A DNA stretch of 59,142 bases. It comes from Desulfuromonas sp. (GTDB lineage: Bacteria > Desulfobacterota > Desulfuromonadia > Desulfuromonadales > UBA2294). Shown in pieces: positions 1-59,142 of this stretch. Within the stretch, counting starts at the first letter, position 1. Every line of letters starts with the position of its first letter. The notes under the pieces are model-generated. The model was not told the DNA's origin, did not search any database, and saw nothing but the letters and a program-made list of their open reading frames with translations. The position numbers were made by a program, and so were the translations under genes. The stretch lies in NCBI GenBank assembly GCA_002869615.1, contig PKUH01000013.1:1-59142 (forward strand). The letters run 5' to 3'.

Positions 1-195
1 CCGTTGTTGCCGCCGGTCATCTGGTTTTTGATCAAGGTTCTTGCTGTCTCATTTGTCTTTATCTGGATCCGGGGGACAATGCCCCGTTTCCGTTATGATC
101 AGCTGATGCATTTCGGCTGGAAGATCCTGATGCCGCTGGCTCTGCTCAATGTTATTATTACCGGCGGTATCATGGTCTGGCTCAATGGAGGTTGA
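1..195 (+). CDS. nuoH: NADH-quinone oxidoreductase subunit H, C-terminal end (partial)
   Basis: The reading frame is open from the first base and gives the last 64 residues of NuoH, the membrane subunit of complex I that helps form the quinone-binding site. The motif PRFRYDQLM followed by a GWK element and a final hydrophobic helix is typical of the NuoH C-terminus. The start lies outside the window. The stop TGA (193-195) overlaps the nuoI ATG by one base, so the two genes are translationally coupled. This begins an operon that continues to nuoN at 6481. Confidence 0.95.
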
Positions 196-734
196 TGGTG
201 GCGAGAAATCTCTGGCGTGACATAAGGGGGACCCTGGAGCCGTTTTGGGTAACCTTGCGCTATCTCTTCAAAAAGCCGGCTACGATCCAGTATCCGGAAG
301 AGAAGCGGACACCATTTCCGCGCTACCGGGCCCGCATCGTTCTGACCCGGGATCCGGACGGGGCCGAGCGTTGCGTCGCCTGCTACCTCTGTTCGGCGGC
401 CTGCCCGGTTGATTGTATTTCGATGCAGGCAACCGGGGATGAAAACGGTCGTCGCTATGCCGCCTGGTTCCGGATCAACTTCTCCCGCTGTATTTTCTGC
501 GGACTCTGTGCCGAAGCCTGCCCGACCCTGGCGATCCAGATGAGTGCCGATTACGAAATCTGCAACCGTGATCCGCTCAAGCTGGTTTACGAGAAAGAAG
601 ATTTGCTGATCGCCGACGGCGGCAAGGACAGCGAATACAATTTTTATCGGCATAGTGGTATCGGCGTCGTCAACCGACGTGGCGGAAATGACGATGAAAA
701 CGAACCGGAGGATGTGAAAAGTTTATTGCCTTGA
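195..734 (+). CDS. nuoI: NADH-quinone oxidoreductase subunit I (two 4Fe-4S clusters)
   Basis: NuoI is the peripheral-arm subunit of complex I carrying clusters N6a and N6b, which pass electrons from the NADH side towards quinone. Two complete CxxCxxCxxxCP motifs are visible at about residues 60-70 (CVACYLCSAACP) and 99-109 (CIFCGLCAEACP). The 179-residue length is normal for the family. I start at the ATG at 195, which overlaps the nuoH stop; a TTG one codon earlier is the only alternative. Unlike the other junctions of this operon, the gap to nuoJ is about 116 bases and holds a partial inverted repeat. Confidence 0.95.
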   Translation: MVARNLWRDIRGTLEPFWVTLRYLFKKPATIQYPEEKRTPFPRYRARIVLTRDPDGAERCVACYLCSAACPVDCISMQATGDENGRRYAAWFRINFSRCIFCGLCAEACPTLAIQMSADYEICNRDPLKLVYEKEDLLIADGGKDSEYNFYRHSGIGVVNRRGGNDDENEPEDVKSLLP

Positions 735-740
735 AATCTT

Positions 741-834
741 TACCACGGAGACGTTGAGACACGGAGTAAAGACAATTTGTTTTGTATTTAAAAATCTAAC
801 AAATGATGGTTCTCCGGGACTCTGTGCCCCGGTG
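741..834. repeat. Imperfect inverted repeat between nuoI and nuoJ
   Basis: The arm at 741-766 carries CCACGGAGACGTTGAGACAC and the arm at 812-834 carries CTCCGGGACTCTGTGCCCCG. Read on the opposite strand, the second arm matches the first at roughly 60 percent of positions. The CCACGGAG...ACACGGAG word is of a type often seen as dispersed intergenic repeats in bacterial genomes. This is the only junction in nuoH-N longer than 20 bases, which suggests a small inserted element. The nuoJ start lies just after the second arm. Confidence 0.4.
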
Positions 835-850
835 CAAGAGAATTGAAGTT

Positions 851-1369
851 ATGGCTACTGTTCTGTTCTACATACTGAGCGCTGTTGCCCTGCTCGCAAC
901 CCTCGGCTGCGTGACCCGGCGCAACCCGGTGCACGCCGTGATTTTCCTGGTTAATGCCTTCTTTGCGCTGGCAATGATTTTTTACCTGCTCGGTGCCCCG
1001 CTGGTTGCCGCCTGGGAGGTCATCATCTATGCCGGGGCGATCATGGTGCTGTTCATGTTTATTATCATGATGCTTGAGCTGGCGCCTTCGGAGGAGACAC
1101 CGGGCATCGACTGGGCCGTTCTGATCCCGGTTGTTCTGCTTTCGCTTGTTCTGCTCGGGACGACCTTCGCGATTATATCGTTTGATCCGGGGAGTAGCGA
1201 CGGCATACCGAGTTATTATGCCTCGCCGAGAACCTTCGGTTATACCCTGTTCAAGGAGTATGCCCTGGCCGTTGAAGTGGTCTCCTTCCAGTTGCTTTTT
1301 GCCGCGGTCGGAGCTTTCTATGTCGGTCGGGCCGGCAAGCGGAGTTGGAGGTGGACGTGGAAACGATGA
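851..1369 (+). CDS. nuoJ: NADH-quinone oxidoreductase subunit J
   Basis: NuoJ is a small five-helix membrane subunit of complex I. The 172-residue protein shows the expected hydrophobic helices, the NPVHAVIFLVNAFF region in helix 2 and the conserved EVIIYAGAIMVLFMF stretch in helix 3, whose pi-bulge is important for coupling. The frame is open further upstream to 803, but the sequence from 851 (MATVLFYILSA) begins as NuoJ does. The upstream stretch falls in the intergenic repeat, so I use the ATG at 851. The stop overlaps the nuoK start as ATGA. Confidence 0.93.
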   Translation: MATVLFYILSAVALLATLGCVTRRNPVHAVIFLVNAFFALAMIFYLLGAPLVAAWEVIIYAGAIMVLFMFIIMMLELAPSEETPGIDWAVLIPVVLLSLVLLGTTFAIISFDPGSSDGIPSYYASPRTFGYTLFKEYALAVEVVSFQLLFAAVGAFYVGRAGKRSWRWTWKR

Positions 1370-1671
1370 TCGTTCCAATCTCCCATGTTCTGATGGTCGC
1401 TTCAGCGCTGTTCCTGATGGGGCTCGGCTGTACGCTGGCCCGCCGCAACCTGATCATGATCCTGATCGGCATTGAGATCATGCTGAATGCGGTCGGGCTG
1501 GTTCTGGTTGGCGCCTCGGCTCTCTGGCAGCAGGTTGACGGCCAGATATTTGTTATTTTCCTGATGGCGATGACCGCCGCTGAAGTCGGGATTTCCCTGG
1601 CGATGGTTGTTTACCTGCGACGGCGCAAGGGGACGATCAATGCCAATGCTTTTGACGGGATGAAGGGATGA
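1366..1671 (+). CDS. nuoK: NADH-quinone oxidoreductase subunit K
   Basis: NuoK is a three-helix membrane subunit of the proton-pumping arm. The 101-residue protein has the two buried acidic residues typical of the family, Glu37 in GIEIMLNAVG and Glu73 in TAAEVG. A start at 1366 gives the usual N-terminus MIVPISHVL and makes an ATGA overlap with nuoJ. A GGAGGTGG ribosome site lies about ten bases upstream inside nuoJ. The frame is open seven codons further upstream but that extension is not needed. The stop overlaps nuoL as ATGA. Confidence 0.95.
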   Translation: MIVPISHVLMVASALFLMGLGCTLARRNLIMILIGIEIMLNAVGLVLVGASALWQQVDGQIFVIFLMAMTAAEVGISLAMVVYLRRRKGTINANAFDGMKG

Positions 1672-3533
1672 ACGAAAAACTTCTTTTTCTCATAATCCTT
1701 TTGCCGCTCATCTGTGGTGTGTTCAACGCTATCTTTGGCATGCGGGCACCGCGACTTTTTGCCGAAACTCTCGCCGTGTTCGGGGTTGCGACATCGACCC
1801 TGGTGACGGTGCTGTTGTGGTCTTATGCCGAGGGTGATGGCAGTCGGGCGACTCTTTATACCTGGTTTTCGAGTGGCGACCTCGAGGTGCCGGTTGCCAT
1901 CCTGTTCGATAAACTGTCGGCACCGATGACCCTGATGGTGACCGGTGTTTCAACCCTGATCCACCTTTATGCCGTCGGCTACATGGCAGAGGAAGAGGAT
2001 TACGCCCGGTTCTTTACCCTGCTTAATCTCTTTGTTTTTGCCATGTTGCTGATCGTTCTCTCGGATAACCTGCTTCTGACCTTCCTCGGTTGGGAGGGGG
2101 TCGGTTTCTGTTCCTACGGACTGATCGGCTTCTGGTACGGCAAGGGTGAAAACGCCGATGCCGGCCGCAAGGCCTTTCTCGTGACCCGCGTCGGCGATGT
2201 CTTTTTCGGTATCGCCATGCTCTGGCTCTTTGCCCTGACCGGAACCCTGTCGATTACCGAGATCAACAGCCAGGCGGCTGCTCTGGCGCCGCCTGTCGTC
2301 ACCGGGCTGACTCTGCTGTTGCTGCTCGGCGCCAGCGGCAAGTCGGCCCAGTTGCCACTGATGACCTGGCTGGCCGATGCCATGGCCGGCCCGACTCCGG
2401 TCTCGGCGCTGATTCATGCAGCAACCATGGTCACGGCCGGGGTTTATCTTCTCTGCCGACTTTTCCCGCTGGTTTCCCTGTCGCCGGTCGGCATGATGGC
2501 GATTGCGACGGTCGGCGCCCTGACCGCTTTTTACGCGGCGACCTGCGCCCTGGCCCAGCGCGAAATAAAGCGAGTTCTCGCCTATTCGACGATGAGCCAG
2601 GTCGGATACATGTTCCTCGCCGTCGGTGCCGGATCGGTGGCCGGGGCGATGTTCCATCTGCTGACCCATGCGTTTTTCAAGGCGTTGCTCTTCATGGCTG
2701 CCGGCTGCGTTATTCATCTTTGTCGTGAGGAGAATTACATTTTCAGAATGGGAGGCGTCGCCCGGCGGGCCCCTTTTGTTTTCTCAATGTTTGTCGCCGG
2801 TGCTCTTTGTCTGGCCGGCGTGCCGATGACCGGCGGCTTCTATTCCAAGGATGCGATCCTGCTGGCGGTCTTCGCCCAGCCCGGTATCTATTTCCAGGGA
2901 CTGTGGCTGCTGGCAAGCCTGACGGCGCTGCTGACAGCGGTCTATACCTTCCGGCTGCTCTACCTTGTTTTTGCCGGTGAGCCGCGCGGCGAGGAGGGAC
3001 ATGCTCCCGGCATCATGATGCTCTGGCCGTTGTTGCCTCTGGCCCTGCTCGGTCTCGGCGGCGGGATTCTTAATCTGCCTGAACTGATCGGTGGCAATAA
3101 CTGGTTAATTGACTATCTCGGGGTTCGGGCCGGCGTGGTTCCGCTTGTCAGTCATGCCGCCGAATGGAGTCTCTGGGGGCTGGCGACGGGGCTGGTGATT
3201 ATCGGCTGGTTGATCGCCTGGAAAAAATATCGACCGGCACCGGTGGCCGGAGATGGTCTCATTGGCGGATTCCTGTTATCCGGCTGGCAGGCTGATCGAC
3301 TGGTCAACCTGATCATTCTGAAACCGTTTGCGTCGATCTGCCGGTTCTGTTTCTATGGCCTCGACCTGACCGTAATCGATGGCTTTCTCGAGGGGCTGGC
3401 GGATCGGAGCAAGGCAATTGCCGAACGGGTACGGCCGACGACAACCGGTCGCCTGTCGACCTATCTCGGGGCTTTCGCCTGGGGGCTTCTTGCCCTTCTC
3501 GGGTGGTGCCTGTGGCGGCTTGTTTCGCTGTAA
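1668..3533 (+). CDS. nuoL: NADH-quinone oxidoreductase subunit L (antiporter-like)
   Basis: NuoL is the distal antiporter-like proton pump of complex I. The 621-residue protein has the expected many membrane helices, the acidic residue in FLGWEGVGFCSYGLIGFW, the SGKSAQLP lysine motif and the WLADAMAGPTPVSALIHAAT block of TM7-8. The C-terminal part carries the long lateral-helix region and an anchoring helix. The length is typical. It starts by an ATGA overlap with nuoK and is followed 15 bases later by nuoM. Confidence 0.96.
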   Translation: MNEKLLFLIILLPLICGVFNAIFGMRAPRLFAETLAVFGVATSTLVTVLLWSYAEGDGSRATLYTWFSSGDLEVPVAILFDKLSAPMTLMVTGVSTLIHLYAVGYMAEEEDYARFFTLLNLFVFAMLLIVLSDNLLLTFLGWEGVGFCSYGLIGFWYGKGENADAGRKAFLVTRVGDVFFGIAMLWLFALTGTLSITEINSQAAALAPPVVTGLTLLLLLGASGKSAQLPLMTWLADAMAGPTPVSALIHAATMVTAGVYLLCRLFPLVSLSPVGMMAIATVGALTAFYAATCALAQREIKRVLAYSTMSQVGYMFLAVGAGSVAGAMFHLLTHAFFKALLFMAAGCVIHLCREENYIFRMGGVARRAPFVFSMFVAGALCLAGVPMTGGFYSKDAILLAVFAQPGIYFQGLWLLASLTALLTAVYTFRLLYLVFAGEPRGEEGHAPGIMMLWPLLPLALLGLGGGILNLPELIGGNNWLIDYLGVRAGVVPLVSHAAEWSLWGLATGLVIIGWLIAWKKYRPAPVAGDGLIGGFLLSGWQADRLVNLIILKPFASICRFCFYGLDLTVIDGFLEGLADRSKAIAERVRPTTTGRLSTYLGAFAWGLLALLGWCLWRLVSL

Positions 3534-3548
3534 ATTTTTGAGAGGATT

Positions 3549-5066
3549 ATGGATACTGCCGTAGTGACATATCCCGGGTTCCCCTGGCTGACTCTGCTTC
3601 TGGTCCTGCCACTGCTCGGTTCATTAATCTGCTGGTTGCATCGCAAGCAGCCGGAGGAGTGCCGCTGGTATGCCCTGGCGGCGACCCTGGCGGTTTTTGT
3701 GCTGAGCGTCTGGATGTTCGTGACCGCACCGGAGAGCGGGCAGCGCTGGTTCCTCTACGAGGACTTTGCCTGGATTGATCGCTTTGGCGTGCGCTTTACT
3801 CTCGGACTCGATGGCTTATCTTTGCTGATGATTGTCCTGACCGCTTTCCTGCAGGTGATTGGCGTTATTATCTCGTGGCCGGTCAAAAAACATGCGCCAC
3901 TCTTTTTTATTCTCCTGATGGTTATGGAGTCAGGGATTTTCGGTGTTTTTCTGGCGCTTGATCTGGTTCTCTTCTATATCTTCTGGGAAGTGATGCTGAT
4001 CCCGATGTTTCTGCTGATCGGCATCTGGGGCGGCAAGCGCCGCGTCTATGCTTCGGTCAAGTTTTTCCTCTATACGCTTGCCGGCTCATTGCTGATGTTG
4101 CTCGGTATCCTGGCGCTCTACTGGATCCATGGGCAACAGACCGGCGAGTATACCTTCGCCCTCTCAGCTCTGCGTCAGACCGATTTGACTGAGACCGCAT
4201 CGTTCTGGCTGTATGGATCGTTTTTGATCGCTTTTATCATCAAGGTGCCGCTCTTCCCGTTCCATACCTGGCTGCCGGATGCCCATACCGAAGCACCGAC
4301 CGCCGGTTCGCTCGATCTGGCCGGCCTGCTGCTGAAGACAGGGGCCTATGCCCTGATCCGCTTCGGGTTCACGCTCTTTCCGGAGATGGCGAAAAAATCG
4401 TTGCCGCTGCTGGCGGCCCTGGCTTTGATCGGTCTTTTTCACGCCGCCTGGGTCGCATATCTGCAGAAGGACGCCAAGCGGCTCATTGCCTACTCGTCAA
4501 TCTCGCATCTCGGGCTCGTCATTATCGGTTTTGCTGCCTGGAATGTTACGGCCCTTGAAGGGAGCATCCTGTTGATGGTGGCGCACGGCATAGCAACCGG
4601 CGGACTGTTCGTGCTGATCGCGATGCTTGAGGCGCGGACATCGACCCGGAATCTTGATGAACTCGGCGGTCTCTGGCATTGCGCGCCGGTGCTGTCGGCG
4701 TTTCTCCTTGTTTTTGCGCTTGCCTCGCTCGGCCTGCCTGGCCTCGGCAACTTTTCCGGCGAGATTCTGGTACTGATCGGCACCTTCAAGGTCCAGCCGC
4801 TCTGGGCGGTGCTGGCGATTATCGGGGTGGTTTTTTCGGCGGCCTACATGCTCCGGCTGCTGCGCCACACGATCTGGGGACCGCAGGGCAAGCTGGCGGT
4901 CTGTCATGACCTGACTGCTCGCGAGTACCTGGTGCTGGTGCCGATGGCTGTCGTGCTGATCTGGATCGGTCTTTATCCGGCCACCTTCCTTGATCCGCTC
5001 CAGCAGTCGGTCGCCTATCTGCTGAACGAACCGGTGGTTGCGCAGTTGGCCGGAGGTGCTCAATGA
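3549..5066 (+). CDS. nuoM: NADH-quinone oxidoreductase subunit M (antiporter-like)
   Basis: NuoM is the second antiporter-like pump of complex I. The 505-residue protein has the functional Glu in FYIFWEVMLIPMFLLIG, the conserved HTWLPDAHTEAPTAGS segment and a KTGAYALIRFG helix. The start ATG at 3549 follows GAGAGGATT, a reasonable ribosome site. The end overlaps the nuoN start by four bases (ATGA). All features are those of a functional subunit. Confidence 0.96.
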   Translation: MDTAVVTYPGFPWLTLLLVLPLLGSLICWLHRKQPEECRWYALAATLAVFVLSVWMFVTAPESGQRWFLYEDFAWIDRFGVRFTLGLDGLSLLMIVLTAFLQVIGVIISWPVKKHAPLFFILLMVMESGIFGVFLALDLVLFYIFWEVMLIPMFLLIGIWGGKRRVYASVKFFLYTLAGSLLMLLGILALYWIHGQQTGEYTFALSALRQTDLTETASFWLYGSFLIAFIIKVPLFPFHTWLPDAHTEAPTAGSLDLAGLLLKTGAYALIRFGFTLFPEMAKKSLPLLAALALIGLFHAAWVAYLQKDAKRLIAYSSISHLGLVIIGFAAWNVTALEGSILLMVAHGIATGGLFVLIAMLEARTSTRNLDELGGLWHCAPVLSAFLLVFALASLGLPGLGNFSGEILVLIGTFKVQPLWAVLAIIGVVFSAAYMLRLLRHTIWGPQGKLAVCHDLTAREYLVLVPMAVVLIWIGLYPATFLDPLQQSVAYLLNEPVVAQLAGGAQ

Positions 5067-6481
5067 CCTATCCGGAACTTGTCGCCTTGCTGCCGGTCCT
5101 GATCCTTGTTTTCGGCGCCCTTGTTGTCCTGCTCGCCGGGGCCTGGTATGCGCACTGGCAAAACCTGATATTAGGCGGGATCGGGTGCGCTCTGCTGGCG
5201 GCGTTGACTGCCATGTTCTGTCCGGCACCGGTTGTCGAAGTGGCAAATCTTTATGGCGCCGGCGCCTATGCCCGATTTTTTACCGCCCTCTGGTCACTGC
5301 TGGCGGCCCTGGTCCTGTTGCTCTCTGTCCGTTATGGTGAAGAGCGGCAGTTTGATGGCGGCGTTTACGCGGCTCTGACCCTGTTCGCAGCGGCCGGCAT
5401 GTCACTCCTTTCGGCCGCAACGTCACTGATCGGACTTTTCCTCGGGCTCGAGGCTTATACGCTGGTTCTCTATATCCTGATCGCTTTCGACCGTGAGTCT
5501 TCCTTTGCCGCCGAAGCCGGTCTCAAATATCTGGTGCTTGGCGCTGTTGCCACCGGTTTCATGGCATTCGGCATCGCTCTGATTTACCTCGGAGCAGGAA
5601 CCTTTCATCTGCCGGAAGCGTTTACCGCGGCCGTGGTCGATGGTCATCTACGACCCTATACCCTGTTCGGCTGGGTCATGCTGCTGGCTGCGGTCGGCTT
5701 CAAGATCTCGTTGGTGCCGTTCCATCTCTGGACACCCGACGTTTACCAGGGGGCGCCGGCTCCGGTCGGCGGATTGCTTGCCACCGGTTCAAAAGGGGCC
5801 GTGGTGGCGGCATTGGCGGCTCTCTATTTTGCCAATGGAGCGGCTGTTGCCGATATTACAAGCCTGCTCTGGTTGCTCGCCGCAGTGACGATGCTGGTTG
5901 GAACATTTCAGGCGCTGGCCCAGCGTAATCTGAAGCGGATGCTCGCATTTTCTTCGGTTGTACATATGGGCTACCTGTTGATCGGTTTGCTGGCCGGTGG
6001 CGATGCAGGCTTCAGTGCCATCGTTTTCTATATCGTCGTCTATACCTTTGCCACTCTCGGCAGCTTTGCCGTTATAGCTTCCTTGTCACATGCCGGCGGC
6101 GAACCGCAGGAGGACCAGGACATTCAGGGCCTCGGTTATCGCTATGCCTTCCGTGGAGCCCTGCTCGCCATTTTTCTTGTTTCGCTCGCCGGGCTGCCAC
6201 CGACAGCAGGTTTTATCGGGAAATTCGGCCTTTTTGCTGCAGCGATTAAAGGTGGCCAGTTGAGCATTGCCCTGATCGGTATCTTTGCATCATTGGTTTC
6301 AGTCTACTATTACCTGCGGATTGTGATCGTGATGTATATGGCCAAGGTCGAGCCACAGCATGCCCTGCATCCGGGTCACCGGGCAGAATATGCAGTTCTG
6401 CTGGCCTGCATGGTTGTCGTCATGCTGCTCGGCGTATTTCCCGGGCCACTGCTTGATCTGGCTGCATTTATAGCGCATTAG
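5063..6481 (+). CDS. nuoN: NADH-quinone oxidoreductase subunit N (antiporter-like)
   Basis: NuoN is the third antiporter-like subunit of complex I, next to NuoK in the membrane arm. The 472-residue protein has LFLGLEAYTLVLYIL with the helix-5 Glu, FHLWTPDVYQGAPAPVGG in the TM7-8 region and the AQRNLKRMLAFSSVVHMGY block. It starts inside the nuoM stop. It is the last gene of the nuo operon here: a new promoter and a leader RNA follow within about 20 bases. Confidence 0.96.
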   Translation: MTYPELVALLPVLILVFGALVVLLAGAWYAHWQNLILGGIGCALLAALTAMFCPAPVVEVANLYGAGAYARFFTALWSLLAALVLLLSVRYGEERQFDGGVYAALTLFAAAGMSLLSAATSLIGLFLGLEAYTLVLYILIAFDRESSFAAEAGLKYLVLGAVATGFMAFGIALIYLGAGTFHLPEAFTAAVVDGHLRPYTLFGWVMLLAAVGFKISLVPFHLWTPDVYQGAPAPVGGLLATGSKGAVVAALAALYFANGAAVADITSLLWLLAAVTMLVGTFQALAQRNLKRMLAFSSVVHMGYLLIGLLAGGDAGFSAIVFYIVVYTFATLGSFAVIASLSHAGGEPQEDQDIQGLGYRYAFRGALLAIFLVSLAGLPPTAGFIGKFGLFAAAIKGGQLSIALIGIFASLVSVYYYLRIVIVMYMAKVEPQHALHPGHRAEYAVLLACMVVVMLLGVFPGPLLDLAAFIAH

Positions 6482-6495
6482 AGCAAACAGATTTC

Positions 6496-6535
6496 TTGAC
6501 TAAAGGTTAGGGACAGGGTAACTATATTATATTCA
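6496..6535 (+). promoter_or_regulatory. Sigma-70-like promoter for the riboswitch leader
   Basis: A TTGACT -35 element lies at 6496-6501. An AT-rich -10 region, TAACTATATTATA, begins about 17 bases later; TAACTA or the slightly more distant TATATT could serve as the -10. Transcription would begin near 6540, just before the riboswitch aptamer. Confidence 0.5.
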
Positions 6536-6544
6536 TAACTGATT

Positions 6545-6632
6545 GCATCTCCGAAAGGGCAATGTCGGGTACCGACAGCGCAAAGCCACGGATTCTTGGG
6601 GGGAAGAAGAGCCGGGTTGTCGAAGGGATGGT
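6545..6632 (+). ncRNA. Cyclic-di-GMP-I (GEMM) riboswitch aptamer
   Basis: The conserved core words of the class are present in order: AGGGCAA at 6556-6562, a hairpin TGTCGG/CCGACA, then CGCAAAGCCACGG, a second hairpin TTCTT/AAGAA, and GCCGGGTTGTCG at the 3 prime side. The outer helix can form between CATCTCC near 6546 and GGGATG near 6625. The base matching Vc2 G20 is G, as in c-di-GMP binders; A at this place marks the cGAMP-sensing subgroup known from Geobacter. The first hairpin has a GTA triloop rather than the usual GNRA tetraloop. The downstream gene is a PilZ protein, which fits c-di-GMP control. Confidence 0.82.
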
Positions 6633-6637
6633 TGTTG

Positions 6638-6671
6638 CGCTGCTATCCTCTCCGGATGTGCAGCGTTTTTT
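6638..6671 (+). terminator. Intrinsic terminator, expression platform of the riboswitch
   Basis: CGCTGC at 6638-6643 pairs with GCAGCG at 6660-6665 and is followed by six T residues. It sits between the aptamer and the gene start at 6696. The terminator loop (TATCCTCTCC) can pair with the 3 prime strand of the aptamer outer helix (GAAGGGATGG), giving a plausible antiterminator switch. Inferred mode: ligand-controlled transcription termination. Confidence 0.7.
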
Positions 6672-6695
6672 GTTGTTAGGGGGGTGAAGATAGAA

Positions 6696-7439
6696 ATGGA
6701 AACGCATCCAAAAGCGCTTGTCATAGATGATAGTGAACATGTTTTGACTTACCTTTCGGTCTGCCTCGATCGGATGAATTTCGATGTTTATCCGATTCAG
6801 CACGGGGTCAACGCCCTGAATCTTATCGAAGTCTTTAATCCCGAAATATTCTTTCTCGATGTTGAGCTGCCGGTGATCAATGGTTTTGAGCTGTTGCGGC
6901 ATATCCGTGACCGCGACGAGTTTCAGGATACTCCGGTTATCATGATGTCATCAGACCGGAATTGCGCCCGCGAATGCCTGAGTCGCGGCGCCGACTTTTT
7001 TCTGGAGAAACCGATAGCGGTTGACCAGTTACACAAGGCCGCGGCTCTCTGCTACCAGAAGCGCAAGATTCCAAGGAAAAATTTACGGGCGCCGATCAAT
7101 CGTCCGGTAACCCTCTATTTTGAGGACAAATATTACACCTGCCAGGCGATTACCCTGTCGGAAGGGGGGATCTATATCCGGCGGGTGACGCCGTTACCGG
7201 TTGGAACATCCGTTGAAATAGAGTTGAATGATGTGTCAGGCGAGCAGCTCCGCTTGCGCGGAGAAGTGCTGTATGTCCGGAGCATAGGCGGACGGCGGTT
7301 CTCGATACCGCCCGGCATGGCGATCCAGTTTGCCAATATCTCATCCGAGGAATCGGGAAAGGTCAGGGGAATGGTTGTTAACCTTTTGGCCGGAGACATC
7401 TTAAGTGAACAGGTTGAACCGGTATTGACCGTCCAGTAG
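6696..7439 (+). CDS. Response regulator with REC and PilZ domains
   Basis: A 247-residue protein with an N-terminal receiver domain (acidic pocket DD at 11-12, phospho-acceptor Asp55 in FLDVELP, Lys105 in EKPIA) and a C-terminal PilZ domain from about residue 118. The PilZ RxxxR motif is present (RKNLR), but the second motif reads TLSEGG, with Thr where the consensus has Asp or Asn, so c-di-GMP affinity may be reduced. The start ATG at 6696 follows a GGGGGGTGA purine stretch; the frame is open upstream but runs through the riboswitch. The riboswitch means both its synthesis and probably its activity respond to c-di-GMP. A close paralogue follows at 7518. Confidence 0.9.
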   Translation: METHPKALVIDDSEHVLTYLSVCLDRMNFDVYPIQHGVNALNLIEVFNPEIFFLDVELPVINGFELLRHIRDRDEFQDTPVIMMSSDRNCARECLSRGADFFLEKPIAVDQLHKAAALCYQKRKIPRKNLRAPINRPVTLYFEDKYYTCQAITLSEGGIYIRRVTPLPVGTSVEIELNDVSGEQLRLRGEVLYVRSIGGRRFSIPPGMAIQFANISSEESGKVRGMVVNLLAGDILSEQVEPVLTVQ

Positions 7440-7517
7440 CAGATTATATTTCATTTTTTTTGATTTCATATTATTGTATTGTTGTTGTGCTGAAATGTTT
7501 TGTTAAAGGAGGCAAGC

Positions 7518-8261
7518 TTGAGTGATCGTCCCACGGCTGTAATTGTCGATGACAGCGAAATGTTCCTGATGTATTTTGCCGTGTTCCTGAACCGGCTCAA
7601 TATTGATGTCCTGCCGGTTCGAAGCGCCGAAGAAGCCTACAATCTCTCCCGTGTTGTCAAGCCGGACCTGATTACACTTGATCTTCATTTTCCGTAAGAA
7701 GACGGTTGCGATACGCTCAAGCAGATTCGTCAGGATCGCGATATTTCCGAAACTCCGGTGATTATCGTTTCCGGTAAATCCGAGCGCTTTGCCGAGTGCG
7801 AGGCGGCCGGAGCCACAGCCTGCGTTAACAAACCGATCAATATCAACTCGATTAACGAAGACCTCGAAAAGTGCCGACTTCACTCCGGCGGCCGGCGCCG
7901 TTTCCTGCGCGCGCCGATTAACAAAACGGTCCGTTTCTCGATCTTTGGCAAGACAGCCGAATTCCAGGCGATCAATCTCTCCGAAGGCGGGATTTATCTG
8001 CGAACTCTCGAGCCGCTTCATCCCGGGATGTTCGTCAATGTCGAGCTGCCATGTGCGGACGGCGAGATGCTCGAGCTGCCGGGTGAAATCATCTATACCA
8101 AGGGGATCGATAAGGGACGCTTCATGATCCCTCCCGGCATGGCGATCCGGTTTGATGATTATGATGAGGAGATCGGCGCCAAGTTGAAGGAAGAAGTGAC
8201 CGGCCTGCTCGTCGGAGATATTGTCACCGAACAGCAGGAAGAAGTGATCAAGCCGCAATAG
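7518..8261 (+). pseudogene. REC-PilZ response regulator interrupted by in-frame TAA at 7695
   Basis: This is a tandem paralogue of the 6696 gene with the same organisation and the same 247-codon length. The receiver part reads from a TTG start at 7518, preceded by AAAGGAGG, through DD at 11-12 and Asp55. Codon 60 (7695-7697) is TAA, directly after LDLHFP. The frame then continues without a gap (EDGCDTLKQIRQ, EKP-like CVNKPI) into an intact PilZ domain with RRRFLRAPI and NLSEGG, which keep the full RxxxR and N-x-S-x-x-G motifs. A single base change (for example CAA or GAA to TAA) explains it. It may be a recent pseudogene, a readthrough gene or a sequence error. A GTG at 7758 could in principle restart a PilZ-only product. 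Confidence 0.8.
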
Positions 8262-8284
8262 TACTTCCAGGCACCGTTAACATA

Positions 8285-8312
8285 AAAAGGGGCTGATTTA
8301 TCAGCCCCTTTT
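8285..8312. terminator. Bidirectional intrinsic terminator between converging genes
   Basis: AAAAGGGGCTGA at 8285-8296 pairs perfectly with TCAGCCCCTTTT at 8301-8312 around a TTTA loop. It serves the plus-strand REC-PilZ genes and the minus-strand sucAB operon, which converge here. Confidence 0.9.
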
Positions 8313-8333
8313 CGTTTTCAAAGCCACTCGATT

Positions 8334-9482
8334 TTACATTTCAAGAAGCATCTCTTCCGGATCCTCAATGTACTCCTTGATCAGTTTGAGAAAACTGACC
8401 GCTTCTTTGCCGTCGATAATCCGGTGGTCATAGCTCAAAGCGAGATTCATCATCGGCCGGATGGCAATTTCGTCATCAACGACAACTGCCTGCTTCCGGA
8501 TTGCATGCATGCCGAGGACGCCGCTCTGTGGCGGATTGAGAATCGGCGTGCTGAGAACCGAGCCGTAAACGCCGCCGTTACTGATAGTGAAAGTACCGCC
8601 TTCGAGATCGGAGAGATCGAGCTTGCCGTTATTGGCCCGGTCTGAAAAGTTGGCAATCGTCTGCTCGATCTCGGCAAAGTGCAGTTGATCGGCATCCCGG
8701 ATGACCGGAACGACGAGCCCGCGTTCGGTCCCGATCGCTACTCCGACATGATAATAGTTGTGATAGACGATATCATCACCGTCGATGCTGGCATTGACCA
8801 GCGGATACTCCTTGAGGGCTTCGACCGCCGCCTTGATAAAGAACGACATGAAGCCGAGCTTGACGTTATGTTTCTTATTGAAATGATCCTGATGCTTCTT
8901 GCGCAAGGCAATCACCCGCGACATGTCGGCCTCATTGAAGGTTGTCAGCATCGCCGTCTGTTGTCGGGCGGCAAGCAGCCGCTCGGCGATTTTCTTCCGG
9001 ATCGGTGCCATCGGCTTGCGTTCGACCGGGCCGTAATCTCGAACCGGTATTGACTTGGCCGGTGACGGGGTTGAAGCCGGTGCGGTCGATTGCGGCGAGG
9101 GCTTCGGTGCCTCTTTTGCCGCAGACTCTTCGGCCGGCGCCGGTGCCTCATGCTTCTCCTTTTTCACCGGGGCTTCTTCCGCCTGTCCGTCGGAATCGGC
9201 CGCGGTTTCTTCTGCTTGTTCATCGGAATCAGAGGAGTCGGCCGGGGCGGTATCGCTCTCTTCAAGGGTTGCGATCACCTCACCGATCGGAACCGTCGCA
9301 CCTTCCTCGGCCTTGATGTGCAGAACCCCGTCCGCTTCGGCGTTGAGCTCCAGTGAAATTTTATCGGTCTCGAGTTCGCAGATCACTTCATCACGGCTCA
9401 CCGTGTCACCATCACTCTTATGCCATTTGGCGATGACCGCTTCAAAAACCGATTCACCAATTTCCGGTATTTTAATATCCAT
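8334..9482 (-). CDS. sucB: 2-oxoglutarate dehydrogenase E2, dihydrolipoyl succinyltransferase
   Basis: E2 core of the 2-oxoglutarate dehydrogenase complex, moving the succinyl group from lipoate to CoA. The 382-residue protein has a lipoyl domain (residues 1-76, with the lipoylated Lys in ETDKISLE), then a 70-residue linker rich in Ala, Pro, Glu and Ser, and the catalytic domain from about residue 146 with the LSYDHRIIDGKEAV active-site motif. No peripheral subunit-binding domain can be seen in the linker, although the usual E2 has one to hold E3. The catalytic domain (ERKPMAPIRKKIAERLL, EFPLVN-type region) matches succinyltransferases. It lies 24 bases after sucA, with a GGAGAGACTG ribosome site. 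Confidence 0.93.
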   Translation of the reverse strand: MDIKIPEIGESVFEAVIAKWHKSDGDTVSRDEVICELETDKISLELNAEADGVLHIKAEEGATVPIGEVIATLEESDTAPADSSDSDEQAEETAADSDGQAEEAPVKKEKHEAPAPAEESAAKEAPKPSPQSTAPASTPSPAKSIPVRDYGPVERKPMAPIRKKIAERLLAARQQTAMLTTFNEADMSRVIALRKKHQDHFNKKHNVKLGFMSFFIKAAVEALKEYPLVNASIDGDDIVYHNYYHVGVAIGTERGLVVPVIRDADQLHFAEIEQTIANFSDRANNGKLDLSDLEGGTFTISNGGVYGSVLSTPILNPPQSGVLGMHAIRKQAVVVDDEIAIRPMMNLALSYDHRIIDGKEAVSFLKLIKEYIEDPEEMLLEM

Positions 9483-9506
9483 CAGTCTCTCCGTTCCAGG
9501 TTCCGA

Positions 9507-12200
9507 TTAAAGCTTCAGCGCCTCTTCAACCAGGCGTTTCTGTTCGAGGTTGTGCAGCCGATGCGAGCCGACAGCTGTTGCAGCTGCCGCCGCCCGGCCG
9601 ATGTAGCGGATGTTGCGGTCGGCCAGCTTGCGCAACTGCGGCTCAATATGTGACCAGGCCCCACTGTTGGCCGGTTCCTCCTGGGCCCAGCAGATCTCGA
9701 CATCCTCCGGGTACTCTTTGAGGATCGCTGTGATTTTGTCAGTGCGCAGAGGATACAGTTGTTCGATCCGGACAAGGGCAATTTTTGCGGCTTTTCTTCC
9801 GGTCCGTTGCCGCAACAGGTCATAATAGATCTTGCCGCTGCAGAAGATGATCCGCTTGCACTTGGCGGGGGGGAGGTCGTCACTAATGACCTCCTGAAAG
9901 GATCCCTTTTCGAGTTCGTCGAGCAAGGATCGGCAATCGGGGTGCCGCAACAGGCTTTTGGGGGTGAAGACGATCAGCGGCCGGCGGAATGGCAGTTTAG
10001 CCTGGCGCCGCAGGAGGTGGAAGTGCTGGGCCGGGGTCGTCGGGTTGACGACGAACATGTTGTTGCCGGCGCAGAGCTGCAGGTAGCGTTCTATGCGGGC
10101 GCTCGAATGTTCTGCGCCTTGTCCCTCGTAGCCGTGCGGCAGAAACATCGTAATGCCGCTGGTGCGGTCCCATTTCGAACCGCTGCTGGCGATAAACTGG
10201 TCGATGATGACCTGGGCGCCGTTGGCAAAATCACCAAACTGGGCTTCCCAGATGGTCAGCCCGCCCGGATGTTCAAGCGAGTAGCCATATTCGAATCCAA
10301 GGACAGCCGCCTCCGACAGAGAGCTGTCGAAAACATTGAAACGGGCCGGCTCGCTTGTGACTGATGCAAGCGGTGTGTACGGCTTGCCGGTCGTTGAGTC
10401 GTATATTGTGGCGTGGCGGTGGTTGAAGGTGCCGCGCCGCGAATCCTGTCCCGATATGCGGATCGGATGGCCCTCGTTGAGTAGTGTCGCGTAGGCGAGG
10501 TTTTCGGTGGTTCCCCAGTCGAGGAGGTCCCGGTCGCGGACCGAGTCAAGACGTTTTTCGAGCAGCTTGGCGATCTTCGGGTGCGGATTGAAATCATCCG
10601 GCAAGCTGGCCATTTGTCCGGCCAGGTCGGTGATTGTGTCAGCGGCAACTCCGGTTTCAAGGTCCGGTTCCGAATACTCCCGATCGAGTCCGGTCCATTT
10701 TCCGTGGAACCCGATGTCCGACTCGGGCTCGACGACCTTCTCCAGTGCCCGTTCCAGTCCGACCACGATGCGATCGGCGATTTTTTCGAGCTCGTCGGCG
10801 GTGGCAACACCTTCGGCGATCAACTTCTCGCCGTAGACCTTGAAAACTCCCGGCCGCTGTCGAATTTTTTCATACATCAGTGGTTGGGTGAAGCTCGGTT
10901 CGTCCCCTTCGTTGTGCCCGTGCTTGCGGTAACAGATCAATTCAAGGATGGCATCCTTGCCGAATTTCTGTCGATACTCAAGGGCAAGTGAAGCCGCCCA
11001 GATCGCCGCCTCCGGGTCTTCGCCGTGAATATGAAAGATCGGTACCATCAGCATCTTGGTAATGTCGGTGGCATAGAGGGTCGAACGGGAGTCAGCCGGA
11101 ACGGTGGTAAAGCCGATCTGGTTGTTGAGTATGATATGCAGCGTCCCCCGGGTACCGTAGCCTTCAAGTTGAGCCAGGTTAAGGGTTTCGGGGACAATAC
11201 CCTGTCCGGCAAAGGCGGCGTCACCATGAATAAGAACCGGCAGGACCTTGTTGGCCTCTTGGGGGCTGTAATTTTCCTGACGGCCGCGAGCCTTGCCCTC
11301 GACGACCGGGTCGACCGCTTCAAGGTGGCTCGGGTTGTGGGCCATGGTCAAGTGGATCTGGTTGCCATCCGGCCCCTTGAGGTCGGCAGAAAATCCCTTG
11401 TGATACTTGACGTCGCCGTCGCCGACAAAATCGAACTCGGCGTTATCCTTGAACTCCGAGAAGATGTTTTCAGGCGGTTTCTGGAAAACATTAGCGAGAA
11501 TGTTGAGACGACCACGATGGGCCATGCCGAGAACGATATCCCTGATTCCCTCGTGTCGTGCCTTGCCAACCAGGTTCTCCAAAACCGCTATGATTGTTTC
11601 CCCGCCTTCAAGGGAGAATCGCTTCTGGCCGAGAAATTTCTTGTGCAGAAAGGCTTCAAACAGAGTCGCTTCAAGAATCTTGCGATAGATCTGGAGTTTG
11701 GTCTCGTCTGAGAAGCGGGGCCGGTTCAGGCACGATTCCATCCTGTTTTTAAGCCATTGCCGTTCCTCGTTATCCTGGATGTGCATGAATTCGACACCAA
11801 TGCTCCGGCAGTAGGTGTCGCGCATAACGTCAATGATCTCGCGCAGGGTGGCACTCGGCCTGATGAAGCGCCGGGTATGAAACACCGTATCAAGGTCGTC
11901 TTCGGTCAGATCGAATGCATCAAGACTCAATTGCGTATGTTCGAGCAGGCATGGGGATAGGGGGTCGGTACAGGCAAGGAGGTGGCCGATGTCGCGATAC
12001 CGATAGATTAATGACTGTACGGCTGAAGATTTGACGGACATCTCCGGCGAGAGGCCGGTCGAGCCGGTTTCATCGGCTTGCCCGAGAGCAAACCCTTCGA
12101 AATAGGCCCGCCAGGTCGCCGGAACCTGGTCAGGGGATTCTTCCCAGAGCCGATACAGGTTTTCTATCCAGGCCGGGCTGTAATGTGCGTTGTCGCTCAT
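9507..12200 (-). CDS. sucA: 2-oxoglutarate dehydrogenase E1 component
   Basis: Thiamine-diphosphate-dependent E1 that decarboxylates 2-oxoglutarate in the TCA cycle and passes the succinyl unit to the lipoyl group of SucB. The 897-residue length is near the E. coli enzyme. The N-terminal peptide (YSPAWIENLYRLWEESP) that binds E2 is present, followed by GMAHRGRLNILANV, GDVKYHKG, NPSHLEAVDPVVEG and GHNEGDEPSFTQP, all signatures of this family. It starts at ATG 12200 after an AGGA ribosome site. It is the first gene of sucAB, with a TATAAT box upstream. Confidence 0.96.
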   Translation of the reverse strand: MSDNAHYSPAWIENLYRLWEESPDQVPATWRAYFEGFALGQADETGSTGLSPEMSVKSSAVQSLIYRYRDIGHLLACTDPLSPCLLEHTQLSLDAFDLTEDDLDTVFHTRRFIRPSATLREIIDVMRDTYCRSIGVEFMHIQDNEERQWLKNRMESCLNRPRFSDETKLQIYRKILEATLFEAFLHKKFLGQKRFSLEGGETIIAVLENLVGKARHEGIRDIVLGMAHRGRLNILANVFQKPPENIFSEFKDNAEFDFVGDGDVKYHKGFSADLKGPDGNQIHLTMAHNPSHLEAVDPVVEGKARGRQENYSPQEANKVLPVLIHGDAAFAGQGIVPETLNLAQLEGYGTRGTLHIILNNQIGFTTVPADSRSTLYATDITKMLMVPIFHIHGEDPEAAIWAASLALEYRQKFGKDAILELICYRKHGHNEGDEPSFTQPLMYEKIRQRPGVFKVYGEKLIAEGVATADELEKIADRIVVGLERALEKVVEPESDIGFHGKWTGLDREYSEPDLETGVAADTITDLAGQMASLPDDFNPHPKIAKLLEKRLDSVRDRDLLDWGTTENLAYATLLNEGHPIRISGQDSRRGTFNHRHATIYDSTTGKPYTPLASVTSEPARFNVFDSSLSEAAVLGFEYGYSLEHPGGLTIWEAQFGDFANGAQVIIDQFIASSGSKWDRTSGITMFLPHGYEGQGAEHSSARIERYLQLCAGNNMFVVNPTTPAQHFHLLRRQAKLPFRRPLIVFTPKSLLRHPDCRSLLDELEKGSFQEVISDDLPPAKCKRIIFCSGKIYYDLLRQRTGRKAAKIALVRIEQLYPLRTDKITAILKEYPEDVEICWAQEEPANSGAWSHIEPQLRKLADRNIRYIGRAAAAATAVGSHRLHNLEQKRLVEEALKL

Positions 12201-12253
12201 GTTGTCCTGAAAAAGTTTATAACAGTACGATTTAATTGATAATTTAAGGCTAA

Positions 12254-12281
12254 ATTATAACAGGGTGCCGGCCTGATGCAA
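12254..12281 (-). promoter_or_regulatory. Promoter upstream of sucA
   Basis: On the minus strand a perfect TATAAT (12254-12259) lies 16 bases after a weak TTGCAT -35. Transcription would start about 47 bases before the sucA ATG. Confidence 0.45.
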
Positions 12282-12338
12282 TCGTCAAACAGCAAACAAA
12301 GCGGTCTCTTGTCCGGGACAATAATATCTCCCGGTCTT

Positions 12339-12917
12339 TCAGCTCCTGTTGAACTCAACCTTGACATCTTGCCGGTGCGCCGGATCGATCTGCCACAGTG
12401 TGCGGCCACCGAAATTGAAGAGCCGGGCGACGAGGACATCGGGGAACTGTTCAATCCGGATGTTGTAGATGTTGACCGAATCATTGAACAGTTCGCGGCG
12501 GTCGGCAATCTGGTTTTCGATTTCGGTGATGCGCGCACCGAGCTGGCGAAATGACTTGTCAGCTTTGAGGTCGGGGTAGCGTTCAACGACCATAAACAGG
12601 GAGCGCAGGGTGTCGGTCAGCATGTTTTCGGCCTGCATCTGCTGTTTCTCAGTGCGCGCCGAAGTGACCTGCGACCGGGCCTTGATCACCGCCTCAAGGG
12701 TTTTCTGCTCATGCTGCATGTAGCCTTCACAGACCTTGATCAGCTTTGGTAATTCATCGAAGCGTTGTTTGAGCAGAACGTCGATATTGCTCCAGGATTT
12801 ATCGATGTTGTTTTTCAGGCGGACCAGACCATTATAAACAACAATGACATAAAGAATCAGAGCGGTCAGGATGAAAAACAGAACTCCGAGAACAATCCAG
12901 GCGGGGCTGATATCCAT
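12339..12917 (-). CDS. lemA: LemA family membrane protein
   Basis: The 192-residue protein has one N-terminal membrane helix (IVLGVLFFILTALILYVIVVY) followed by the LemA signature: VRLKNNIDKSWSNIDVLLKQR, a long helical bundle and the late YNIRIEQFPDVLVARLFNF. The cellular role of LemA proteins is not settled. The start ATG at 12917 has an AAGGAG site. It follows the GIDE-like gene closely: if that gene is read to its natural end at 12933 the gap is 15 bases. LemA and GIDE-domain proteins are often neighbours, which suggests a joint envelope role. Confidence 0.92.
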   Translation of the reverse strand: MDISPAWIVLGVLFFILTALILYVIVVYNGLVRLKNNIDKSWSNIDVLLKQRFDELPKLIKVCEGYMQHEQKTLEAVIKARSQVTSARTEKQQMQAENMLTDTLRSLFMVVERYPDLKADKSFRQLGARITEIENQIADRRELFNDSVNIYNIRIEQFPDVLVARLFNFGGRTLWQIDPAHRQDVKVEFNRS

Positions 12918-12932
12918 AATTATCTCCTTGTT

Positions 12933-14948
12933 TTAGTGAAAACCGAAATAACTCAAAAGACTATACAGGGCCCAGCCGCCGAGGGCCAGCGAGCCGGACA
13001 TTTACAGGATACTGAACAGTCCGTAATTGCGGGTCAGGTGCGCTTCCGATCTGGTTGCGGCAATAACAAAAGGGTGGGTGCGTTGGGATTAGTGTCCAAT
13101 GACGATCGCATCCTCCTGCTTGGCGGCCTCTTGTCTGGTTGCGAGTTGTTCGCGGAGCACCTGATCCTCGACATCATCCCTGGCCTGTTGCCATTCATCG
13201 GCGTCGATCTGACCATCGCCATCGACATCGTACTTCTGCATGGCGGCCCGGTCAAGCTTGAGATTACGGAGTTTTTCAATCTTGAGCTCATTGAGTGACT
13301 TCCGTTTCTGCTTTTGCAACCTGGCGTCACCGAGAATGTAGAGGAACGCTCCTTCGTGGATAACCTCTTCGACCCATTTTTCATTGCTGTCGTAACTGCT
13401 GCCGCCACCGAGCAGGATGTTGCCCTGGCCGGGTGAGCCTTCCTGCCGGGTGCCGGCTCGCACCGAAGCACGATCCGGGTCGACGGTCACACGTCCGGTT
13501 TGGTCTTCGACATAGAACGGGACATGGCCGCTGCTGGTATCACTTTTGAGCCGCCAGGTGCCCTGGTTTTTGCCGTGTTGTTCGCGACGATAGGTGCGCA
13601 GACGGTAGTAGACGCAAGGTGTCGAGGTCATTGGTGCGACCAGGGCATATTTGCGTCGGGCGTAGCCATGAATTTCGACCATCCCCATGGCCAGCGAACG
13701 GATCTTGCTGGTCGGAGTGTTTTCGATATGGCGTTTCAACAGGAAAAAGCTGAAACCGACCCAGAACAGAAGTACCGCTCCGGCCGCTTGAAAAAGGCCG
13801 AGGCGAAACCCGTATTGCAAAATCTGTCCCGGCAGGCGGTGCCCTGACGAAAAGGCGATAAATGATCCGATCAGAGCAAAAGCAGCGACATTCAGTAAAA
13901 TTGCACGTAGCGGAAGTCGGCGCCCGGTCGGCTCCGGCGGCATCGGCAGGCTTCTGTCGATTTTCTCTTCCTGTTCCTTTTCGCCTGATTTCTCGGCAAT
14001 CGACTGGTCGATTTCATCAATAACCTCGCCAATTCCGGGCATCTCATTGAGCGCGCCGGTGGTCGCCAGTTCGGGTCGGCCGAGCAGGGTCGCTGCGGCA
14101 ACGGTGCCGGGGCTTGCTCCCTCTGGCGCGGCCGGAGTCTTTTTGTGAGGTTGTGGCTGCAGGGCGAGATCGGTCATCAGCCAGCCGAAACGGATAACCT
14201 GCTTCAGGTTCTCGATCTGCCAGTCACTGCCGTCGGCTTCTTTTTTCAGATGACAGCCGGGGAGTTGGGAGAGGCCGTAACCGGTGTGCAGAGTGAAATC
14301 CGGGAAATACTCTTCACAGACCTTCAGCAGGACCCCGATATTGCCGCGGGCGCTGAGGGTCGCCTGTTCGCCGAGGCCTGCGGGATCGAATTTTCCGGGC
14401 AGAACGCGGACAATGGTACTGACCTCTTTATCTGAAACCCGGTAAAGATCGAGGACCGGCTGTCCCATGAGAATCGCCCGTCGGGTCTCTTGTTCGTTGA
14501 GTCGGGCGTTGTCGGCCGTTCCCTGGTAGACATTCTGGACCATCATCCTTTTCAGCTGTTTGTCAACAACCGAACCGGAGATGTCGGCCAGGACTGCGAT
14601 GACCTGAGCATTTCTGGTCATCGAAACGGCATCCTTTGGCGTTGTAAAGATAATTTCATCGTCCGTGATTTCAAGACTGCGCAGGCGCTGTGGACCGAAA
14701 AGGGGGCGTGAGGGTTGAATGATCCAGGTTTTGAGATTCTGTTGTTCAAGCAGGGCGGCTATCGGTTTCACTTTTCCCAGCGGGCCGCTGCCGAAGTGGG
14801 CCAGTCCGCCGCCGAGAATCTTCTGGCGGCAAGTATAAATGTCGATGCCGTGTTCGGCGGCCAGAATGCGCAAGGCTTTCTCGATGCCGTCATTGAGAGA
14901 CGGTACCTGCTCGACAATCAGCGCCTGTTTTTTGTTTTCACTGTTCAT
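12933..14948 (-). pseudogene. GIDE-domain membrane protein with EF-hand; two in-frame TAA codons near the C-terminus
   Basis: The uninterrupted frame runs 14948 to 13089 (619 residues). Residues 1-270 form a soluble domain I do not recognise. Two membrane helices follow at about 350-400, then a GIDE-like domain (HGYARRKYALVAPMTSTPC, VYYRLRTYRRE, YVEDQTGRVTVDP), then a canonical EF-hand loop DVDGDGQIDADE. After the TAA at 13089 the same frame reads on for 29 codons (SQRTHPFVIAATRSEAHL) to a second TAA at 13002, then MSGSLALGGWALYSLLSYFG to a stop at 12933, 15 bases before lemA. HPFVIA plus a closing membrane helix is how GIDE proteins normally end. Both stops are one C-to-T change from CAA (Gln). 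The 619-residue form may still be made, but without its last helix. Confidence 0.7.
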
Positions 14949-15011
14949 GGTTGAATGTCAGGAATTGAGGTCCATTCAATCTAGCGCGAATCGGAAAATA
15001 CATCAAGAAAT

Positions 15012-15638
15012 TCAAGGCTTTTTGGCAATCCCGCGGATGACCGGAGCAACCAGGGAGACAGCGCCGTGCATGCTGTCGCGCTGCAGTTGGCGACAGTCGA
15101 ACCCGGCATCATTCAACGTCGAGAACGTATCCCGGGTCAAATGGCAGTTGCCGGCACAGCATCGCCAGAACGGTTCAATCCGTCTCTGCCAGCGGTAAAC
15201 ACCGCTCCGGTTCGGGTCGACGACATGTTCGATCAGGATAAGAGAACCTCCCGGCCGGAGAACCCGGTACAGTTCTTCGAGGCTCCGCCCGGGTGAGCTG
15301 ACTGAGCAGAGGACCAGCGTAGCGACGGCGTTGTCGAAGGCGTTGTCGGCAAAAGGGAGGTTTTCGGCAACGTTGTCATAAAGGCGCGAGGTAAGTCCCC
15401 GGCTGGCCAGTTTCTTTGCCAGGCGCTGGCGCATGTGATGGTCCGGCTCGGCCAGGACGTACTCAGTTATCGTTTCCGGGTAGTAGTCGAGGTTCGCACC
15501 AGTACCGGCGCCGATCTCAAGAACTGACCCGGACAGGTCCGCCAAAAGCTCCCGACGCCACGGGCCGAGACAGACCTTTTCCGTATGTTGCATGACGGTA
15601 TCGTATAGTCTTGCGGTGCTCCAGGATAGAATTCCCAT
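15012..15638 (-). CDS. Class I SAM-dependent methyltransferase
   Basis: A 208-residue methyltransferase of the type-11 (UbiE/phosphatidylethanolamine N-methyltransferase-like) group. The SAM-binding motif I is VLEIGAGTGANLDYY, followed by LPFADNAFDNAVATLVLCSV and LRPGGSLILIEHV. The substrate cannot be told from the sequence; lipid or small-molecule methylation is common in relatives. It is divergent from the SpoU-type gene at 15705, with little room for a promoter between them. Confidence 0.85.
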   Translation of the reverse strand: MGILSWSTARLYDTVMQHTEKVCLGPWRRELLADLSGSVLEIGAGTGANLDYYPETITEYVLAEPDHHMRQRLAKKLASRGLTSRLYDNVAENLPFADNAFDNAVATLVLCSVSSPGRSLEELYRVLRPGGSLILIEHVVDPNRSGVYRWQRRIEPFWRCCAGNCHLTRDTFSTLNDAGFDCRQLQRDSMHGAVSLVAPVIRGIAKKP

Positions 15639-15704
15639 GACATGAGTTTATCTCTGTTTCACAATGAGGTAAACTGCCGAATTGTCAACTTCTGGAGAAA
15701 TGCT

Positions 15705-16238
15705 ATGGCTCGCAAGCCGAAATTTAAAGAGATCGAGACCCGCTACCGCAAGGATCGGCAGAAAAATGTCATGGCCGTACCGGGTGTACATGATTTTGTT
15801 ATCGTCCTTGATCACCTCAAGGCTGGGTTTAATGTCGCCAAAATCCTGCGTAGCGCCCAGGCCTTCGGTGCCGCTGAAATTCACCTGGTGAATATCGGGG
15901 TGTTCGATCCGGCCCCGGCCAAGGGGGCTTTACGGAAAGTGCCGGCAAAATTCATCGATACCTTTTGCGGGAGTTATGCTGACCTGAACGGACGGGGGTA
16001 TACCTGTTATCTGCTGAGCGGAGACGGCGAGACGAGCCTGACCGAAATTGAATTACCACAAAAAAGCGCTTTCATTTTCGGCCATGAAGAATTCGGGTCG
16101 AGTTTTGAATGTAATGATTTTCCGGAGGTTAAAACCCTTAAAATTCCTCAGTATGGTGAAATGTAGAGCCTCAACGTCAGTAATGCGGCCTCGATTGTTA
16201 TGTTCGAGTACGTGCGGCAGTGGGGCAGGGACAATTAG
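15705..16238 (+). pseudogene. SpoU/TrmH RNA 2'-O-methyltransferase interrupted by in-frame TAG at 16164
   Basis: SPOUT-class 2'-O-ribose methyltransferase for tRNA or rRNA. From ATG 15705 (GGAG eight bases upstream) the frame shows motif 1 (LKAGFNVAKILRSAQAFG), motif 2 (FIFGHEEFGSS) and the start of motif 3 (KIPQYGEM). It then meets TAG at 16164-16166. In the same frame the sequence continues SLNVSNAASIVMFEYVRQWG to a stop at 16236, which is the rest of motif 3. Relatives have Gln just before SLNVS, so the TAG is most simply a CAG changed by one base. The cut product would lack the C-terminal knot and should be inactive. The natural end at 16238 overlaps the converging flavin-protein gene by four bases, as expected for intact neighbours. 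Confidence 0.85.
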
Positions 16239-16693
16239 ATCGATTGTTTGCCGGTCATCGACTCGATGTCAACTTTGAATACCAGCGTATTCTCGAGCGA
16301 ACGGTATGGGTAATCGAAGCGGGTGTCTGAATAGTTTTTCATCAGGATATCAAGGGCATCCCGCTTCTGTTCCACCCCCTCGACAATTGCAATTTTGCCA
16401 AATCCGATCACGCTCTGATAGCGATTGCTCCAGTTGCAGCCCGAATCCTCGTTGCGCACGGTTCCGAGGTCAATGTCAAATTCGAAGCAGATGTTCGGAT
16501 TCTTTTTCAGAATATCAACTTTTGTCCCTTCACGGGCCGAGTGAAAGTAGAGAGTCTTGTCCCGATAGCCGAAGTTGATCGGAATGATATAGGGCCGATC
16601 GTTGTGACTCAGACCGAGCCGGCAGACGCGACACTTGCGGATAACCTCTTCGATTTTTTCAAAATCGGTGATTTGTTTATCGTTTCTGCGCAA
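16235..16693 (-). CDS. Pyridoxamine 5'-phosphate oxidase-like (NimA-type) flavin-binding protein
   Basis: A split-barrel flavin-binding protein of the PPOX/NimA group. Visible signatures are CRVCRLGLSHNDRPYIIPINFGY, then LYFHSAREGTKVDILKKNP and NWSNRYQSVIGFGKIAIVEG. Relatives bind FMN or heme and include nitroimidazole reductases, but the substrate is unknown here. I prefer a TTG start at 16693 (LRRNDKQI) with AAAGGA nine bases upstream. A longer form from 16738 would overlap the end of trxB. It is last in the rubredoxin-lipA-trxB strand group. Confidence 0.8.
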   Translation of the reverse strand: MRRNDKQITDFEKIEEVIRKCRVCRLGLSHNDRPYIIPINFGYRDKTLYFHSAREGTKVDILKKNPNICFEFDIDLGTVRNEDSGCNWSNRYQSVIGFGKIAIVEGVEQKRDALDILMKNYSDTRFDYPYRSLENTLVFKVDIESMTGKQSI

Positions 16694-16707
16694 AGGGCTG
16701 TTTTCCT

Positions 16708-17694
16708 TTATTTCGGGTGACAAATGCCTCTGGAGCAAATCAGACCTTCATCCTCGATCGGCAGGTTGTCGAGAAAACGCTCAGCCTGGATCGCCGCCTT
16801 GCAGCCGGCACCGGCGGCGGTGATTGCCTGGCGGAAAAATGGGTCCATGACATCACCTGCCGCGAAGACGCCGGGGATGTTGGTTTCGGTGCCGCTGCGG
16901 GTTTTGAGATAACCGTCGTCGGTCATTTCCAGCTGGCCTTTGAATAACGAGGTGTTGGGAATATGGCCGATGGCGATGAACACCCCGTCACAGGGCAATT
17001 CTTCCTCGCGGCCATCCTCGACATGTTTCAGGCGGATGCCGGTGACGCCCTGCTCATCTTCCAGGATCTCCGCAACTTCACTGTTCCATTTGAACTCGAT
17101 TGCCTTGTTTGACAGGGCCCGGTCGGCCAGCACCGGAGTTGCGCGAAGGGTGTCACGACGGTGAACCATCGTCACCTTGCGGGCAAAGCGGGTCAAAAAT
17201 ACCGCCTCTTCAACCGCACTGTCGCCGCCACCGACCATGACGATATCCTTGTCGCGATAAAAAAAGCCATCGCAGGTTGCACAGACCGATACGCCGCGAC
17301 CGTAGAGTTTTTCTTCGTTCGGCAAACCGAGCAGTCGGGGGGAGGCCCCGGTAGAAATAATCAGGGTCAGGCAGCGATACAGGTCATCGCCGATCCAGAT
17401 GCGGAACGGCCGCTCCTGAAGCTCGACCCGGGTCACTTCGCCGGTTATAAATTGGGTGCCGAAGCGGCTCGCCTGTTTCTCCATTTCACTCATCAGGGTC
17501 GGCCCGTCGATCCCTTCACTGAAGCCGGGGAAGTTTTCGACGTCGGTCGTCGTGGTTAATTGTCCCCCTGCCTGCATCCCTTGGATGACCAGCGGGCAGC
17601 ACCGGCTCCGCGCAGCGTAGATCGCTGCGGTTAAACCGGCCGGGCCGGAGCCGAGAATGATCGTTTCGTAAATGGCATCAGTTGTTGTCGCCAT
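16708..17694 (-). CDS. trxB: Thioredoxin reductase
   Basis: A low-molecular-weight thioredoxin reductase: it takes electrons from NADPH via FAD to the redox pair CATC (Cys138 and Cys141). The FAD-binding GSGPAGLTAAIYAARS is at residues 15-30, the NADPH motif VGGGDSAVEEAVF follows the CATC, and a second FAD motif GVFAAGDV is near the end. The 328-residue form starts at ATG 17694 behind AGGAGG; the frame is open further upstream into lipA. It overlaps the lipA stop by 17 bases. Unusually, the C-terminus carries a further Cys pair (ICSRGIC, residues 320 and 325). Confidence 0.93.
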   Translation of the reverse strand: MATTTDAIYETIILGSGPAGLTAAIYAARSRCCPLVIQGMQAGGQLTTTTDVENFPGFSEGIDGPTLMSEMEKQASRFGTQFITGEVTRVELQERPFRIWIGDDLYRCLTLIISTGASPRLLGLPNEEKLYGRGVSVCATCDGFFYRDKDIVMVGGGDSAVEEAVFLTRFARKVTMVHRRDTLRATPVLADRALSNKAIEFKWNSEVAEILEDEQGVTGIRLKHVEDGREEELPCDGVFIAIGHIPNTSLFKGQLEMTDDGYLKTRSGTETNIPGVFAAGDVMDPFFRQAITAAGAGCKAAIQAERFLDNLPIEDEGLICSRGICHPK

Positions 17695-18559
17695 GAGCAG
17701 CCTCCTGTAGCTGTTTCTCCGCATGATAACTTGAGCGGACCAGCGGTCCGGCTTCAACGTGGGCAAATCCGAGCTTGTCGGCCAGACGCTTCAGTTCCAG
17801 GAACTCCTGTGGAGTTACATAGCGCGCCACCGGCAGATGGTTTCGGGTCGGTGCGAGATACTGGCCCAGAGTCAGCATTGAGCAACCGGTCGTGTGCAGG
17901 TCATGCAGAGTCTGTTCGACCTCGGGCAACGTTTCACCCATCCCCAGCATCAGGCCCGATTTTGTCGGAATATGCGGAGCGATTTCACCGGCATTGCGTA
18001 GCAGGTAGAGGGATCGGTTGTAGTCTGCCCCCTGGCGGGCCTTTTCGTAAAGCCGGGGCACTGTTTCGAGGTTATGGCCAAGGATATCGGGGCCGGCCGC
18101 AAGGATTTCTGCCAGAGCCGCCCGGTTGCCCTGAAGATCGGGGATCAGTAACTCGATTTTGCAGTCCGGAGCCATGTCGTGGATAGCGCTGACCAGGTCA
18201 CAAAACTGTCGGGCACCACCATCGTCGAGGTCATCCCGGGTGACCGATGTGACAACGGCATGCTGCAGCTTCAGCTCGGCAATGGCACTGGCGACTTTTT
18301 TTGCCTCGTCCGGATCCGGCGGCAGCAGGTCGTTGTGCGCAACATTGCAGAAACCGCAATTGCGGCTGCAGCGATCACCGAGAATCATGAAGGTCGCGGT
18401 TCCGTTGCCCCAGCATTCACCCTGATTCGGGCAGGCGGCACTGCGGCAGACGGTATTCAGCCCCTGTTCACGATGGTAGCGGTCGATGCGTTTATATCCG
18501 GCGCCGCCCGGAACCTTGACCTTAAGCCAATCCGGCTTTCTTTTCTGACCTTTTTTCAT
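17678..18559 (-). CDS. lipA: Lipoyl synthase
   Basis: Radical SAM enzyme inserting two sulfurs into octanoyl chains to make lipoate, needed by SucB of this window. The 293-residue protein has both 4Fe-4S cluster motifs: the auxiliary set Cys38, Cys43, Cys49 (CRSAACPNQGEC) and the radical SAM set Cys64, Cys68, Cys71 (CSRNCGFC). The start ATG 18559 (MKKGQKRKPDWLKVK) fits the family; the frame is open upstream but only through the rubredoxin terminator. It overlaps trxB downstream. Confidence 0.95.
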   Translation of the reverse strand: MKKGQKRKPDWLKVKVPGGAGYKRIDRYHREQGLNTVCRSAACPNQGECWGNGTATFMILGDRCSRNCGFCNVAHNDLLPPDPDEAKKVASAIAELKLQHAVVTSVTRDDLDDGGARQFCDLVSAIHDMAPDCKIELLIPDLQGNRAALAEILAAGPDILGHNLETVPRLYEKARQGADYNRSLYLLRNAGEIAPHIPTKSGLMLGMGETLPEVEQTLHDLHTTGCSMLTLGQYLAPTRNHLPVARYVTPQEFLELKRLADKLGFAHVEAGPLVRSSYHAEKQLQEAAHGDNN

Positions 18560-18575
18560 GGCTCTGCTGATGTTG

Positions 18576-18610
18576 AAAAGGCGGGTCAACCGGCAATGAG
18601 CCGACCCGCC
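18576..18610 (-). terminator. Intrinsic terminator after rubredoxin
   Basis: On the minus strand GGCGGGTC (18603-18610) pairs with GACCCGCC (18580-18587), followed by TTTT. It ends the rubredoxin transcript and lies only about 20 bases before the lipA start, so lipA is either read through or has its own promoter. Confidence 0.75.
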
Positions 18611-18653
18611 GGATGGATGAAACAGATTGCATCCCGTCTGGCGTGAAGCGTTC

Positions 18654-18812
18654 TTACACCGGTTCGAAATTGCTCTTGTCGGCACCGCAGAGGGGACAGA
18701 CCCAGTCATCAGGAATATCTTCGAATGCGGTTCCAGGATCGATGCCGTTGCCCGGATCACCCTCTTCTGGGTCGTAAATATAGTCACAGATAATGCAGCG
18801 ATACTTTTCCAT
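18654..18812 (-). CDS. Rubredoxin
   Basis: A 52-residue one-iron electron carrier. Both Fe(SCys)4 motifs are present: CIIC at residues 6-9 ([12 protein letters not shown]) and CPLCG at 38-42 ([12 protein letters not shown]). The start ATG at 18812 follows AAGGAGAAG. Rubredoxins in anaerobes usually serve oxygen or peroxide detoxification; no partner reductase is adjacent. A terminator follows. Confidence 0.95.
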
Positions 18813-18853
18813 TCTTCTTCTCCTTGAATTAATGGTGGTGGCCGTTTGGCCGG

Positions 18854-19513
18854 TCAGATCATATTGATCAGGGTTTGTACCGTTTTGTCAATTCCTTCAG
18901 CCGCTTCACCTATGGTGGCGGCGAGCATATAGGCGGGTGTCGATACGATCTTGTTCTCTTCGTCAACGACAAACTCCCTGACCGGGCAGTTGACATGCCT
19001 GGCACCCATCGAATTGAGGGCCTCGGCCGTGCCTTCATCGGTTCCGATCGTCAGGGCCGGAGAGTTGCTTTTCCCAAGCACCTTGGCGACAAGAGCCGGA
19101 GCAATGCAGACGGCCGCCAGGGGCTTTTTTGCGGCGCCGGTTTCCCGGAAAATTCTGGCAACGTCCGGGATGACAGTGCAGTCCGGACCTTTGACGGCAA
19201 AGTCGCAGAGGTTTTTGGCTACGCCAAAACCTCCCGGCAGGATCAGTGCATCAAAATCAGAGACCGACATATCCTTGATGTCCTTGATGTCGCCTCTGAC
19301 AATGCGGGCCGATTCGACCAGAACATTGCGCGTCTCACCTTCGGCGACCTCGCCGGCGAGGTGGTTAACAACGTGCATCTGGTCGATATCGGGGGCCATG
19401 CAGACCGCTTCGGCTCCTGCCTGGTCGATAGCCGTCAAGCTGAGGACGGTTTCGTAAATTTCACTGCCGTCGTAAAAGCCGCACCCGGAAAGGATAACAC
19501 CGATTTTCGCCAT
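18854..19513 (-). CDS. elbB: Isoprenoid biosynthesis glyoxalase ElbB (DJ-1/PfpI-like)
   Basis: A 219-residue class I glutamine amidotransferase-like protein of the ElbB group. It begins [19 protein letters not shown], has [13 protein letters not shown], and the nucleophile elbow [15 protein letters not shown]. coli ElbB has glyoxalase activity, but its physiological role is uncertain. The start at ATG 19513 has GGAGGGAAATC upstream; the frame is open 11 codons further. The XRE-cupin regulator lies 116 bases upstream. Confidence 0.9.
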
Positions 19514-19629
19514 GATTTCCCTCCTGTGAAACACAACAAGAAACAATAAGATGATTGCTGAGAGATATCATCTTGCTGGAATGCTAAAGCTTAGAAAGTC
19601 AGGGCAAAAAGTCAAGCTCTGCAAGTGAC

Positions 19630-20223
19630 TTAATGTGTGTCGGCGTAAATGACAGCGACTCCACGCGGACGCTGCTGGCTGACGGCGACAAATGCATGTT
19701 TTTCACCCGACTCGTAATAGACCGAATCGCCCGGTCGCATCCGGATAATCTGCTCACCGTAGTGGAAAACAACTTCTCCTTCCAGCAGAAAAAGAAACTC
19801 CTCACCCTGGTGGCTGACCAGAAGGTCATCGGTCAGTTCGCGGTTTTCGAACTCAATAATATACGGCTCCATGTTCCGGTTCTTTTTACCGAATGCCAGA
19901 GAGTGATAGAGGTAGGGGTGCGTCATGCCGGACGGAAGGCTGCTGCGTGATAACTGGCGGCTTTCGCCGGCCGGCACGTAGATGCATTTGCTGGTCCCCG
20001 CTTCTTCGAAAAAGGTATGCAGACCAACTTTGAAAGCCTTGGCAATCCTGAGCAGGGTCGCCAGGGGTGGAATGACCTGGTCATTTTCGATTTGTGACAA
20101 CAGCGGTTTGGAAAGTCCGGTTGCGTCGGTCAGCGACTGCAGTGTCATCCGCTTCTGTTGTCTCAGCTTGCGGATTTTGTTGCCAATTTGCAGTTCCTTG
20201 ACTTCTTCGCGGGCATTATCCAT
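19630..20223 (-). CDS. XRE-family regulator with C-terminal cupin domain
   Basis: A 197-residue regulator. A helix-turn-helix (IRKLRQQKRMTLQSLTDATG, then SKPLLSQIEND) lies at about residues 15-70. A cupin fold follows from about 110 with HQGEEFLFLLEGEVVFHYG and MRPGDSVYYESGEKHAF. Such regulators sense small molecules or metals through the cupin; the ligand is not evident. The start at ATG 20223 has GAGGAAG upstream. It is divergent from the HtrA gene. Confidence 0.88.
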   Translation of the reverse strand: MDNAREEVKELQIGNKIRKLRQQKRMTLQSLTDATGLSKPLLSQIENDQVIPPLATLLRIAKAFKVGLHTFFEEAGTSKCIYVPAGESRQLSRSSLPSGMTHPYLYHSLAFGKKNRNMEPYIIEFENRELTDDLLVSHQGEEFLFLLEGEVVFHYGEQIIRMRPGDSVYYESGEKHAFVAVSQQRPRGVAVIYADTH

Positions 20224-20250
20224 GATCAATCTTCCTCTCTCTGGTTAATG

Positions 20251-20278
20251 TTATTACTCATGCTTAATGGCAAGTCAA
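20251..20278 (-). promoter_or_regulatory. Promoter for the XRE-cupin gene
   Basis: On the minus strand TTGACT (20273-20278) and TAATAA (20251-20256) are separated by 16 bases, about 30 bases before the start codon. Confidence 0.5.
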
Positions 20279-20419
20279 GCGCGATCTGTGATGCCCGGCC
20301 CAGTTTGCTGCAGCAACCCGGGAACCGGCATGGTGCTCGCACTCTCGTCGATGCTTGCGCCGATTGTTTCCTCCAGAAATATCCCGCGCCGACATGACCT
20401 TTGGAAAACCCTGGAATGA

Positions 20420-20449
20420 TTGACAAATCGACAGTTTTCAGGCTAACCT
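20420..20449 (+). promoter_or_regulatory. Promoter for the htrA-rluD-pgeF strand group
   Basis: A consensus TTGACA at 20420-20425 is followed after 17-18 bases by CTAACCT, a weak -10. The HtrA start is about 32 bases further on. No other plus-strand promoter of similar quality is visible before 26698. Confidence 0.5.
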
Positions 20450-20480
20450 TACAGAGCTATAAAGAATCAGGAAATTCACC

Positions 20481-21908
20481 ATGTTTCGATACCTTAAAAC
20501 AGGGGCAGCGGTTGCGCTGCTGGTCTTTTTACTCCTTTACATTCCGGCGTGCCAGAGCGACCGCAACGAGACGGCAGTTTCAACTTCAGGGCGCCACTCC
20601 GGGGTCAAGCCCCCGGTTGAAACGCCTTCTGCTGAATTGGTCGCAACTCAGGATGCCTTTATCGACGTTTACGCTGCGGTTATGCCGACGGTTGTCAATA
20701 TCAGCGCGACCCGAATGCGCTCACCGGACAGCATCGGACCTCTGTTTGAACATTTTTTCGGTGATATGTTCAAAAGTCGCCCACAGCCGAAGCAGGAGGC
20801 CAAGAGTCTCGGTTCCGGATTCGTGATCAGTGCCGAGGGGTTTATCCTGACCAATGAGCATGTGGTCAAGGAAGCCGAAAAAATCAAGGTGCGGCTGGCT
20901 GACGGTCGGTCGCTGCCGGCCGAAATTATCGGTGTTGATCCGCGGACCGATGTTGCGGTAATCAAAGTGAAAACGGGAAAACCGCTGCCGGTGGCGGTTC
21001 TCGGCGACTCTGCCAACCTCCGGGTTGGTCAGTGGGCACTTGCGATCGGCAACCCCTTCGGTCTTGAGGGGACGCTGACGGTCGGGATTATCTCGGCGAC
21101 CGAACGGGCCAACCTCGGGATTGAGGATTATGAAGACTTTATTCAGACCGACGCCTCGATCAACCCGGGCAATTCCGGCGGTCCGCTGCTCAATATCCAT
21201 GGTGAAGTCATCGGTATCAATACGGCGATCGTCGCATCGGGGCAGGGGATCGGGTTTGCCATTCCAATCAATCTTGCCCGACTTATTTCCGAACAGTTGA
21301 TCGAAGATGGTGAAGTGACCCGGGGCTGGCTCGGCGTCAGTATTCAGCCGCTGACGGATGAACTGGCTGCCTCGTTCGGACTTGAACGGGCGACCGGTGC
21401 CCTGGTCAACCGGGTTCTGCCCGATTCACCGGCTGCAGCGGCCGGAATCAGGCGCGGTGACGTTTTACTCCGGGTCAATGGTAAAGAGGTCCGGGGCGTG
21501 CGTGAGCTGCAGCTGATGGTCGCCAGCACCAGGGTTGGTCAGCAGGTTGAGGTGGTCGTTCGGCGCGATGATGAGAACATTGTGCTCAAGGTGAAAGTTT
21601 CCGAGCGGAGTGAAGCTTCGGTCGCTGCCATGCATCATCCTGAAGACCGTCAGGCGGGTGCCATCGGTCTTGATGTCGGTCCGGCCGAAAGCGGCGAGGG
21701 TGTAGCCGTCCTCGCGGTTGACTCCGAAAGCCCGGCGGCTACGGCCGGGGTCCGGGCCGGCGATGTTATTCTGACGATCAACCGGGTCGTCGTCAATGAT
21801 GCCGACGCTTTTGTCAGGGAAGCGAAAAAAGTGAAAAGCGGCGACAATATTGTCTTGCTGTTGAGGCGTGATGATAAGACAATGTATCTTGCCTTCAATT
21901 CTTTGTGA
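20481..21908 (+). CDS. HtrA/DegP-family serine protease, probable lipoprotein
   Basis: A periplasmic trypsin-like protease with two PDZ domains for envelope protein quality control. The catalytic triad is His127 (LTNEHVVKEAEKI), Asp157 (DPRTDVAVIKVK) and Ser232 (NPGNSGGPLLN). PDZ domains cover about residues 275-370 and 390-470 (AAGIRRGDVLLRVNG, ATAGVRAGDVILTINR). The N-terminus is a hydrophobic signal ending LLLYIPACQS, so Cys24 may be lipidated, although Pro at -2 is not ideal for a lipobox. The 475-residue length is normal for DegP/DegQ. Confidence 0.93.
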   Translation: MFRYLKTGAAVALLVFLLLYIPACQSDRNETAVSTSGRHSGVKPPVETPSAELVATQDAFIDVYAAVMPTVVNISATRMRSPDSIGPLFEHFFGDMFKSRPQPKQEAKSLGSGFVISAEGFILTNEHVVKEAEKIKVRLADGRSLPAEIIGVDPRTDVAVIKVKTGKPLPVAVLGDSANLRVGQWALAIGNPFGLEGTLTVGIISATERANLGIEDYEDFIQTDASINPGNSGGPLLNIHGEVIGINTAIVASGQGIGFAIPINLARLISEQLIEDGEVTRGWLGVSIQPLTDELAASFGLERATGALVNRVLPDSPAAAAGIRRGDVLLRVNGKEVRGVRELQLMVASTRVGQQVEVVVRRDDENIVLKVKVSERSEASVAAMHHPEDRQAGAIGLDVGPAESGEGVAVLAVDSESPAATAGVRAGDVILTINRVVVNDADAFVREAKKVKSGDNIVLLLRRDDKTMYLAFNSL

Positions 21909-21940
21909 TATGATGTTTCGAAACGGATCAGGGAGGACAA

Positions 21941-22210
21941 ATGAGTAAACTTGTAGATAATCCGGCTTTGGCCTTTCGCCTGGCCAGGGCAATTGTTTCT
22001 GATATTGCCCTGTACAATCCCGAAAAGGTCAAGGAAGGGATTACCAATGACAACATTTTTGAACTGCTGGCCGAGGAGCTGACCGAGGGGCGTGAACATT
22101 TCTATTCCCGGGTTATTCCGGAACTTCCCGACAAGGACAACATGTATGATCGTGCCGTTGTCGATGTTATGATCAAGCAGGCGGGAAATATTGAAAGCTC
22201 CATCTGGTAG
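21941..22210 (+). CDS. Small conserved hypothetical protein
   Basis: An 89-residue soluble, mostly helical, acidic protein (NPALAFRLARAIVSDIALYN, EELTEGREHFYSRVIPEL). The start has GGGAGGACAA upstream. I do not recognise a named family. It sits between htrA and rluD, only three bases before rluD, so it is co-translated with them. Confidence 0.75.
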   Translation: MSKLVDNPALAFRLARAIVSDIALYNPEKVKEGITNDNIFELLAEELTEGREHFYSRVIPELPDKDNMYDRAVVDVMIKQAGNIESSIW

Positions 22211-22213
22211 AGA

Positions 22214-23206
22214 ATGGACCAGATCCGGTGTTTTACTTTTGAACGGGGCAATTCGCCTCAGCGTCTGGATCAGTTTCTCGCCGATTGTCTGCCGGATCTG
22301 AGCCGCTCCCATATAAAAAAACTGATTGAAGAAGGGCAGATCCTTTGCGACGGGGCGTCTGTCAAGGCGGGCAGCAAGCTCAGGGGCGGCGAAGAAATTC
22401 AGATTGAGATTCCGCCGCCTGAACCGATTGAAGCACTTCCGGAAGACATCCCTCTCGATATCCTTTTTGAAGACCCGTATCTGATTGTTATTAATAAACC
22501 GGCCGGTATGGTCGTTCATCCGGCACCCGGACACGGTAGCGGTACTCTGGTCAATGCCCTGCTGCATCATTGCCGCGACCTCTCCGGAATCGGTGGTAGC
22601 CTGCGGCCGGGGATCGTGCATCGGCTTGACAAGGACACTTCGGGTGTCATGGTTGTGACCAAGGATGATGCGACGCATCAGGGTTTGGCCAGGCAATTCA
22701 AGGAACATACGATCTCGCGCCGCTATGTGGCGTTAGTTTTCGGCCATGTCCAGAATGCAACCGGGACAGTCGATAAACCGATCGGTCGACATCCGCAGGA
22801 GCGTAAAAAAATGAGCGGAGCGAGTCGCGCCGGCCGTCGGGCCGTAACCCACTGGGAGGTTCTGCAACGATTCGACCGGGATCGCCTCACATATATCGAG
22901 CTGACCCTCGAAACGGGCCGAACCCACCAGATCCGGGTTCATCTTTCCGAGATGAATCTGCCGGTCGTCGGCGATCCGGTTTACGGTGGCCAGAAGAAAA
23001 GCAACGCAATCGGCGACAGTGGATTGCGCAGTCTCATTCAGGGATTGAAACGACAGGCGCTGCACGCGCGGCTGCTTGGCTTTGTCCATCCGGTCACCGG
23101 CGAACGGGTTGAGTTCAGTTCGCCACTGCCGAACGATATGGCCGCCATACTCACTTATCTCAACAATAAATACGATGCTGATCCCGGGCATCAGGCAATG
23201 GATTAA
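22214..23206 (+). CDS. rluD: 23S rRNA pseudouridine synthase RluD-like
   Basis: A 330-residue pseudouridine synthase of the RluA/RluD group. It has an N-terminal S4 RNA-binding domain (QRLDQFLADCLPDLSRSHIK, to about residue 65) and the catalytic HRLDKDTSG motif with Asp139, then SRRYVALVFG and the GRTHQIRVHL motif. RluD makes pseudouridines in helix 69 of 23S rRNA; assignment to RluD over RluC rests on length and the S4 domain. It is followed after two bases by pgeF, a very common pairing. Confidence 0.92.
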   Translation: MDQIRCFTFERGNSPQRLDQFLADCLPDLSRSHIKKLIEEGQILCDGASVKAGSKLRGGEEIQIEIPPPEPIEALPEDIPLDILFEDPYLIVINKPAGMVVHPAPGHGSGTLVNALLHHCRDLSGIGGSLRPGIVHRLDKDTSGVMVVTKDDATHQGLARQFKEHTISRRYVALVFGHVQNATGTVDKPIGRHPQERKKMSGASRAGRRAVTHWEVLQRFDRDRLTYIELTLETGRTHQIRVHLSEMNLPVVGDPVYGGQKKSNAIGDSGLRSLIQGLKRQALHARLLGFVHPVTGERVEFSSPLPNDMAAILTYLNNKYDADPGHQAMD

Positions 23207-23208
23207 CA

Positions 23209-24000
23209 ATGAAAAACGGAAAAAAAGGAAAAATATCCTATCTTCAACCCGATTGGAGCGGTCGGAACATAGAGGCCGGCTTCTCGACCCGCAATGGCGG
23301 CGTCAGCCGGCCGCCTTACAATTCACTCAATCTCGGCTTCGGGACCGATGATCCGAAACATAATGTCGAAGCAAACCGAACCGCCCTGACCCGGGCCTTT
23401 GGCCTCGATCCGAATCTGTTACTGACGGTGCGGCAGGTTCATGGAACCGATATCCTCATCGTTGATGATGAAAACCCTGATCTGAGCCATTTCCAGAAGG
23501 TCGAAAGTGATGCGATCATTACCGATCAGCCGGGGATCATGATCGGGATCCTGGTTGCCGATTGTTATCCGGTCTTGATCCATGATCCGGTCAGGCAGGT
23601 CGCGGCTGCCATCCATGCCGGCTGGCGGGGAGCGGCCGCCGGTTTGATCGGCCTGACCATCAAGGCGATGCAGTCACACTTTTCGTGTATTCCGGCCGAT
23701 ATGATGGTCGCCATCGGACCCGGGATCGGTGCACACAAGTACCTGGTTGATCGGCCGGTGCGCGACGCTTTCAGAGACGGCAGCGGTTTCTGGGAGGCGA
23801 TCAGCTCGGAGTCTTCGCTTGGCCAGTGGCAACTCGATATCGGCCAGAGCTGCCGGATTCAGCTCGAAGCGGCCGGCATCATTGGCGCCAACATAGATGT
23901 CGTTCGCGAATGTACCTGCTGTCACCGCGAACTGTTCTTTTCACACCGGCGCGACCAGGGTGTCACCGGCCGCCAACTCGGTTTTGTCATGCTAACGTAA
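23209..24000 (+). CDS. pgeF: Peptidoglycan editing factor PgeF (YfiH, multicopper polyphenol oxidase fold)
   Basis: A 263-residue protein of the YfiH/laccase-domain family, whose E. coli member removes wrongly inserted L-Ser from peptidoglycan precursors. The metal-site residues are in the conserved blocks VADCYPVLIHD, IHAGWRGAAAGLI and CTCCHRELFFSHRRDQGVTG. FSTRNGGVSRPPYNSLNLGF near the start is diagnostic. It is tightly linked to rluD. Confidence 0.93.
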   Translation: MKNGKKGKISYLQPDWSGRNIEAGFSTRNGGVSRPPYNSLNLGFGTDDPKHNVEANRTALTRAFGLDPNLLLTVRQVHGTDILIVDDENPDLSHFQKVESDAIITDQPGIMIGILVADCYPVLIHDPVRQVAAAIHAGWRGAAAGLIGLTIKAMQSHFSCIPADMMVAIGPGIGAHKYLVDRPVRDAFRDGSGFWEAISSESSLGQWQLDIGQSCRIQLEAAGIIGANIDVVRECTCCHRELFFSHRRDQGVTGRQLGFVMLT

Positions 24001-24031
24001 GCGGAGATTTCTGTCTGGCGCCAGGGGGAAT

Positions 24032-26683
24032 ATGGAGAAAGACCGGATACTCGCCATAGAGGATGACGAAGGTGTCTGTCGGCTGTTGCGACACAGCCTC
24101 GCCCGTGAGGATTACGTGGTCCGTATCACCCATTCGGGTGAAGAGGGTCTTATCGCGGCCAACGAAGAACCTCCCGATCTGTTCCTGCTCGATCTTGAGC
24201 TGCCGGGCATGGATGGCCTTGAGGTCTGCCAGAAATTGAAGGAGAACCCGCAGGCCAGCTCTATACCGATCATCATCCTGACCGGCAAGGGTGAGGAGTC
24301 CGATGTCGTCGAGGGGCTGGGGATGGGAGCTGACGATTATATCGTCAAACCATTCAGTCCGAAAATACTTAACGCCAGAGTTCAGGCAGTTTTGCGGCGT
24401 CACACCAAATCGATTTCGACACCGGCTCAACAGGAACAAATTCAGTGCGGTCCGCTGCAGATCGATACCGGTAGCAATCGGATAATTCTCTCCGGAAAAG
24501 AAATCGAATTAGGCCTTCCCGAGTACCGTTTTGCCCTGTTGCTGATCTCTTATTTGTCGAATCGGGAAATGAGCGAGATCTGCCAGGAAATATTGGCCGA
24601 TGAAAATCCGGACAATGTCATCAGCCGTGACGGGATGGCACTTTATTCCGAAAACAGGCTTGGTCGTCTGACTCCGGTGCTCGAGGCACTTGTTTCGAGC
24701 GGTTTCGATTCGCCGCTTCTCCACGCATTTTACGCCCTGGTCCTTTTTGAAAAAGATCCGGAGCGGGGTGGCGGTTATATGCGACAAACGGCGCAGCAAT
24801 ATGCTGCTGCCGAGGACCCGCTCGGCGAATTGGTCGCCCTGTCCCATCTTGTTTTTTATCATGTTGTCTTTGATGGTGATGCCAGAAACGCTGAACGCTA
24901 CCTTGAGCGTGCTGAAGTTCTGAACAAAGCCTACTTCGATCGGCTATCAGTCTTTTCCCGGGTGGCCGTTGCCCAGAACCTGGCGATCGGTCGCGCCTTT
25001 CTCCTCAATGATTTTGCCGCATCGAACGAATATCTCCAGATCGCGGAAGCTCTGGCAGAAGACCGTGGCCTGGTCAATCTGGTTGTGCTGAATCGCCTGG
25101 TACGGGTTTCCGAAGCCTATGTCAGGGGCGACCAGGAGACGATGATGGGGGTGCTGGAGGACTGTGTCCGTTTTGCCAACCACCCCCAGGTCAGCCATCT
25201 GCACAAGGCTTTGCTGAAACTTATGCAGCTCAAGTGTTCGGCGTTGATCGGTGATTTCAGATATCTGCAGATACAGAAGGAACATGTTTCCGATGGGGTC
25301 GGTGCAGTTCTTGGTCGCGACAATCTCGCCTCGGCACAGCTGATAACCTGCCGTCTGGAAGCCCTGAATTATGCCGGGCATTACGAGGAAGCGTTACAAT
25401 TATGTGACGAAAGCCTGCAGCGGCCCCGAATTGCCGAGAACGACCTGGTGCGACCCTTTCTGAACGGGTGCAAGGCGCTGAGTGCGGCCATATGTGGCGA
25501 GGAAAGCGTTGCATTCGGGGCGATTTCCGATTGCCGTTCCGAACCGGGGGGAATGACATTCCGCCGGGCGCTGGCCAAGCTCTTCTGTGCGCGGGCACTG
25601 GCCCACCTCGGTGAGTTGTCCGAAGCGAAAGAACTCCTTTACCGAATTGCACCTTTCATCATTAAAGGGGGCTGGCATTCTCTCGGGCTGCAGCTCCGGG
25701 CGCAGCAGCTTCTTCTGCCTGGGAATGAACCCGGAGATACGATCGGCGCGCTGATGGCCGATATGCGGGAGCGGAATAGCTGGTATCTTCAGACCCTGAT
25801 CGGTGACGATTATTGTCGATTCTATCAGCTGGCTCGCGATGCCGGAGAAGGTGAATCCTTTGCCCGGGAGATTCTTCGTAAACGGTTGATGCTTGAAGTT
25901 GATGCGGACGGAGTTTTCTATCCGGTTCTCCGGATTTCGACTCTCGGTCGGCTAGAATTGAGTTTCAATGGTCGGGTTGTTGCCGGCACCGAAGAATTCA
26001 GTCGAACCCAGAGGGAATGTCTGGCCCTGTTGGCGGCCGCAGCCGGCCATCGGGTGCCGCAGGAAGAGGTGCAACTGACCTTCTGGCCCGATAAATCTCC
26101 GGAAAAGGCACGCTCGACACTTGATACCATGCTCTCCCGCCTGCGCCGGTTACTAAAAGACAAGTTGCAGCCGCAACCGGTCAAACGTTACCTGAAACTG
26201 CAAAAAGGGGTGCTCGGTCTTGAGGGGGTTGCGGTCGATGCGGTTGAGGTCGCGAGCGATATCGCCCGGGCCCGCGAATTCGTCCGGCGCCGCGAGTTCT
26301 GGCAGGCTGATGCAACTTACGCCGTCGCCCTGGAGCGTTGGCGCGGTCAGTTTGTGCCCGGGTCGTGCAGTGCCGACCGGGCCGCCGTTTACGCCAGGCA
26401 CCTGCAACAGTTGTGTCTTGATGCTTCATTGGAGTGGAGTGAACTGCTCAATGAATCGGGGCAGATGCGGCGGTCGATCGGAGTGCTGACCCATGCATTG
26501 AGCATGGATCGCTGCAATGAGCTGATTATGAAGGCCCTTTATCGCAGCCAGATGCGGGACGGTAATATCGCCGCGGCAAACCAGTTGCTGGTACAATATG
26601 AAAAGGTGATGAAGAGTGAAGGGTGCGGTTCTTCGGAAATTGCCAGGGTCCTGACATCTTTCAAGACTTCCGATGAAAGTTGA
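24032..26683 (+). CDS. Large REC regulator with TPR-like middle and SARP/BTAD DNA-binding end
   Basis: An 883-residue protein. Residues 1-120 form a typical receiver (DD at 11-12, Asp54, Lys106 in VKPF). Residues 130-185 look like the first part of an OmpR-type winged helix (IQCGPLQIDTGSNRIILSG, LPEYRFALLLISYLSNRE), but the recognition helix is missing. From there to about 620 comes a helical repeat region like the middle of MalT/SARP regulators. From 630 a SARP-type winged helix begins (LGRLELSFNG, EEVQLTFWPDKSPEKARSTL, MLSRLRRLLKD), followed by a bacterial transcriptional activator domain. No NTPase is seen. This looks like a fusion of an OmpR-type regulator to a SARP-type activator. Its target genes are unknown. 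Confidence 0.82.
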   Translation: MEKDRILAIEDDEGVCRLLRHSLAREDYVVRITHSGEEGLIAANEEPPDLFLLDLELPGMDGLEVCQKLKENPQASSIPIIILTGKGEESDVVEGLGMGADDYIVKPFSPKILNARVQAVLRRHTKSISTPAQQEQIQCGPLQIDTGSNRIILSGKEIELGLPEYRFALLLISYLSNREMSEICQEILADENPDNVISRDGMALYSENRLGRLTPVLEALVSSGFDSPLLHAFYALVLFEKDPERGGGYMRQTAQQYAAAEDPLGELVALSHLVFYHVVFDGDARNAERYLERAEVLNKAYFDRLSVFSRVAVAQNLAIGRAFLLNDFAASNEYLQIAEALAEDRGLVNLVVLNRLVRVSEAYVRGDQETMMGVLEDCVRFANHPQVSHLHKALLKLMQLKCSALIGDFRYLQIQKEHVSDGVGAVLGRDNLASAQLITCRLEALNYAGHYEEALQLCDESLQRPRIAENDLVRPFLNGCKALSAAICGEESVAFGAISDCRSEPGGMTFRRALAKLFCARALAHLGELSEAKELLYRIAPFIIKGGWHSLGLQLRAQQLLLPGNEPGDTIGALMADMRERNSWYLQTLIGDDYCRFYQLARDAGEGESFAREILRKRLMLEVDADGVFYPVLRISTLGRLELSFNGRVVAGTEEFSRTQRECLALLAAAAGHRVPQEEVQLTFWPDKSPEKARSTLDTMLSRLRRLLKDKLQPQPVKRYLKLQKGVLGLEGVAVDAVEVASDIARAREFVRRREFWQADATYAVALERWRGQFVPGSCSADRAAVYARHLQQLCLDASLEWSELLNESGQMRRSIGVLTHALSMDRCNELIMKALYRSQMRDGNIAAANQLLVQYEKVMKSEGCGSSEIARVLTSFKTSDES

Positions 26684-26697
26684 AAAGGAGTAATGTC

Positions 26698-27279
26698 ATG
26701 AGTAGTGATCTGCAAAGATTTTTCGTTGACCGGGAACAGGCGGTTCTGGTTGTGGTCGATGTCCAGGAGCGACTGGTCCCGGCAATGCCGAAAAAAGTAT
26801 ACAGCCGCCTTAGAAAAAGCATTGATATGCTGGTCAGGGCGGCGGGCGAACTTGGCGTTCCGGTCGTGACGACCGAGCAGTACCCACGCGGTCTTGGCCA
26901 CACCGTCAGCGAACTCGATTCGGCATGCACCGAAACCGTGATCGAAAAAGTCAGTTTTGGTTGCTGTGGTGAGCCAACCTTCCTCGATGCCTTGAAAAGA
27001 CTGGGGAGAACGCAGATTGTCCTGACCGGCATGGAAGCACATGTATGTGTTTACCAGACCGTGCTCGGCCTGCTTGAAGCCGGTTATCATGTGCATTTGG
27101 TCGGTGACGCTATCTGCTCACGCAACAAGACCGATTACCGCGCCGGCGTCGAAAATGCCCGGGCAGCCGGAGCCGTTGTTACGACGGTCGAGACGGTGCT
27201 GTTCCAGATGTTAAAAGAGGCCGGTACACCGGAGTTCAAGGTAGTGTCGGGATTGATCAAGGAGAGGGGCTCGGATTAG
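26698..27279 (+). CDS. Isochorismatase-family cysteine hydrolase
   Basis: A 193-residue hydrolase. The catalytic Asp is in LVVVDVQERLVPAM and the nucleophilic Cys in GMEAHVCVYQTVLGLL, with the usual DAICSRNKTDYRAGVENARA block. Members hydrolyse isochorismate, nicotinamide or related amides; the substrate here cannot be told. The start ATG at 26698 has AAGGAG seven bases upstream and lies 14 bases after the SARP-type regulator gene, so the two are likely co-transcribed. Confidence 0.87.
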   Translation: MSSDLQRFFVDREQAVLVVVDVQERLVPAMPKKVYSRLRKSIDMLVRAAGELGVPVVTTEQYPRGLGHTVSELDSACTETVIEKVSFGCCGEPTFLDALKRLGRTQIVLTGMEAHVCVYQTVLGLLEAGYHVHLVGDAICSRNKTDYRAGVENARAAGAVVTTVETVLFQMLKEAGTPEFKVVSGLIKERGSD

Positions 27280-27313
27280 GGCCAGAGAGTAGCAAGGGGA
27301 GTTTTTTAATGTC

Positions 27314-27350
27314 AAAGGGTGGGCCTGAATCAAAGGGGCCACCCTTTTTA
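27314..27350. terminator. Bidirectional intrinsic terminator
   Basis: AAAGGGTGG at 27314-27322 pairs with CCACCCTTT at 27339-27347 and is followed by TTTA on plus. On minus it lies directly at the end of the 27348 gene. The two genes converge here. Confidence 0.85.
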
Positions 27351-28133
27351 TTTCGGCTTTTTCGGTTCAGACCCGGAAGGTTGTAAAGAGCGGACCAGAA
27401 CTTCAAAGGCCAGATCAAGATGCGTATCCGGATCAAATGATGTTCCCAGTAAACGGACCAGGCCAGACCGATTGCGTAATCGGTCATCCGCCAGGGCTTG
27501 AGGGGCAAGCCTGGCCAGTTCTGCTTTCAGAAAATTGAAGTTTAGCTCGCCGGTTATTTTCATGGCATCACCAAGGCCGGAATAATTCAACCTGTTGCGC
27601 ATAAAATAGAACGGCGACGAGACACCAGCGTAGAGACAAAGGATTTCATCGCGTTGCTCCTGTTTGCCAACCGTCTGTTGCGCGACTTTTTTTGACATCG
27701 GGACACCACCGGCGAGCATCGTTTTGCCGAGGCTGAACTTTCTTCTGGTTTCCGTCGTGCCTTGTTCTTCCGGGGTGATCACTGTTGTTGCCGACAACAG
27801 GTGGGTCATTGAACTGTAGGGAATATTTATCTCCTGGCCGGAAGCTGTCTCAATCTCAAGCATCGTATCGGCCAGTCTGAAATGACGGACCATGACAGGC
27901 TCTGATTTTTCCTGCAGTTCGGTGGTGTCGATCAGTAAACAGGGAGTGCCGATTTCCTCAAGCCTGTTTTTTGCTGCCTCGGCTACGGCCGCGTCGGCAA
28001 AACTGGCGATAATGACCGGCCCGCCTCCGGCCATACGTTGCTGCGCTTCGAACACGAGCAGGTCAAGATTTTCGGCAATTTTCTGAATGAAATCCTGGCC
28101 TTCCGGCCAATGATGTATCGCAATAATTTGCAT
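27348..28133 (-). CDS. Hypothetical protein
   Basis: A 261-residue soluble protein of unknown family. The N-terminus has an alternating beta/alpha look (MQIIAIHHWPEGQDFIQKIA, GPVIIASFADAAVAEAAKN), the middle a beta-rich part (DTMLEIETASGQEINIPYSS). The C-terminal third reads ILCLYAGVSSPFYFMRNRLN and is Leu/Arg-rich. No signal peptide, membrane helix or metal motif is seen. It runs separately from the yciH group, with about 80 bases upstream. Confidence 0.75.
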   Translation of the reverse strand: MQIIAIHHWPEGQDFIQKIAENLDLLVFEAQQRMAGGGPVIIASFADAAVAEAAKNRLEEIGTPCLLIDTTELQEKSEPVMVRHFRLADTMLEIETASGQEINIPYSSMTHLLSATTVITPEEQGTTETRRKFSLGKTMLAGGVPMSKKVAQQTVGKQEQRDEILCLYAGVSSPFYFMRNRLNYSGLGDAMKITGELNFNFLKAELARLAPQALADDRLRNRSGLVRLLGTSFDPDTHLDLAFEVLVRSLQPSGSEPKKPK

Positions 28134-28214
28134 GGTTTCTTGTTCGAGGTATTATCCGGAGTCCGCTAAGTTATTCTGTCAATAAAAAGGGCCTGCCGCT
28201 GTACGTTGATAAAA

Positions 28215-28565
28215 TCACCCGCCTGCTTTTTTAACCGTCCAGCCATGTTTTTTTAACTCCCCGACCAGTTTGTCGCGATGTTCTCCCTGTATTTCGATGA
28301 CACCATCCTTGATCGTGCCGCCGCTACCGCATTTCTGTTTCAGTTTTTTTGCCAGTTCTTTCAACTCTTTGCCCTGCAACGGTACGCCGGTAATGACGGT
28401 GACGCCGCTCCCCTTGCGGCCGGCGGAGGAGCGGCCGATGCGAACGATCCCATCACTCTGCACGGCGGTTTTATTGGCGGTACATGTGCATTTTTTGAGT
28501 GTTTTTTTACACTTTGGGCAGTTGCTGCCAACTTCATCGGAATAGACCAGACGGTTTTGCGACAT
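28215..28565 (-). CDS. yciH: SUI1/eIF1-like translation factor (YciH)
   Basis: A 116-residue protein with the eIF1/SUI1 fold: [18 protein letters not shown] followed by [19 protein letters not shown]. The N-terminal [13 protein letters not shown] is a possible small zinc site. Bacterial YciH can act at translation initiation, but its role is not well known. It begins 11 bases after the end of the YdcZ-like gene. Confidence 0.93.
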
Positions 28566-28575
28566 AATGTATTAC

Positions 28576-29025
28576 CTAGTAGTTTTTAACCAGCATGACC
28601 CCGCCGGCGATCATCAATACCCCGATAATCCGGCCAAGGCTGACCGGGTGAATCGGATAGCCGAGGAGTCCGAAGTGATCGTAGGTGAGCGAGGCGATCA
28701 TCTGCCCGGCCAGCAGAACACCGACCATGGTGGTGGCACCAAGTTTCGGCGCGAGAAAGATTGTCGCGGCGACAAAGTATGCGCCGAGGGCGCCGCCGGT
28801 CCAGACCCACCAGGGGATGGCCCCGGCCGTTGCCAGAACCGGCACGGGAAGGCGCATGGCCAGCGAGTAGACAATCAGGACTACGGTGCCGACGGCAAAA
28901 GAGATGGTCGAGGCGAGAACCGGTGATCTGGTCCAGAGGCTGAGCTGGGAATTTATGCCGGCCTGGGTCGGAATGAAAATTCCGGCGAGCAGGGCGAGGC
29001 CCAAATAAAAGAGAACCTGATTCAT
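28576..29025 (-). CDS. DMT-superfamily YdcZ-like membrane protein
   Basis: A 149-residue protein with five predicted membrane helices, beginning LFYLGLALLAGIFIPTQAGI and containing GALGAYFVAATIFLAPKLGA and LGRIIGVLMIAGGVMLV. These fit the half-size DUF606/YdcZ group of the drug/metabolite transporter superfamily, which probably works as a dimer. I use ATG 29025 with an upstream CAGG; a TTG at 29040 is an alternative. Substrate unknown. Confidence 0.87.
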   Translation of the reverse strand: MNQVLFYLGLALLAGIFIPTQAGINSQLSLWTRSPVLASTISFAVGTVVLIVYSLAMRLPVPVLATAGAIPWWVWTGGALGAYFVAATIFLAPKLGATTMVGVLLAGQMIASLTYDHFGLLGYPIHPVSLGRIIGVLMIAGGVMLVKNY

Positions 29026-29058
29026 TTCAAAACCTGTCAAACAGAAGGTTGCACAGCC

Positions 29059-31017
29059 CTAGCGGAACATCTTTCGGAACATCCCCTTCTTCTCCTGTTC
29101 CTTCTTCTCCCGCAATTCACGCAGACCACTTCGGGCCAGGCTGTTCCGGGCATCAAGCTTGAGCGCCTTGTTGAATTCGGCTTCGGCCAGGTTGACCTGA
29201 CCCGATTCGAAGATGATCGAGGCCTTGAAGGCATGCCCTTCGGCGGTTCGCTGCAGGGTCAGCGCCTTGTTGATCATCTTTTTTCCTTTTTCGCGCATCG
29301 CCATACTTGTGGCGTTGGCCGGGTTTTTGTAGATCGCCCAGCCGAGATGGGCCAGGTAGTCGCCGTTTTCCGGATCAAAGTTAACCGCATCCTGCATCGC
29401 CTTGATCGCATTGTTCCATTCGCCCATTTCGATAAAGACCTTGCCGGATTGCGACTGGACCTGAGCCTGGAATTTGTCATCACCCTGCTGGCCGAGTCCG
29501 ACGCTGTCTGATCCGAGAAGTTCGTCGTAACGCTCTTTCTTGACGACATCAGAGAGGGTGTTGTAAGCGGTTGAAACCAGAGAAAGAATCTCCTCGACCA
29601 GACCTGCTTCTTCCCCCGAAAGCTGCATCATCAGCTCCGGCCCGAATTCATGGGTAATCGCAAAGTATTTCTTCTTCAACTTGTCGAAGGAAAAATCTCC
29701 CTGGCTGATGTTAAACAACTCGTAGTGATTTTTGCCCTTCATTTCGGAAAGGGTCTGGCGTACCTTCTTGCCGACTGCAAGGTCATACCCGGCTTCCGAA
29801 TCGGTGGCCGCCGCCTCCGGTGCAACCAGATCGACTTCTTCAAGGTCCGATTCATCGACGATATCGTTAAAGCTTTCGAGGGTCTCCTGTGTGCCGATAT
29901 CCTCATCTTCTTCGTCGAGGGCATTGAACAGGCGGCGGATCGGCGCCTCTGTTTCGGCGTTGGCCGTCGGTTCCGAATTGAAAGCGAGCATCTTGAGAGT
30001 CGTCAGTGTCAGCAGCAGCGGCGCCAGCGCATCCGGATTTTCGATGCAGCCGGCGAGATTCGAATTGCCGTCGATTTTTTGCAGGAACTCCTGCTCTTCC
30101 GATTTCAGGTTGAAGAAATTGATGTAGCGGAAGTAGGAGGGGAGGAACGACGGGAAATGGTTCGCATAGTTGGCGCAGATTGCCTGTCCGCTATGTCCCG
30201 GATGCATGTGGTAGCCACCATAGAAGATGCGGGGGAGGTTAATTGAAATGATTTGCATGTCGTCCGGCAGCGACATCGGATCGAGCTCGACTGCAAAAGC
30301 GGGAAAACCGAAGGCCGAGACCAGCTCACTGCCGAGATAGGAGAGTTTTTCCTGCATCAGGTCGGGATAATCGAGACAGCCGATCTGGACCAGAAGGTCA
30401 TGGCGAAAACCGCTCTGCGATTTGTAAAAGTCATACTCCTGCCGGTTGATCAACCCCTTGTTCAGTAGAAAGGCACCGAAATCGTCATAATTGATCCCCT
30501 GGCGTAATGATATCGGGGTGCCGTTGACGAAGCTCAAGACCTGTTGACGCTTATTGATGTTAAAGCGCATGATGCCGGAAAAGCGGTTGAGAAAGGCATA
30601 TTGCAGGTGCTTGTCGAAAGTCGTTCCGTCGGTCGACTGGGTCGGTGCGGCGGCGAGATTGGACTGAACAGCCTCAATCAGGTCGGTCGCCCGGAACGGT
30701 TTTTCCAGATAGGTCTTGACCCCCAGCTGGCGGGCTGCTTCGGCATTCTTTTCGCCGCGATAAATACCGGTCATAACGATCACCGGCAGAAACTTTGTTT
30801 TTTCGCTGAGTCGTATCTTTTTAAGAAGTTCGACACCGTGCAGACGCGGCATCTTGAGATCAAGCAGAAGCAGGTCGGGTGGTTCCTTGACGATAGCGCC
30901 GAGCGCTTCGGCGCCATCCCGGGCCCGGACCACCTCGTAGCCGTTCTTCTGCAGCAGCTGTTCGAGTGGTGCCGCGACACTGTCGTTATCTTCGGCTATG
31001 AGAATTGTTTGTCCCAT
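29059..31017 (-). CDS. Response regulator with REC, DUF4388-like, J-like and TPR domains
   Basis: A 652-residue protein. Residues 1-125 form a receiver (ED at 9-10, Asp53, Lys in LEKPF). A DUF4388/PATAN-like region follows (FLNRFSGIMRFNINK, LSFVNGTPISLRQG, FGAFLLNKGLINRQEY), then an acidic linker. A J-domain-like segment comes next (NHYELFNISQGDFSFDKLKK to KKERYDELL) in which the HPD triad is absent (HEFGP in its place). TPR repeats close the protein (MGEWNNAIKAMQDAVNFDPE). This layout is best known from Deltaproteobacteria and Myxobacteria, where roles are mostly unknown. The start at 31017 (MGQTILIAEDN) is chosen by receiver alignment; a start two codons earlier is possible. Confidence 0.85.
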   Translation of the reverse strand: MGQTILIAEDNDSVAAPLEQLLQKNGYEVVRARDGAEALGAIVKEPPDLLLLDLKMPRLHGVELLKKIRLSEKTKFLPVIVMTGIYRGEKNAEAARQLGVKTYLEKPFRATDLIEAVQSNLAAAPTQSTDGTTFDKHLQYAFLNRFSGIMRFNINKRQQVLSFVNGTPISLRQGINYDDFGAFLLNKGLINRQEYDFYKSQSGFRHDLLVQIGCLDYPDLMQEKLSYLGSELVSAFGFPAFAVELDPMSLPDDMQIISINLPRIFYGGYHMHPGHSGQAICANYANHFPSFLPSYFRYINFFNLKSEEQEFLQKIDGNSNLAGCIENPDALAPLLLTLTTLKMLAFNSEPTANAETEAPIRRLFNALDEEDEDIGTQETLESFNDIVDESDLEEVDLVAPEAAATDSEAGYDLAVGKKVRQTLSEMKGKNHYELFNISQGDFSFDKLKKKYFAITHEFGPELMMQLSGEEAGLVEEILSLVSTAYNTLSDVVKKERYDELLGSDSVGLGQQGDDKFQAQVQSQSGKVFIEMGEWNNAIKAMQDAVNFDPENGDYLAHLGWAIYKNPANATSMAMREKGKKMINKALTLQRTAEGHAFKASIIFESGQVNLAEAEFNKALKLDARNSLARSGLRELREKKEQEKKGMFRKMFR

Positions 31018-31180
31018 ATTCATCGGGCTGGCGGAAAAGTTGTTGTCCCTTATGGCTCTGCTTTAAAGTCGCGTTGGCAAAGGGCAAAAACCGATTGATG
31101 GTTACCTGCGTCGGCCTTCGTTAATTTGTGCGCCTCGGTTTTCGTTTGCGATACGGTGTCAGCCAGCTGTTCTTCCCCCG
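31018..31180. other. Intergenic stretch, no convincing feature
   Basis: 163 bases between mltG and the large response regulator. I see no ORF, no strong hairpin and no clear promoter. The response regulator has no obvious ribosome site. Confidence 0.5.
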
Positions 31181-32188
31181 CTAAGGTTTTCGTAATTGAT
31201 ACTTCCTGACTGCCTTGTTGTGCTCTTTTAGCGTATGCGAGAAGGTGTGGGTTCCATCACCCTTGGCAACAAAATAAAGGTACTTGACGTCGGCCGGAAA
31301 AGCCACCGCTTTTAAAGCGGCTTCTCCGGGGCTGGCAATCGGCCCCGGCGGCAGACCGGTCATGGTGTAGGTATTGTACGGAGTCGGCATGCGCAGGTGT
31401 GCCCGGGTAATATTGCCGTCAAAATCATCGCCCAGGCCATAGATCACAGTCGGGTCGGCCTGCAACGGTATCCGGCCTTTCAGCCGGTTGTGAAAGACGG
31501 CGGCAATCAGCGGCATCTCATCATTGTTTCCTGCCTCCTTCTGGACGATTGATGCCAGGGTGACCAGCTGGTGGATGTCCAGACCGCGGGCTGCGGCAGC
31601 GGAGAGGATTTCTTCGGAAAGGCGGCTTCGGAACTGATCAACCATCGATTTGATCAACGGCTTAAGTTTTGTCCCCGAGATATAGGTATAAGTCTCCGGG
31701 AAAAGATAGCCTTCGAGGCTGGGCTCCTCGATCTCGAGATCGCGGAGAAATACCGGATCGGCCGCCAGATCAAGCAGATTGTCTTCCGTTACGATTTTGC
31801 TCGTCTCGATCCGGGCGTTGATCTCTCGAAGATTAAATCCCTCCGGTATTGTCAGCCGGTATCGCCGGACATCGCCAGCCACAAGACGGTCGATAACATC
31901 TCCCGGACGGGCCGCGGTGCGAAAGTCGTATTCACCAGCTCTGATACTGGCGGCATCTCCGCGCAGCCGACCGAGCAGGCGGAAATAGGAGGGGTTGGCA
32001 ATAACCCCTTCGCGGTAGAGCTGATACGATACGGATGAAAACGAGGCGCCGGGCTTGACCATGATTGTGATCGGTTTTTGCGGGGCGATGGACTGATTCA
32101 GAAAGGCGAGAAAAACGCCGCCGTAAGATGCCGCAACTGAAAAGAAGAGGAGCAGGGCAACGAGAATGATTTTTTTCTTGATTGTCAT
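31181..32188 (-). CDS. mltG: Endolytic peptidoglycan transglycosylase MltG
   Basis: A 335-residue inner-membrane lytic transglycosylase (YceG family) that cleaves nascent glycan strands and sets their length. One N-terminal membrane helix (IILVALLLFFSVAASYGGVF) is followed by a LysM-like part (VKPGASFSSVSYQLYREGVI) and the catalytic domain. This has the active Glu in SIVQKEAGNNDEM and the typical LQADPTVIYGLG and YNTYTMTGLPPGPIASPG. It starts four bases after plsY and shares its operon. Confidence 0.95.
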   Translation of the reverse strand: MTIKKKIILVALLLFFSVAASYGGVFLAFLNQSIAPQKPITIMVKPGASFSSVSYQLYREGVIANPSYFRLLGRLRGDAASIRAGEYDFRTAARPGDVIDRLVAGDVRRYRLTIPEGFNLREINARIETSKIVTEDNLLDLAADPVFLRDLEIEEPSLEGYLFPETYTYISGTKLKPLIKSMVDQFRSRLSEEILSAAAARGLDIHQLVTLASIVQKEAGNNDEMPLIAAVFHNRLKGRIPLQADPTVIYGLGDDFDGNITRAHLRMPTPYNTYTMTGLPPGPIASPGEAALKAVAFPADVKYLYFVAKGDGTHTFSHTLKEHNKAVRKYQLRKP

Positions 32189-32192
32189 CGCT

Positions 32193-32786
32193 TCAGGCCT
32201 TGAATTTGTTTTCCGTTCCGCTGAAAAGGCGGCCGATGTTTTCGTGATGGCGCCAGATGACCATGACGCTGATAAACAGGGAGGCTGCCAGCAGGGGCAT
32301 CGATCCTTCGAAGGTGTAAATCAGAATCGGCACCAGGGCCGCGGCTCCGACCGAGCCGAGGGAGACATAGCGCCAGGTCCAGACCAGGCCGATGAATACG
32401 ACGGCGGCGACGGCGACCGAAAGCGGTGACAAAACCAGATATATGCCGAGAGCCGTGGCCACTCCCTTTCCCCCCTTGAACCCGAGATAGACCGGATAGA
32501 GGTGTCCGAGGAAGGTCGCGCAGGCAACCAATGCCGTCTGTTCCGGTGGCATCGTCGCAACATGAATGGCGTAAGCGACCGGCAGGACGCCCTTGATGAT
32601 ATCGCCGATCAGGGTCAGCACGCCGAGTTTGCGTCCTGCTGTCCGGTAAACATTGGTGGCGCCGATATTGCCGCTACCGGAGTTGCGGACATCGCCGGCT
32701 CCGGTCAGCCGGGTCAGGACAACGCCGCACGGAATCGCACCGATCAGGTAGCTGGCGAAAAGGGTGACGAATAGAGTGATTTCCAT
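32193..32786 (-). CDS. plsY: Glycerol-3-phosphate acyltransferase PlsY
   Basis: A 197-residue membrane acyltransferase that moves the acyl group of acyl phosphate to glycerol-3-phosphate, first step of phospholipid synthesis. The three PlsY loops are seen: GAIPCGVVLTRLTG, GSGNIGATNVYRTAG and FKGGKGVATALG. The start ATG at 32786 has no Shine-Dalgarno; instead a 15-bp perfect hairpin ends three bases before the start codon, so translation may be structure-controlled. It lies between an LTA-synthase-like gene and mltG: all envelope genes. Confidence 0.95.
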   Translation of the reverse strand: MEITLFVTLFASYLIGAIPCGVVLTRLTGAGDVRNSGSGNIGATNVYRTAGRKLGVLTLIGDIIKGVLPVAYAIHVATMPPEQTALVACATFLGHLYPVYLGFKGGKGVATALGIYLVLSPLSVAVAAVVFIGLVWTWRYVSLGSVGAAALVPILIYTFEGSMPLLAASLFISVMVIWRHHENIGRLFSGTENKFKA

Positions 32787-32788
32787 AG

Positions 32789-32833
32789 GTTAATATCCGC
32801 CTGTTACGAAAATTCCATCAGGCGGATATTAAC
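32789..32833 (-). repeat. 15-bp perfect inverted repeat in the plsY leader
   Basis: GTTAATATCCGCCTG at 32789-32803 is the exact reverse complement of CAGGCGGATATTAAC at 32819-32833, with a 15-base loop. No T run follows on either strand, so it is not a normal terminator. It covers the place where the plsY ribosome site should be. It could be an operator, a translation-control hairpin or an RNA-processing site. Confidence 0.75.
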
Positions 32834-32883
32834 ATACCGAATCGACAGATGACATGAAGAATTTTTCGCGGGGGTTGAACCGC

Positions 32884-34890
32884 TCAGTTGGTACATAGCG
32901 ATTTGTTGCCGTCTCCCCTGGCGGACGGGACCAGGTGTGGAAGAACTCCCTTGTCGGGGTGATAGGCCATCGTTCTGTAAGCCAGAGAAGGCCAGAATGC
33001 GGTGGCGACTGCATCACGCAGAAGTTCTTCATTGCCTTCGACATTTGGCCTGAGATGCCCGTTGCTGTAATTAAAAACAGTGCCAGGCTTGTCCGGCTGC
33101 AGAACCGCGACCTGATTATTGCGCATCAAAGCATGGATTGTACCGTACTGCAGGATGGCGCGGCCGCTGTAGTTAGCGGGCGGATCCAGAAGGCTGATCC
33201 CCGGCATCGGGTCATTTACTTCAACCCCCATCAGCGACAGAACTGTCGGGCCGAGGTCGACCTGGCTGGCAAGTATTGATATCTTTTGTGCTGCAATGGA
33301 CCCGCCAAGAATCAAACCGGGGATATGGAAATGTTCGACCGGCACCAGGTCGGGCCCGGGGAGAACGTCATCGTGGTCAGCGACCACGAGAAAGATCGTG
33401 TTCTCCCAGTAAGGTGAACTGCGGGCCTTGTCGAAGAATTGGCCAAGGGCGTAATCGGCATAGCGGACAGCATTGGCGATTTTGGCTTTCTCGCCGTCGA
33501 TCGGCTTGATGCGGCCGGCCGGGTATTCATGGGGCGGGTGGTTGGAAGAAGTGAAGACCAGGGCAAAAAGCGGCTTGTCAGCCGCTGTGAGTTCGGCATC
33601 GGCCCGATTGAACAAATCTTCGTCGGAAACGCCCCAGGTGCCGCGGAAGACCGGGTTTTTGTAATCTTTTTGATCGATAACCCGATTGAATCCGTTGTTC
33701 AGGAAAAAACCGCGCATGTTATCAAATTGACTTTCGCCGCCGTAGATGAATTCTGTGTCGTAGCCCTGCTTCCGAAACAGTTCGGGCAGAGTGAAAAAAT
33801 TGTTCTGTGACAACCCCAGCTTGACGACACTCCGGCCGGGGGTTGGCAAAAAACCGGTGACAACGGCCTCGATGCCCCGGACCGACCGGGTTCCGGTCGC
33901 ATAAAGGTTGTCGAACCAGATCCCTTGACGGGAGAGCTTCTCCAGCTCCGGGGTGTAAGGCTCGCCGCCCAGAGAAGCGACGTACTGCGCGCCGAGGCTC
34001 TCTTCGAGAATGATGACCAGGTTCATCGGGCGGGTGCAGGTCCGCTCAGGTTGACTGCGATGCATGGTCGGCGCTGTCGGGTCGGTGAATGCCGCATCCG
34101 GAAGCCGCATCATCTGGTGCATCCGGCTGTTGATTTCATCGGTCGACATCCTGGCAATATAGGTCTCGCCGGCATCCCCTTCATGGCGCAGGCTGTACAA
34201 GGCATAGAGGACGGAATAGGCCGAGCTGACCGCCAGATCATTGACCAGATGATCGCTTGAAAAGGCGGCGGTCCCGGGATTGGCCGGTCGGTGGTCGAGA
34301 CTGCCGCGGGCACCGATGGCGACGACAACAATGACAATTGGCAGGAGAATAATCCGTTTTTTCCAGCCCCAGGGGCGTACGGCGGCAGTTGTGGTCCGAA
34401 GCAACCTGTAGAAGAGGAAGCTTCCCAGTGTGACCGCAAGGAGGCTGAGCATGATCTGGAACTTGTAATCGGCCCACAGCGTCAAGCCGACTTCCCTCGG
34501 GTTGTCGAGGTATTCAATAAACAGGCGGTTGGGGCGAACGTCGTAGTAGTTGATGAATGAAGGCGTCGCGCATTCCATGTAAATAAACAGACCGAACCAA
34601 ACCACCATCCAGACGGTCTGGAATCGTGACCACAGCCGGCCATAGCGGGATGCCGGAACCAGGAGAGTTCCGAGAAGAAGCGGTAAAGTGACGTATCCGA
34701 CAATCTGCAGGTCCATGCGGACACCGTTCAGCATGACCCGGGAAAATCCATCGACAGCAGCTACCCGCTGCCATTGCCAGAGAGCCATGACCAGACGCGA
34801 CACGCTCAGAAGGGCGAGACTGCTGCAAAAAAAGAGAAGAACCGGTAACAACGCCCCCGGATTTTTCCCGGTTTCCTTGACGAGATTCAT
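32884..34890 (-). CDS. LTA synthase-like membrane sulfatase/phosphotransferase
   Basis: A 668-residue protein with about five N-terminal membrane helices and a C-terminal alkaline-phosphatase-fold domain from about residue 285 (MNLVIILEESLGAQYVASLG). The nucleophile is the Thr in LYATGTRSVRGIEA; metal ligands are Glu in ILEES and His/Asp in VVADHDD and VEHFHIPGL. Relatives transfer phosphoglycerol or phosphoethanolamine to envelope glycans or lipid A-like acceptors. The acceptor in this Gram-negative is unknown. The start at 34890 has AAGGTG nine bases upstream. It heads the plsY-mltG group. Confidence 0.85.
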   Translation of the reverse strand: MNLVKETGKNPGALLPVLLFFCSSLALLSVSRLVMALWQWQRVAAVDGFSRVMLNGVRMDLQIVGYVTLPLLLGTLLVPASRYGRLWSRFQTVWMVVWFGLFIYMECATPSFINYYDVRPNRLFIEYLDNPREVGLTLWADYKFQIMLSLLAVTLGSFLFYRLLRTTTAAVRPWGWKKRIILLPIVIVVVAIGARGSLDHRPANPGTAAFSSDHLVNDLAVSSAYSVLYALYSLRHEGDAGETYIARMSTDEINSRMHQMMRLPDAAFTDPTAPTMHRSQPERTCTRPMNLVIILEESLGAQYVASLGGEPYTPELEKLSRQGIWFDNLYATGTRSVRGIEAVVTGFLPTPGRSVVKLGLSQNNFFTLPELFRKQGYDTEFIYGGESQFDNMRGFFLNNGFNRVIDQKDYKNPVFRGTWGVSDEDLFNRADAELTAADKPLFALVFTSSNHPPHEYPAGRIKPIDGEKAKIANAVRYADYALGQFFDKARSSPYWENTIFLVVADHDDVLPGPDLVPVEHFHIPGLILGGSIAAQKISILASQVDLGPTVLSLMGVEVNDPMPGISLLDPPANYSGRAILQYGTIHALMRNNQVAVLQPDKPGTVFNYSNGHLRPNVEGNEELLRDAVATAFWPSLAYRTMAYHPDKGVLPHLVPSARGDGNKSLCTN

Positions 34891-34990
34891 GGTTATCATC
34901 ACCTTATATGGATACTATGATGTGCGCTTTTAAGTATAGGCACTGTTTGCAATAAATCAATCGCGACCAAGTTGATTGTAATTATCGGAA

Positions 34991-35005
34991 TGGCAGGTTG
35001 TTTGC
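34991..35005 (+). promoter_or_regulatory. Sigma-54 (-24/-12) promoter for dgkA
   Basis: TGGCAG, five bases, then TTGC matches the consensus TGGCAC-N5-TTGC with one mismatch. It lies about 60 bases before the dgkA ATG, a normal leader length. A sigma-54-type activator is encoded at 43511-45187, but nothing shows that it acts here. Confidence 0.6.
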
Positions 35006-35064
35006 CTTCCCTGAGATTATCAATTAAAGTGCTGTTAAATCAGATAAAGTGAGGATGAGTTGAA

Positions 35065-35430
35065 ATGACAGGGAAATGGAAAAACAAAGGGTTGCGCCGA
35101 TTGCTTCTGGCCACGACCTATTCCTATGCCGGTCTGCGTGCCGCCTGGAAACATGAAGCGGCGTTTCGGCAGGAGGTTCTGGCATTTTGCGTGGCGGCGC
35201 CCTTAGGCTTCTGGCTGGGTCAATCGGGAGTCGAAAAAGCGCTGCTGATTGGCAGCCTTCTTCTGGTTCTGATCGTTGAAATGCTGAACTCAGCCATGGA
35301 GTCGGTGGTTGATCGGCATGGACCGGAGTTTCACGAACTGGCCGGGCGTGCCAAGGATATGGGCTCAGCCGCGGTGTTGATTGCTTTGGTCAATGCAGCT
35401 GTCATCTGGGCTCTGGTCTTGCTTGCCTGA
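35065..35430 (+). CDS. dgkA: Diacylglycerol kinase
   Basis: A 121-residue membrane kinase that recycles diacylglycerol to phosphatidic acid. It has the short amphipathic start (YSYAGLRAAWKHEAAFRQE), three membrane helices and the active motif EMLNSAMESVVDR, then AKDMGSAAVLIAL. Diacylglycerol is the by-product of phosphoglycerol transfer from phosphatidylglycerol, so the divergent LTA-synthase-like gene next door is a sensible partner. The start follows GTGAGGATGAG. Confidence 0.94.
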   Translation: MTGKWKNKGLRRLLLATTYSYAGLRAAWKHEAAFRQEVLAFCVAAPLGFWLGQSGVEKALLIGSLLLVLIVEMLNSAMESVVDRHGPEFHELAGRAKDMGSAAVLIALVNAAVIWALVLLA

Positions 35431-35444
35431 TTTATGCGACCCGT

Positions 35445-36833
35445 TCAGCCGAGCAGCTCCTGCATGATCTCCAGAGCTGCCAGCCGGCCGTCGGCCGCAG
35501 CGGTCACCACCAGGTCGGCGCCGCGCTGACAGTCACCACCGGCGAAGACCTTCGGGTGCGAGGTGCGACAGCTCTTCGGGTCGATGACAATCTCACCCCA
35601 GTCGCCAAGTTTGACGCCGCTGTCCGCGACAAACGGCAGGCCCTCCATGTCAAAGCCGAGAGCCATGATCACAACATCGGCCGGAACGCAATGCTCGCTG
35701 CCGGCGATTTCGGAGACTTTTCGGCGGCCGTCATCGTCCGGTGCGCCGAGTTCGGTGCGCAACGCATCGACGCCGACAACATGATTGTTCGCGTCAATAT
35801 CGATTTTTACCGGTGTCTCCTGGAACATGAAGACAACTCCCTCTTCGACCGCATTGAGGTATTCCTTACGGCTGCCCGGCATGTTCCCCTCGTCGCGTCG
35901 GTAGAGGCAGGTGACGCTTTCGGCCCCCTCGCGGACGGCCGTACGGACACAGTCCATTGCGGTGTCGCCGCCGCCGACAACGATAACCCGTTTGCCGAGT
36001 ACGCTGAACCGCTCCATCCATGACTGGCCATACAGCCGGCGTTGGACGTTGGTCAGAAAATCCATTGCCAGGTAGACCTGTTCATGATCTTCGCCGGGGA
36101 TATTTGATCGTTTGCCATTGGTCGCACCGACCCCGAGGAAAATCGCGTCATAATCTTTGAGCAATTTGTCCATTTCGACGTCATGCCCGATTTCGACCCC
36201 GAGATTGAGGGACATGCCGGCATCCCTGAGAATGGCGAAACGCCGCCTGATCGTCTCCTTCTCCAGCTTGAACCCTGGGATGCCGTAGGTCAGAAGCCCT
36301 CCCGGCAGCTCGGCCCGTTCATACATGTCAACCTTGATGCCGGCCCGCAGCAGGAAGTGGGCGCAGCTCATTCCGGCCGGTCCGGAACCGACGACGGCGA
36401 CCTTCTTTTTGCCGGTAACGCCGGGGAAGGGGAGGCGCAGGCCGGCCTTGAAAGCGAGGTCGGAAATCGAGGCCTCGATCGGGCCGATGGTGATGGCGCC
36501 GTAGCCGTCATCGAGGGTGCAGGCGCCTTCACAGAGCCGGTTATGCGGACAGACCCTGCCGAGAATTTCCGGGAAAGGCGAGGTCTCGTTGGAGAGGAGA
36601 AAGGCCTTTTCCAGGTCCCGTTCGGCGATCGCTTCGAGCCACTGCGGAATGGCATTGTTGAGCGGACAGCCGATGGTCGTGCAGAACGGGTCGCCGCACT
36701 GGACGCAGCGCTCCGACTGCCGGGCAACTATCCGGCTGGTGTAGAAGCGATAGATTTCCTCAAAGTGACGGAGGCGTTTACTGACGTCTTCCTTGTCCGG
36801 GTCCAACCTATGGGTGTCTATAAATCCCTGCAT
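35445..36833 (-). CDS. gltD: Glutamate synthase small subunit
   Basis: The 462-residue NAD(P)H-oxidising subunit of glutamate synthase. The N-terminal Cys-rich Fe-S region is CVQCGDPFCTTIGCPLNN, followed by the second Cys set CPHNRLCEGAC. The FAD site is VVGSGPAGMSCAHFL and the NADPH site VVGGGDTAMDCVRT. It passes electrons to GltB for ammonia assimilation with glutamine synthetase. It is read after gltB, with an unusually long 226-base gap holding a repeat-like sequence. Confidence 0.95.
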   Translation of the reverse strand: MQGFIDTHRLDPDKEDVSKRLRHFEEIYRFYTSRIVARQSERCVQCGDPFCTTIGCPLNNAIPQWLEAIAERDLEKAFLLSNETSPFPEILGRVCPHNRLCEGACTLDDGYGAITIGPIEASISDLAFKAGLRLPFPGVTGKKKVAVVGSGPAGMSCAHFLLRAGIKVDMYERAELPGGLLTYGIPGFKLEKETIRRRFAILRDAGMSLNLGVEIGHDVEMDKLLKDYDAIFLGVGATNGKRSNIPGEDHEQVYLAMDFLTNVQRRLYGQSWMERFSVLGKRVIVVGGGDTAMDCVRTAVREGAESVTCLYRRDEGNMPGSRKEYLNAVEEGVVFMFQETPVKIDIDANNHVVGVDALRTELGAPDDDGRRKVSEIAGSEHCVPADVVIMALGFDMEGLPFVADSGVKLGDWGEIVIDPKSCRTSHPKVFAGGDCQRGADLVVTAAADGRLAALEIMQELLG

Positions 36834-36889
36834 ATTATCCTCTTTATGCGGAGCCCATCTTTCACGAATCTGCGGCGTTATCGTGCGAA

Positions 36890-36960
36890 CTGAGTCCTCG
36901 ACGTAACCTCCGGCTACGCCTGCGGGTCAGCTCCTCACGAGTGCCTTGCATCTTCATAAA
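36890..36960. repeat. Palindrome-bearing repeat-like sequence in the gltB-gltD gap
   Basis: The word CGTAACCTCCGGCTACG is a near-perfect palindrome around 36901-36917, flanked by CTCGA and CTGCGGGTCAGCTCC. Similar words occur as dispersed intergenic repeats in related genomes, as far as I recall. The remaining gap to 37059 contains the direct repeats CCAGAAACCAGAAACC. No ORF or clear promoter is seen. Confidence 0.4.
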
Positions 36961-37059
36961 ATCTGAACTCCTTGAAAATCTTGTTCATTCTTCTGAAATC
37001 TGAAGCCCTCTGTTGTCGATTTTTCCTGACTCCTGATACCAGAAACCAGAAACCTGGGT

Positions 37060-40000
37060 TTAATCTCCCTCTTTCGGATTAAGCGGCGCTTTCATGTTTT
37101 TCGGTGTGACCATCCAGAAGTAGGCGAGCTCTTCACGGTAGTGATCGAGGATAAACTTCGCCTTCGGGCTGTCGGTCCGGGCGAGGTAGCTGTTGAGAAT
37201 GCTCTTGAGGTAGAGCTTCGCTTCGCTGTCCTCATCGACATCAATGCGGCGCGCTTCAACCAGTTCGCGGTTCAGATTGTCCATGAACGTTTTATGACGG
37301 TCATAGATAAAGGCTGCCCCGCCGGTCATGCCGGCGCCGAAATTGATACCGGTCTCCCCGAGGATAACGACCGTGCCGCCGGTCATGTATTCGCAGGCAT
37401 GATCGCCGGTTCCCTCGACCACGGCAAGTGCTCCTGAATTACGCACGGCAAAGCGTTCGCCGGTCATGCCGGCAGCAAACAGTTTGCCGCCGGTTGCGCC
37501 GTAGAGGCAGGTATTGCCGACGGCGGCGCTGCCATCCTGGTAGTTGCGCGGCGTGACGATAATCCGGCCGTTGTTCATCCCCTTGCCGACGTAATCGTTG
37601 GCGACGCCCTTGACCCAGATGCTGACGCCTTTAATCAAAAAGGCGCCGAGTGATTGGCCGGCGACGCCGGAGAGCATGAGCTCAATCGTCTCTTTCGGCA
37701 GGCCTTTATCTCCATAGTGTTTGGCGATTTCACCGCTGATCATTGCCCCGAAGGAGCGGTTCAGGTTGCTGATTTCGCGCTCGATAACGATCTGCTTGCG
37801 TGGGTTTTTGATGGTCGGCATCAACTCCTTGAGGACCTCTTTTTCGAAGGCATTGTCATCAAACGGGTCGTTGCGCTTTTGCCAGGTGTTTTTACCATCA
37901 AAGGTCTGCAGCAGAGGCGAAAAATTAAATTTTTTCGCGATCGGTTCGCTGCTCGGTTCGAGCAGGTCGATCCGGCCAACCAGCTCATCGAGGCTGCTGT
38001 AACCGAGCTCGGCAAGGATTTCGCGGACATCTTCGGCAACGTTGGTCAGGTAGCTGACGACCTTGTCGACCGTGCCGACATAGTGAGCGCGCAGGCTTTC
38101 ATCCTGGGTAGCGACGCCGACGGTGCAGCGATTGAGGTGACAAACCCGCAGAAGTTTACAGCCGAGCATCACCAGAAGCGGTGTTCCGAAGCCGTAGTAT
38201 TCGGCTCCGAACAGCGCCGCCTTAACGATATCGCGACCGATCTTGAGGCCGCCATCGGTCTGCAACTGTACCAGCTCGCGCAGATGATTTGCCTTGAGGC
38301 TCTGGTGTGCTTCGGCCAGGCCGAGTTCCCACGGGTTTCCGGCAAACTTTATTGAACTTTGCGGCGCCGCCCCTGTGCCGCCGTCAGCACCGGAAATAAC
38401 GATCCGGTCGGCGTAGGCCTTGGCGACCCCGGCGGCGATGGTGCCGACCCCTTCGGTTGATACCAGTTTGACGCAGATCCGGGCCTCCGGATTGACCTGC
38501 TTGAGATCGAAGATCAACTGGGCCAGGTCCTCGATCGAGTAAATATCGTGATGCGGCGGTGGTGAAATCAGGGTAACCCCGGGGATCGTGAAGCGTAGCG
38601 AAGCAATCAGGGGGGTGACCTTTTCGCCCGGGAGTTGCCCTCCTTCGCCCGGCTTGGCACCCTGGGCAACCTTGATCTGGATCTCCTCGGCGCTGCGCAG
38701 GTAGCCAGGCGTCACCCCGAATCGTCCGGAGGCAATCTGCTTGATCTTGCTGTTCTTTGCCGATTTGATCCGTTCCGGTGACTCGCCGCCTTCGCCACTG
38801 TTGGAACAGCCGCCGAGTTTGGCCATTGCTTCGGCCAAAGCTTCGTGCGCCTCCGGCGAAATCGAGCCGAGCGACATCGCAGCTGAATCGAAGCGCCGGG
38901 TGATCGCCTCAACCGGTTCAACCTGATCGAGCGGGATCGGATCACGATCGCTCTTGAACTCGAGGAAGTCACGGACGAAACGGAGGCCGCGGCCGGTAAT
39001 CAGGTCGCGAAACTTCAGGTAGTTCTTGCGGCTTCTGTTTTCGGCGAAATGATGAATCGTCGTAATGACCTTTGAGTTGAAATCGTGGTATTCACCACCC
39101 GGGTTGTCGTTCAGACTGCTGCCGATCGACAGGGGATAGAACGGTGCCATCTGCGGTTTGCGGAAGACCGCATGGTGGACCTTTTTGGTCCGTTCTTCGA
39201 TGTCAGGGTAGTCGAGACCGGGCAGGAGTGATGCCGAGGCCGGAAAACAGTCGTCGACGATATTATCGGAAAGGCCGATGATATCGAAGAGTGCAGAGTT
39301 CCGATAGCTCGAAACCGTGCTGATTCCCATTTTTGACATGACCTTGAGAATTCCCTTGGTCAGGGCATCGAAAACGTTCTTCAGGCCGATCCGCGCCGCC
39401 CGGTGCGTCGACTGGCTCCGCTCGAGAGAGTTGAGAGCGGTCGCATAGAGCAGCCAGGGATAAATGGCGAGGGCACCGTTGGCAATCAGAACCGATGCAT
39501 CGTGGGCGTCAACGACTTCGCCGGTGACTGCAACCAGGGAGACAAGGTGGCGCAGTTCTTCCTTGAGAAGGCGTTGATTGATATAGCCTACGGCCATCGC
39601 CATCGGGATTAAATTGTTCTTGTCATCGAGGCAGCGATCATCAAGGATAACGACCCTGATTCCCTGGTCACGAACGGCGGTGATAACCGTATCGCTCAAT
39701 GTCTCAAGCGATTTCCTGAGATCATCCGTAAAGCATGTATAGAAACGCTCGTAGCGGTAAATCGGCTCATAGCGATCACTGTCAGGCTTGCCGAAGGAAA
39801 GCAATGCGACAAAAATTTCGCGAGAGAGAATCGGCGATACACTTTTCAGGCGGCGCCCCCGGTCCGGAGTTTCGATCAGCGGGTTCCCGGTTTCACCGAT
39901 ACCGATAGTTGTCGACATCACGACTTTTTCGCGGTAGGGATCGATCGGCGGGTTGGTGACCTGGGCGAACTTCTGGCGGAAGAATTCGCTGTGCTTGCGT

Positions 40001-41493
40001 TGCGCATCGGAAAAGGCGGCCTGCGGAGTATCGTCCCCCATCGAGCCGGTCGGCTCCTTGCCTTCGCGCAGCATCGGCTTGATGATTTTCTCGACTGTTT
40101 CGTTGGTGATGTTGTGGTAGCGCTGTGATCGTTCGAGGTCGTCGACGTGCAGACGGTCCTGATCCTCGAACTGATGCTCGATAAATTCCTGCAGGTAAAA
40201 AGTGCTGTCGGTGAGCCATTCACTGTAGGGGTTCGAATCCATGAGATATCGATCGATCTCGGTGGTCTTGAAAATCTCACCCTGAACAAGGTCGGCGGCA
40301 ATCATTTCGCCGCTTTGCAGGCGGCCGCGCTCACGAATGTTTTCCGGTGGAGTTCCGAGTACACCATATTCGCTGGTCAGAAGCAGGCGATCATCAGTCG
40401 TGACGACATACTTGGCCGGCCGCAGACCATTCCGGTCGAGCAGGCAGGCGATGTATCGGCCGTCGGTCAGGCTGACTGCCGCCGGGCCGTCCCATGGCTC
40501 CCAGGTCGCCGAAGTGTATTCGTAGAAAGAGCGGAGACTGGCCGGCATGTGGGCAACATTGTGGCGGGCCGGCGGAATCAGCATCCGGGCCGCCTTGAAG
40601 AAATCGACACCGTTAATCAGTAGGAATTCGTACATATTATCGAGGCTGGCGCTGTCGCTCGCTCCTGTCTGCAGGATCGGGAACAGGCGCTGCAGCTCTT
40701 CATTAGAAAAGACGGGACTTTTCATCGACGCCGTTTTGGCCAGAGCGTTGAACCGATTGGCGCGGATCGAATTGATTTCACCGTTGTGTGCGAGGTTGCG
40801 GAAAGGTTGGGCAAGGCGCCATTGGGGCAGCGTGTTGGTCGAAAAACGCTGATGAAACAGAACCAGGGCTGTCGAAAAGTCGGGATTGGTCAGGTCCGGA
40901 TAAAGCTGTTGCAGAAAGTTCGGCATCACCAGGCCCTTGTAAGAGATCAGGGTGCGGGACAGGTTGGCGATATAAAAACCCTTTTCATCAGAAAACCGAT
41001 TTTCAACCTCGCGCCGGGTCAGGTATAGGAGGGCATCAAAACGCCGGGTTGCAATCAATTCCCGCGGGATTACAAAAGCCTGTACAATCTCCGGCAGCAG
41101 CTCACGGGCGTAGTCGCCAAGCGCTTCCTGGTCGATTGGAACATCACGGAACAGGACAACCTTGAGGTCATTTTTCTCGCAGGTTTCGACAAATACCTTC
41201 TTTTGTTTTTCCCCTTCGGTCAGAAACAGGGTTCCGACGGCAAACGTTTCCGGCAGTGAGACTTCATGCTCATGCGCGATATTGCGCATGAATGCGGTCG
41301 GCATCGCGCAGAGGAGTCCACAGCCGTCACCGGTTTTGCCGTCGGCGGCAATGGCGCCCCGGTGCATCATGCGGGAGAGCGCACGGATCGCGTCTTCAAG
41401 CAGTTGGTGGGTTGGCTCATTGCGCAAACTGGCCAGCAGGCCAAAGCCACAGTTGTCTTTGAACTGTTCGGCAGGATTGATGAATGTTTTCAT
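37060..41493 (-). CDS. gltB: Glutamate synthase large subunit
   Basis: A 1477-residue ferredoxin/NADPH-type glutamate synthase large subunit. The N-terminal glutaminase nucleophile is Cys in DNCGFGLLASL; the central FMN domain has SGADGGTGAAPQSSIKFAG, and the 3Fe-4S cysteines are in GCKLLRVCHLNRCTVG. The C-terminal beta-helix has repeated G-x-x-G turns (GNTCLYGATGGKLFAAG). It makes two glutamates from glutamine and 2-oxoglutarate. The start at 41493 (MKTFINPAEQ) is chosen by position; three more codons are open. It leads gltBD. Confidence 0.95.
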   Translation of the reverse strand: MKTFINPAEQFKDNCGFGLLASLRNEPTHQLLEDAIRALSRMMHRGAIAADGKTGDGCGLLCAMPTAFMRNIAHEHEVSLPETFAVGTLFLTEGEKQKKVFVETCEKNDLKVVLFRDVPIDQEALGDYARELLPEIVQAFVIPRELIATRRFDALLYLTRREVENRFSDEKGFYIANLSRTLISYKGLVMPNFLQQLYPDLTNPDFSTALVLFHQRFSTNTLPQWRLAQPFRNLAHNGEINSIRANRFNALAKTASMKSPVFSNEELQRLFPILQTGASDSASLDNMYEFLLINGVDFFKAARMLIPPARHNVAHMPASLRSFYEYTSATWEPWDGPAAVSLTDGRYIACLLDRNGLRPAKYVVTTDDRLLLTSEYGVLGTPPENIRERGRLQSGEMIAADLVQGEIFKTTEIDRYLMDSNPYSEWLTDSTFYLQEFIEHQFEDQDRLHVDDLERSQRYHNITNETVEKIIKPMLREGKEPTGSMGDDTPQAAFSDAQRKHSEFFRQKFAQVTNPPIDPYREKVVMSTTIGIGETGNPLIETPDRGRRLKSVSPILSREIFVALLSFGKPDSDRYEPIYRYERFYTCFTDDLRKSLETLSDTVITAVRDQGIRVVILDDRCLDDKNNLIPMAMAVGYINQRLLKEELRHLVSLVAVTGEVVDAHDASVLIANGALAIYPWLLYATALNSLERSQSTHRAARIGLKNVFDALTKGILKVMSKMGISTVSSYRNSALFDIIGLSDNIVDDCFPASASLLPGLDYPDIEERTKKVHHAVFRKPQMAPFYPLSIGSSLNDNPGGEYHDFNSKVITTIHHFAENRSRKNYLKFRDLITGRGLRFVRDFLEFKSDRDPIPLDQVEPVEAITRRFDSAAMSLGSISPEAHEALAEAMAKLGGCSNSGEGGESPERIKSAKNSKIKQIASGRFGVTPGYLRSAEEIQIKVAQGAKPGEGGQLPGEKVTPLIASLRFTIPGVTLISPPPHHDIYSIEDLAQLIFDLKQVNPEARICVKLVSTEGVGTIAAGVAKAYADRIVISGADGGTGAAPQSSIKFAGNPWELGLAEAHQSLKANHLRELVQLQTDGGLKIGRDIVKAALFGAEYYGFGTPLLVMLGCKLLRVCHLNRCTVGVATQDESLRAHYVGTVDKVVSYLTNVAEDVREILAELGYSSLDELVGRIDLLEPSSEPIAKKFNFSPLLQTFDGKNTWQKRNDPFDDNAFEKEVLKELMPTIKNPRKQIVIEREISNLNRSFGAMISGEIAKHYGDKGLPKETIELMLSGVAGQSLGAFLIKGVSIWVKGVANDYVGKGMNNGRIIVTPRNYQDGSAAVGNTCLYGATGGKLFAAGMTGERFAVRNSGALAVVEGTGDHACEYMTGGTVVILGETGINFGAGMTGGAAFIYDRHKTFMDNLNRELVEARRIDVDEDSEAKLYLKSILNSYLARTDSPKAKFILDHYREELAYFWMVTPKNMKAPLNPKEGD

Positions 41494-41610
41494 TGGGCAC
41501 ATCTTTCAGGAGTTAGTCAGTAATCTTCCATAATACAGGCAGATTGAATGGAAATAAAGGTTCAGCTTGATTTATTTCTGAAGAATCGTTCACTGCTGGT
41601 ATGGATAAGC

Positions 41611-41649
41611 AAAAAGAGGCTTGATTCAAAAGAATCGTGCCTCTTTTTT
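41611..41649. terminator. Strong bidirectional terminator upstream of gltB
   Basis: AAAAAGAGGC (41611-41620) pairs with GCCTCTTTTT (41639-41648), with an inner helix GATTC/GAATC. On the minus strand it ends the small-protein transcript from 41838-42425, or could act as an attenuator for gltB, whose start is 118 bases further on. Confidence 0.85.
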
Positions 41650-41837
41650 GCCCGGAGTATAGGGATGAGAAGGTGCAGGTTTTTTTTAACCGAGCCAGAA
41701 CTAAACAGTTATTTTACTGGGTCGGTCCGGTGATGACAGAAGACACAAAATTACTCAACGTACAGTGGAAGTTCAAACCTGGGTTCTGGATGAGTGCCAG
41801 GACCCTTCTTTTCACAGGATAGAATGCTATTGCTGTT
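41650..41837. other. Intergenic stretch without gene
   Basis: Only short frames without ribosome sites are seen. I found no promoter of good quality on either strand, although the gltB promoter should lie near here. Confidence 0.4.
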
Positions 41838-42008
41838 TCACGTATGCTTTTTAGTCGTTTTAGCCGTTGATTCTCCAAAGAGGAGATAACGACGATTACT
41901 TTTCTCTTCGTTGGCGGTAAACCTGTTTAAAAAACGGTGGTATTCGGCGTAGTCGGCGATTTCTTCCATATCGACTCCTGAATCCTGTATGCGCCATAAG
42001 TCTTCCAT
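41838..42008 (-). CDS. Small hypothetical protein, 56 residues
   Basis: A 56-residue frame (MEDLWRIQDSGVDMEEIADY, then AEYHRFLNRFTANEE) with a very good ribosome site, GGGAGG five bases before the ATG. The product is charged and probably helical at its N-terminal half, with a basic tail (TKKHT). I do not recognise it. It follows the zinc-ribbon gene by 36 bases and precedes the terminator at 41649. Confidence 0.65.
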   Translation of the reverse strand: MEDLWRIQDSGVDMEEIADYAEYHRFLNRFTANEEKSNRRYLLFGESTAKTTKKHT

Positions 42009-42044
42009 TTCAGCCTCCCTGTGTCGCAGCGTTTCCCGGGACAG

Positions 42045-42425
42045 TTAAATCAGTGCGTAATCGTCCGATTCGACGAGATCGGAGGTGCAGCTCAGAAACG
42101 AGTTGACCTGTGAATCCTTAACAACCTCGATCTGGTTGTGAGCTGATGAGCAGACGGTTCCGCAATTGGCGCATTCCTGAATCTCTTCATGGAACTGAAA
42201 TGCATCAAGGTCAGTTTCGATGCAGAGGACCGATTTGCAGGTCGGACAGATGAAATCTGAATAGGTCTTGATTTTGTTCATGCTTTTCTCCTTTAGAACT
42301 TTGATGGAATTTCCGGAATAGGTCGAGATGCAGCCGCAATCGCCACATTCAAGAACGTTTGCCGAGTAGCCATCGGCGTGAATGTCGATCTCAAGATGCT
42401 TGCTGTTGCATGATGGGCACTTCAT
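42045..42425 (-). CDS. Tandem zinc-ribbon protein, possible fusion of two small genes
   Basis: A 126-residue protein with two similar four-Cys zinc ribbons: CPSC...CGDCG (residues 3-6 and 27-31) and CPTC...CANCG (about 61-64 and 83-87). Between them, at Met49 (ATG at 42281), lies a full AAAGGAG ribosome site six bases upstream. The second ribbon (MNKIKTYSDFICPTC) can therefore also be made alone. It looks as if two tandem copies lost the stop between them. Zinc ribbons of this size often bind nucleic acid or protein; the role is unknown. Confidence 0.75.
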   Translation of the reverse strand: MKCPSCNSKHLEIDIHADGYSANVLECGDCGCISTYSGNSIKVLKEKSMNKIKTYSDFICPTCKSVLCIETDLDAFQFHEEIQECANCGTVCSSAHNQIEVVKDSQVNSFLSCTSDLVESDDYALI

Positions 42426-42471
42426 ACTGATTTCCTTTCGCTAAGAAGTATTAAATAACATAGATGGGAAT

Positions 42472-42500
42472 AGTATCTCTCCCGAGGTGTCTCCTGTCAA
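42472..42500 (-). promoter_or_regulatory. Sigma-70 promoter for the zinc-ribbon gene
   Basis: On the minus strand a perfect TTGACA (42495-42500) is followed after 17 bases by GATACT (42472-42477) or after 19 by TACTAT. The start codon is about 47 bases downstream. Confidence 0.65.
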
Positions 42501-42701
42501 GAGAAAAAGTGAAAATTTCTCTTATATTCCGGATACTTACGCCATTTTGTGTTTTACTGGATATACAACAGGTCTATTTTGCGCGCGATTATGCATGCCG
42601 CTGAAAATTGGAAGTCGTTTAATATGTTGAAAATAAAAGGGAAAATGAATAAAAACAGGATTTTATAAATAACAGGGGAGGTCGGAGGTGACAGCCGGTC
42701 T
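42501..42701. other. AT-rich intergenic stretch
   Basis: About 200 bases between the TPR gene and the zinc-ribbon promoter. Apart from low GC content I see no ORF, terminator or repeat. Confidence 0.4.
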
Positions 42702-43499
42702 TTATGGCTGGTCTTTCTTGAGTTGATCAATGCGATCAATGAAACGACGCCAGGTGAGGGTCATGCGCCGCGCCAATCGGATCATTAACCTGTCGATAAA
42801 CGTCGTTCCCTTGCCGCTTTTTTTCTTCTCGACCAACCTGAGATTCCGTTTGCTGTCGAGATCTTCAGTATTGACCTGCAACGCTTTATTTAGCCAGGCC
42901 AGAGCGGTATCGTAGTTTTTGAGCATGGCCCACGAGACCCCGAGCTGACGCATGGCATCATAATCCTCGGCACAGCTGGCAATTGCCTGCTCATACCAGT
43001 TGATCGCTTCGCGATCATTGCCGAGCTTGGAATAACAGACCCCGATCTGACGGAGGGAGTCATTGTCGTCTGATTTGACGGCAACAGCTTTTTTGAACCA
43101 GCTGATGGCCCGGCTCTCCCGTCCCTTTGCCGAAAAGAAGAGACCGAGACTGCGTAGCGTATCGGCATTGCGGGGATCGAGTTCAAGGGCTTTATTGAAG
43201 AGACGGTGGGCTTTGGCGAACCGTTCATCCATCAGGTATCCGCCACCAAGGTTGCGCAGGAGAAAAGGGTCCTCCGGTGCTTCCTTGACCCCTTCTGACA
43301 ACAGCAACTGCCGCGCTCGATGATCGCCGCGCAGATAGAGCGCCGCTTCGGCCTGGAAGAAGAGATTGTAAGCCTGATCGTCGGCCGAGGCCTCAAGAGC
43401 CTGGTTGAGAAGTTTTTCCGCTTCTTCTCTTCTGCCCAGATCCATCAGGTTGTCAATGGACGAGCTCAGGCTGCGCAACTCCTCCCGTGTCACACTCAT
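42702..43499 (-). CDS. TPR-repeat protein
   Basis: A 265-residue protein with about six tetratricopeptide repeats (NLGGGYLMDERFAKAHRLFN, SLGLFFSAKGRESRAISWFK, QIGVCYSKLGNDREAINWYE, QLGVSWAMLKNYDTALAWLN). A basic C-terminal tail follows (RLMIRLARRMTLTWRRFI). TPRs mediate protein contacts. The start at 43499 has GGGGAG upstream and lies 12 bases after the sigma-54 activator gene, so it may be a partner of that regulator. Confidence 0.88.
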   Translation of the reverse strand: MSVTREELRSLSSSIDNLMDLGRREEAEKLLNQALEASADDQAYNLFFQAEAALYLRGDHRARQLLLSEGVKEAPEDPFLLRNLGGGYLMDERFAKAHRLFNKALELDPRNADTLRSLGLFFSAKGRESRAISWFKKAVAVKSDDNDSLRQIGVCYSKLGNDREAINWYEQAIASCAEDYDAMRQLGVSWAMLKNYDTALAWLNKALQVNTEDLDSKRNLRLVEKKKSGKGTTFIDRLMIRLARRMTLTWRRFIDRIDQLKKDQP

Positions 43500-43510
43500 G
43501 CCGCTCCCCA

Positions 43511-45187
43511 TTATTTCATATTCTCAAGTCCGGCTTGTTTGACCCATCGCCAGAGTGTCGTCCGTGAAACGCCAAGCTCTTCCGCAGCTCCGATGCGGTT
43601 GCCCCGATGTCGGTCCAGAACCTCGGCCAGCAGGCCCGGGTTAAAGGCCTTGTTTGCACGCGGTAAGTTGTCGCACTCCCCAAGGTTGTTGCGAAACAGG
43701 TTTTCCGGTACATGCTCAAGACCAACCTCGTCTCCCTTGCAGAGGATTACCGCCTGCTCCATCAGGTTGAGCAGCTCCCGGACGTTGCCGGGAAAGTCGT
43801 ACGACAAAATCAGTCGCATCAGGTCGGGAGAGACCGCCTTGATCCGTTTGTTGTAAAGGGCATTGAAGCGCTGCATCGCCATGTCGATGAGCAGGGGGAT
43901 ATCTTCCCGGCGCTCCCTCAATGGCGGGATGTTGAGCGTCACCGTATTGATCCGGAACAGGAGGTCCTGGCGGAATGTTCCTTGCGCTACCATCTGCTCG
44001 AGGTTGCGATGCGTTGCGGTAATGAACCGGACATCGGCCTGCAGGGTCTCTTTGCCGCCCACCGGCTGGAATTCCCGGTTTTCAAGGACCCGCAGTAACT
44101 TGACTTGCAGTGAAAGCGGCAAATCGCCGACTTCATCAAGGAAAAATGTACCGCCCTGGCAGAGCTCGAGCCGGCCGGGCCTGTCCTCGTCGGCACCGGT
44201 ATATGCTCCCTTGCGGACACCGAAGATTTCCGCTTCGAGAAGGTTCTCCGGCAGGGCGCCGCAGTTGATGATGATCAAAGGACCGACCCGGCGTGGGCTT
44301 AATTCATGAATCGCCCGGGCAAACAGCTCTTTGCCGGTGCCGCTGTCGCCATGGATAAAGACAGTCGCTTCGCTGGACGAAATGTCGTTGACGATTTCAA
44401 AAAGGCGCCGCATCGTCGGATTGCGGCTGACCATATTTTCAAAAGCGTATTTCTTCTGGATCTCTTCTTTCAGGGTATAGACCATGGAGAGGTCGCGCAT
44501 TGATTCGACGGCCCCGACAATATTGCCATCTTCATCTTCGAGCGTCGAAGCGCTGATCGAGACCGGCTTGCAGTGTCCCTCGTTGTCAATGATCTGGACT
44601 TCTCGATTAATGACAGGTTGACCCGTCTCCATCGCTTCGCGAACCGGACAGCCGTTTTTGCAGACAGAGGAGTGGAATATCTCCTGGCAGGGGCGACCGA
44701 CCGCTTCGCTGTAGGGGATTCCGGTCATCTCTTCGGCCGCCTTGTTGTAGGTCCAGATGCGCATGTCCCTGTCGACGGTGAATATGCCGTCAGCCACGCT
44801 GTTGACGATGGTGTTGATGTGTCGGCGGCTTCTGATTGTTTCAACGCCGCCGACAAAATTCCCCGCGGAATCATATAGGATCGAGGCACTGATGGTGATC
44901 GGTATGCGCTTGCCGTCCTTGCGCTTGATTGACATGATCCGGTTATGGATGGTTGTGTGTTTTTCTTTCGCCTCGAGGAGAGGACATTCCTCCTTGCAGA
45001 GATCGGAACAGAACACTTCATGGCAATACCGCCCTAAAACCTCTTCACACTTAAAGCCGGTGAGCGATGCCGCCGCTGTATTGAATGCGGAAATACGCAT
45101 CTCCTGGTCTACGACAAAAATGCCGTCAGGAAGGGAATCCATCATGCTGATGCAATCGAAGTTGCCGATTCCTCTGAAATGTGCCAT
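43511..45187 (-). CDS. Sigma-54-dependent activator with two Cys-rich PAS domains
   Basis: A 558-residue enhancer-binding protein. Two PAS domains cover about residues 12-120 and 125-235; each carries a Cys cluster (YCHEVFCSDLCKEECPL and CQEIFHSSVCKNGCPV), which suggests a metal or redox sensor. The AAA+ domain has Walker A GDSGTGKELFARAIH, a sigma-54 contact loop GAYTGA (Tyr in place of the usual Phe) and FFLDEVGDLPLSLQ. A Fis-type helix-turn-helix ends the protein (RIGAAEELGVSRTTLWRWVK). The start at 45187 has GGAGGA ten bases upstream; 18 more codons are open. It lies next to cbcL and may control the palindrome-marked promoter near 48850. Confidence 0.92.
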   Translation of the reverse strand: MAHFRGIGNFDCISMMDSLPDGIFVVDQEMRISAFNTAAASLTGFKCEEVLGRYCHEVFCSDLCKEECPLLEAKEKHTTIHNRIMSIKRKDGKRIPITISASILYDSAGNFVGGVETIRSRRHINTIVNSVADGIFTVDRDMRIWTYNKAAEEMTGIPYSEAVGRPCQEIFHSSVCKNGCPVREAMETGQPVINREVQIIDNEGHCKPVSISASTLEDEDGNIVGAVESMRDLSMVYTLKEEIQKKYAFENMVSRNPTMRRLFEIVNDISSSEATVFIHGDSGTGKELFARAIHELSPRRVGPLIIINCGALPENLLEAEIFGVRKGAYTGADEDRPGRLELCQGGTFFLDEVGDLPLSLQVKLLRVLENREFQPVGGKETLQADVRFITATHRNLEQMVAQGTFRQDLLFRINTVTLNIPPLRERREDIPLLIDMAMQRFNALYNKRIKAVSPDLMRLILSYDFPGNVRELLNLMEQAVILCKGDEVGLEHVPENLFRNNLGECDNLPRANKAFNPGLLAEVLDRHRGNRIGAAEELGVSRTTLWRWVKQAGLENMK

Positions 45188-45241
45188 CGAGAGAGTTCCT
45201 CCGTCATGTGTTGACGCTTCAGAATACATCGTAGGCAGCAT

Positions 45242-45405
45242 TGCTGTAAAGCTTCAATTAGTTGATTTTAATTTTACGCGTTCCGGGCAGATTACTGAAA
45301 AGGGTATCTTTTTTGTGAGATGATTAAACTGCGGAAGTGATGATCTTTTATTTTGTTTTTTTGAACACGGAGGAGAATCCACTGGTCCACGAATACCCGG
45401 AGGTC
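45242..45405. other. Intergenic stretch between the sigma-54 activator and cbcL end
   Basis: No ORF with ribosome site is seen. The AT-rich region near 45270-45350 probably holds the promoter for the activator gene, but I cannot pick clear boxes. Confidence 0.4.
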
Positions 45406-45432
45406 ACCCCCGGAGCGCTAAGCTCCGGGGGT
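45406..45432. terminator. GC-rich hairpin after cbcL
   Basis: ACCCCCGGAGC (45406-45416) pairs perfectly with GCTCCGGGGGT (45422-45432). It lies eight bases after the cbcL stop. There is no T run, so it may protect the transcript end or act as a weak terminator. Confidence 0.6.
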
Positions 45433-45440
45433 AATCCCTG

Positions 45441-47282
45441 TCAGGCGAAGAAAGCAATAAACATACAGAAAATCAGGACCAGGCCGGTAAAGACCGCCAG
45501 GAAGCCGAATCCTTTAAAAATGAAATCGTAAAGGACACTGCTCTGCTTCTCCATAAGGAAGTTTTCGGTGATGCCCAGCTCTTCGTATCGTTTCCACTGG
45601 TCACCCCGCTCCTCCATCAGTTCCTCTTTGCTGACTTCGCCGTTAAAGATGACAAAATCCATCGGGAACTTCTCGGGGCGTCCGTGGGTATTGAAGAAAT
45701 GGACGGTAAAGATAAAACCGGTCGCCAGCAGTGCTTCATCCGAATGGATGATCGTTGCCACATTGAGCATCCATCCCGGCAGGAAGTGCCCGAAGAACTC
45801 CGGAAACCAGAGCATGAGGCCGGAGCCGCCGATGGCGAACATACCCCAGAAGACAGCGAGGAAGTCGAACTTTTCCCAGTAGGTCCAGCGCTCGAAGCTC
45901 GGTTTCGGGCCCTTGAAGAAGAACCATTTCACCATTCCGATAATGTCGCTGATGTCGCGCAGGTTCGGCATCAGGGAGTCGGGACCGAACAGCTTCTGCA
46001 GAAAGTGTCCCTTGACATCTTTGCGGATGAACAGGAAGTCGATGCTCATCCAGAGCGCACCGAGGAAATAGTAAAAGGTCAGAATCGCGCAACCGCGATG
46101 GATCAAGCCGGCATAATGAACGCCGCCGTAGAACGACATCAGGGTTTTGGCCCAGACCTGGTCGCTGAACTTGAGGGGGAGCCCGGTCAGTGAAAGGCCG
46201 AGGAAGCTGATAATGACCGTCACGTGCAGCAGGATGTGGCGCATTTTGAAACGGGAGTAGACCTTGTGGGCGTCGGGGTCGATGTGCGCGCGACCCTCAA
46301 TCAAGGCTTTCTTCTTCTCCCGGTTTTCTACAAAACCACGGAACATCCAGAGTAGAGAATGAATCCAGAAAAATGTGAATGTGCCGATCAGTAGCCCCGA
46401 CATGCCCATGAAGGTCCAGTAGAGGATGGGATATTTTTCACTATCGCTGTGATCGCCGTGAGCGTAGTACATGCTGAAAAATTCCGAGGCATCCGGGTGG
46501 CATTGTTGGCAGACTCCCTGAATGTTTGCCTCGTTAATCGTTGACTTCGGGTTAGCCTCGGGCAAGACATTGTGTGCCGTGTGGCAGTCGGCACATCCGG
46601 CGTTCTGATCGGGAAAGCCGAGCATGTAGCCCTTGCCGTGATAGCTCTCGAGGTAGGTCTCAACGGCATTCGGATTGACCCCGTTGCGTTCCATCATGTC
46701 ATGGTTGTCGTGGCAAGGGATGCAGGTCGAGGAGTAGAATAATTTTCCCTCATTGCTGGTCCCGGGTTTGATCTCCTGGATCTCATGCAGGCCATGACAG
46801 CTGCTGCAGTCGGGCGCGTCGGCGTTGCCGGCCAGCAGGCTTTCGCCGTGGATCGAGTTCATGAAGCCATCCATGTCGTCGTGGCATTCGACACAGATGG
46901 TTACGCTGGCCCTTTTGTCGACATCCGGGGTGCGGTGGATATCGGTGTGGCAGGAAGTGCAGCTGACTTCGTTGGTGAAGTGGACACTGTCAATATATTC
47001 GGCCATCACCTTGGTGTGGCAGCGATCGCATTTGACATCGTCAATATCGGCTTCGCCTTCCATGTGCTTGTCGAGCTGCATCCCGGAGAGATGGCAGCTG
47101 GTGCAGCCATTCCCGCCGTGTGCAGAGGCGACAAAATCTTCCGCGCTGACAAGGTCATCATGGCAGTCGAGGCATGCCGAAGAGTCGACCATTGATTTCG
47201 GTCCCGCTGCCAGGGCCTCACTGGACACGCCCGTAAGCACGAAGGCCAGCAAAAATAGTGTGAACAATAATGAGTTACGCAT
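45441..47282 (-). CDS. cbcL: CbcL-like inner-membrane cytochrome: nonaheme c domain fused to diheme b domain
   Basis: A 613-residue protein. A signal peptide (LLFTLFLLAFVLTGVSSEAL) precedes a periplasmic domain with nine CxxCH heme c motifs (CLDCH, CTSCH, CDRCH, CTSCH, CVECH, CSSCH, CIPCH, CADCH, CQQCH). From about residue 285 a membrane domain of the HydC/FdnI cytochrome b type follows, with paired His (RHILLHVTVIISFLG, GLIHRGCAILTFYYF, FTVHFFNTHG). In Geobacter sulfurreducens CbcL takes electrons from menaquinol to periplasmic cytochromes for low-potential metal and electrode respiration; I infer the same role here, with the c7 protein at 52187 as acceptor. The start at 47282 has AGGAGAAG upstream and overlaps the zinc-finger/HTH gene by eight bases. 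Confidence 0.9.
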   Translation of the reverse strand: MRNSLLFTLFLLAFVLTGVSSEALAAGPKSMVDSSACLDCHDDLVSAEDFVASAHGGNGCTSCHLSGMQLDKHMEGEADIDDVKCDRCHTKVMAEYIDSVHFTNEVSCTSCHTDIHRTPDVDKRASVTICVECHDDMDGFMNSIHGESLLAGNADAPDCSSCHGLHEIQEIKPGTSNEGKLFYSSTCIPCHDNHDMMERNGVNPNAVETYLESYHGKGYMLGFPDQNAGCADCHTAHNVLPEANPKSTINEANIQGVCQQCHPDASEFFSMYYAHGDHSDSEKYPILYWTFMGMSGLLIGTFTFFWIHSLLWMFRGFVENREKKKALIEGRAHIDPDAHKVYSRFKMRHILLHVTVIISFLGLSLTGLPLKFSDQVWAKTLMSFYGGVHYAGLIHRGCAILTFYYFLGALWMSIDFLFIRKDVKGHFLQKLFGPDSLMPNLRDISDIIGMVKWFFFKGPKPSFERWTYWEKFDFLAVFWGMFAIGGSGLMLWFPEFFGHFLPGWMLNVATIIHSDEALLATGFIFTVHFFNTHGRPEKFPMDFVIFNGEVSKEELMEERGDQWKRYEELGITENFLMEKQSSVLYDFIFKGFGFLAVFTGLVLIFCMFIAFFA

Positions 47283-48021
47283 CTTCTTCTCCTGTTGTTT
47301 TAGATGGACTCTGGACCAGTAACTCTGTGATCTGTTGCCGGGCCGCCTCCATGTTTTTAATGTTGTTTTTGAACTCCATCTCCCTGAGATAGAGACGAAA
47401 ATGATTTTTGAACCCGCCGCAATATGAGGAGAGGCGGTTTTTTGTGTTTTTCCAGAAAACCCGGGCTTTTTCTCTGGCGCTGTTGCCGGGCAGGCAATTG
47501 ATGCGATCAAGCTGCAGCTCGTCAAGCGCCTTGCGATCTGCTGCGATAATCCACCCGGCAACCGAGGATGGGTCGAGCCGCGCATGTTCTCCATCTGCTG
47601 TTTCATTCGTAAGCAGCAGTTCCATTTCAGACTCCTGATGAATCAGGCAACCGATCAAAACAGCATTACGTCTCTTTTCGCTTATTCCGGTAGCGACAAA
47701 TAAATTTGGTGAGATTTCAGAGCTGCCGTAACTGCGCCGCAGATATCTTTCGCGGTCTGCGGCTATCAATTCGCGAATGCGGCCATAATAGAGATGAACT
47801 GTCTTCAGATTCAGGCCTGTCTCCTCGGCAATCTGTGAGGCCGGGTTTCCTGAGACAAAACCGGAAACAATCGCTTCCATTGCCTCAGGAGTCAGTCGTG
47901 ACCGGCGCCGCGTCGGAGAGAACTTCAGCCCACAGGCGCTGCACTTATTACGACCATCGGCCAGGTTGTAAAGATGGTCATTTCCGCATTGAGGACATGT
48001 CGTTAACGATTTTTCAGTCAT
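47275..48021 (-). CDS. Zinc-finger/HTH protein derived from an IS1595-type transposase, likely regulator
   Basis: A 248-residue protein. A four-Cys zinc finger (Cys9, Cys12, Cys27, Cys30) is followed by a helix-turn-helix (SGNPASQIAEETGLNLKTVH). The C-terminus has FWKNTKNRLSSYCGGFKNHF and YLREMEFKNN, like the end of IS1595/ISXO2 transposases. The central part is short and I see no DDE catalytic triad. It ends inside the cbcL start (8-base overlap), so it is translated together with cbcL. I infer a domesticated transposase now serving as regulator of the cytochrome. A 12-bp palindrome lies directly before its start. Confidence 0.75.
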   Translation of the reverse strand: MTEKSLTTCPQCGNDHLYNLADGRNKCSACGLKFSPTRRRSRLTPEAMEAIVSGFVSGNPASQIAEETGLNLKTVHLYYGRIRELIAADRERYLRRSYGSSEISPNLFVATGISEKRRNAVLIGCLIHQESEMELLLTNETADGEHARLDPSSVAGWIIAADRKALDELQLDRINCLPGNSAREKARVFWKNTKNRLSSYCGGFKNHFRLYLREMEFKNNIKNMEAARQQITELLVQSPSKTTGEEDA

Positions 48022-48029
48022 AGTCCGGT

Positions 48030-48041
48030 CCAGTTAACTGG
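48030..48041. promoter_or_regulatory. Palindromic operator candidate before the zinc-finger/HTH gene
   Basis: CCAGTTAACTGG is a perfect 12-base palindrome ending nine bases before the start codon. A second GTTAAC palindrome (CGTTAACG, 48001-48008) lies just inside the gene. This is where an autoregulating DNA-binding protein might bind. Confidence 0.45.
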
Positions 48042-48061
48042 TGAAGTTGTGAGCAAAGCAT

Positions 48062-48087
48062 AAAAAGACAGGGGCTTTTGACCCCTG
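48062..48087 (-). terminator. Intrinsic terminator after the 48-residue membrane protein
   Basis: On the minus strand CAGGGG pairs with CCCCTG around TCAAAAG and is followed by TCTTTTTA. It separates the small-protein transcript from the zinc-finger/HTH-cbcL genes 41 bases downstream; partial readthrough is possible. Confidence 0.75.
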
Positions 48088-48106
48088 CCCGGGTGGCCCT
48101 GATGGC

Positions 48107-48253
48107 CTAACTGATTAACTTGCCGGCGATGTGGCTCAGTGCGGGCCAGGCCTGAACCAGGCTTGCGCCGACAGCGAACATTCCCGTTACAAAGAGCATC
48201 GGTCCGATGTATTCCCGGTCATCGAGATCCGAATGTGCTTGCTTGTTCTTCAT
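48107..48253 (-). CDS. Small membrane protein, 48 residues
   Basis: The sequence begins MKNKQAHSDLDDREYIGPML and continues into one membrane helix (FVTGMFAVGASLVQAW). The start has AAGGAG six bases upstream. The short length, one helix and position between similar tiny genes and cbcL suggest an accessory subunit for a membrane complex. I do not know a family. Confidence 0.7.
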   Translation of the reverse strand: MKNKQAHSDLDDREYIGPMLFVTGMFAVGASLVQAWPALSHIAGKLIS

Positions 48254-48291
48254 GACATTCTCCTTCACGTAATGTGTACGTCGATGCGGGT

Positions 48292-48444
48292 TCATGTGAA
48301 AAGGTTGACAATGGCTCCGCCCATGCAGAGAACTGACCATACGGCAAAGGTGCAGATGAAGACGGCGATCGAGCCGTATACGCCGATGATCCCTTTAGCA
48401 GTTGCCTCTTCCATCAAGCTTGAATAATTCTGTTTTGTTTTCAT
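48292..48444 (-). CDS. Small membrane protein, 50 residues
   Basis: The frame begins MKTKQNYSSLMEEATAKGII and ends with one membrane helix (SIAVFICTFAVWSVLCMGGA). An excellent AAAGGAG site lies upstream of ATG 48444. It is separated by 38 bases from the next small gene. Together with the 48-residue protein it resembles the tiny single-helix subunits found with respiratory complexes. Confidence 0.72.
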   Translation of the reverse strand: MKTKQNYSSLMEEATAKGIIGVYGSIAVFICTFAVWSVLCMGGAIVNLFT

Positions 48445-48483
48445 TTTTTCTCTCCTTTCATTCGGGTGTATGTTGTGAACTGT

Positions 48484-48789
48484 TCACATGCAGAGGTTTT
48501 TCATAATGGTCTGGGCGCGTTTACTTCCCTGCTCCAGTACCGTGATTCCCTCGTTGGCGACTTTTTCAATTAATGGCATTGATTCCGGGTCGCGGCAGAC
48601 AACACCGTAAACACCATTTTCTTCGAGCCACTTATGCAGCTCCGGGTTCTTGTTCTGGTCCCAGACCTGGAGCTGAATATCCTGAAGGCACTCCATGACC
48701 GTATCGTAATTCACAATAAAAAAGATTCGCTCAAGGCCTGTCGTGCTGTGGTAAAGATTTCCGTAGTAAGGAACAGCCAGCGTCGTCAT
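48484..48789 (-). CDS. NifX/NafY-like small soluble protein (tentative)
   Basis: A 101-residue protein with the pattern LAVPYYGNLYHSTTGLERIF near the start and YGVVCRDPESMPLIEKVANE followed by GITVL. This resembles the fold of NifX/dinitrogenase cofactor-binding proteins, but the match is by eye only. AAGGAG lies ten bases before the start. It is first in the small-protein group upstream of cbcL, after a possible sigma-54 promoter. Confidence 0.6.
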   Translation of the reverse strand: MTTLAVPYYGNLYHSTTGLERIFFIVNYDTVMECLQDIQLQVWDQNKNPELHKWLEENGVYGVVCRDPESMPLIEKVANEGITVLEQGSKRAQTIMKNLCM

Positions 48790-48840
48790 TGTTTTATTGC
48801 TCCTTGATCTGAAACATTAACAATCTTTAACTATAACTAA

Positions 48841-48856
48841 TACAACAGGCATGCCA
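48841..48856 (-). promoter_or_regulatory. Possible sigma-54 promoter for the small-protein group
   Basis: On the minus strand TGGCAT, five bases, TTGT resembles TGGCAC-N5-TTGC with two mismatches, one of them in the -12 GC. The start codon of the NifX-like gene is about 50 bases downstream and a strong palindrome lies about 100 bases upstream, a classic enhancer distance. Confidence 0.4.
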
Positions 48857-48947
48857 TTATCTGGAAATAAATGAATTTTCTTTAATTAATCAGTAAAAAC
48901 AGTGGCTTATAAAATTAAAAAAAATTAAAAAAAGATTAAGGAGAAAT

Positions 48948-48971
48948 GCCATGTTTCAGGTGAAACATGGC
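48948..48971. promoter_or_regulatory. Perfect palindrome, candidate activator-binding site
   Basis: GCCATGTTTCA and TGAAACATGGC are exact inverted 11-mers with two bases between. The half-site TGAAACA recurs at 48812, and related TGAAAC words lie at 49045 and 49066. This looks like an upstream activating sequence for a Fis-type regulator. Confidence 0.55.
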
Positions 48972-49033
48972 CAATATGGTAATTAAAGATCAGATGACCG
49001 CGTAAGATATTGAAATTACGATTGAATGCGGGA

Positions 49034-49073
49034 TGGAACAGGCGTGAAACGAAAAGTGGAACATTTGAAACAT
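49034..49073. repeat. Direct repeat of a TGGAACA...TGAAAC word
   Basis: TGGAACAGGCGTGAAAC at 49034-49050 and TGGAACATTTGAAACA at 49058-49073 are two copies of one word, containing the same TGAAAC half-site as the palindrome at 48948. Probably further binding sites. Confidence 0.4.
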
Positions 49074-49080
49074 TTAATTA

Positions 49081-49114
49081 AAAAAACCCGCTGCGCGAAC
49101 GGCCAGATCGGGTT
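49081..49114 (-). terminator. Intrinsic terminator after the split permease
   Basis: On the minus strand AACCCG pairs with CGGGTT and is followed by a run of T. It lies 20 bases after the stop at 49135. Confidence 0.65.
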
Positions 49115-49134
49115 GTCGACAGGATCGTTTCTGC

Positions 49135-49653
49135 TCAGTGAGGAAAGCGGGATCGGGAACTGTTCATAATCCGTTCAACGAGAAGACCGGTTGGAACGGC
49201 AAACAGGAGAGTCAGGAGAGAGCGTCCCAGGGAAAATGGCCAACCGAGAAAACCGACTTCCAGCGGGATCATTGGCAGCTTGACGGCATAAGCGGCAAGG
49301 ACAATCGTGACCACGGCCCAGCGGGCTCCCTGGTTACGTATCGTCATGAGGAGCGGGAATATAATATAGGGTGGCCCGATCAACAAGGTGCCGCAGAGCA
49401 TTGCAACCAGCAGCGCCTTTGGTCCGCTCTTCTCGCCGAGGAGTCGGGATACCATGTCGCGACTGATCCAGGTCTGGACCAGCCCGACCAGCCCCATGAC
49501 GGCGAGCACGAGCAGGGAAACCGATATGAGCAACTGGCCTCCGGATTGCAGCGCGGTCCAGGCTCTCTCCGGACTGAGCCAGGTGGCAATCAGGTATAAC
49601 AGGAGGGTCAGGCTGACCAGCCACTGCGAAACGAACCAGCGCAGGATCATCAT
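49135..49653 (-). CDS. Half-size permease, second half of a split pair
   Basis: A 172-residue protein with about five membrane helices. It has the motif LLIGPPYIIFPLLMTIRNQG and a late KLPMIPLEVGFLGW. The upstream gene has the matching motif AIGPPVAAFPIAGSFIETG and SLPVEAHVFGWKF, so the two halves are homologous. They resemble the two halves of DUF318/ArsP-type permeases. The starts and stops overlap as ATGA. Substrate unknown. Confidence 0.78.
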   Translation of the reverse strand: MMILRWFVSQWLVSLTLLLYLIATWLSPERAWTALQSGGQLLISVSLLVLAVMGLVGLVQTWISRDMVSRLLGEKSGPKALLVAMLCGTLLIGPPYIIFPLLMTIRNQGARWAVVTIVLAAYAVKLPMIPLEVGFLGWPFSLGRSLLTLLFAVPTGLLVERIMNSSRSRFPH

Positions 49654-50132
49654 ATCAGCCCTCCGATCAACAGCCCGATCAGCAGGGCGGCGATAAAGGT
49701 GATGCTATTGCGCCAGAGCGCAAACTTCCATCCGAAAACGTGTGCCTCCACCGGCAGGGAGACGATGCCGACCGATACCCATGAAACAATGAAGGCGGCC
49801 GCGGCCGGTGGCCAGGCGCCGGTTTCGATGAACGAACCGGCAATCGGGAAAGCTGCGACCGGCGGCCCGATTGCGACCGCCCCGACAAGTGCTCCATTCA
49901 AAAGCGAGAGCAGGTGGTTATTATCACCGAGCCAGCCGCGAATTGACTCGGGGGGAACGAATTCATTAAAAAGGCCGATCAAGGCAAATATCGAAAGCAA
50001 AAGCGGCAGCATCCGCACCAGGGTCTGGCGCGCGGCCAGCAGACTGCTTCGGGTTTTTTCACGCTCCCGGCGGAAACCGAGTAGATAGAGGGCTGAAACA
50101 AGAACGAGATAGAAGAGTCCGGTTGCGAGCAT
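49650..50132 (-). CDS. Half-size permease, first half of a split pair
   Basis: A 160-residue membrane protein with a basic first loop (GFRREREKTRSSLLAARQTL) and the IGPPVAAFP motif in the middle. In DUF318-type permeases both halves are often in one polypeptide; here two genes with an ATGA overlap make them. The frame opens at an ATG at 50132. I see no helper gene that would name the substrate. Confidence 0.78.
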   Translation of the reverse strand: MLATGLFYLVLVSALYLLGFRREREKTRSSLLAARQTLVRMLPLLLSIFALIGLFNEFVPPESIRGWLGDNNHLLSLLNGALVGAVAIGPPVAAFPIAGSFIETGAWPPAAAAFIVSWVSVGIVSLPVEAHVFGWKFALWRNSITFIAALLIGLLIGGLI

Positions 50133-50216
50133 GAATGCCTGGGGCCTGTCATTGAAAAAGGTTGTTTACGTCGCAGGATAATTTGAATCGTGGAGCTTGT
50201 AAAGATCATCATGTTA

Positions 50217-50245
50217 TTGCCCGGCTTTACTTTGTCCGGTATATT
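50217..50245 (+). promoter_or_regulatory. Promoter for the CrtI-like gene
   Basis: TTGCCC (50217-50222) and TATATT (50240-50245) with a 17-base spacer. The start codon is about 65 bases downstream. Confidence 0.55.
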
Positions 50246-50314
50246 GACGTTTGCTGCTTTGGCTTTAGTTTTGGCGTTCCGGCTTGTCGTTTGGATATCA
50301 TCAGGGGGTTGCTT

Positions 50315-51838
50315 ATGGCAGAAACAGGAAAACGCATCATCATTGTCGGGGCCGGTCCGGGTGGACTGACCGCCGGGATGATTCTTGCCCGGCGTGGCTT
50401 CGATGTAACGATCTATGAAAAAGAGACTGAAGTCGGTGGTCGTAATGGAGAACTGCGGCTTGCTGACTACCGGTTCGATATCGGCCCGACCTTCCTGATG
50501 ATGAAATTCCTGCTCGATGAAATGTTTGCCGAAACCGGTCGCGACTCTGCCGATTATCTCGATTTTGTCCGTCTCGATCCAATGTATGAACTCAAGTTTG
50601 TCGACCGGGCAATTTTTCCGACTGATGATTTTGACAAAATGCGGGATGAGATAGCCCGTGCCTTTCCCGGGGAAGAAGCCGGTCTCGAACTATTTTTTAA
50701 GCGGGAAAAAGAACGTTTTGCAAAAATGTATGGTTGTTTGCAGGCAGCGTATTCGTCACCCCTCGATTATCTCAAGCCGGTGTTTCTCAAGGCAATACCG
50801 CATTTGAGTGTCGGTCGGAGCCTCTATGGAGTGCTCGGTGACTACTTTGATCACGAATACTTGCGCCTCGCCTTTACCTTCCAGTCAAAGTATCTCGGGA
50901 TGTCGCCCTGGAGCTGTCCGGGCGCTTTCGCCATGATCCCCTATATTGAATATGCGTACGGAATCTATCATGTCACCGGTGGCCTGAGTGAAATCTCCCG
51001 GGCGATGGCAAAGGTTCTCGAAGAGGAGGGCGGGACAATCTGTCTCGGGGCGCCGGTGGAAAAGCTTTTGACCCGCGGCCGCCTGGTCGATGGGGTTGTT
51101 CTTGCAAACGGAGCAATTGATCGAGCCGATTCGGTCATCGTCAATGCTGACTTCGCCCACGCGATGACCCGCATCATCGAACCGGGCCTGCTCGAGAAAT
51201 ACACGCAGGAGAATCTTGCTGCCCGTGATTATTCCTGTTCAACCTTTATGCTCTATCTTGGTCTCGACAAGACCTATGATATGACGCACCATACCATCAT
51301 CTTCGCCGAGGACTACGAGCGAAATATCGCCGATATCTCGATCAATAAATGCCTGTCCGATCAACTTTCATTCTATGTCCGAAATGCTTCGGTGACTGAT
51401 TCGACCCAGGCCCCGGAGGGGCACTCGGCAATCTATGTCCTCGTGCCGGTTGCCAATAACCAGAGCGGAATTGACTGGAGTCAGGAGGCTGGGCCGTTTC
51501 GCGAAAGGGTTCTTGATGCGATAGCCCAGCGCACCGCCCTGACTGATATCCGTGATCATATCGTCGTTGAAAAGATGATTACACCGGAAGATTGGGAAGA
51601 AGAACGAAGTGTTTATTTCGGTGCGACCTTCAACCTTTCGCACAAACTGACACAGATGCTCTATCTTCGTCCGCATAATCAATTCGAAGAGCTTGCCAAT
51701 TGCTATCTGGTCGGTGGCGGCACCCACCCGGGCAGCGGTCTGCCGACAATTTACGAGTCGGGACGGATCACCGCGAATTTGCTGGCGGAGCGATTCGGGG
51801 CCGATTTTAAAAAACCTTCTGGTGTGCCGTTGTCCTGA
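50315..51838 (+). CDS. CrtI-family FAD oxidoreductase (phytoene desaturase-like)
   Basis: A 507-residue flavoprotein. The N-terminal FAD site is IIIVGAGPGGLTAGMILARR, followed by EVGGRNGELRLADYRFDIGP. The C-terminal motif YLVGGGTHPGSGLPTIYESG is that of carotenoid desaturases and relatives. No other carotenoid gene is adjacent, so the substrate is open; related polyene or quinone-like oxidoreductases are also possible. The start at 50315 has AGGGGG upstream; the frame is open 51 codons further but passes through the promoter. Confidence 0.87.
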   Translation: MAETGKRIIIVGAGPGGLTAGMILARRGFDVTIYEKETEVGGRNGELRLADYRFDIGPTFLMMKFLLDEMFAETGRDSADYLDFVRLDPMYELKFVDRAIFPTDDFDKMRDEIARAFPGEEAGLELFFKREKERFAKMYGCLQAAYSSPLDYLKPVFLKAIPHLSVGRSLYGVLGDYFDHEYLRLAFTFQSKYLGMSPWSCPGAFAMIPYIEYAYGIYHVTGGLSEISRAMAKVLEEEGGTICLGAPVEKLLTRGRLVDGVVLANGAIDRADSVIVNADFAHAMTRIIEPGLLEKYTQENLAARDYSCSTFMLYLGLDKTYDMTHHTIIFAEDYERNIADISINKCLSDQLSFYVRNASVTDSTQAPEGHSAIYVLVPVANNQSGIDWSQEAGPFRERVLDAIAQRTALTDIRDHIVVEKMITPEDWEEERSVYFGATFNLSHKLTQMLYLRPHNQFEELANCYLVGGGTHPGSGLPTIYESGRITANLLAERFGADFKKPSGVPLS

Positions 51839-52186
51839 AATGACCGACTGATAAAAAAACGATCCCTTTTGTATGTTGCTGCTCAAACGGAATGATTACG
51901 GTAATGGCATCGACACTCTTGTTGCAAACGAGATTTGACAAGAGGAACATCAGGGACAGGATTGGCACCGGGGCCCTTTACGTCCAAACGTATTAATGCA
52001 ACTCATTGCAGATTGAAAACCTGTAGGAAACCGGGTTTAAACAGCAACCGGATCGAGGTTTCTAAGCAGGCACAGGGAGTGCTTTTAAATTAAATTTCCC
52101 TTAGATTAAAATTGACTTAAGTTCTTGAAGTATATAGGTAAATATAATATCTTCCTAAGCTGAATTCTAATCCTGAGGAGGAAGAA
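51839..52186. other. Long leader/intergenic region before the c7 cytochrome gene
   Basis: About 350 bases without a gene. 52020-52070 can form a nested hairpin: CCTG/CAGG outside, GAAACC/GGTTTC next, CCGG/CCGG inside. A TATAAT at 52143-52148 could be the -10, but no good -35 is at the right distance, which hints at activator control. No GEMM core words are seen here. The ribosome site GAGGAGGAAG is very strong. Confidence 0.5.
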
Positions 52187-52453
52187 ATGAAAAAGATTAT
52201 TGTACTCGCAATGCTTCTTGCTTTCGTAAGTGTCAGCGCATTTGCTGCCGACGTTGTCACTTATGAAAACAAAAAAGGGAATGTCACTTTTGACCACAAG
52301 GCTCACCAGGAAAAGCTGGGTGATTGCGCCAAGTGTCATGAAGGGACTCCGGCCAAGATCGCCGTTGACAAAGACTTCGGTCACAAGACCTGCAAGGCTT
52401 GTCACAAAGATATGGGCGGTCCGACTAAATGTAACGACTGCCACAAAAAGTAA
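52187..52453 (+). CDS. ppcA: Triheme cytochrome c7 (PpcA family)
   Basis: An 88-residue precursor. The signal peptide MKKIIVLAMLLAFVSVSAFA is cut before ADVVTYENKKGNVTF. The 68-residue mature chain has three CxxCH motifs (CAKCH, CKACH, CNDCH) and extra His ligands (FDHKAHQ, FGHKTC), as in Desulfuromonas c7 and Geobacter PpcA. It is a soluble periplasmic electron shuttle between inner-membrane quinol oxidases such as CbcL and outer-membrane conduits. The gene is single and ends at a good terminator. Confidence 0.96.
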   Translation: MKKIIVLAMLLAFVSVSAFAADVVTYENKKGNVTFDHKAHQEKLGDCAKCHEGTPAKIAVDKDFGHKTCKACHKDMGGPTKCNDCHKK

Positions 52454-52475
52454 GACCCGATACATTTAGACATGG

Positions 52476-52506
52476 AAAAGGGCGCCGGTTTCGGTGCCCT
52501 TTTTTA
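52476..52506 (+). terminator. Intrinsic terminator after ppcA
   Basis: AAAAGGGC-G-CCG pairs with CGG-T-GCCCTTTT around a GTTT loop, followed by TTTTA. Confidence 0.88.
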
Positions 52507-52564
52507 TTGTTTAATGGTTGTGACGAAAAGTCCTGGGTTGGGCAATAACAAACAGCACTGTTTG

Positions 52565-53497
52565 TTATACTTTGACAGGACAGATAAAGTCGTCCGGTTT
52601 GATCGTCAGAGTGGAGCAACTGACATTGTCGAGAACCCGCTCCGCCGTGTTGCCGATCAGTAAACCCTGCAGGCCGCCGCGCCCCAGACTGCCCATGACC
52701 AGGAGATCGGTTCGGCGTTTTGTGGCAAAGTCGGTGAGTACGTCGGCGGGATCACCCGGGAAAAGGTGTGTGCGGATTTTGATATCCAAATCGATGTAAG
52801 GTGAAATGGCCTCCTCCAGCCACGATTCGCGGAGCTTTTTCTCTTTGGTTTTTATCTCTTCGACATCGGAATTTGATAACTTGAAGCGTGGCCCTTGCAG
52901 GGTCGTTGTTGCAAACGTTTGCCAGGCATGCACTATGTCGAGTTCCGCACCTTCACGGACACTTAAGGATGTTGCCAACCCGAGAATGTTCTTGAGCAGC
53001 TCATTGGAGGCTGGCTTTTCAGGTGCAAGGTCAACTGCTGCCATGATTCTATTGAAATGTTTTTTGCGGCCCGGTTTAATGAGCATGACCGGAACCGGAC
53101 ATTTGCGAAGGAGCTTCATGTCGGTTACGGAAATGGCTTGTCGTTTTGATGGTGTGTCCCGGGTTTTCATCAACAGGTCGCATTTGTTCTCGAGGATGAA
53201 GCGGATGGTTTCAACCCCCTGATCACCACTGGCGATTTTCAATGGAATTTTCCCGTGATCAATCTCCTCCATGTGTTTTGCGAAATGATGCTCGACATTG
53301 TACTGGCGGTCGGAAAGAAATTGTTTTATCCTTTCCTGCCCGAGAAGAAGTTGGGTTGCTGAAGAGATTGGTTCATCGATATGCACGGCCAGAATTTTTG
53401 CCTTGTTGTTCCCGGCAAGTACAGCCGCGCGTTTCAAGGCGATTTTATCGGAGTTGGCGGCATTATACAGCACGGCTATTCTCTTGAAACGATCCAT
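52565..53497 (-). CDS. Universal stress protein with two UspA domains
   Basis: A 310-residue UspE-like protein. Domain 1 (residues 1-145) begins FKRIAVLYNAANSDKIALKR; domain 2 (about 155-305) begins FNRIMAAVDLAPEKPASNEL. The ATP-binding motif GSLGRGGLQGLLIGNTAERV is complete only in domain 2. The precise role is unknown. It is divergent from the antiporter gene. Confidence 0.92.
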   Translation of the reverse strand: MDRFKRIAVLYNAANSDKIALKRAAVLAGNNKAKILAVHIDEPISSATQLLLGQERIKQFLSDRQYNVEHHFAKHMEEIDHGKIPLKIASGDQGVETIRFILENKCDLLMKTRDTPSKRQAISVTDMKLLRKCPVPVMLIKPGRKKHFNRIMAAVDLAPEKPASNELLKNILGLATSLSVREGAELDIVHAWQTFATTTLQGPRFKLSNSDVEEIKTKEKKLRESWLEEAISPYIDLDIKIRTHLFPGDPADVLTDFATKRRTDLLVMGSLGRGGLQGLLIGNTAERVLDNVSCSTLTIKPDDFICPVKV

Positions 53498-53594
53498 ATC
53501 GGTCCCTTCAAATCAGGTTTTTGTTGCATCTGTTAAAAAATATGCCAGAATTTGCAGGTAATTCAATCACGCACGACTTATTTTATGGGTTTTT

Positions 53595-54755
53595 ATGATG
53601 AATAAGCTTTGGCTCTACTCGATCCTCCTTTTACTCGGCCTTTTCGGTTCACAGTTTTCCCATCAACTTCCCGAAGATGTTTACCGGGTTGTTGACCCGG
53701 TGCTCACGCTTTTGACGATGACCGGACTCGCCTATATCATGATCAACGTTGGTCGGGAGTTTCAGATCGACAAGTCGAAAACGCGCGAGTACGGTTGGGA
53801 TTATATCGTTGCGGCAACGGCGGCAACATTCCCCTGGATCTTCTGTGCTATTTATTTTGTCGTTGTTTTCTCTCCTTCAGTCGATTGGGGGAGCTGGCCA
53901 GCCTGGCGAGATTCCCTTCTGGTAGCACGCTTTGCCGCACCGACTTCGGCCGGGGTCCTTTTCTCGATGCTGGCCGCAGCCGGGTTGGCCTCGACCTGGG
54001 TCTTCAAGAAAGCCCGCATTCTGGCAATATTTGATGACCTCGACACCGTCTTGCTGATGATTCCGCTCAAAATTGCCGTTGTTGGTTTCAGCTGGATGCT
54101 GATGGGGGTGATCGGAATTATCATCGCCCAGCTCTGGATTGCCTGGGTTTATCTCAACCGGTTGAAAATTCCACATTCAAGCGGGGCAATACTCTTCTAC
54201 GGCTTTATCATTGCGGCTGTTTCAGAAGTTATTTATCTATTGACTGACATGTGGGGAAAGGTGCCGATTAATATCGAGGTACTACTTCCGGCTTTTGTAT
54301 TGGGCTGTCTGATCAAGGAGGATGTTGAGCCTGGCCACGACGAAGGTCACCAGGAAACCCGCCTCGACTTTACGATTTCGGCGCTCTTCATGGTACTGGT
54401 TGGCCTTTCGATGCCGTTGATTGCCTGGAACGAGATTGCCGGCGAAGGCTCGATGATAATGGTGCTTTTTCACGTTCTGGTGGTCACCGTGATTGCCAAC
54501 CTTGGTAAAATGTTCCCGGCCTTTTGTTACCGGAAAGAAGCTTCATGGCGGCAAAGGCTGGCTGTTTCCATTGGCATGTGGCCGCGTGGCGAGGTCGGCG
54601 CCGGGGTGCTGATCCTCTCCCTCTCGTATGGCATCAGCGGAGCCGCTGTTGGTGTCGCCTCGCTCTGCCTTGCCCTCAACCTGGCAATGACCGGAGTCTT
54701 TATCGGAATCATCCGGCGTTTGCTGGCGGCTGATGGGCAACTGGTTGAAAACTGA
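53595..54755 (+). CDS. Cation/proton antiporter (CPA2-like)
   Basis: A 386-residue membrane protein with 11-12 helices of the Na+/H+ exchanger fold. The possible ion-binding acidic residues are in ILAIFDDLDTVLLMIPLK; a late WPRGEVGAGVLILSLSYG fits the C-terminal half of the family. Regulatory TrkA-N domains of Kef systems are absent. Two Met codons (53595, 53598) are possible starts. Next to a stress protein it may serve pH or salt balance. Confidence 0.85.
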   Translation: MMNKLWLYSILLLLGLFGSQFSHQLPEDVYRVVDPVLTLLTMTGLAYIMINVGREFQIDKSKTREYGWDYIVAATAATFPWIFCAIYFVVVFSPSVDWGSWPAWRDSLLVARFAAPTSAGVLFSMLAAAGLASTWVFKKARILAIFDDLDTVLLMIPLKIAVVGFSWMLMGVIGIIIAQLWIAWVYLNRLKIPHSSGAILFYGFIIAAVSEVIYLLTDMWGKVPINIEVLLPAFVLGCLIKEDVEPGHDEGHQETRLDFTISALFMVLVGLSMPLIAWNEIAGEGSMIMVLFHVLVVTVIANLGKMFPAFCYRKEASWRQRLAVSIGMWPRGEVGAGVLILSLSYGISGAAVGVASLCLALNLAMTGVFIGIIRRLLAADGQLVEN

Positions 54756-54779
54756 TACCTGCAAATAGCAGATGGACAC

Positions 54780-54812
54780 AAGAGCGGCCCTTTCCGGGCC
54801 GCTCTTTTTATA
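54780..54812. terminator. Bidirectional intrinsic terminator
   Basis: AAGAGCGGCCC (54780-54790) pairs with GGGCCGCTCTT (54796-54806), with a T run on plus. It lies 24 bases after the antiporter stop. Confidence 0.9.
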
Positions 54813-54895
54813 AACCGCTCGGAAAATTTATTGTTGGCCGACATAAATTGTTAAGCGCCCGGGAATCGCAGGGGAGGGATCATCCGGTCGACTCA

Positions 54896-55522
54896 TCAAT
54901 TTGCCGGAAGTAATGCCTGCAAAACCGGGAGTAGATTCTTAACCATTATCTCGACGCCGCGGGCGTTGGGATGGATGCCGTCAGCCTGATTGAACTCTGC
55001 TCTGGTGGCGACCCCTTCGAGGAAGAATGGATAGAATGGGATCGCATGTTTTTCGGCCAGTTCGGGATATAGGTTGTCGAATCTGGTATAGTAGGTAGGG
55101 CCTAAATTACGCGGTGCTTTCATCCCTGCAAGCAGAACCTGGCTCCCTTTTTGCCGGATTTTTTCAATGATGGCATCAAGATTGGCACGGGTTTTTTCCG
55201 GGTCGAGCCCGCGCAGGGCGTCGTTGCTGCCGAGGGCGAGGAGGACCAGGTCGGGATTATCTGCCAGGGTCCAGTCGAGCCGCCGCAAGCCGCCGGCGCT
55301 GGTATCACCGGAGACCCCGGCGTTGATCACGCGGACGTTATGACCGCGCTTTTGTAACGCGGCTTCGAGTTGCGCCGGAAGCGCCTCGGCGTTGGCAAGA
55401 CCATAACCGGCCGTGAGGCTGTCGCCGAGGGCAACAATCTTGAACAGATTGCGATCAGCCGCCGCTCCGGTATGGACGGTCAGCATAAACAGGATTAATA
55501 CTAACAAACTGCGAAAAGGCAT
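54896..55522 (-). CDS. tesA: SGNH/GDSL esterase (TesA-like)
   Basis: A 208-residue periplasmic esterase or lysophospholipase. A signal peptide (LLVLILFMLTVHTGAAA) precedes block I ALGDSLTAGYG with Ser35, block II GVSGDTSAGG, block III ALGSNDALRG and block V DGIHPNARG. The start at 55522 has GAGG five bases upstream. It is back to back with ybbA as in E. coli, with only nine bases between the two start codons. Confidence 0.92.
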   Translation of the reverse strand: MPFRSLLVLILFMLTVHTGAAADRNLFKIVALGDSLTAGYGLANAEALPAQLEAALQKRGHNVRVINAGVSGDTSAGGLRRLDWTLADNPDLVLLALGSNDALRGLDPEKTRANLDAIIEKIRQKGSQVLLAGMKAPRNLGPTYYTRFDNLYPELAEKHAIPFYPFFLEGVATRAEFNQADGIHPNARGVEIMVKNLLPVLQALLPAN

Positions 55523-55531
55523 AAAGACCTC

Positions 55532-56209
55532 ATGATTCATATCGATAACGTTCATTTAAGTTTAATCGGTGGTGCCGGTCCGGTCAATATCCTGCGCGGC
55601 GTCAATCTCGATGTCGCGCCGGGAGAAACCTTGAGTATCGTCGGCTCCTCCGGCGCCGGCAAGACAACACTGCTGATGGTTCTGGCCGGTCTGGAACGTC
55701 CAACCTCCGGTACGCTGCAAGTCGCCGGAACCGATATTACACATCTGGATGAAGACCAGTTGGCGCGGTTCCGGCGCGAATATGTCGGTATTGTTTTTCA
55801 ATCGTTCCACCTGATCCCGACCATGTCGGCGCTCGAAAATGTCGCTTTGCCGCTGGAGTTTTCCGGCGGTGACCACCCGGTGGAACGGGCTGAAGAAGCG
55901 TTGCGGGCGACCGGCCTCGGCGACCGTATGGCGCATTATCCCGGGGAGTTGTCCGGCGGAGAGCAGCAGCGCGTTGCCCTGGCGCGTGCGTTTGTCGCCC
56001 GCCCGGCCCTGATCCTTGCCGATGAACCGACCGGGAATCTCGATAAGAACACCGGTCTGCAGGTCATGGATATGCTTTTCACCATGCAGCGCGATTTTGA
56101 TACGACGCTGGTGCTGGTCACCCACGATGAAAAGCTGGCGCAGCGTTGCGACCGGACTCTGGCGATGAACGACGGCACAATGAGCCCGGTCGGAGAGGCT
56201 TATGCCTGA
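55532..56209 (+). CDS. ybbA: ABC transporter ATPase YbbA-like
   Basis: A 225-residue ATPase of the LolD/MacB group. Walker A is GSSGAGKTTL, the signature LSGGEQQRVALARA and Walker B ALILADEPTGNLD. It partners with the permease that overlaps its end by eight bases. In E. coli the ybbA-ybbP pair also lies opposite tesA; its substrate is not established. Confidence 0.93.
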   Translation: MIHIDNVHLSLIGGAGPVNILRGVNLDVAPGETLSIVGSSGAGKTTLLMVLAGLERPTSGTLQVAGTDITHLDEDQLARFRREYVGIVFQSFHLIPTMSALENVALPLEFSGGDHPVERAEEALRATGLGDRMAHYPGELSGGEQQRVALARAFVARPALILADEPTGNLDKNTGLQVMDMLFTMQRDFDTTLVLVTHDEKLAQRCDRTLAMNDGTMSPVGEAYA

Positions 56210-58721
56210 ATTCTCTCCTTTTGCCAACGCTTTGCGGATCGCCCGGCGCGAACTTCGGAGTGGGTTGCGGCGCTTTGGTGTATTTCTGGCCTGTCTTTTT
56301 CTCGGCGTCTTCGCCATCGCAGTGGTCGGTTCCTTTACGGCCTCGGCCCGCCGGGGTCTTCTCAATGATGCCGCCGCCCTGCTGGGCGGCGATGTAGAAA
56401 TTCGCCTGACGCACCGCCCGCTCAAGGCGGAGCAACTCGAATATGTCGAAAATCTGGGTGCTGTTTCCCGGACCGCTTCGTTGCGGACGATGGCTTTTGC
56501 TGTGAGCGGCGACGGCCGCGGACTCGTTGAACTGAAAGCTGTTGATTCCGCTTATCCTCACTACGGCGAACCCGGCATCGAACCGGAGCAGTCATTGCAG
56601 GGTGCCCTGGCCAAAGGTGTTCTGGTTGAAGAATCCCTGCTGCTGCGTCTGCGGATGGCGGTAGGTGACGAGCTCCGTCTCGGCTCGGCCCGGTTCCCGA
56701 TTGCCGGTGTCCTGCACAACGAACCGGATCGGGTGATTCGTGCTTTCAGCCTCGGGCCGCGGGTGATGATATCTTTTCCCGGATTGGCCAAAACCGGGCT
56801 CATCCAGCCCGGGAGTCTGGTTAATTACCGGTACCGCATCAAATTGCCGGATGAGGCAGACGCCAAAGCAGTCAAGGCATCCATCGAGAAGGATTTCGTC
56901 GACAGCGGCTGGCGGGTCCGGACCTGGCATGATGCGGCGCCACGTATCCGCCGGTTCCTCGACCGGATGAGCACCAACCTGACCCTCCTCGGGTTATGCG
57001 CGTTGCTGGTCGGTGGCCTGGGCGTCTCCGGTGCCGTCAGGGGGTACCTCGACAGTAAAATGGTTCATATCGCCGCAATGAAATGCCTCGGGGCCGACAA
57101 CCGGACAATTTTCATCAGTTACCTGTTCCAGGTTCTTCTGCTCGGCGGACTCGCCTCCGGTCTCGGATTGGCGCTCGCCGCCGTGGTGCCGTTTTTTGTT
57201 GAGTCTTTTGTCGGAAAATCTCTGCCGATCCCGTTTGTCGCAGCCATCTTTCCCGGAGTTCTCGGCTCGGCGGCGCTTTTCGGACTCCTGATTTCGCTCC
57301 TTTTTTCGCTCAAGGCTCTCGGAAATGCGAGCCGGGTGTCACCGGCGATTTTGTTTCGCGGCTACACCGGCGCCGGCGGCGGCTCAACCAGCCCCCGCAT
57401 CCGTCTGGCGATTGCCGTTACTGCAATCCTGTTGGTCGGCCTGACGTTGTTATCGAGCGCCGATACCCGCATGGCCGCCTGGTTCTCTGTCGGCGCGGTC
57501 GCCTGTTTCCTGGTATTTCGCTTCGCTACAGCGCTGGTTATCCGGCTTGCCGCGGCGATTCCGTTGCCGCGTGAACCACGGCTGGCGCTCGGACTGCGCA
57601 ACATCTATCGGCGCGGTGCTCCGGCACGGAGCGTCATGTTTTCCCTCGGACTCGGGCTGACGGCGCTGGTATTGATCTCCCAGGTTCATGTCAATCTCAA
57701 CGCCCTGGTCGATAATGAGATCCCGCGTGACGCCCCGGCCTTTTTCCTGCTCGATATTCAACCTGACCAGGTTGCGCCATTCGAGGAGATTGTCGCGCAA
57801 TCGCCTGAGATCATTAAAAGCCGACGGTTCCCGACCCTGCGCGGGCGCATTGTCGCGATCAAAGGGGTACCGGTCGATGAGGCCGAAATCTCTCCCGATG
57901 TCGAATGGGCCGTCCGTGGCGACCGTTTTTTGAGCTATACGCGGGAAATGCCGGAAGGGACCAGACTGATTGCCGGAGAATGGTGGGGTCAGGACCGGCC
58001 AATTGACAGCCAACTGGTTTCGATTACCGCCGACCTGGCCAAGGGATTTGGGGTCGCGATCGGAGATACGATCAGTGTTGATGTCCTCGGCCGCAGGCTA
58101 ACGGCACGGATCACCAGTGTCCGCGAAGTCGACTGGTCGAATATGCAGCTGAACTTTGCCCTGCTGTTTTCCCCGGGCATCCTGTCGAGCGCCCCACAAA
58201 CCAATATTGCCGCCATTCATGTCTCGCCCGCTGACGAGGCGCAGGTTTATACGGCCCTGACCGATCGTTTCGCCAATGTTTCGGTGATCGGGGTTCGGGA
58301 AGTCCTGGAAAATGTGTCGCGTACCCTTGGTCGGCTCAGCGCGACCTTCAGTGCCATGGCCGCCCTGGCACTTGTGGTCTCACTGATGGTATTGGCCGGA
58401 GCCCTGTCCGCTGATCAGCATCGGCGGATTCACGATTCGGTGATTTTCAAGGTCTGCGGCGCCACCCGGCGCGATATTATTTTAAGCTTTGCCTGCGAGT
58501 TTCTGATCCTCGGTCTGTGTGCCGGTGTGGTTGCCACCTTTGCCGGAAGTCTTGCGGCGTGGGGCATCCTGACCCGACTGATGGATTCGCCGTTCACGCT
58601 TTATCCCGAGGTGGTCCTTGTGACGCTGGTAGTCGCAATCATACTGACGCTTTGTCTCGGTCTTGTCGGCACCTGGAAGGCTCTGGGGCAAAAACCGTCT
58701 GTCTTTTTACGGGAAGATTGA
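56202..58721 (+). CDS. ybbP: ABC transporter permease YbbP-like (FtsX family)
   Basis: An 839-residue permease with a first membrane helix near residues 26-46 and two FtsX modules. The first set of three helices lies at about 260-390 (LLVGGLGVSGAVRGYLDSKM, AAMKCLGADNRTIFISYLFQ), the second at the C-terminus (IFKVCGATRRDIILSFACEF). Large periplasmic domains lie between. With YbbA it likely forms a mechanotransmission-type or lipid/lipoprotein-releasing system. Confidence 0.92.
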   Translation: MPEFSPFANALRIARRELRSGLRRFGVFLACLFLGVFAIAVVGSFTASARRGLLNDAAALLGGDVEIRLTHRPLKAEQLEYVENLGAVSRTASLRTMAFAVSGDGRGLVELKAVDSAYPHYGEPGIEPEQSLQGALAKGVLVEESLLLRLRMAVGDELRLGSARFPIAGVLHNEPDRVIRAFSLGPRVMISFPGLAKTGLIQPGSLVNYRYRIKLPDEADAKAVKASIEKDFVDSGWRVRTWHDAAPRIRRFLDRMSTNLTLLGLCALLVGGLGVSGAVRGYLDSKMVHIAAMKCLGADNRTIFISYLFQVLLLGGLASGLGLALAAVVPFFVESFVGKSLPIPFVAAIFPGVLGSAALFGLLISLLFSLKALGNASRVSPAILFRGYTGAGGGSTSPRIRLAIAVTAILLVGLTLLSSADTRMAAWFSVGAVACFLVFRFATALVIRLAAAIPLPREPRLALGLRNIYRRGAPARSVMFSLGLGLTALVLISQVHVNLNALVDNEIPRDAPAFFLLDIQPDQVAPFEEIVAQSPEIIKSRRFPTLRGRIVAIKGVPVDEAEISPDVEWAVRGDRFLSYTREMPEGTRLIAGEWWGQDRPIDSQLVSITADLAKGFGVAIGDTISVDVLGRRLTARITSVREVDWSNMQLNFALLFSPGILSSAPQTNIAAIHVSPADEAQVYTALTDRFANVSVIGVREVLENVSRTLGRLSATFSAMAALALVVSLMVLAGALSADQHRRIHDSVIFKVCGATRRDIILSFACEFLILGLCAGVVATFAGSLAAWGILTRLMDSPFTLYPEVVLVTLVVAIILTLCLGLVGTWKALGQKPSVFLRED

Positions 58722-58821
58722 TTGCAGCTACTGCGGCGTGGTTATCGATATCGTAAGGGACGGTTTATGTCTGAGGCTCATTCCGGTGGAGCAGTGGAAA
58801 CTATCAAAAAAGCTTTCTTCA

Positions 58822-58855
58822 GGAGACACTTCCCTTAACTTCGGGTAGTGTCCCC
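58822..58855. repeat. Inverted repeat after ybbP
   Basis: GGAGACACT and AGTGTCCCC pair with one mismatch, continued by CCC/GGG inside. It has the look of a dispersed palindromic repeat; no T run follows. Confidence 0.5.
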
Positions 58856-59040
58856 GTAGAACTTTCCGACTCCGATCGGGAATCCATGGATGATTTTGAC
58901 TCACCCCTGGAGCTCTTGAGGTCGCTTCCGGTAGCGCGATCAATAAACCTCAGCTCGACCGCAACCGCCACGGAGACGGACTGCGTTTGCCTCAAGGCAA
59001 ACTCCCCGGTAGAAAAGTTAAACAGAAGTACTTCATACAG

Positions 59041-59065
59041 AAGAAAAGCCCCCTGCAAGGGAGCC
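59041..59065 (-). terminator. Terminator for a minus-strand gene beyond the window
   Basis: On the minus strand GCTCCC pairs with GGGGGC around TTGCA and is followed by TTTTCTTCT. Confidence 0.55.
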
Positions 59066-59073
59066 GTTTTCTG

Positions 59074-59105
59074 CATACTCTTTTATGGCTTAATAAAAGA
59101 GTATG
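59074..59105. repeat. 13-bp perfect inverted repeat
   Basis: CATACTCTTTTAT and ATAAAAGAGTATG are exact inverted copies with a GGCTTA loop. It may be a terminator-like hairpin, the end of a small mobile element or an operator. Confidence 0.6.
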
Positions 59106-59142
59106 GCGGAGTGCGCGGCCGCGACCGCGCGGTTCTCCTGTC

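Follow-up and report, generated by a model that had tools for sequence, protein, structure and literature searches.

The three small genes found upstream of cbcL in the window, i.e., the whole stretch of 59,142 nucleotides of Desulfuromonas sp. DNA analyzed here, constitute a real and conserved unit, which as far as could be searched is previously unnamed. Comparison with relatives gives strong support to the regulatory part of the unit, i.e., a sigma-54-type promoter preceded by an activator palindrome, which on this basis is considered highly probable. For the unit as a whole, the sequence comparisons make it moderately probable that it is an OrpR-like, probably redox-sensing sigma-54 unit, which would produce a NifX-like partner protein and an accessory pair of membrane proteins for menaquinol-cytochrome complexes.

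All genes of the locus are encoded on the minus strand. The first gene of the unit (48484-48789), defined by its open reading frame and Shine-Dalgarno sequence, encodes a soluble NifX-like protein of 101 residues, and is followed by sm50 (48292-48444) and sm48 (48107-48253), which encode predicted membrane proteins of 50 and 48 residues, respectively, each with one hydrophobic helix. Downstream of these genes are found reg (47275-48021), which encodes a Zn-ribbon and helix-turn-helix (HTH) protein, cbcL (45441-47282), the gene of a sigma-54 enhancer-binding protein (EBP) with PAS-PAS-AAA+-Fis HTH architecture (43511-45241) and that of a TPR protein (42702-43511), which occupies the same position in the related loci L032, L063, L064 and L067-L070. 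The strong ribosome sites that had been noted for the three small genes ahead of the regulator-cbcL pair are present; an AAGGAG sequence is located 10, 7 and 6 nucleotides ahead of the ATG of nifX-like, sm50 and sm48, respectively. That these are real genes is seen in close pairs of relatives, where the changes are mostly silent (dN 0-0.08 vs dS 0.5-2.3); sm50 belongs to a family that could be aligned, and purifying selection on it is seen in relatives. None of the three is named by a Pfam or NCBIfam model at a useful score, and Rfam and tRNA scans gave no matches.

The window CbcL displays a multiheme c-type domain with 9 CXXCH motifs and a membrane cytochrome b domain with about six predicted transmembrane helices (six counted for the domain), and thus resembles CbcL of Geobacter (G.) sulfurreducens (GSU0274), in which a multiheme c domain with 9 heme motifs is also joined to a b-type membrane domain. 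The low-potential role and characterization of CbcL are described in the Geobacter literature, where such a function has been established for the G. sulfurreducens protein alone and no mention of the small genes was found (PMC9129911, PMC6295460); nor was a description of the module or of the small proteins found elsewhere in the literature searched, in line with the original prediction. The window cbcL encodes the only CbcL found in its own genome, and the protein is 63-67% identical to those of module-bearing relatives and about 55-63% identical to other CbcLs of the Desulfuromonadia.

Conservation was first surveyed by searching for the NifX-like protein in 136 genomes of the order and then in wider loci. 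Other genera share a block composed of nifX-like, sm50, sm48, reg, cbcL, a gene for a 76-residue two-helix protein, the EBP and the TPR protein; an alternative order, with the EBP ahead of the block, is also found in relatives, and the 76-residue protein is missing from the window. A scan for CbcL gave 80 loci; those with the full block include Trichlorobacter thiogenes (L069) and Geobacter sp. UBA5730 (L070). Within a tree built from 82 CbcLs, all 18 that are accompanied by the block fall in one clade of 19 (SH-aLRT 100), and the window CbcL differs from that of G. sulfurreducens in belonging to this separate clade with an attached module. The module, i.e., NifX-like, sm50, sm48, reg and cbcL, is found in 18/18 clade loci with upstream sequence, compared to 0/63 of the other CbcLs; the remaining clade member, L123, is outside this count because its contig starts inside cbcL. 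The proposal that the small genes are conserved near cbcL is therefore borne out within this clade. The genomes that carry the module are few, and the hosts are mostly metal-respiring bacteria; the NifX-like protein is absent from the two nearest relatives examined, one of the same genus and one of the same family. Two half-size ArsP/SaoE-like permease genes are found upstream of the unit in the window (49135-50132), and homologues of these (66% and 55%) adjoin the cbcL of L123. A small three-heme cytochrome, PpcA/c7-like in size and number of motifs, is found a few kb from the unit (52187-52453).

A perfect 11-bp inverted repeat had been claimed upstream of the unit and is found at 48948-48971 as GCCATGTTTCA-GG-TGAAACATGGC, with arms that are 100% complementary and a core, TGTTTCAnnTGAAACA, for which no second occurrence was found in the 3.08-Mb genome. 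The further TGAAAC sites of that claim are half-sites at 48810, 49045-49050 and 49066-49071; the latter two are distal to the palindrome, and relatives display GTTGCA half-sites at a comparable distance. The palindrome of the relatives is GTTGCAnnTGCAAC, and the window variant GTTTCAnnTGAAAC is also unique in the 3.08-Mb genome. Sites of the GTTGCAnnTGCAAC type occur 27 times in 1.91 Mb of loci and only 3 of these are within called genes, while the remaining ones are mostly located upstream of nifX-like genes, with one found 88 bp before an sm48-family gene and one before a second EBP.

In relatives, a promoter of the form TGGCAC-N5-TTGGAATA is found 110-118 bp downstream of the palindrome. 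The more general element [CT]GGCA[CT]-N5-[TG]TG is found at this distance from 24 of 37 distinct palindromes, compared to 0.1 expected from the density of the element in the same DNA, and the promoter consensus is TTTGGCACG-N3-CTTGGAATA. A possible -24/-12 box had been proposed without coordinates; the best candidate in the window is TGGCATGCCTGTTGTA (48841-48856, minus strand), which is located 111 bp downstream of the palindrome, with the geometry seen in relatives and the spacing of 23 of their promoters. The GG at -24 (TGGCAC) is retained, as TGGCAT in the window and as TGGCA or CGGCA in relatives. The -12 element deviates from the sigma-54 consensus TTGCW, because GC is replaced by GT in the window (TTGTA) and by GG in 19/24 promoters (mostly TTGGA in relatives), and GC is never found there; the G. 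sulfurreducens RpoN consensus is TTGGCACGGTTTTTGCT, with GC at -12 (PMC2725144). The promoters with GG at -12 may define a sigma-54 subclass, of which we have met no earlier description. A second RpoN as the cause of this deviation was rejected, since a single rpoN was found in the genome, and a sigma-70 promoter was rejected on the basis of one weak match vs 1.7 expected by chance.

Very probably, the palindrome serves as the binding site of the EBP that is encoded downstream of cbcL. As an alternative, another regulator might bind there, for example the clustered reg product as a candidate DNA-binding protein, or the palindrome might function as an RNA hairpin, given its terminator-like score on the minus strand. 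However, EBP-nifX pairs without reg and cbcL display the same type of site at the same spacing, a separate conserved element is located before reg, and there is no U-run directly after the palindrome. The latter observation, together with the conserved spacing to the promoter, led to the rejection of a terminator, and we consider both variants of this explanation very unlikely.

Binding by the EBP is, on the other hand, consistent with the gene neighborhoods. The NifX-like and EBP genes are found at most 5 kb apart in 33/42 loci, and in 7 of the 9 cases without this linkage a contig or locus edge is close by. The EBP displays the architecture of an OrpR-like activator, i.e., PAS, AAA+ and Fis HTH domains, and its loop GAYTGA is of the GAFTGA type. 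A C-x8-C-x3-CP motif is found in the PAS region of 34/34 distinct EBPs, and in the window EBP it is present in both PAS domains. With this motif, the PAS domains would probably bind an Fe-S cluster or present redox-active thiols, and the motif is compatible with redox sensing by an Fe-S cluster. OrpR reportedly senses redox via an Fe-S cluster.

In Desulfovibrio (D.) vulgaris, the EBP DVU2106 and sigma-54 drive the orp genes, including those of NifX-family proteins, from palindromic sites, with the orp1 palindrome at -131 (PMC3897727, PMC6345978), and IHF is also part of this regulation (PMC3897727). When compared by description, the orp/DVU2106 (OrpR) system and the present loci share an adjacent one-component EBP, sigma-54 promoters, palindromes at about -90 to -130 and NifX-family genes; in the window, too, a NifX-family gene is adjacent and the predicted sigma-54 start is preceded, at about 110-130 bp, by a palindrome. 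The systems differ in that the genes found here encode membrane-protein pairs and cytochromes, while the orp operons encode MinD-like Fe-S ATPases, although some relatives of the window EBP do adjoin MinD/NUBPL ATPase genes. In the model favored here, the EBP (43511-45241) would bind to the palindrome at 48948-48971 and activate sigma-54 RNA polymerase some 110 bp further downstream (48856-48841). A nifX-sm50-sm48 transcript would begin just downstream of the -24/-12 element and lead to abundant production of the NifX-like protein together with the sm50/sm48 pair.

The recognition helix of the window EBP, LGVSRTTLWR, harbors a Ser that is found in 1/33 EBPs, at a position where the other 32 have Asp, Glu or Asn, and the window palindrome alone reads GTTTCA where other palindromes read GTTGCA (T for G). 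A second EBP of the same genome (contig C113) is 57% identical, has Asp in the helix and adjoins GTTGCA sites. Combinations of Ser with GTTTCA and of Asp with GTTGCA in one genome would be expected from two circuits insulated from each other, but because only a single correlated change is seen, the coupling of the helix residue to the site is suggestive only. A second nifX-like/sm48 unit of this genome is found on contig C94, where it adjoins an NrfD/FeS/cytochrome cluster. Contigs C113 and C94 each end where the other half of the unit is expected, without overlap, and are likely adjacent.

The original prediction had overlooked an intrinsic-terminator-like hairpin located between sm48 and reg (48066-48090, minus strand), in which a 10-pair stem is followed by TTTTT. 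The nine closest modules (L032, L063-L070) likewise have a hairpin and T-run behind sm48, no more than about 25 nucleotides past the stop, and among the ten closest modules, window included, the arms differ in sequence but still pair, where conservation is judged from the hairpin of each individual sequence. In the more distant modules L034, L036, L040 and L041 no clear terminator was found after sm48. Because the terminator is conserved, nifX-sm50-sm48 probably forms its own transcript with at most partial read-through into reg-cbcL, and the terminator may be an attenuator that lets part of the transcript, if any, run on and thereby sets the ratio of small proteins to CbcL. Of the proposed joint expression with cbcL, the shared neighborhood is thus retained while full co-expression is doubtful.

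The reg gene is found beside the module cbcLs examined. Its product has the Zn ribbon and HTH of IS1595-family transposases together with a segment from their C-terminus, but only short C-terminal stretches match, such that most of the DDE catalytic domain is missing, and the position beside cbcL is conserved. It is therefore likely a domesticated IS1595 transposase that serves as a regulator. Inspection revealed a palindrome, CCAGTTAACTGG, directly upstream of reg (48030-48041), which is part of the window's version of an ACCAG..CGGACC-type element seen, also by inspection, before reg in several relatives; this element is possibly reg's own operator. Distant reg-like Zn-ribbon/HTH genes are found in a different conserved cluster (L189-L196) together with a gene for a protein of about 575 residues and a 74-residue MoaD-like gene; this cluster may be one of an aldehyde oxidoreductase. 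Another locus, L197 (G102:C26), harbors reg-cbcL and an OrpR-like EBP with five sm48-type genes divided over both sides.

The small membrane proteins are characterized by the motifs F-x2-W-S-x2-C-x-G-G-A (sm50) and A-W-P-A-L-x-H-I (sm48; AWPALxH in the family alignment). Because the sm50 profile recovers sm48 members, the two belong to one family, which appears from profile searches to be undescribed and mostly confined to the class Desulfuromonadia. The sm48 profile matches in 64/277 genomes of the class, and among 395 genomes drawn from the phylum it matches only in this class, except for one marginal case; an sm50-type gene is also found in one MAG labeled Desulfobulbaceae (L071). A genome may harbor up to six copies, arranged in pairs or triples, which are found beside cbcL, beside genes of NrfD, 4Fe-4S proteins and cytochrome c7 together with NapC/NirT-type (ImcH-like) cytochromes, or alone. 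Stand-alone units display the same promoter type and palindrome as the nifX units. A third small-protein cluster in the genome of the window, L242 (G000:C108:90000-105000), has three copies and a palindrome and promoter of its own, spaced 115 bp apart.

This variation in setting bears on the earlier suggestion that the two single-helix proteins are structural subunits of a CbcL complex. A role as fixed subunits, similar to that of CcoQ or CydX, would agree with the exclusive tie of the module to one CbcL clade and with the single-helix size and strict conservation; sm50 and sm48 resemble CcoQ and CydX in size, in having one helix and in their link to a membrane electron-transfer complex. They differ in lacking a Pfam or NCBIfam sequence relation to these proteins, in being paired and in also occurring alone. 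Because homologous pairs stand alone or beside NrfD/FeS and NapC/ImcH-like genes, the small proteins are not specific for CbcL, and a role as fixed subunits is made less likely by pairs with no cytochrome gene in the vicinity, by the terminator ahead of reg-cbcL and by the fact that canonical CbcLs manage without small proteins. A function solely as dedicated CbcL subunits is ruled out by the stand-alone copies and the terminator, and fixed subunits in general are regarded as rather unlikely.

If, on the other hand, the small proteins were membrane-stress or membrane-shaping factors deployed at redox changes, the link to cbcL would reflect shared regulation only. Such a function would fit with genomes that harbor multiple copies, some of which are driven by the same type of promoter without being tied to cytochrome genes, and with the separation by the terminator of small-gene transcription from that of cbcL. 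Many of the clusters examined adjoin genes of membrane menaquinol-cytochrome complexes, however, and no homologue with such a function is known, which leaves this explanation, too, on the unlikely side. Small hydrophobic helices, often in tandem copies, are also reminiscent of TisB-like toxin peptides, which would depolarize the membrane and lower the proton motive force, but the good Shine-Dalgarno sites, the conserved promoter with positive regulation, the strong purifying selection and the operon shared with NifX and cytochrome genes are at odds with a toxin, and an antisense RNA or antitoxin was not seen; such a function is extremely improbable.

We favor a model in which sm50 and sm48 would work together in the cytoplasmic membrane, either as accessory subunits or as organizers of menaquinol-cytochrome c complexes, i.e., CbcL here and NrfD/FeS/cytochrome and ImcH-like complexes elsewhere. 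A more specific version, which we regard as distinctly unlikely, is that sm50 and sm48 represent a new class of paired single-helix proteins, many copies of which would assemble in the cytoplasmic membrane and gather or shape these complexes. They would be made in excess over CbcL via the terminator, and their expression would be controlled by a sigma-54 activator that senses redox by an Fe-S cluster and whose promoters have GG instead of GC at -12. If this version were true, the activator would switch this branch of low-potential respiration according to the redox potential. How the redox potential is sensed and how inner-membrane quinol oxidases are switched in electrode- and metal-respiring bacteria is an open question in the field, for which the locus offers a concrete candidate circuit (activator, operator and promoter) for one CbcL branch, found also in the cultivable Trichlorobacter. 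In addition, the locus defines an unannotated protein family largely limited to one bacterial class and a candidate sigma-54 promoter subclass with GG at -12.

For the first gene product, the original prediction had proposed a NifX-like cofactor carrier. The window protein alone gave no Pfam match, while PF02579 (Nitro_FeMo-Co) matches 8/17 aligned relatives. The profile of the NifX-like proteins matches the PDB entries 1o13, 2yx6 and 1t3v, and weakly or marginally the ORP entry 2wfb; an AF2 model (pLDDT 82) has 2yx6 as its best PDB match. The protein is thus predicted to have the Nitro_FeMo-Co fold and resembles the NifX/NafY/Orp8 superfamily (PF02579) in fold and, weakly, in profile. It differs from the superfamily in lacking the FGHCE and CDH ligand motifs, which its canonical neighbors carry and which were defined for the MrpORP domain and Orp-type metal proteins (PMC6345978). 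The NifX-like character given in the proposal is thus supported by the predicted fold, while the carrier role is unsupported, and a standard metal carrier was rejected because of the missing ligands. The NifX-like type stays with the EBP type in clusters without cytochromes, and the two also occur together where MinD/NUBPL-like ATPases and an exporter of heavy metals are encoded. Because the type accompanies the EBP elsewhere and the ligands are missing, the NifX-like protein is more likely part of a regulatory or assembly circuit than a cofactor carrier specific for CbcL or a metal carrier of known type, i.e., it would be a circuit partner in assembly or feedback.
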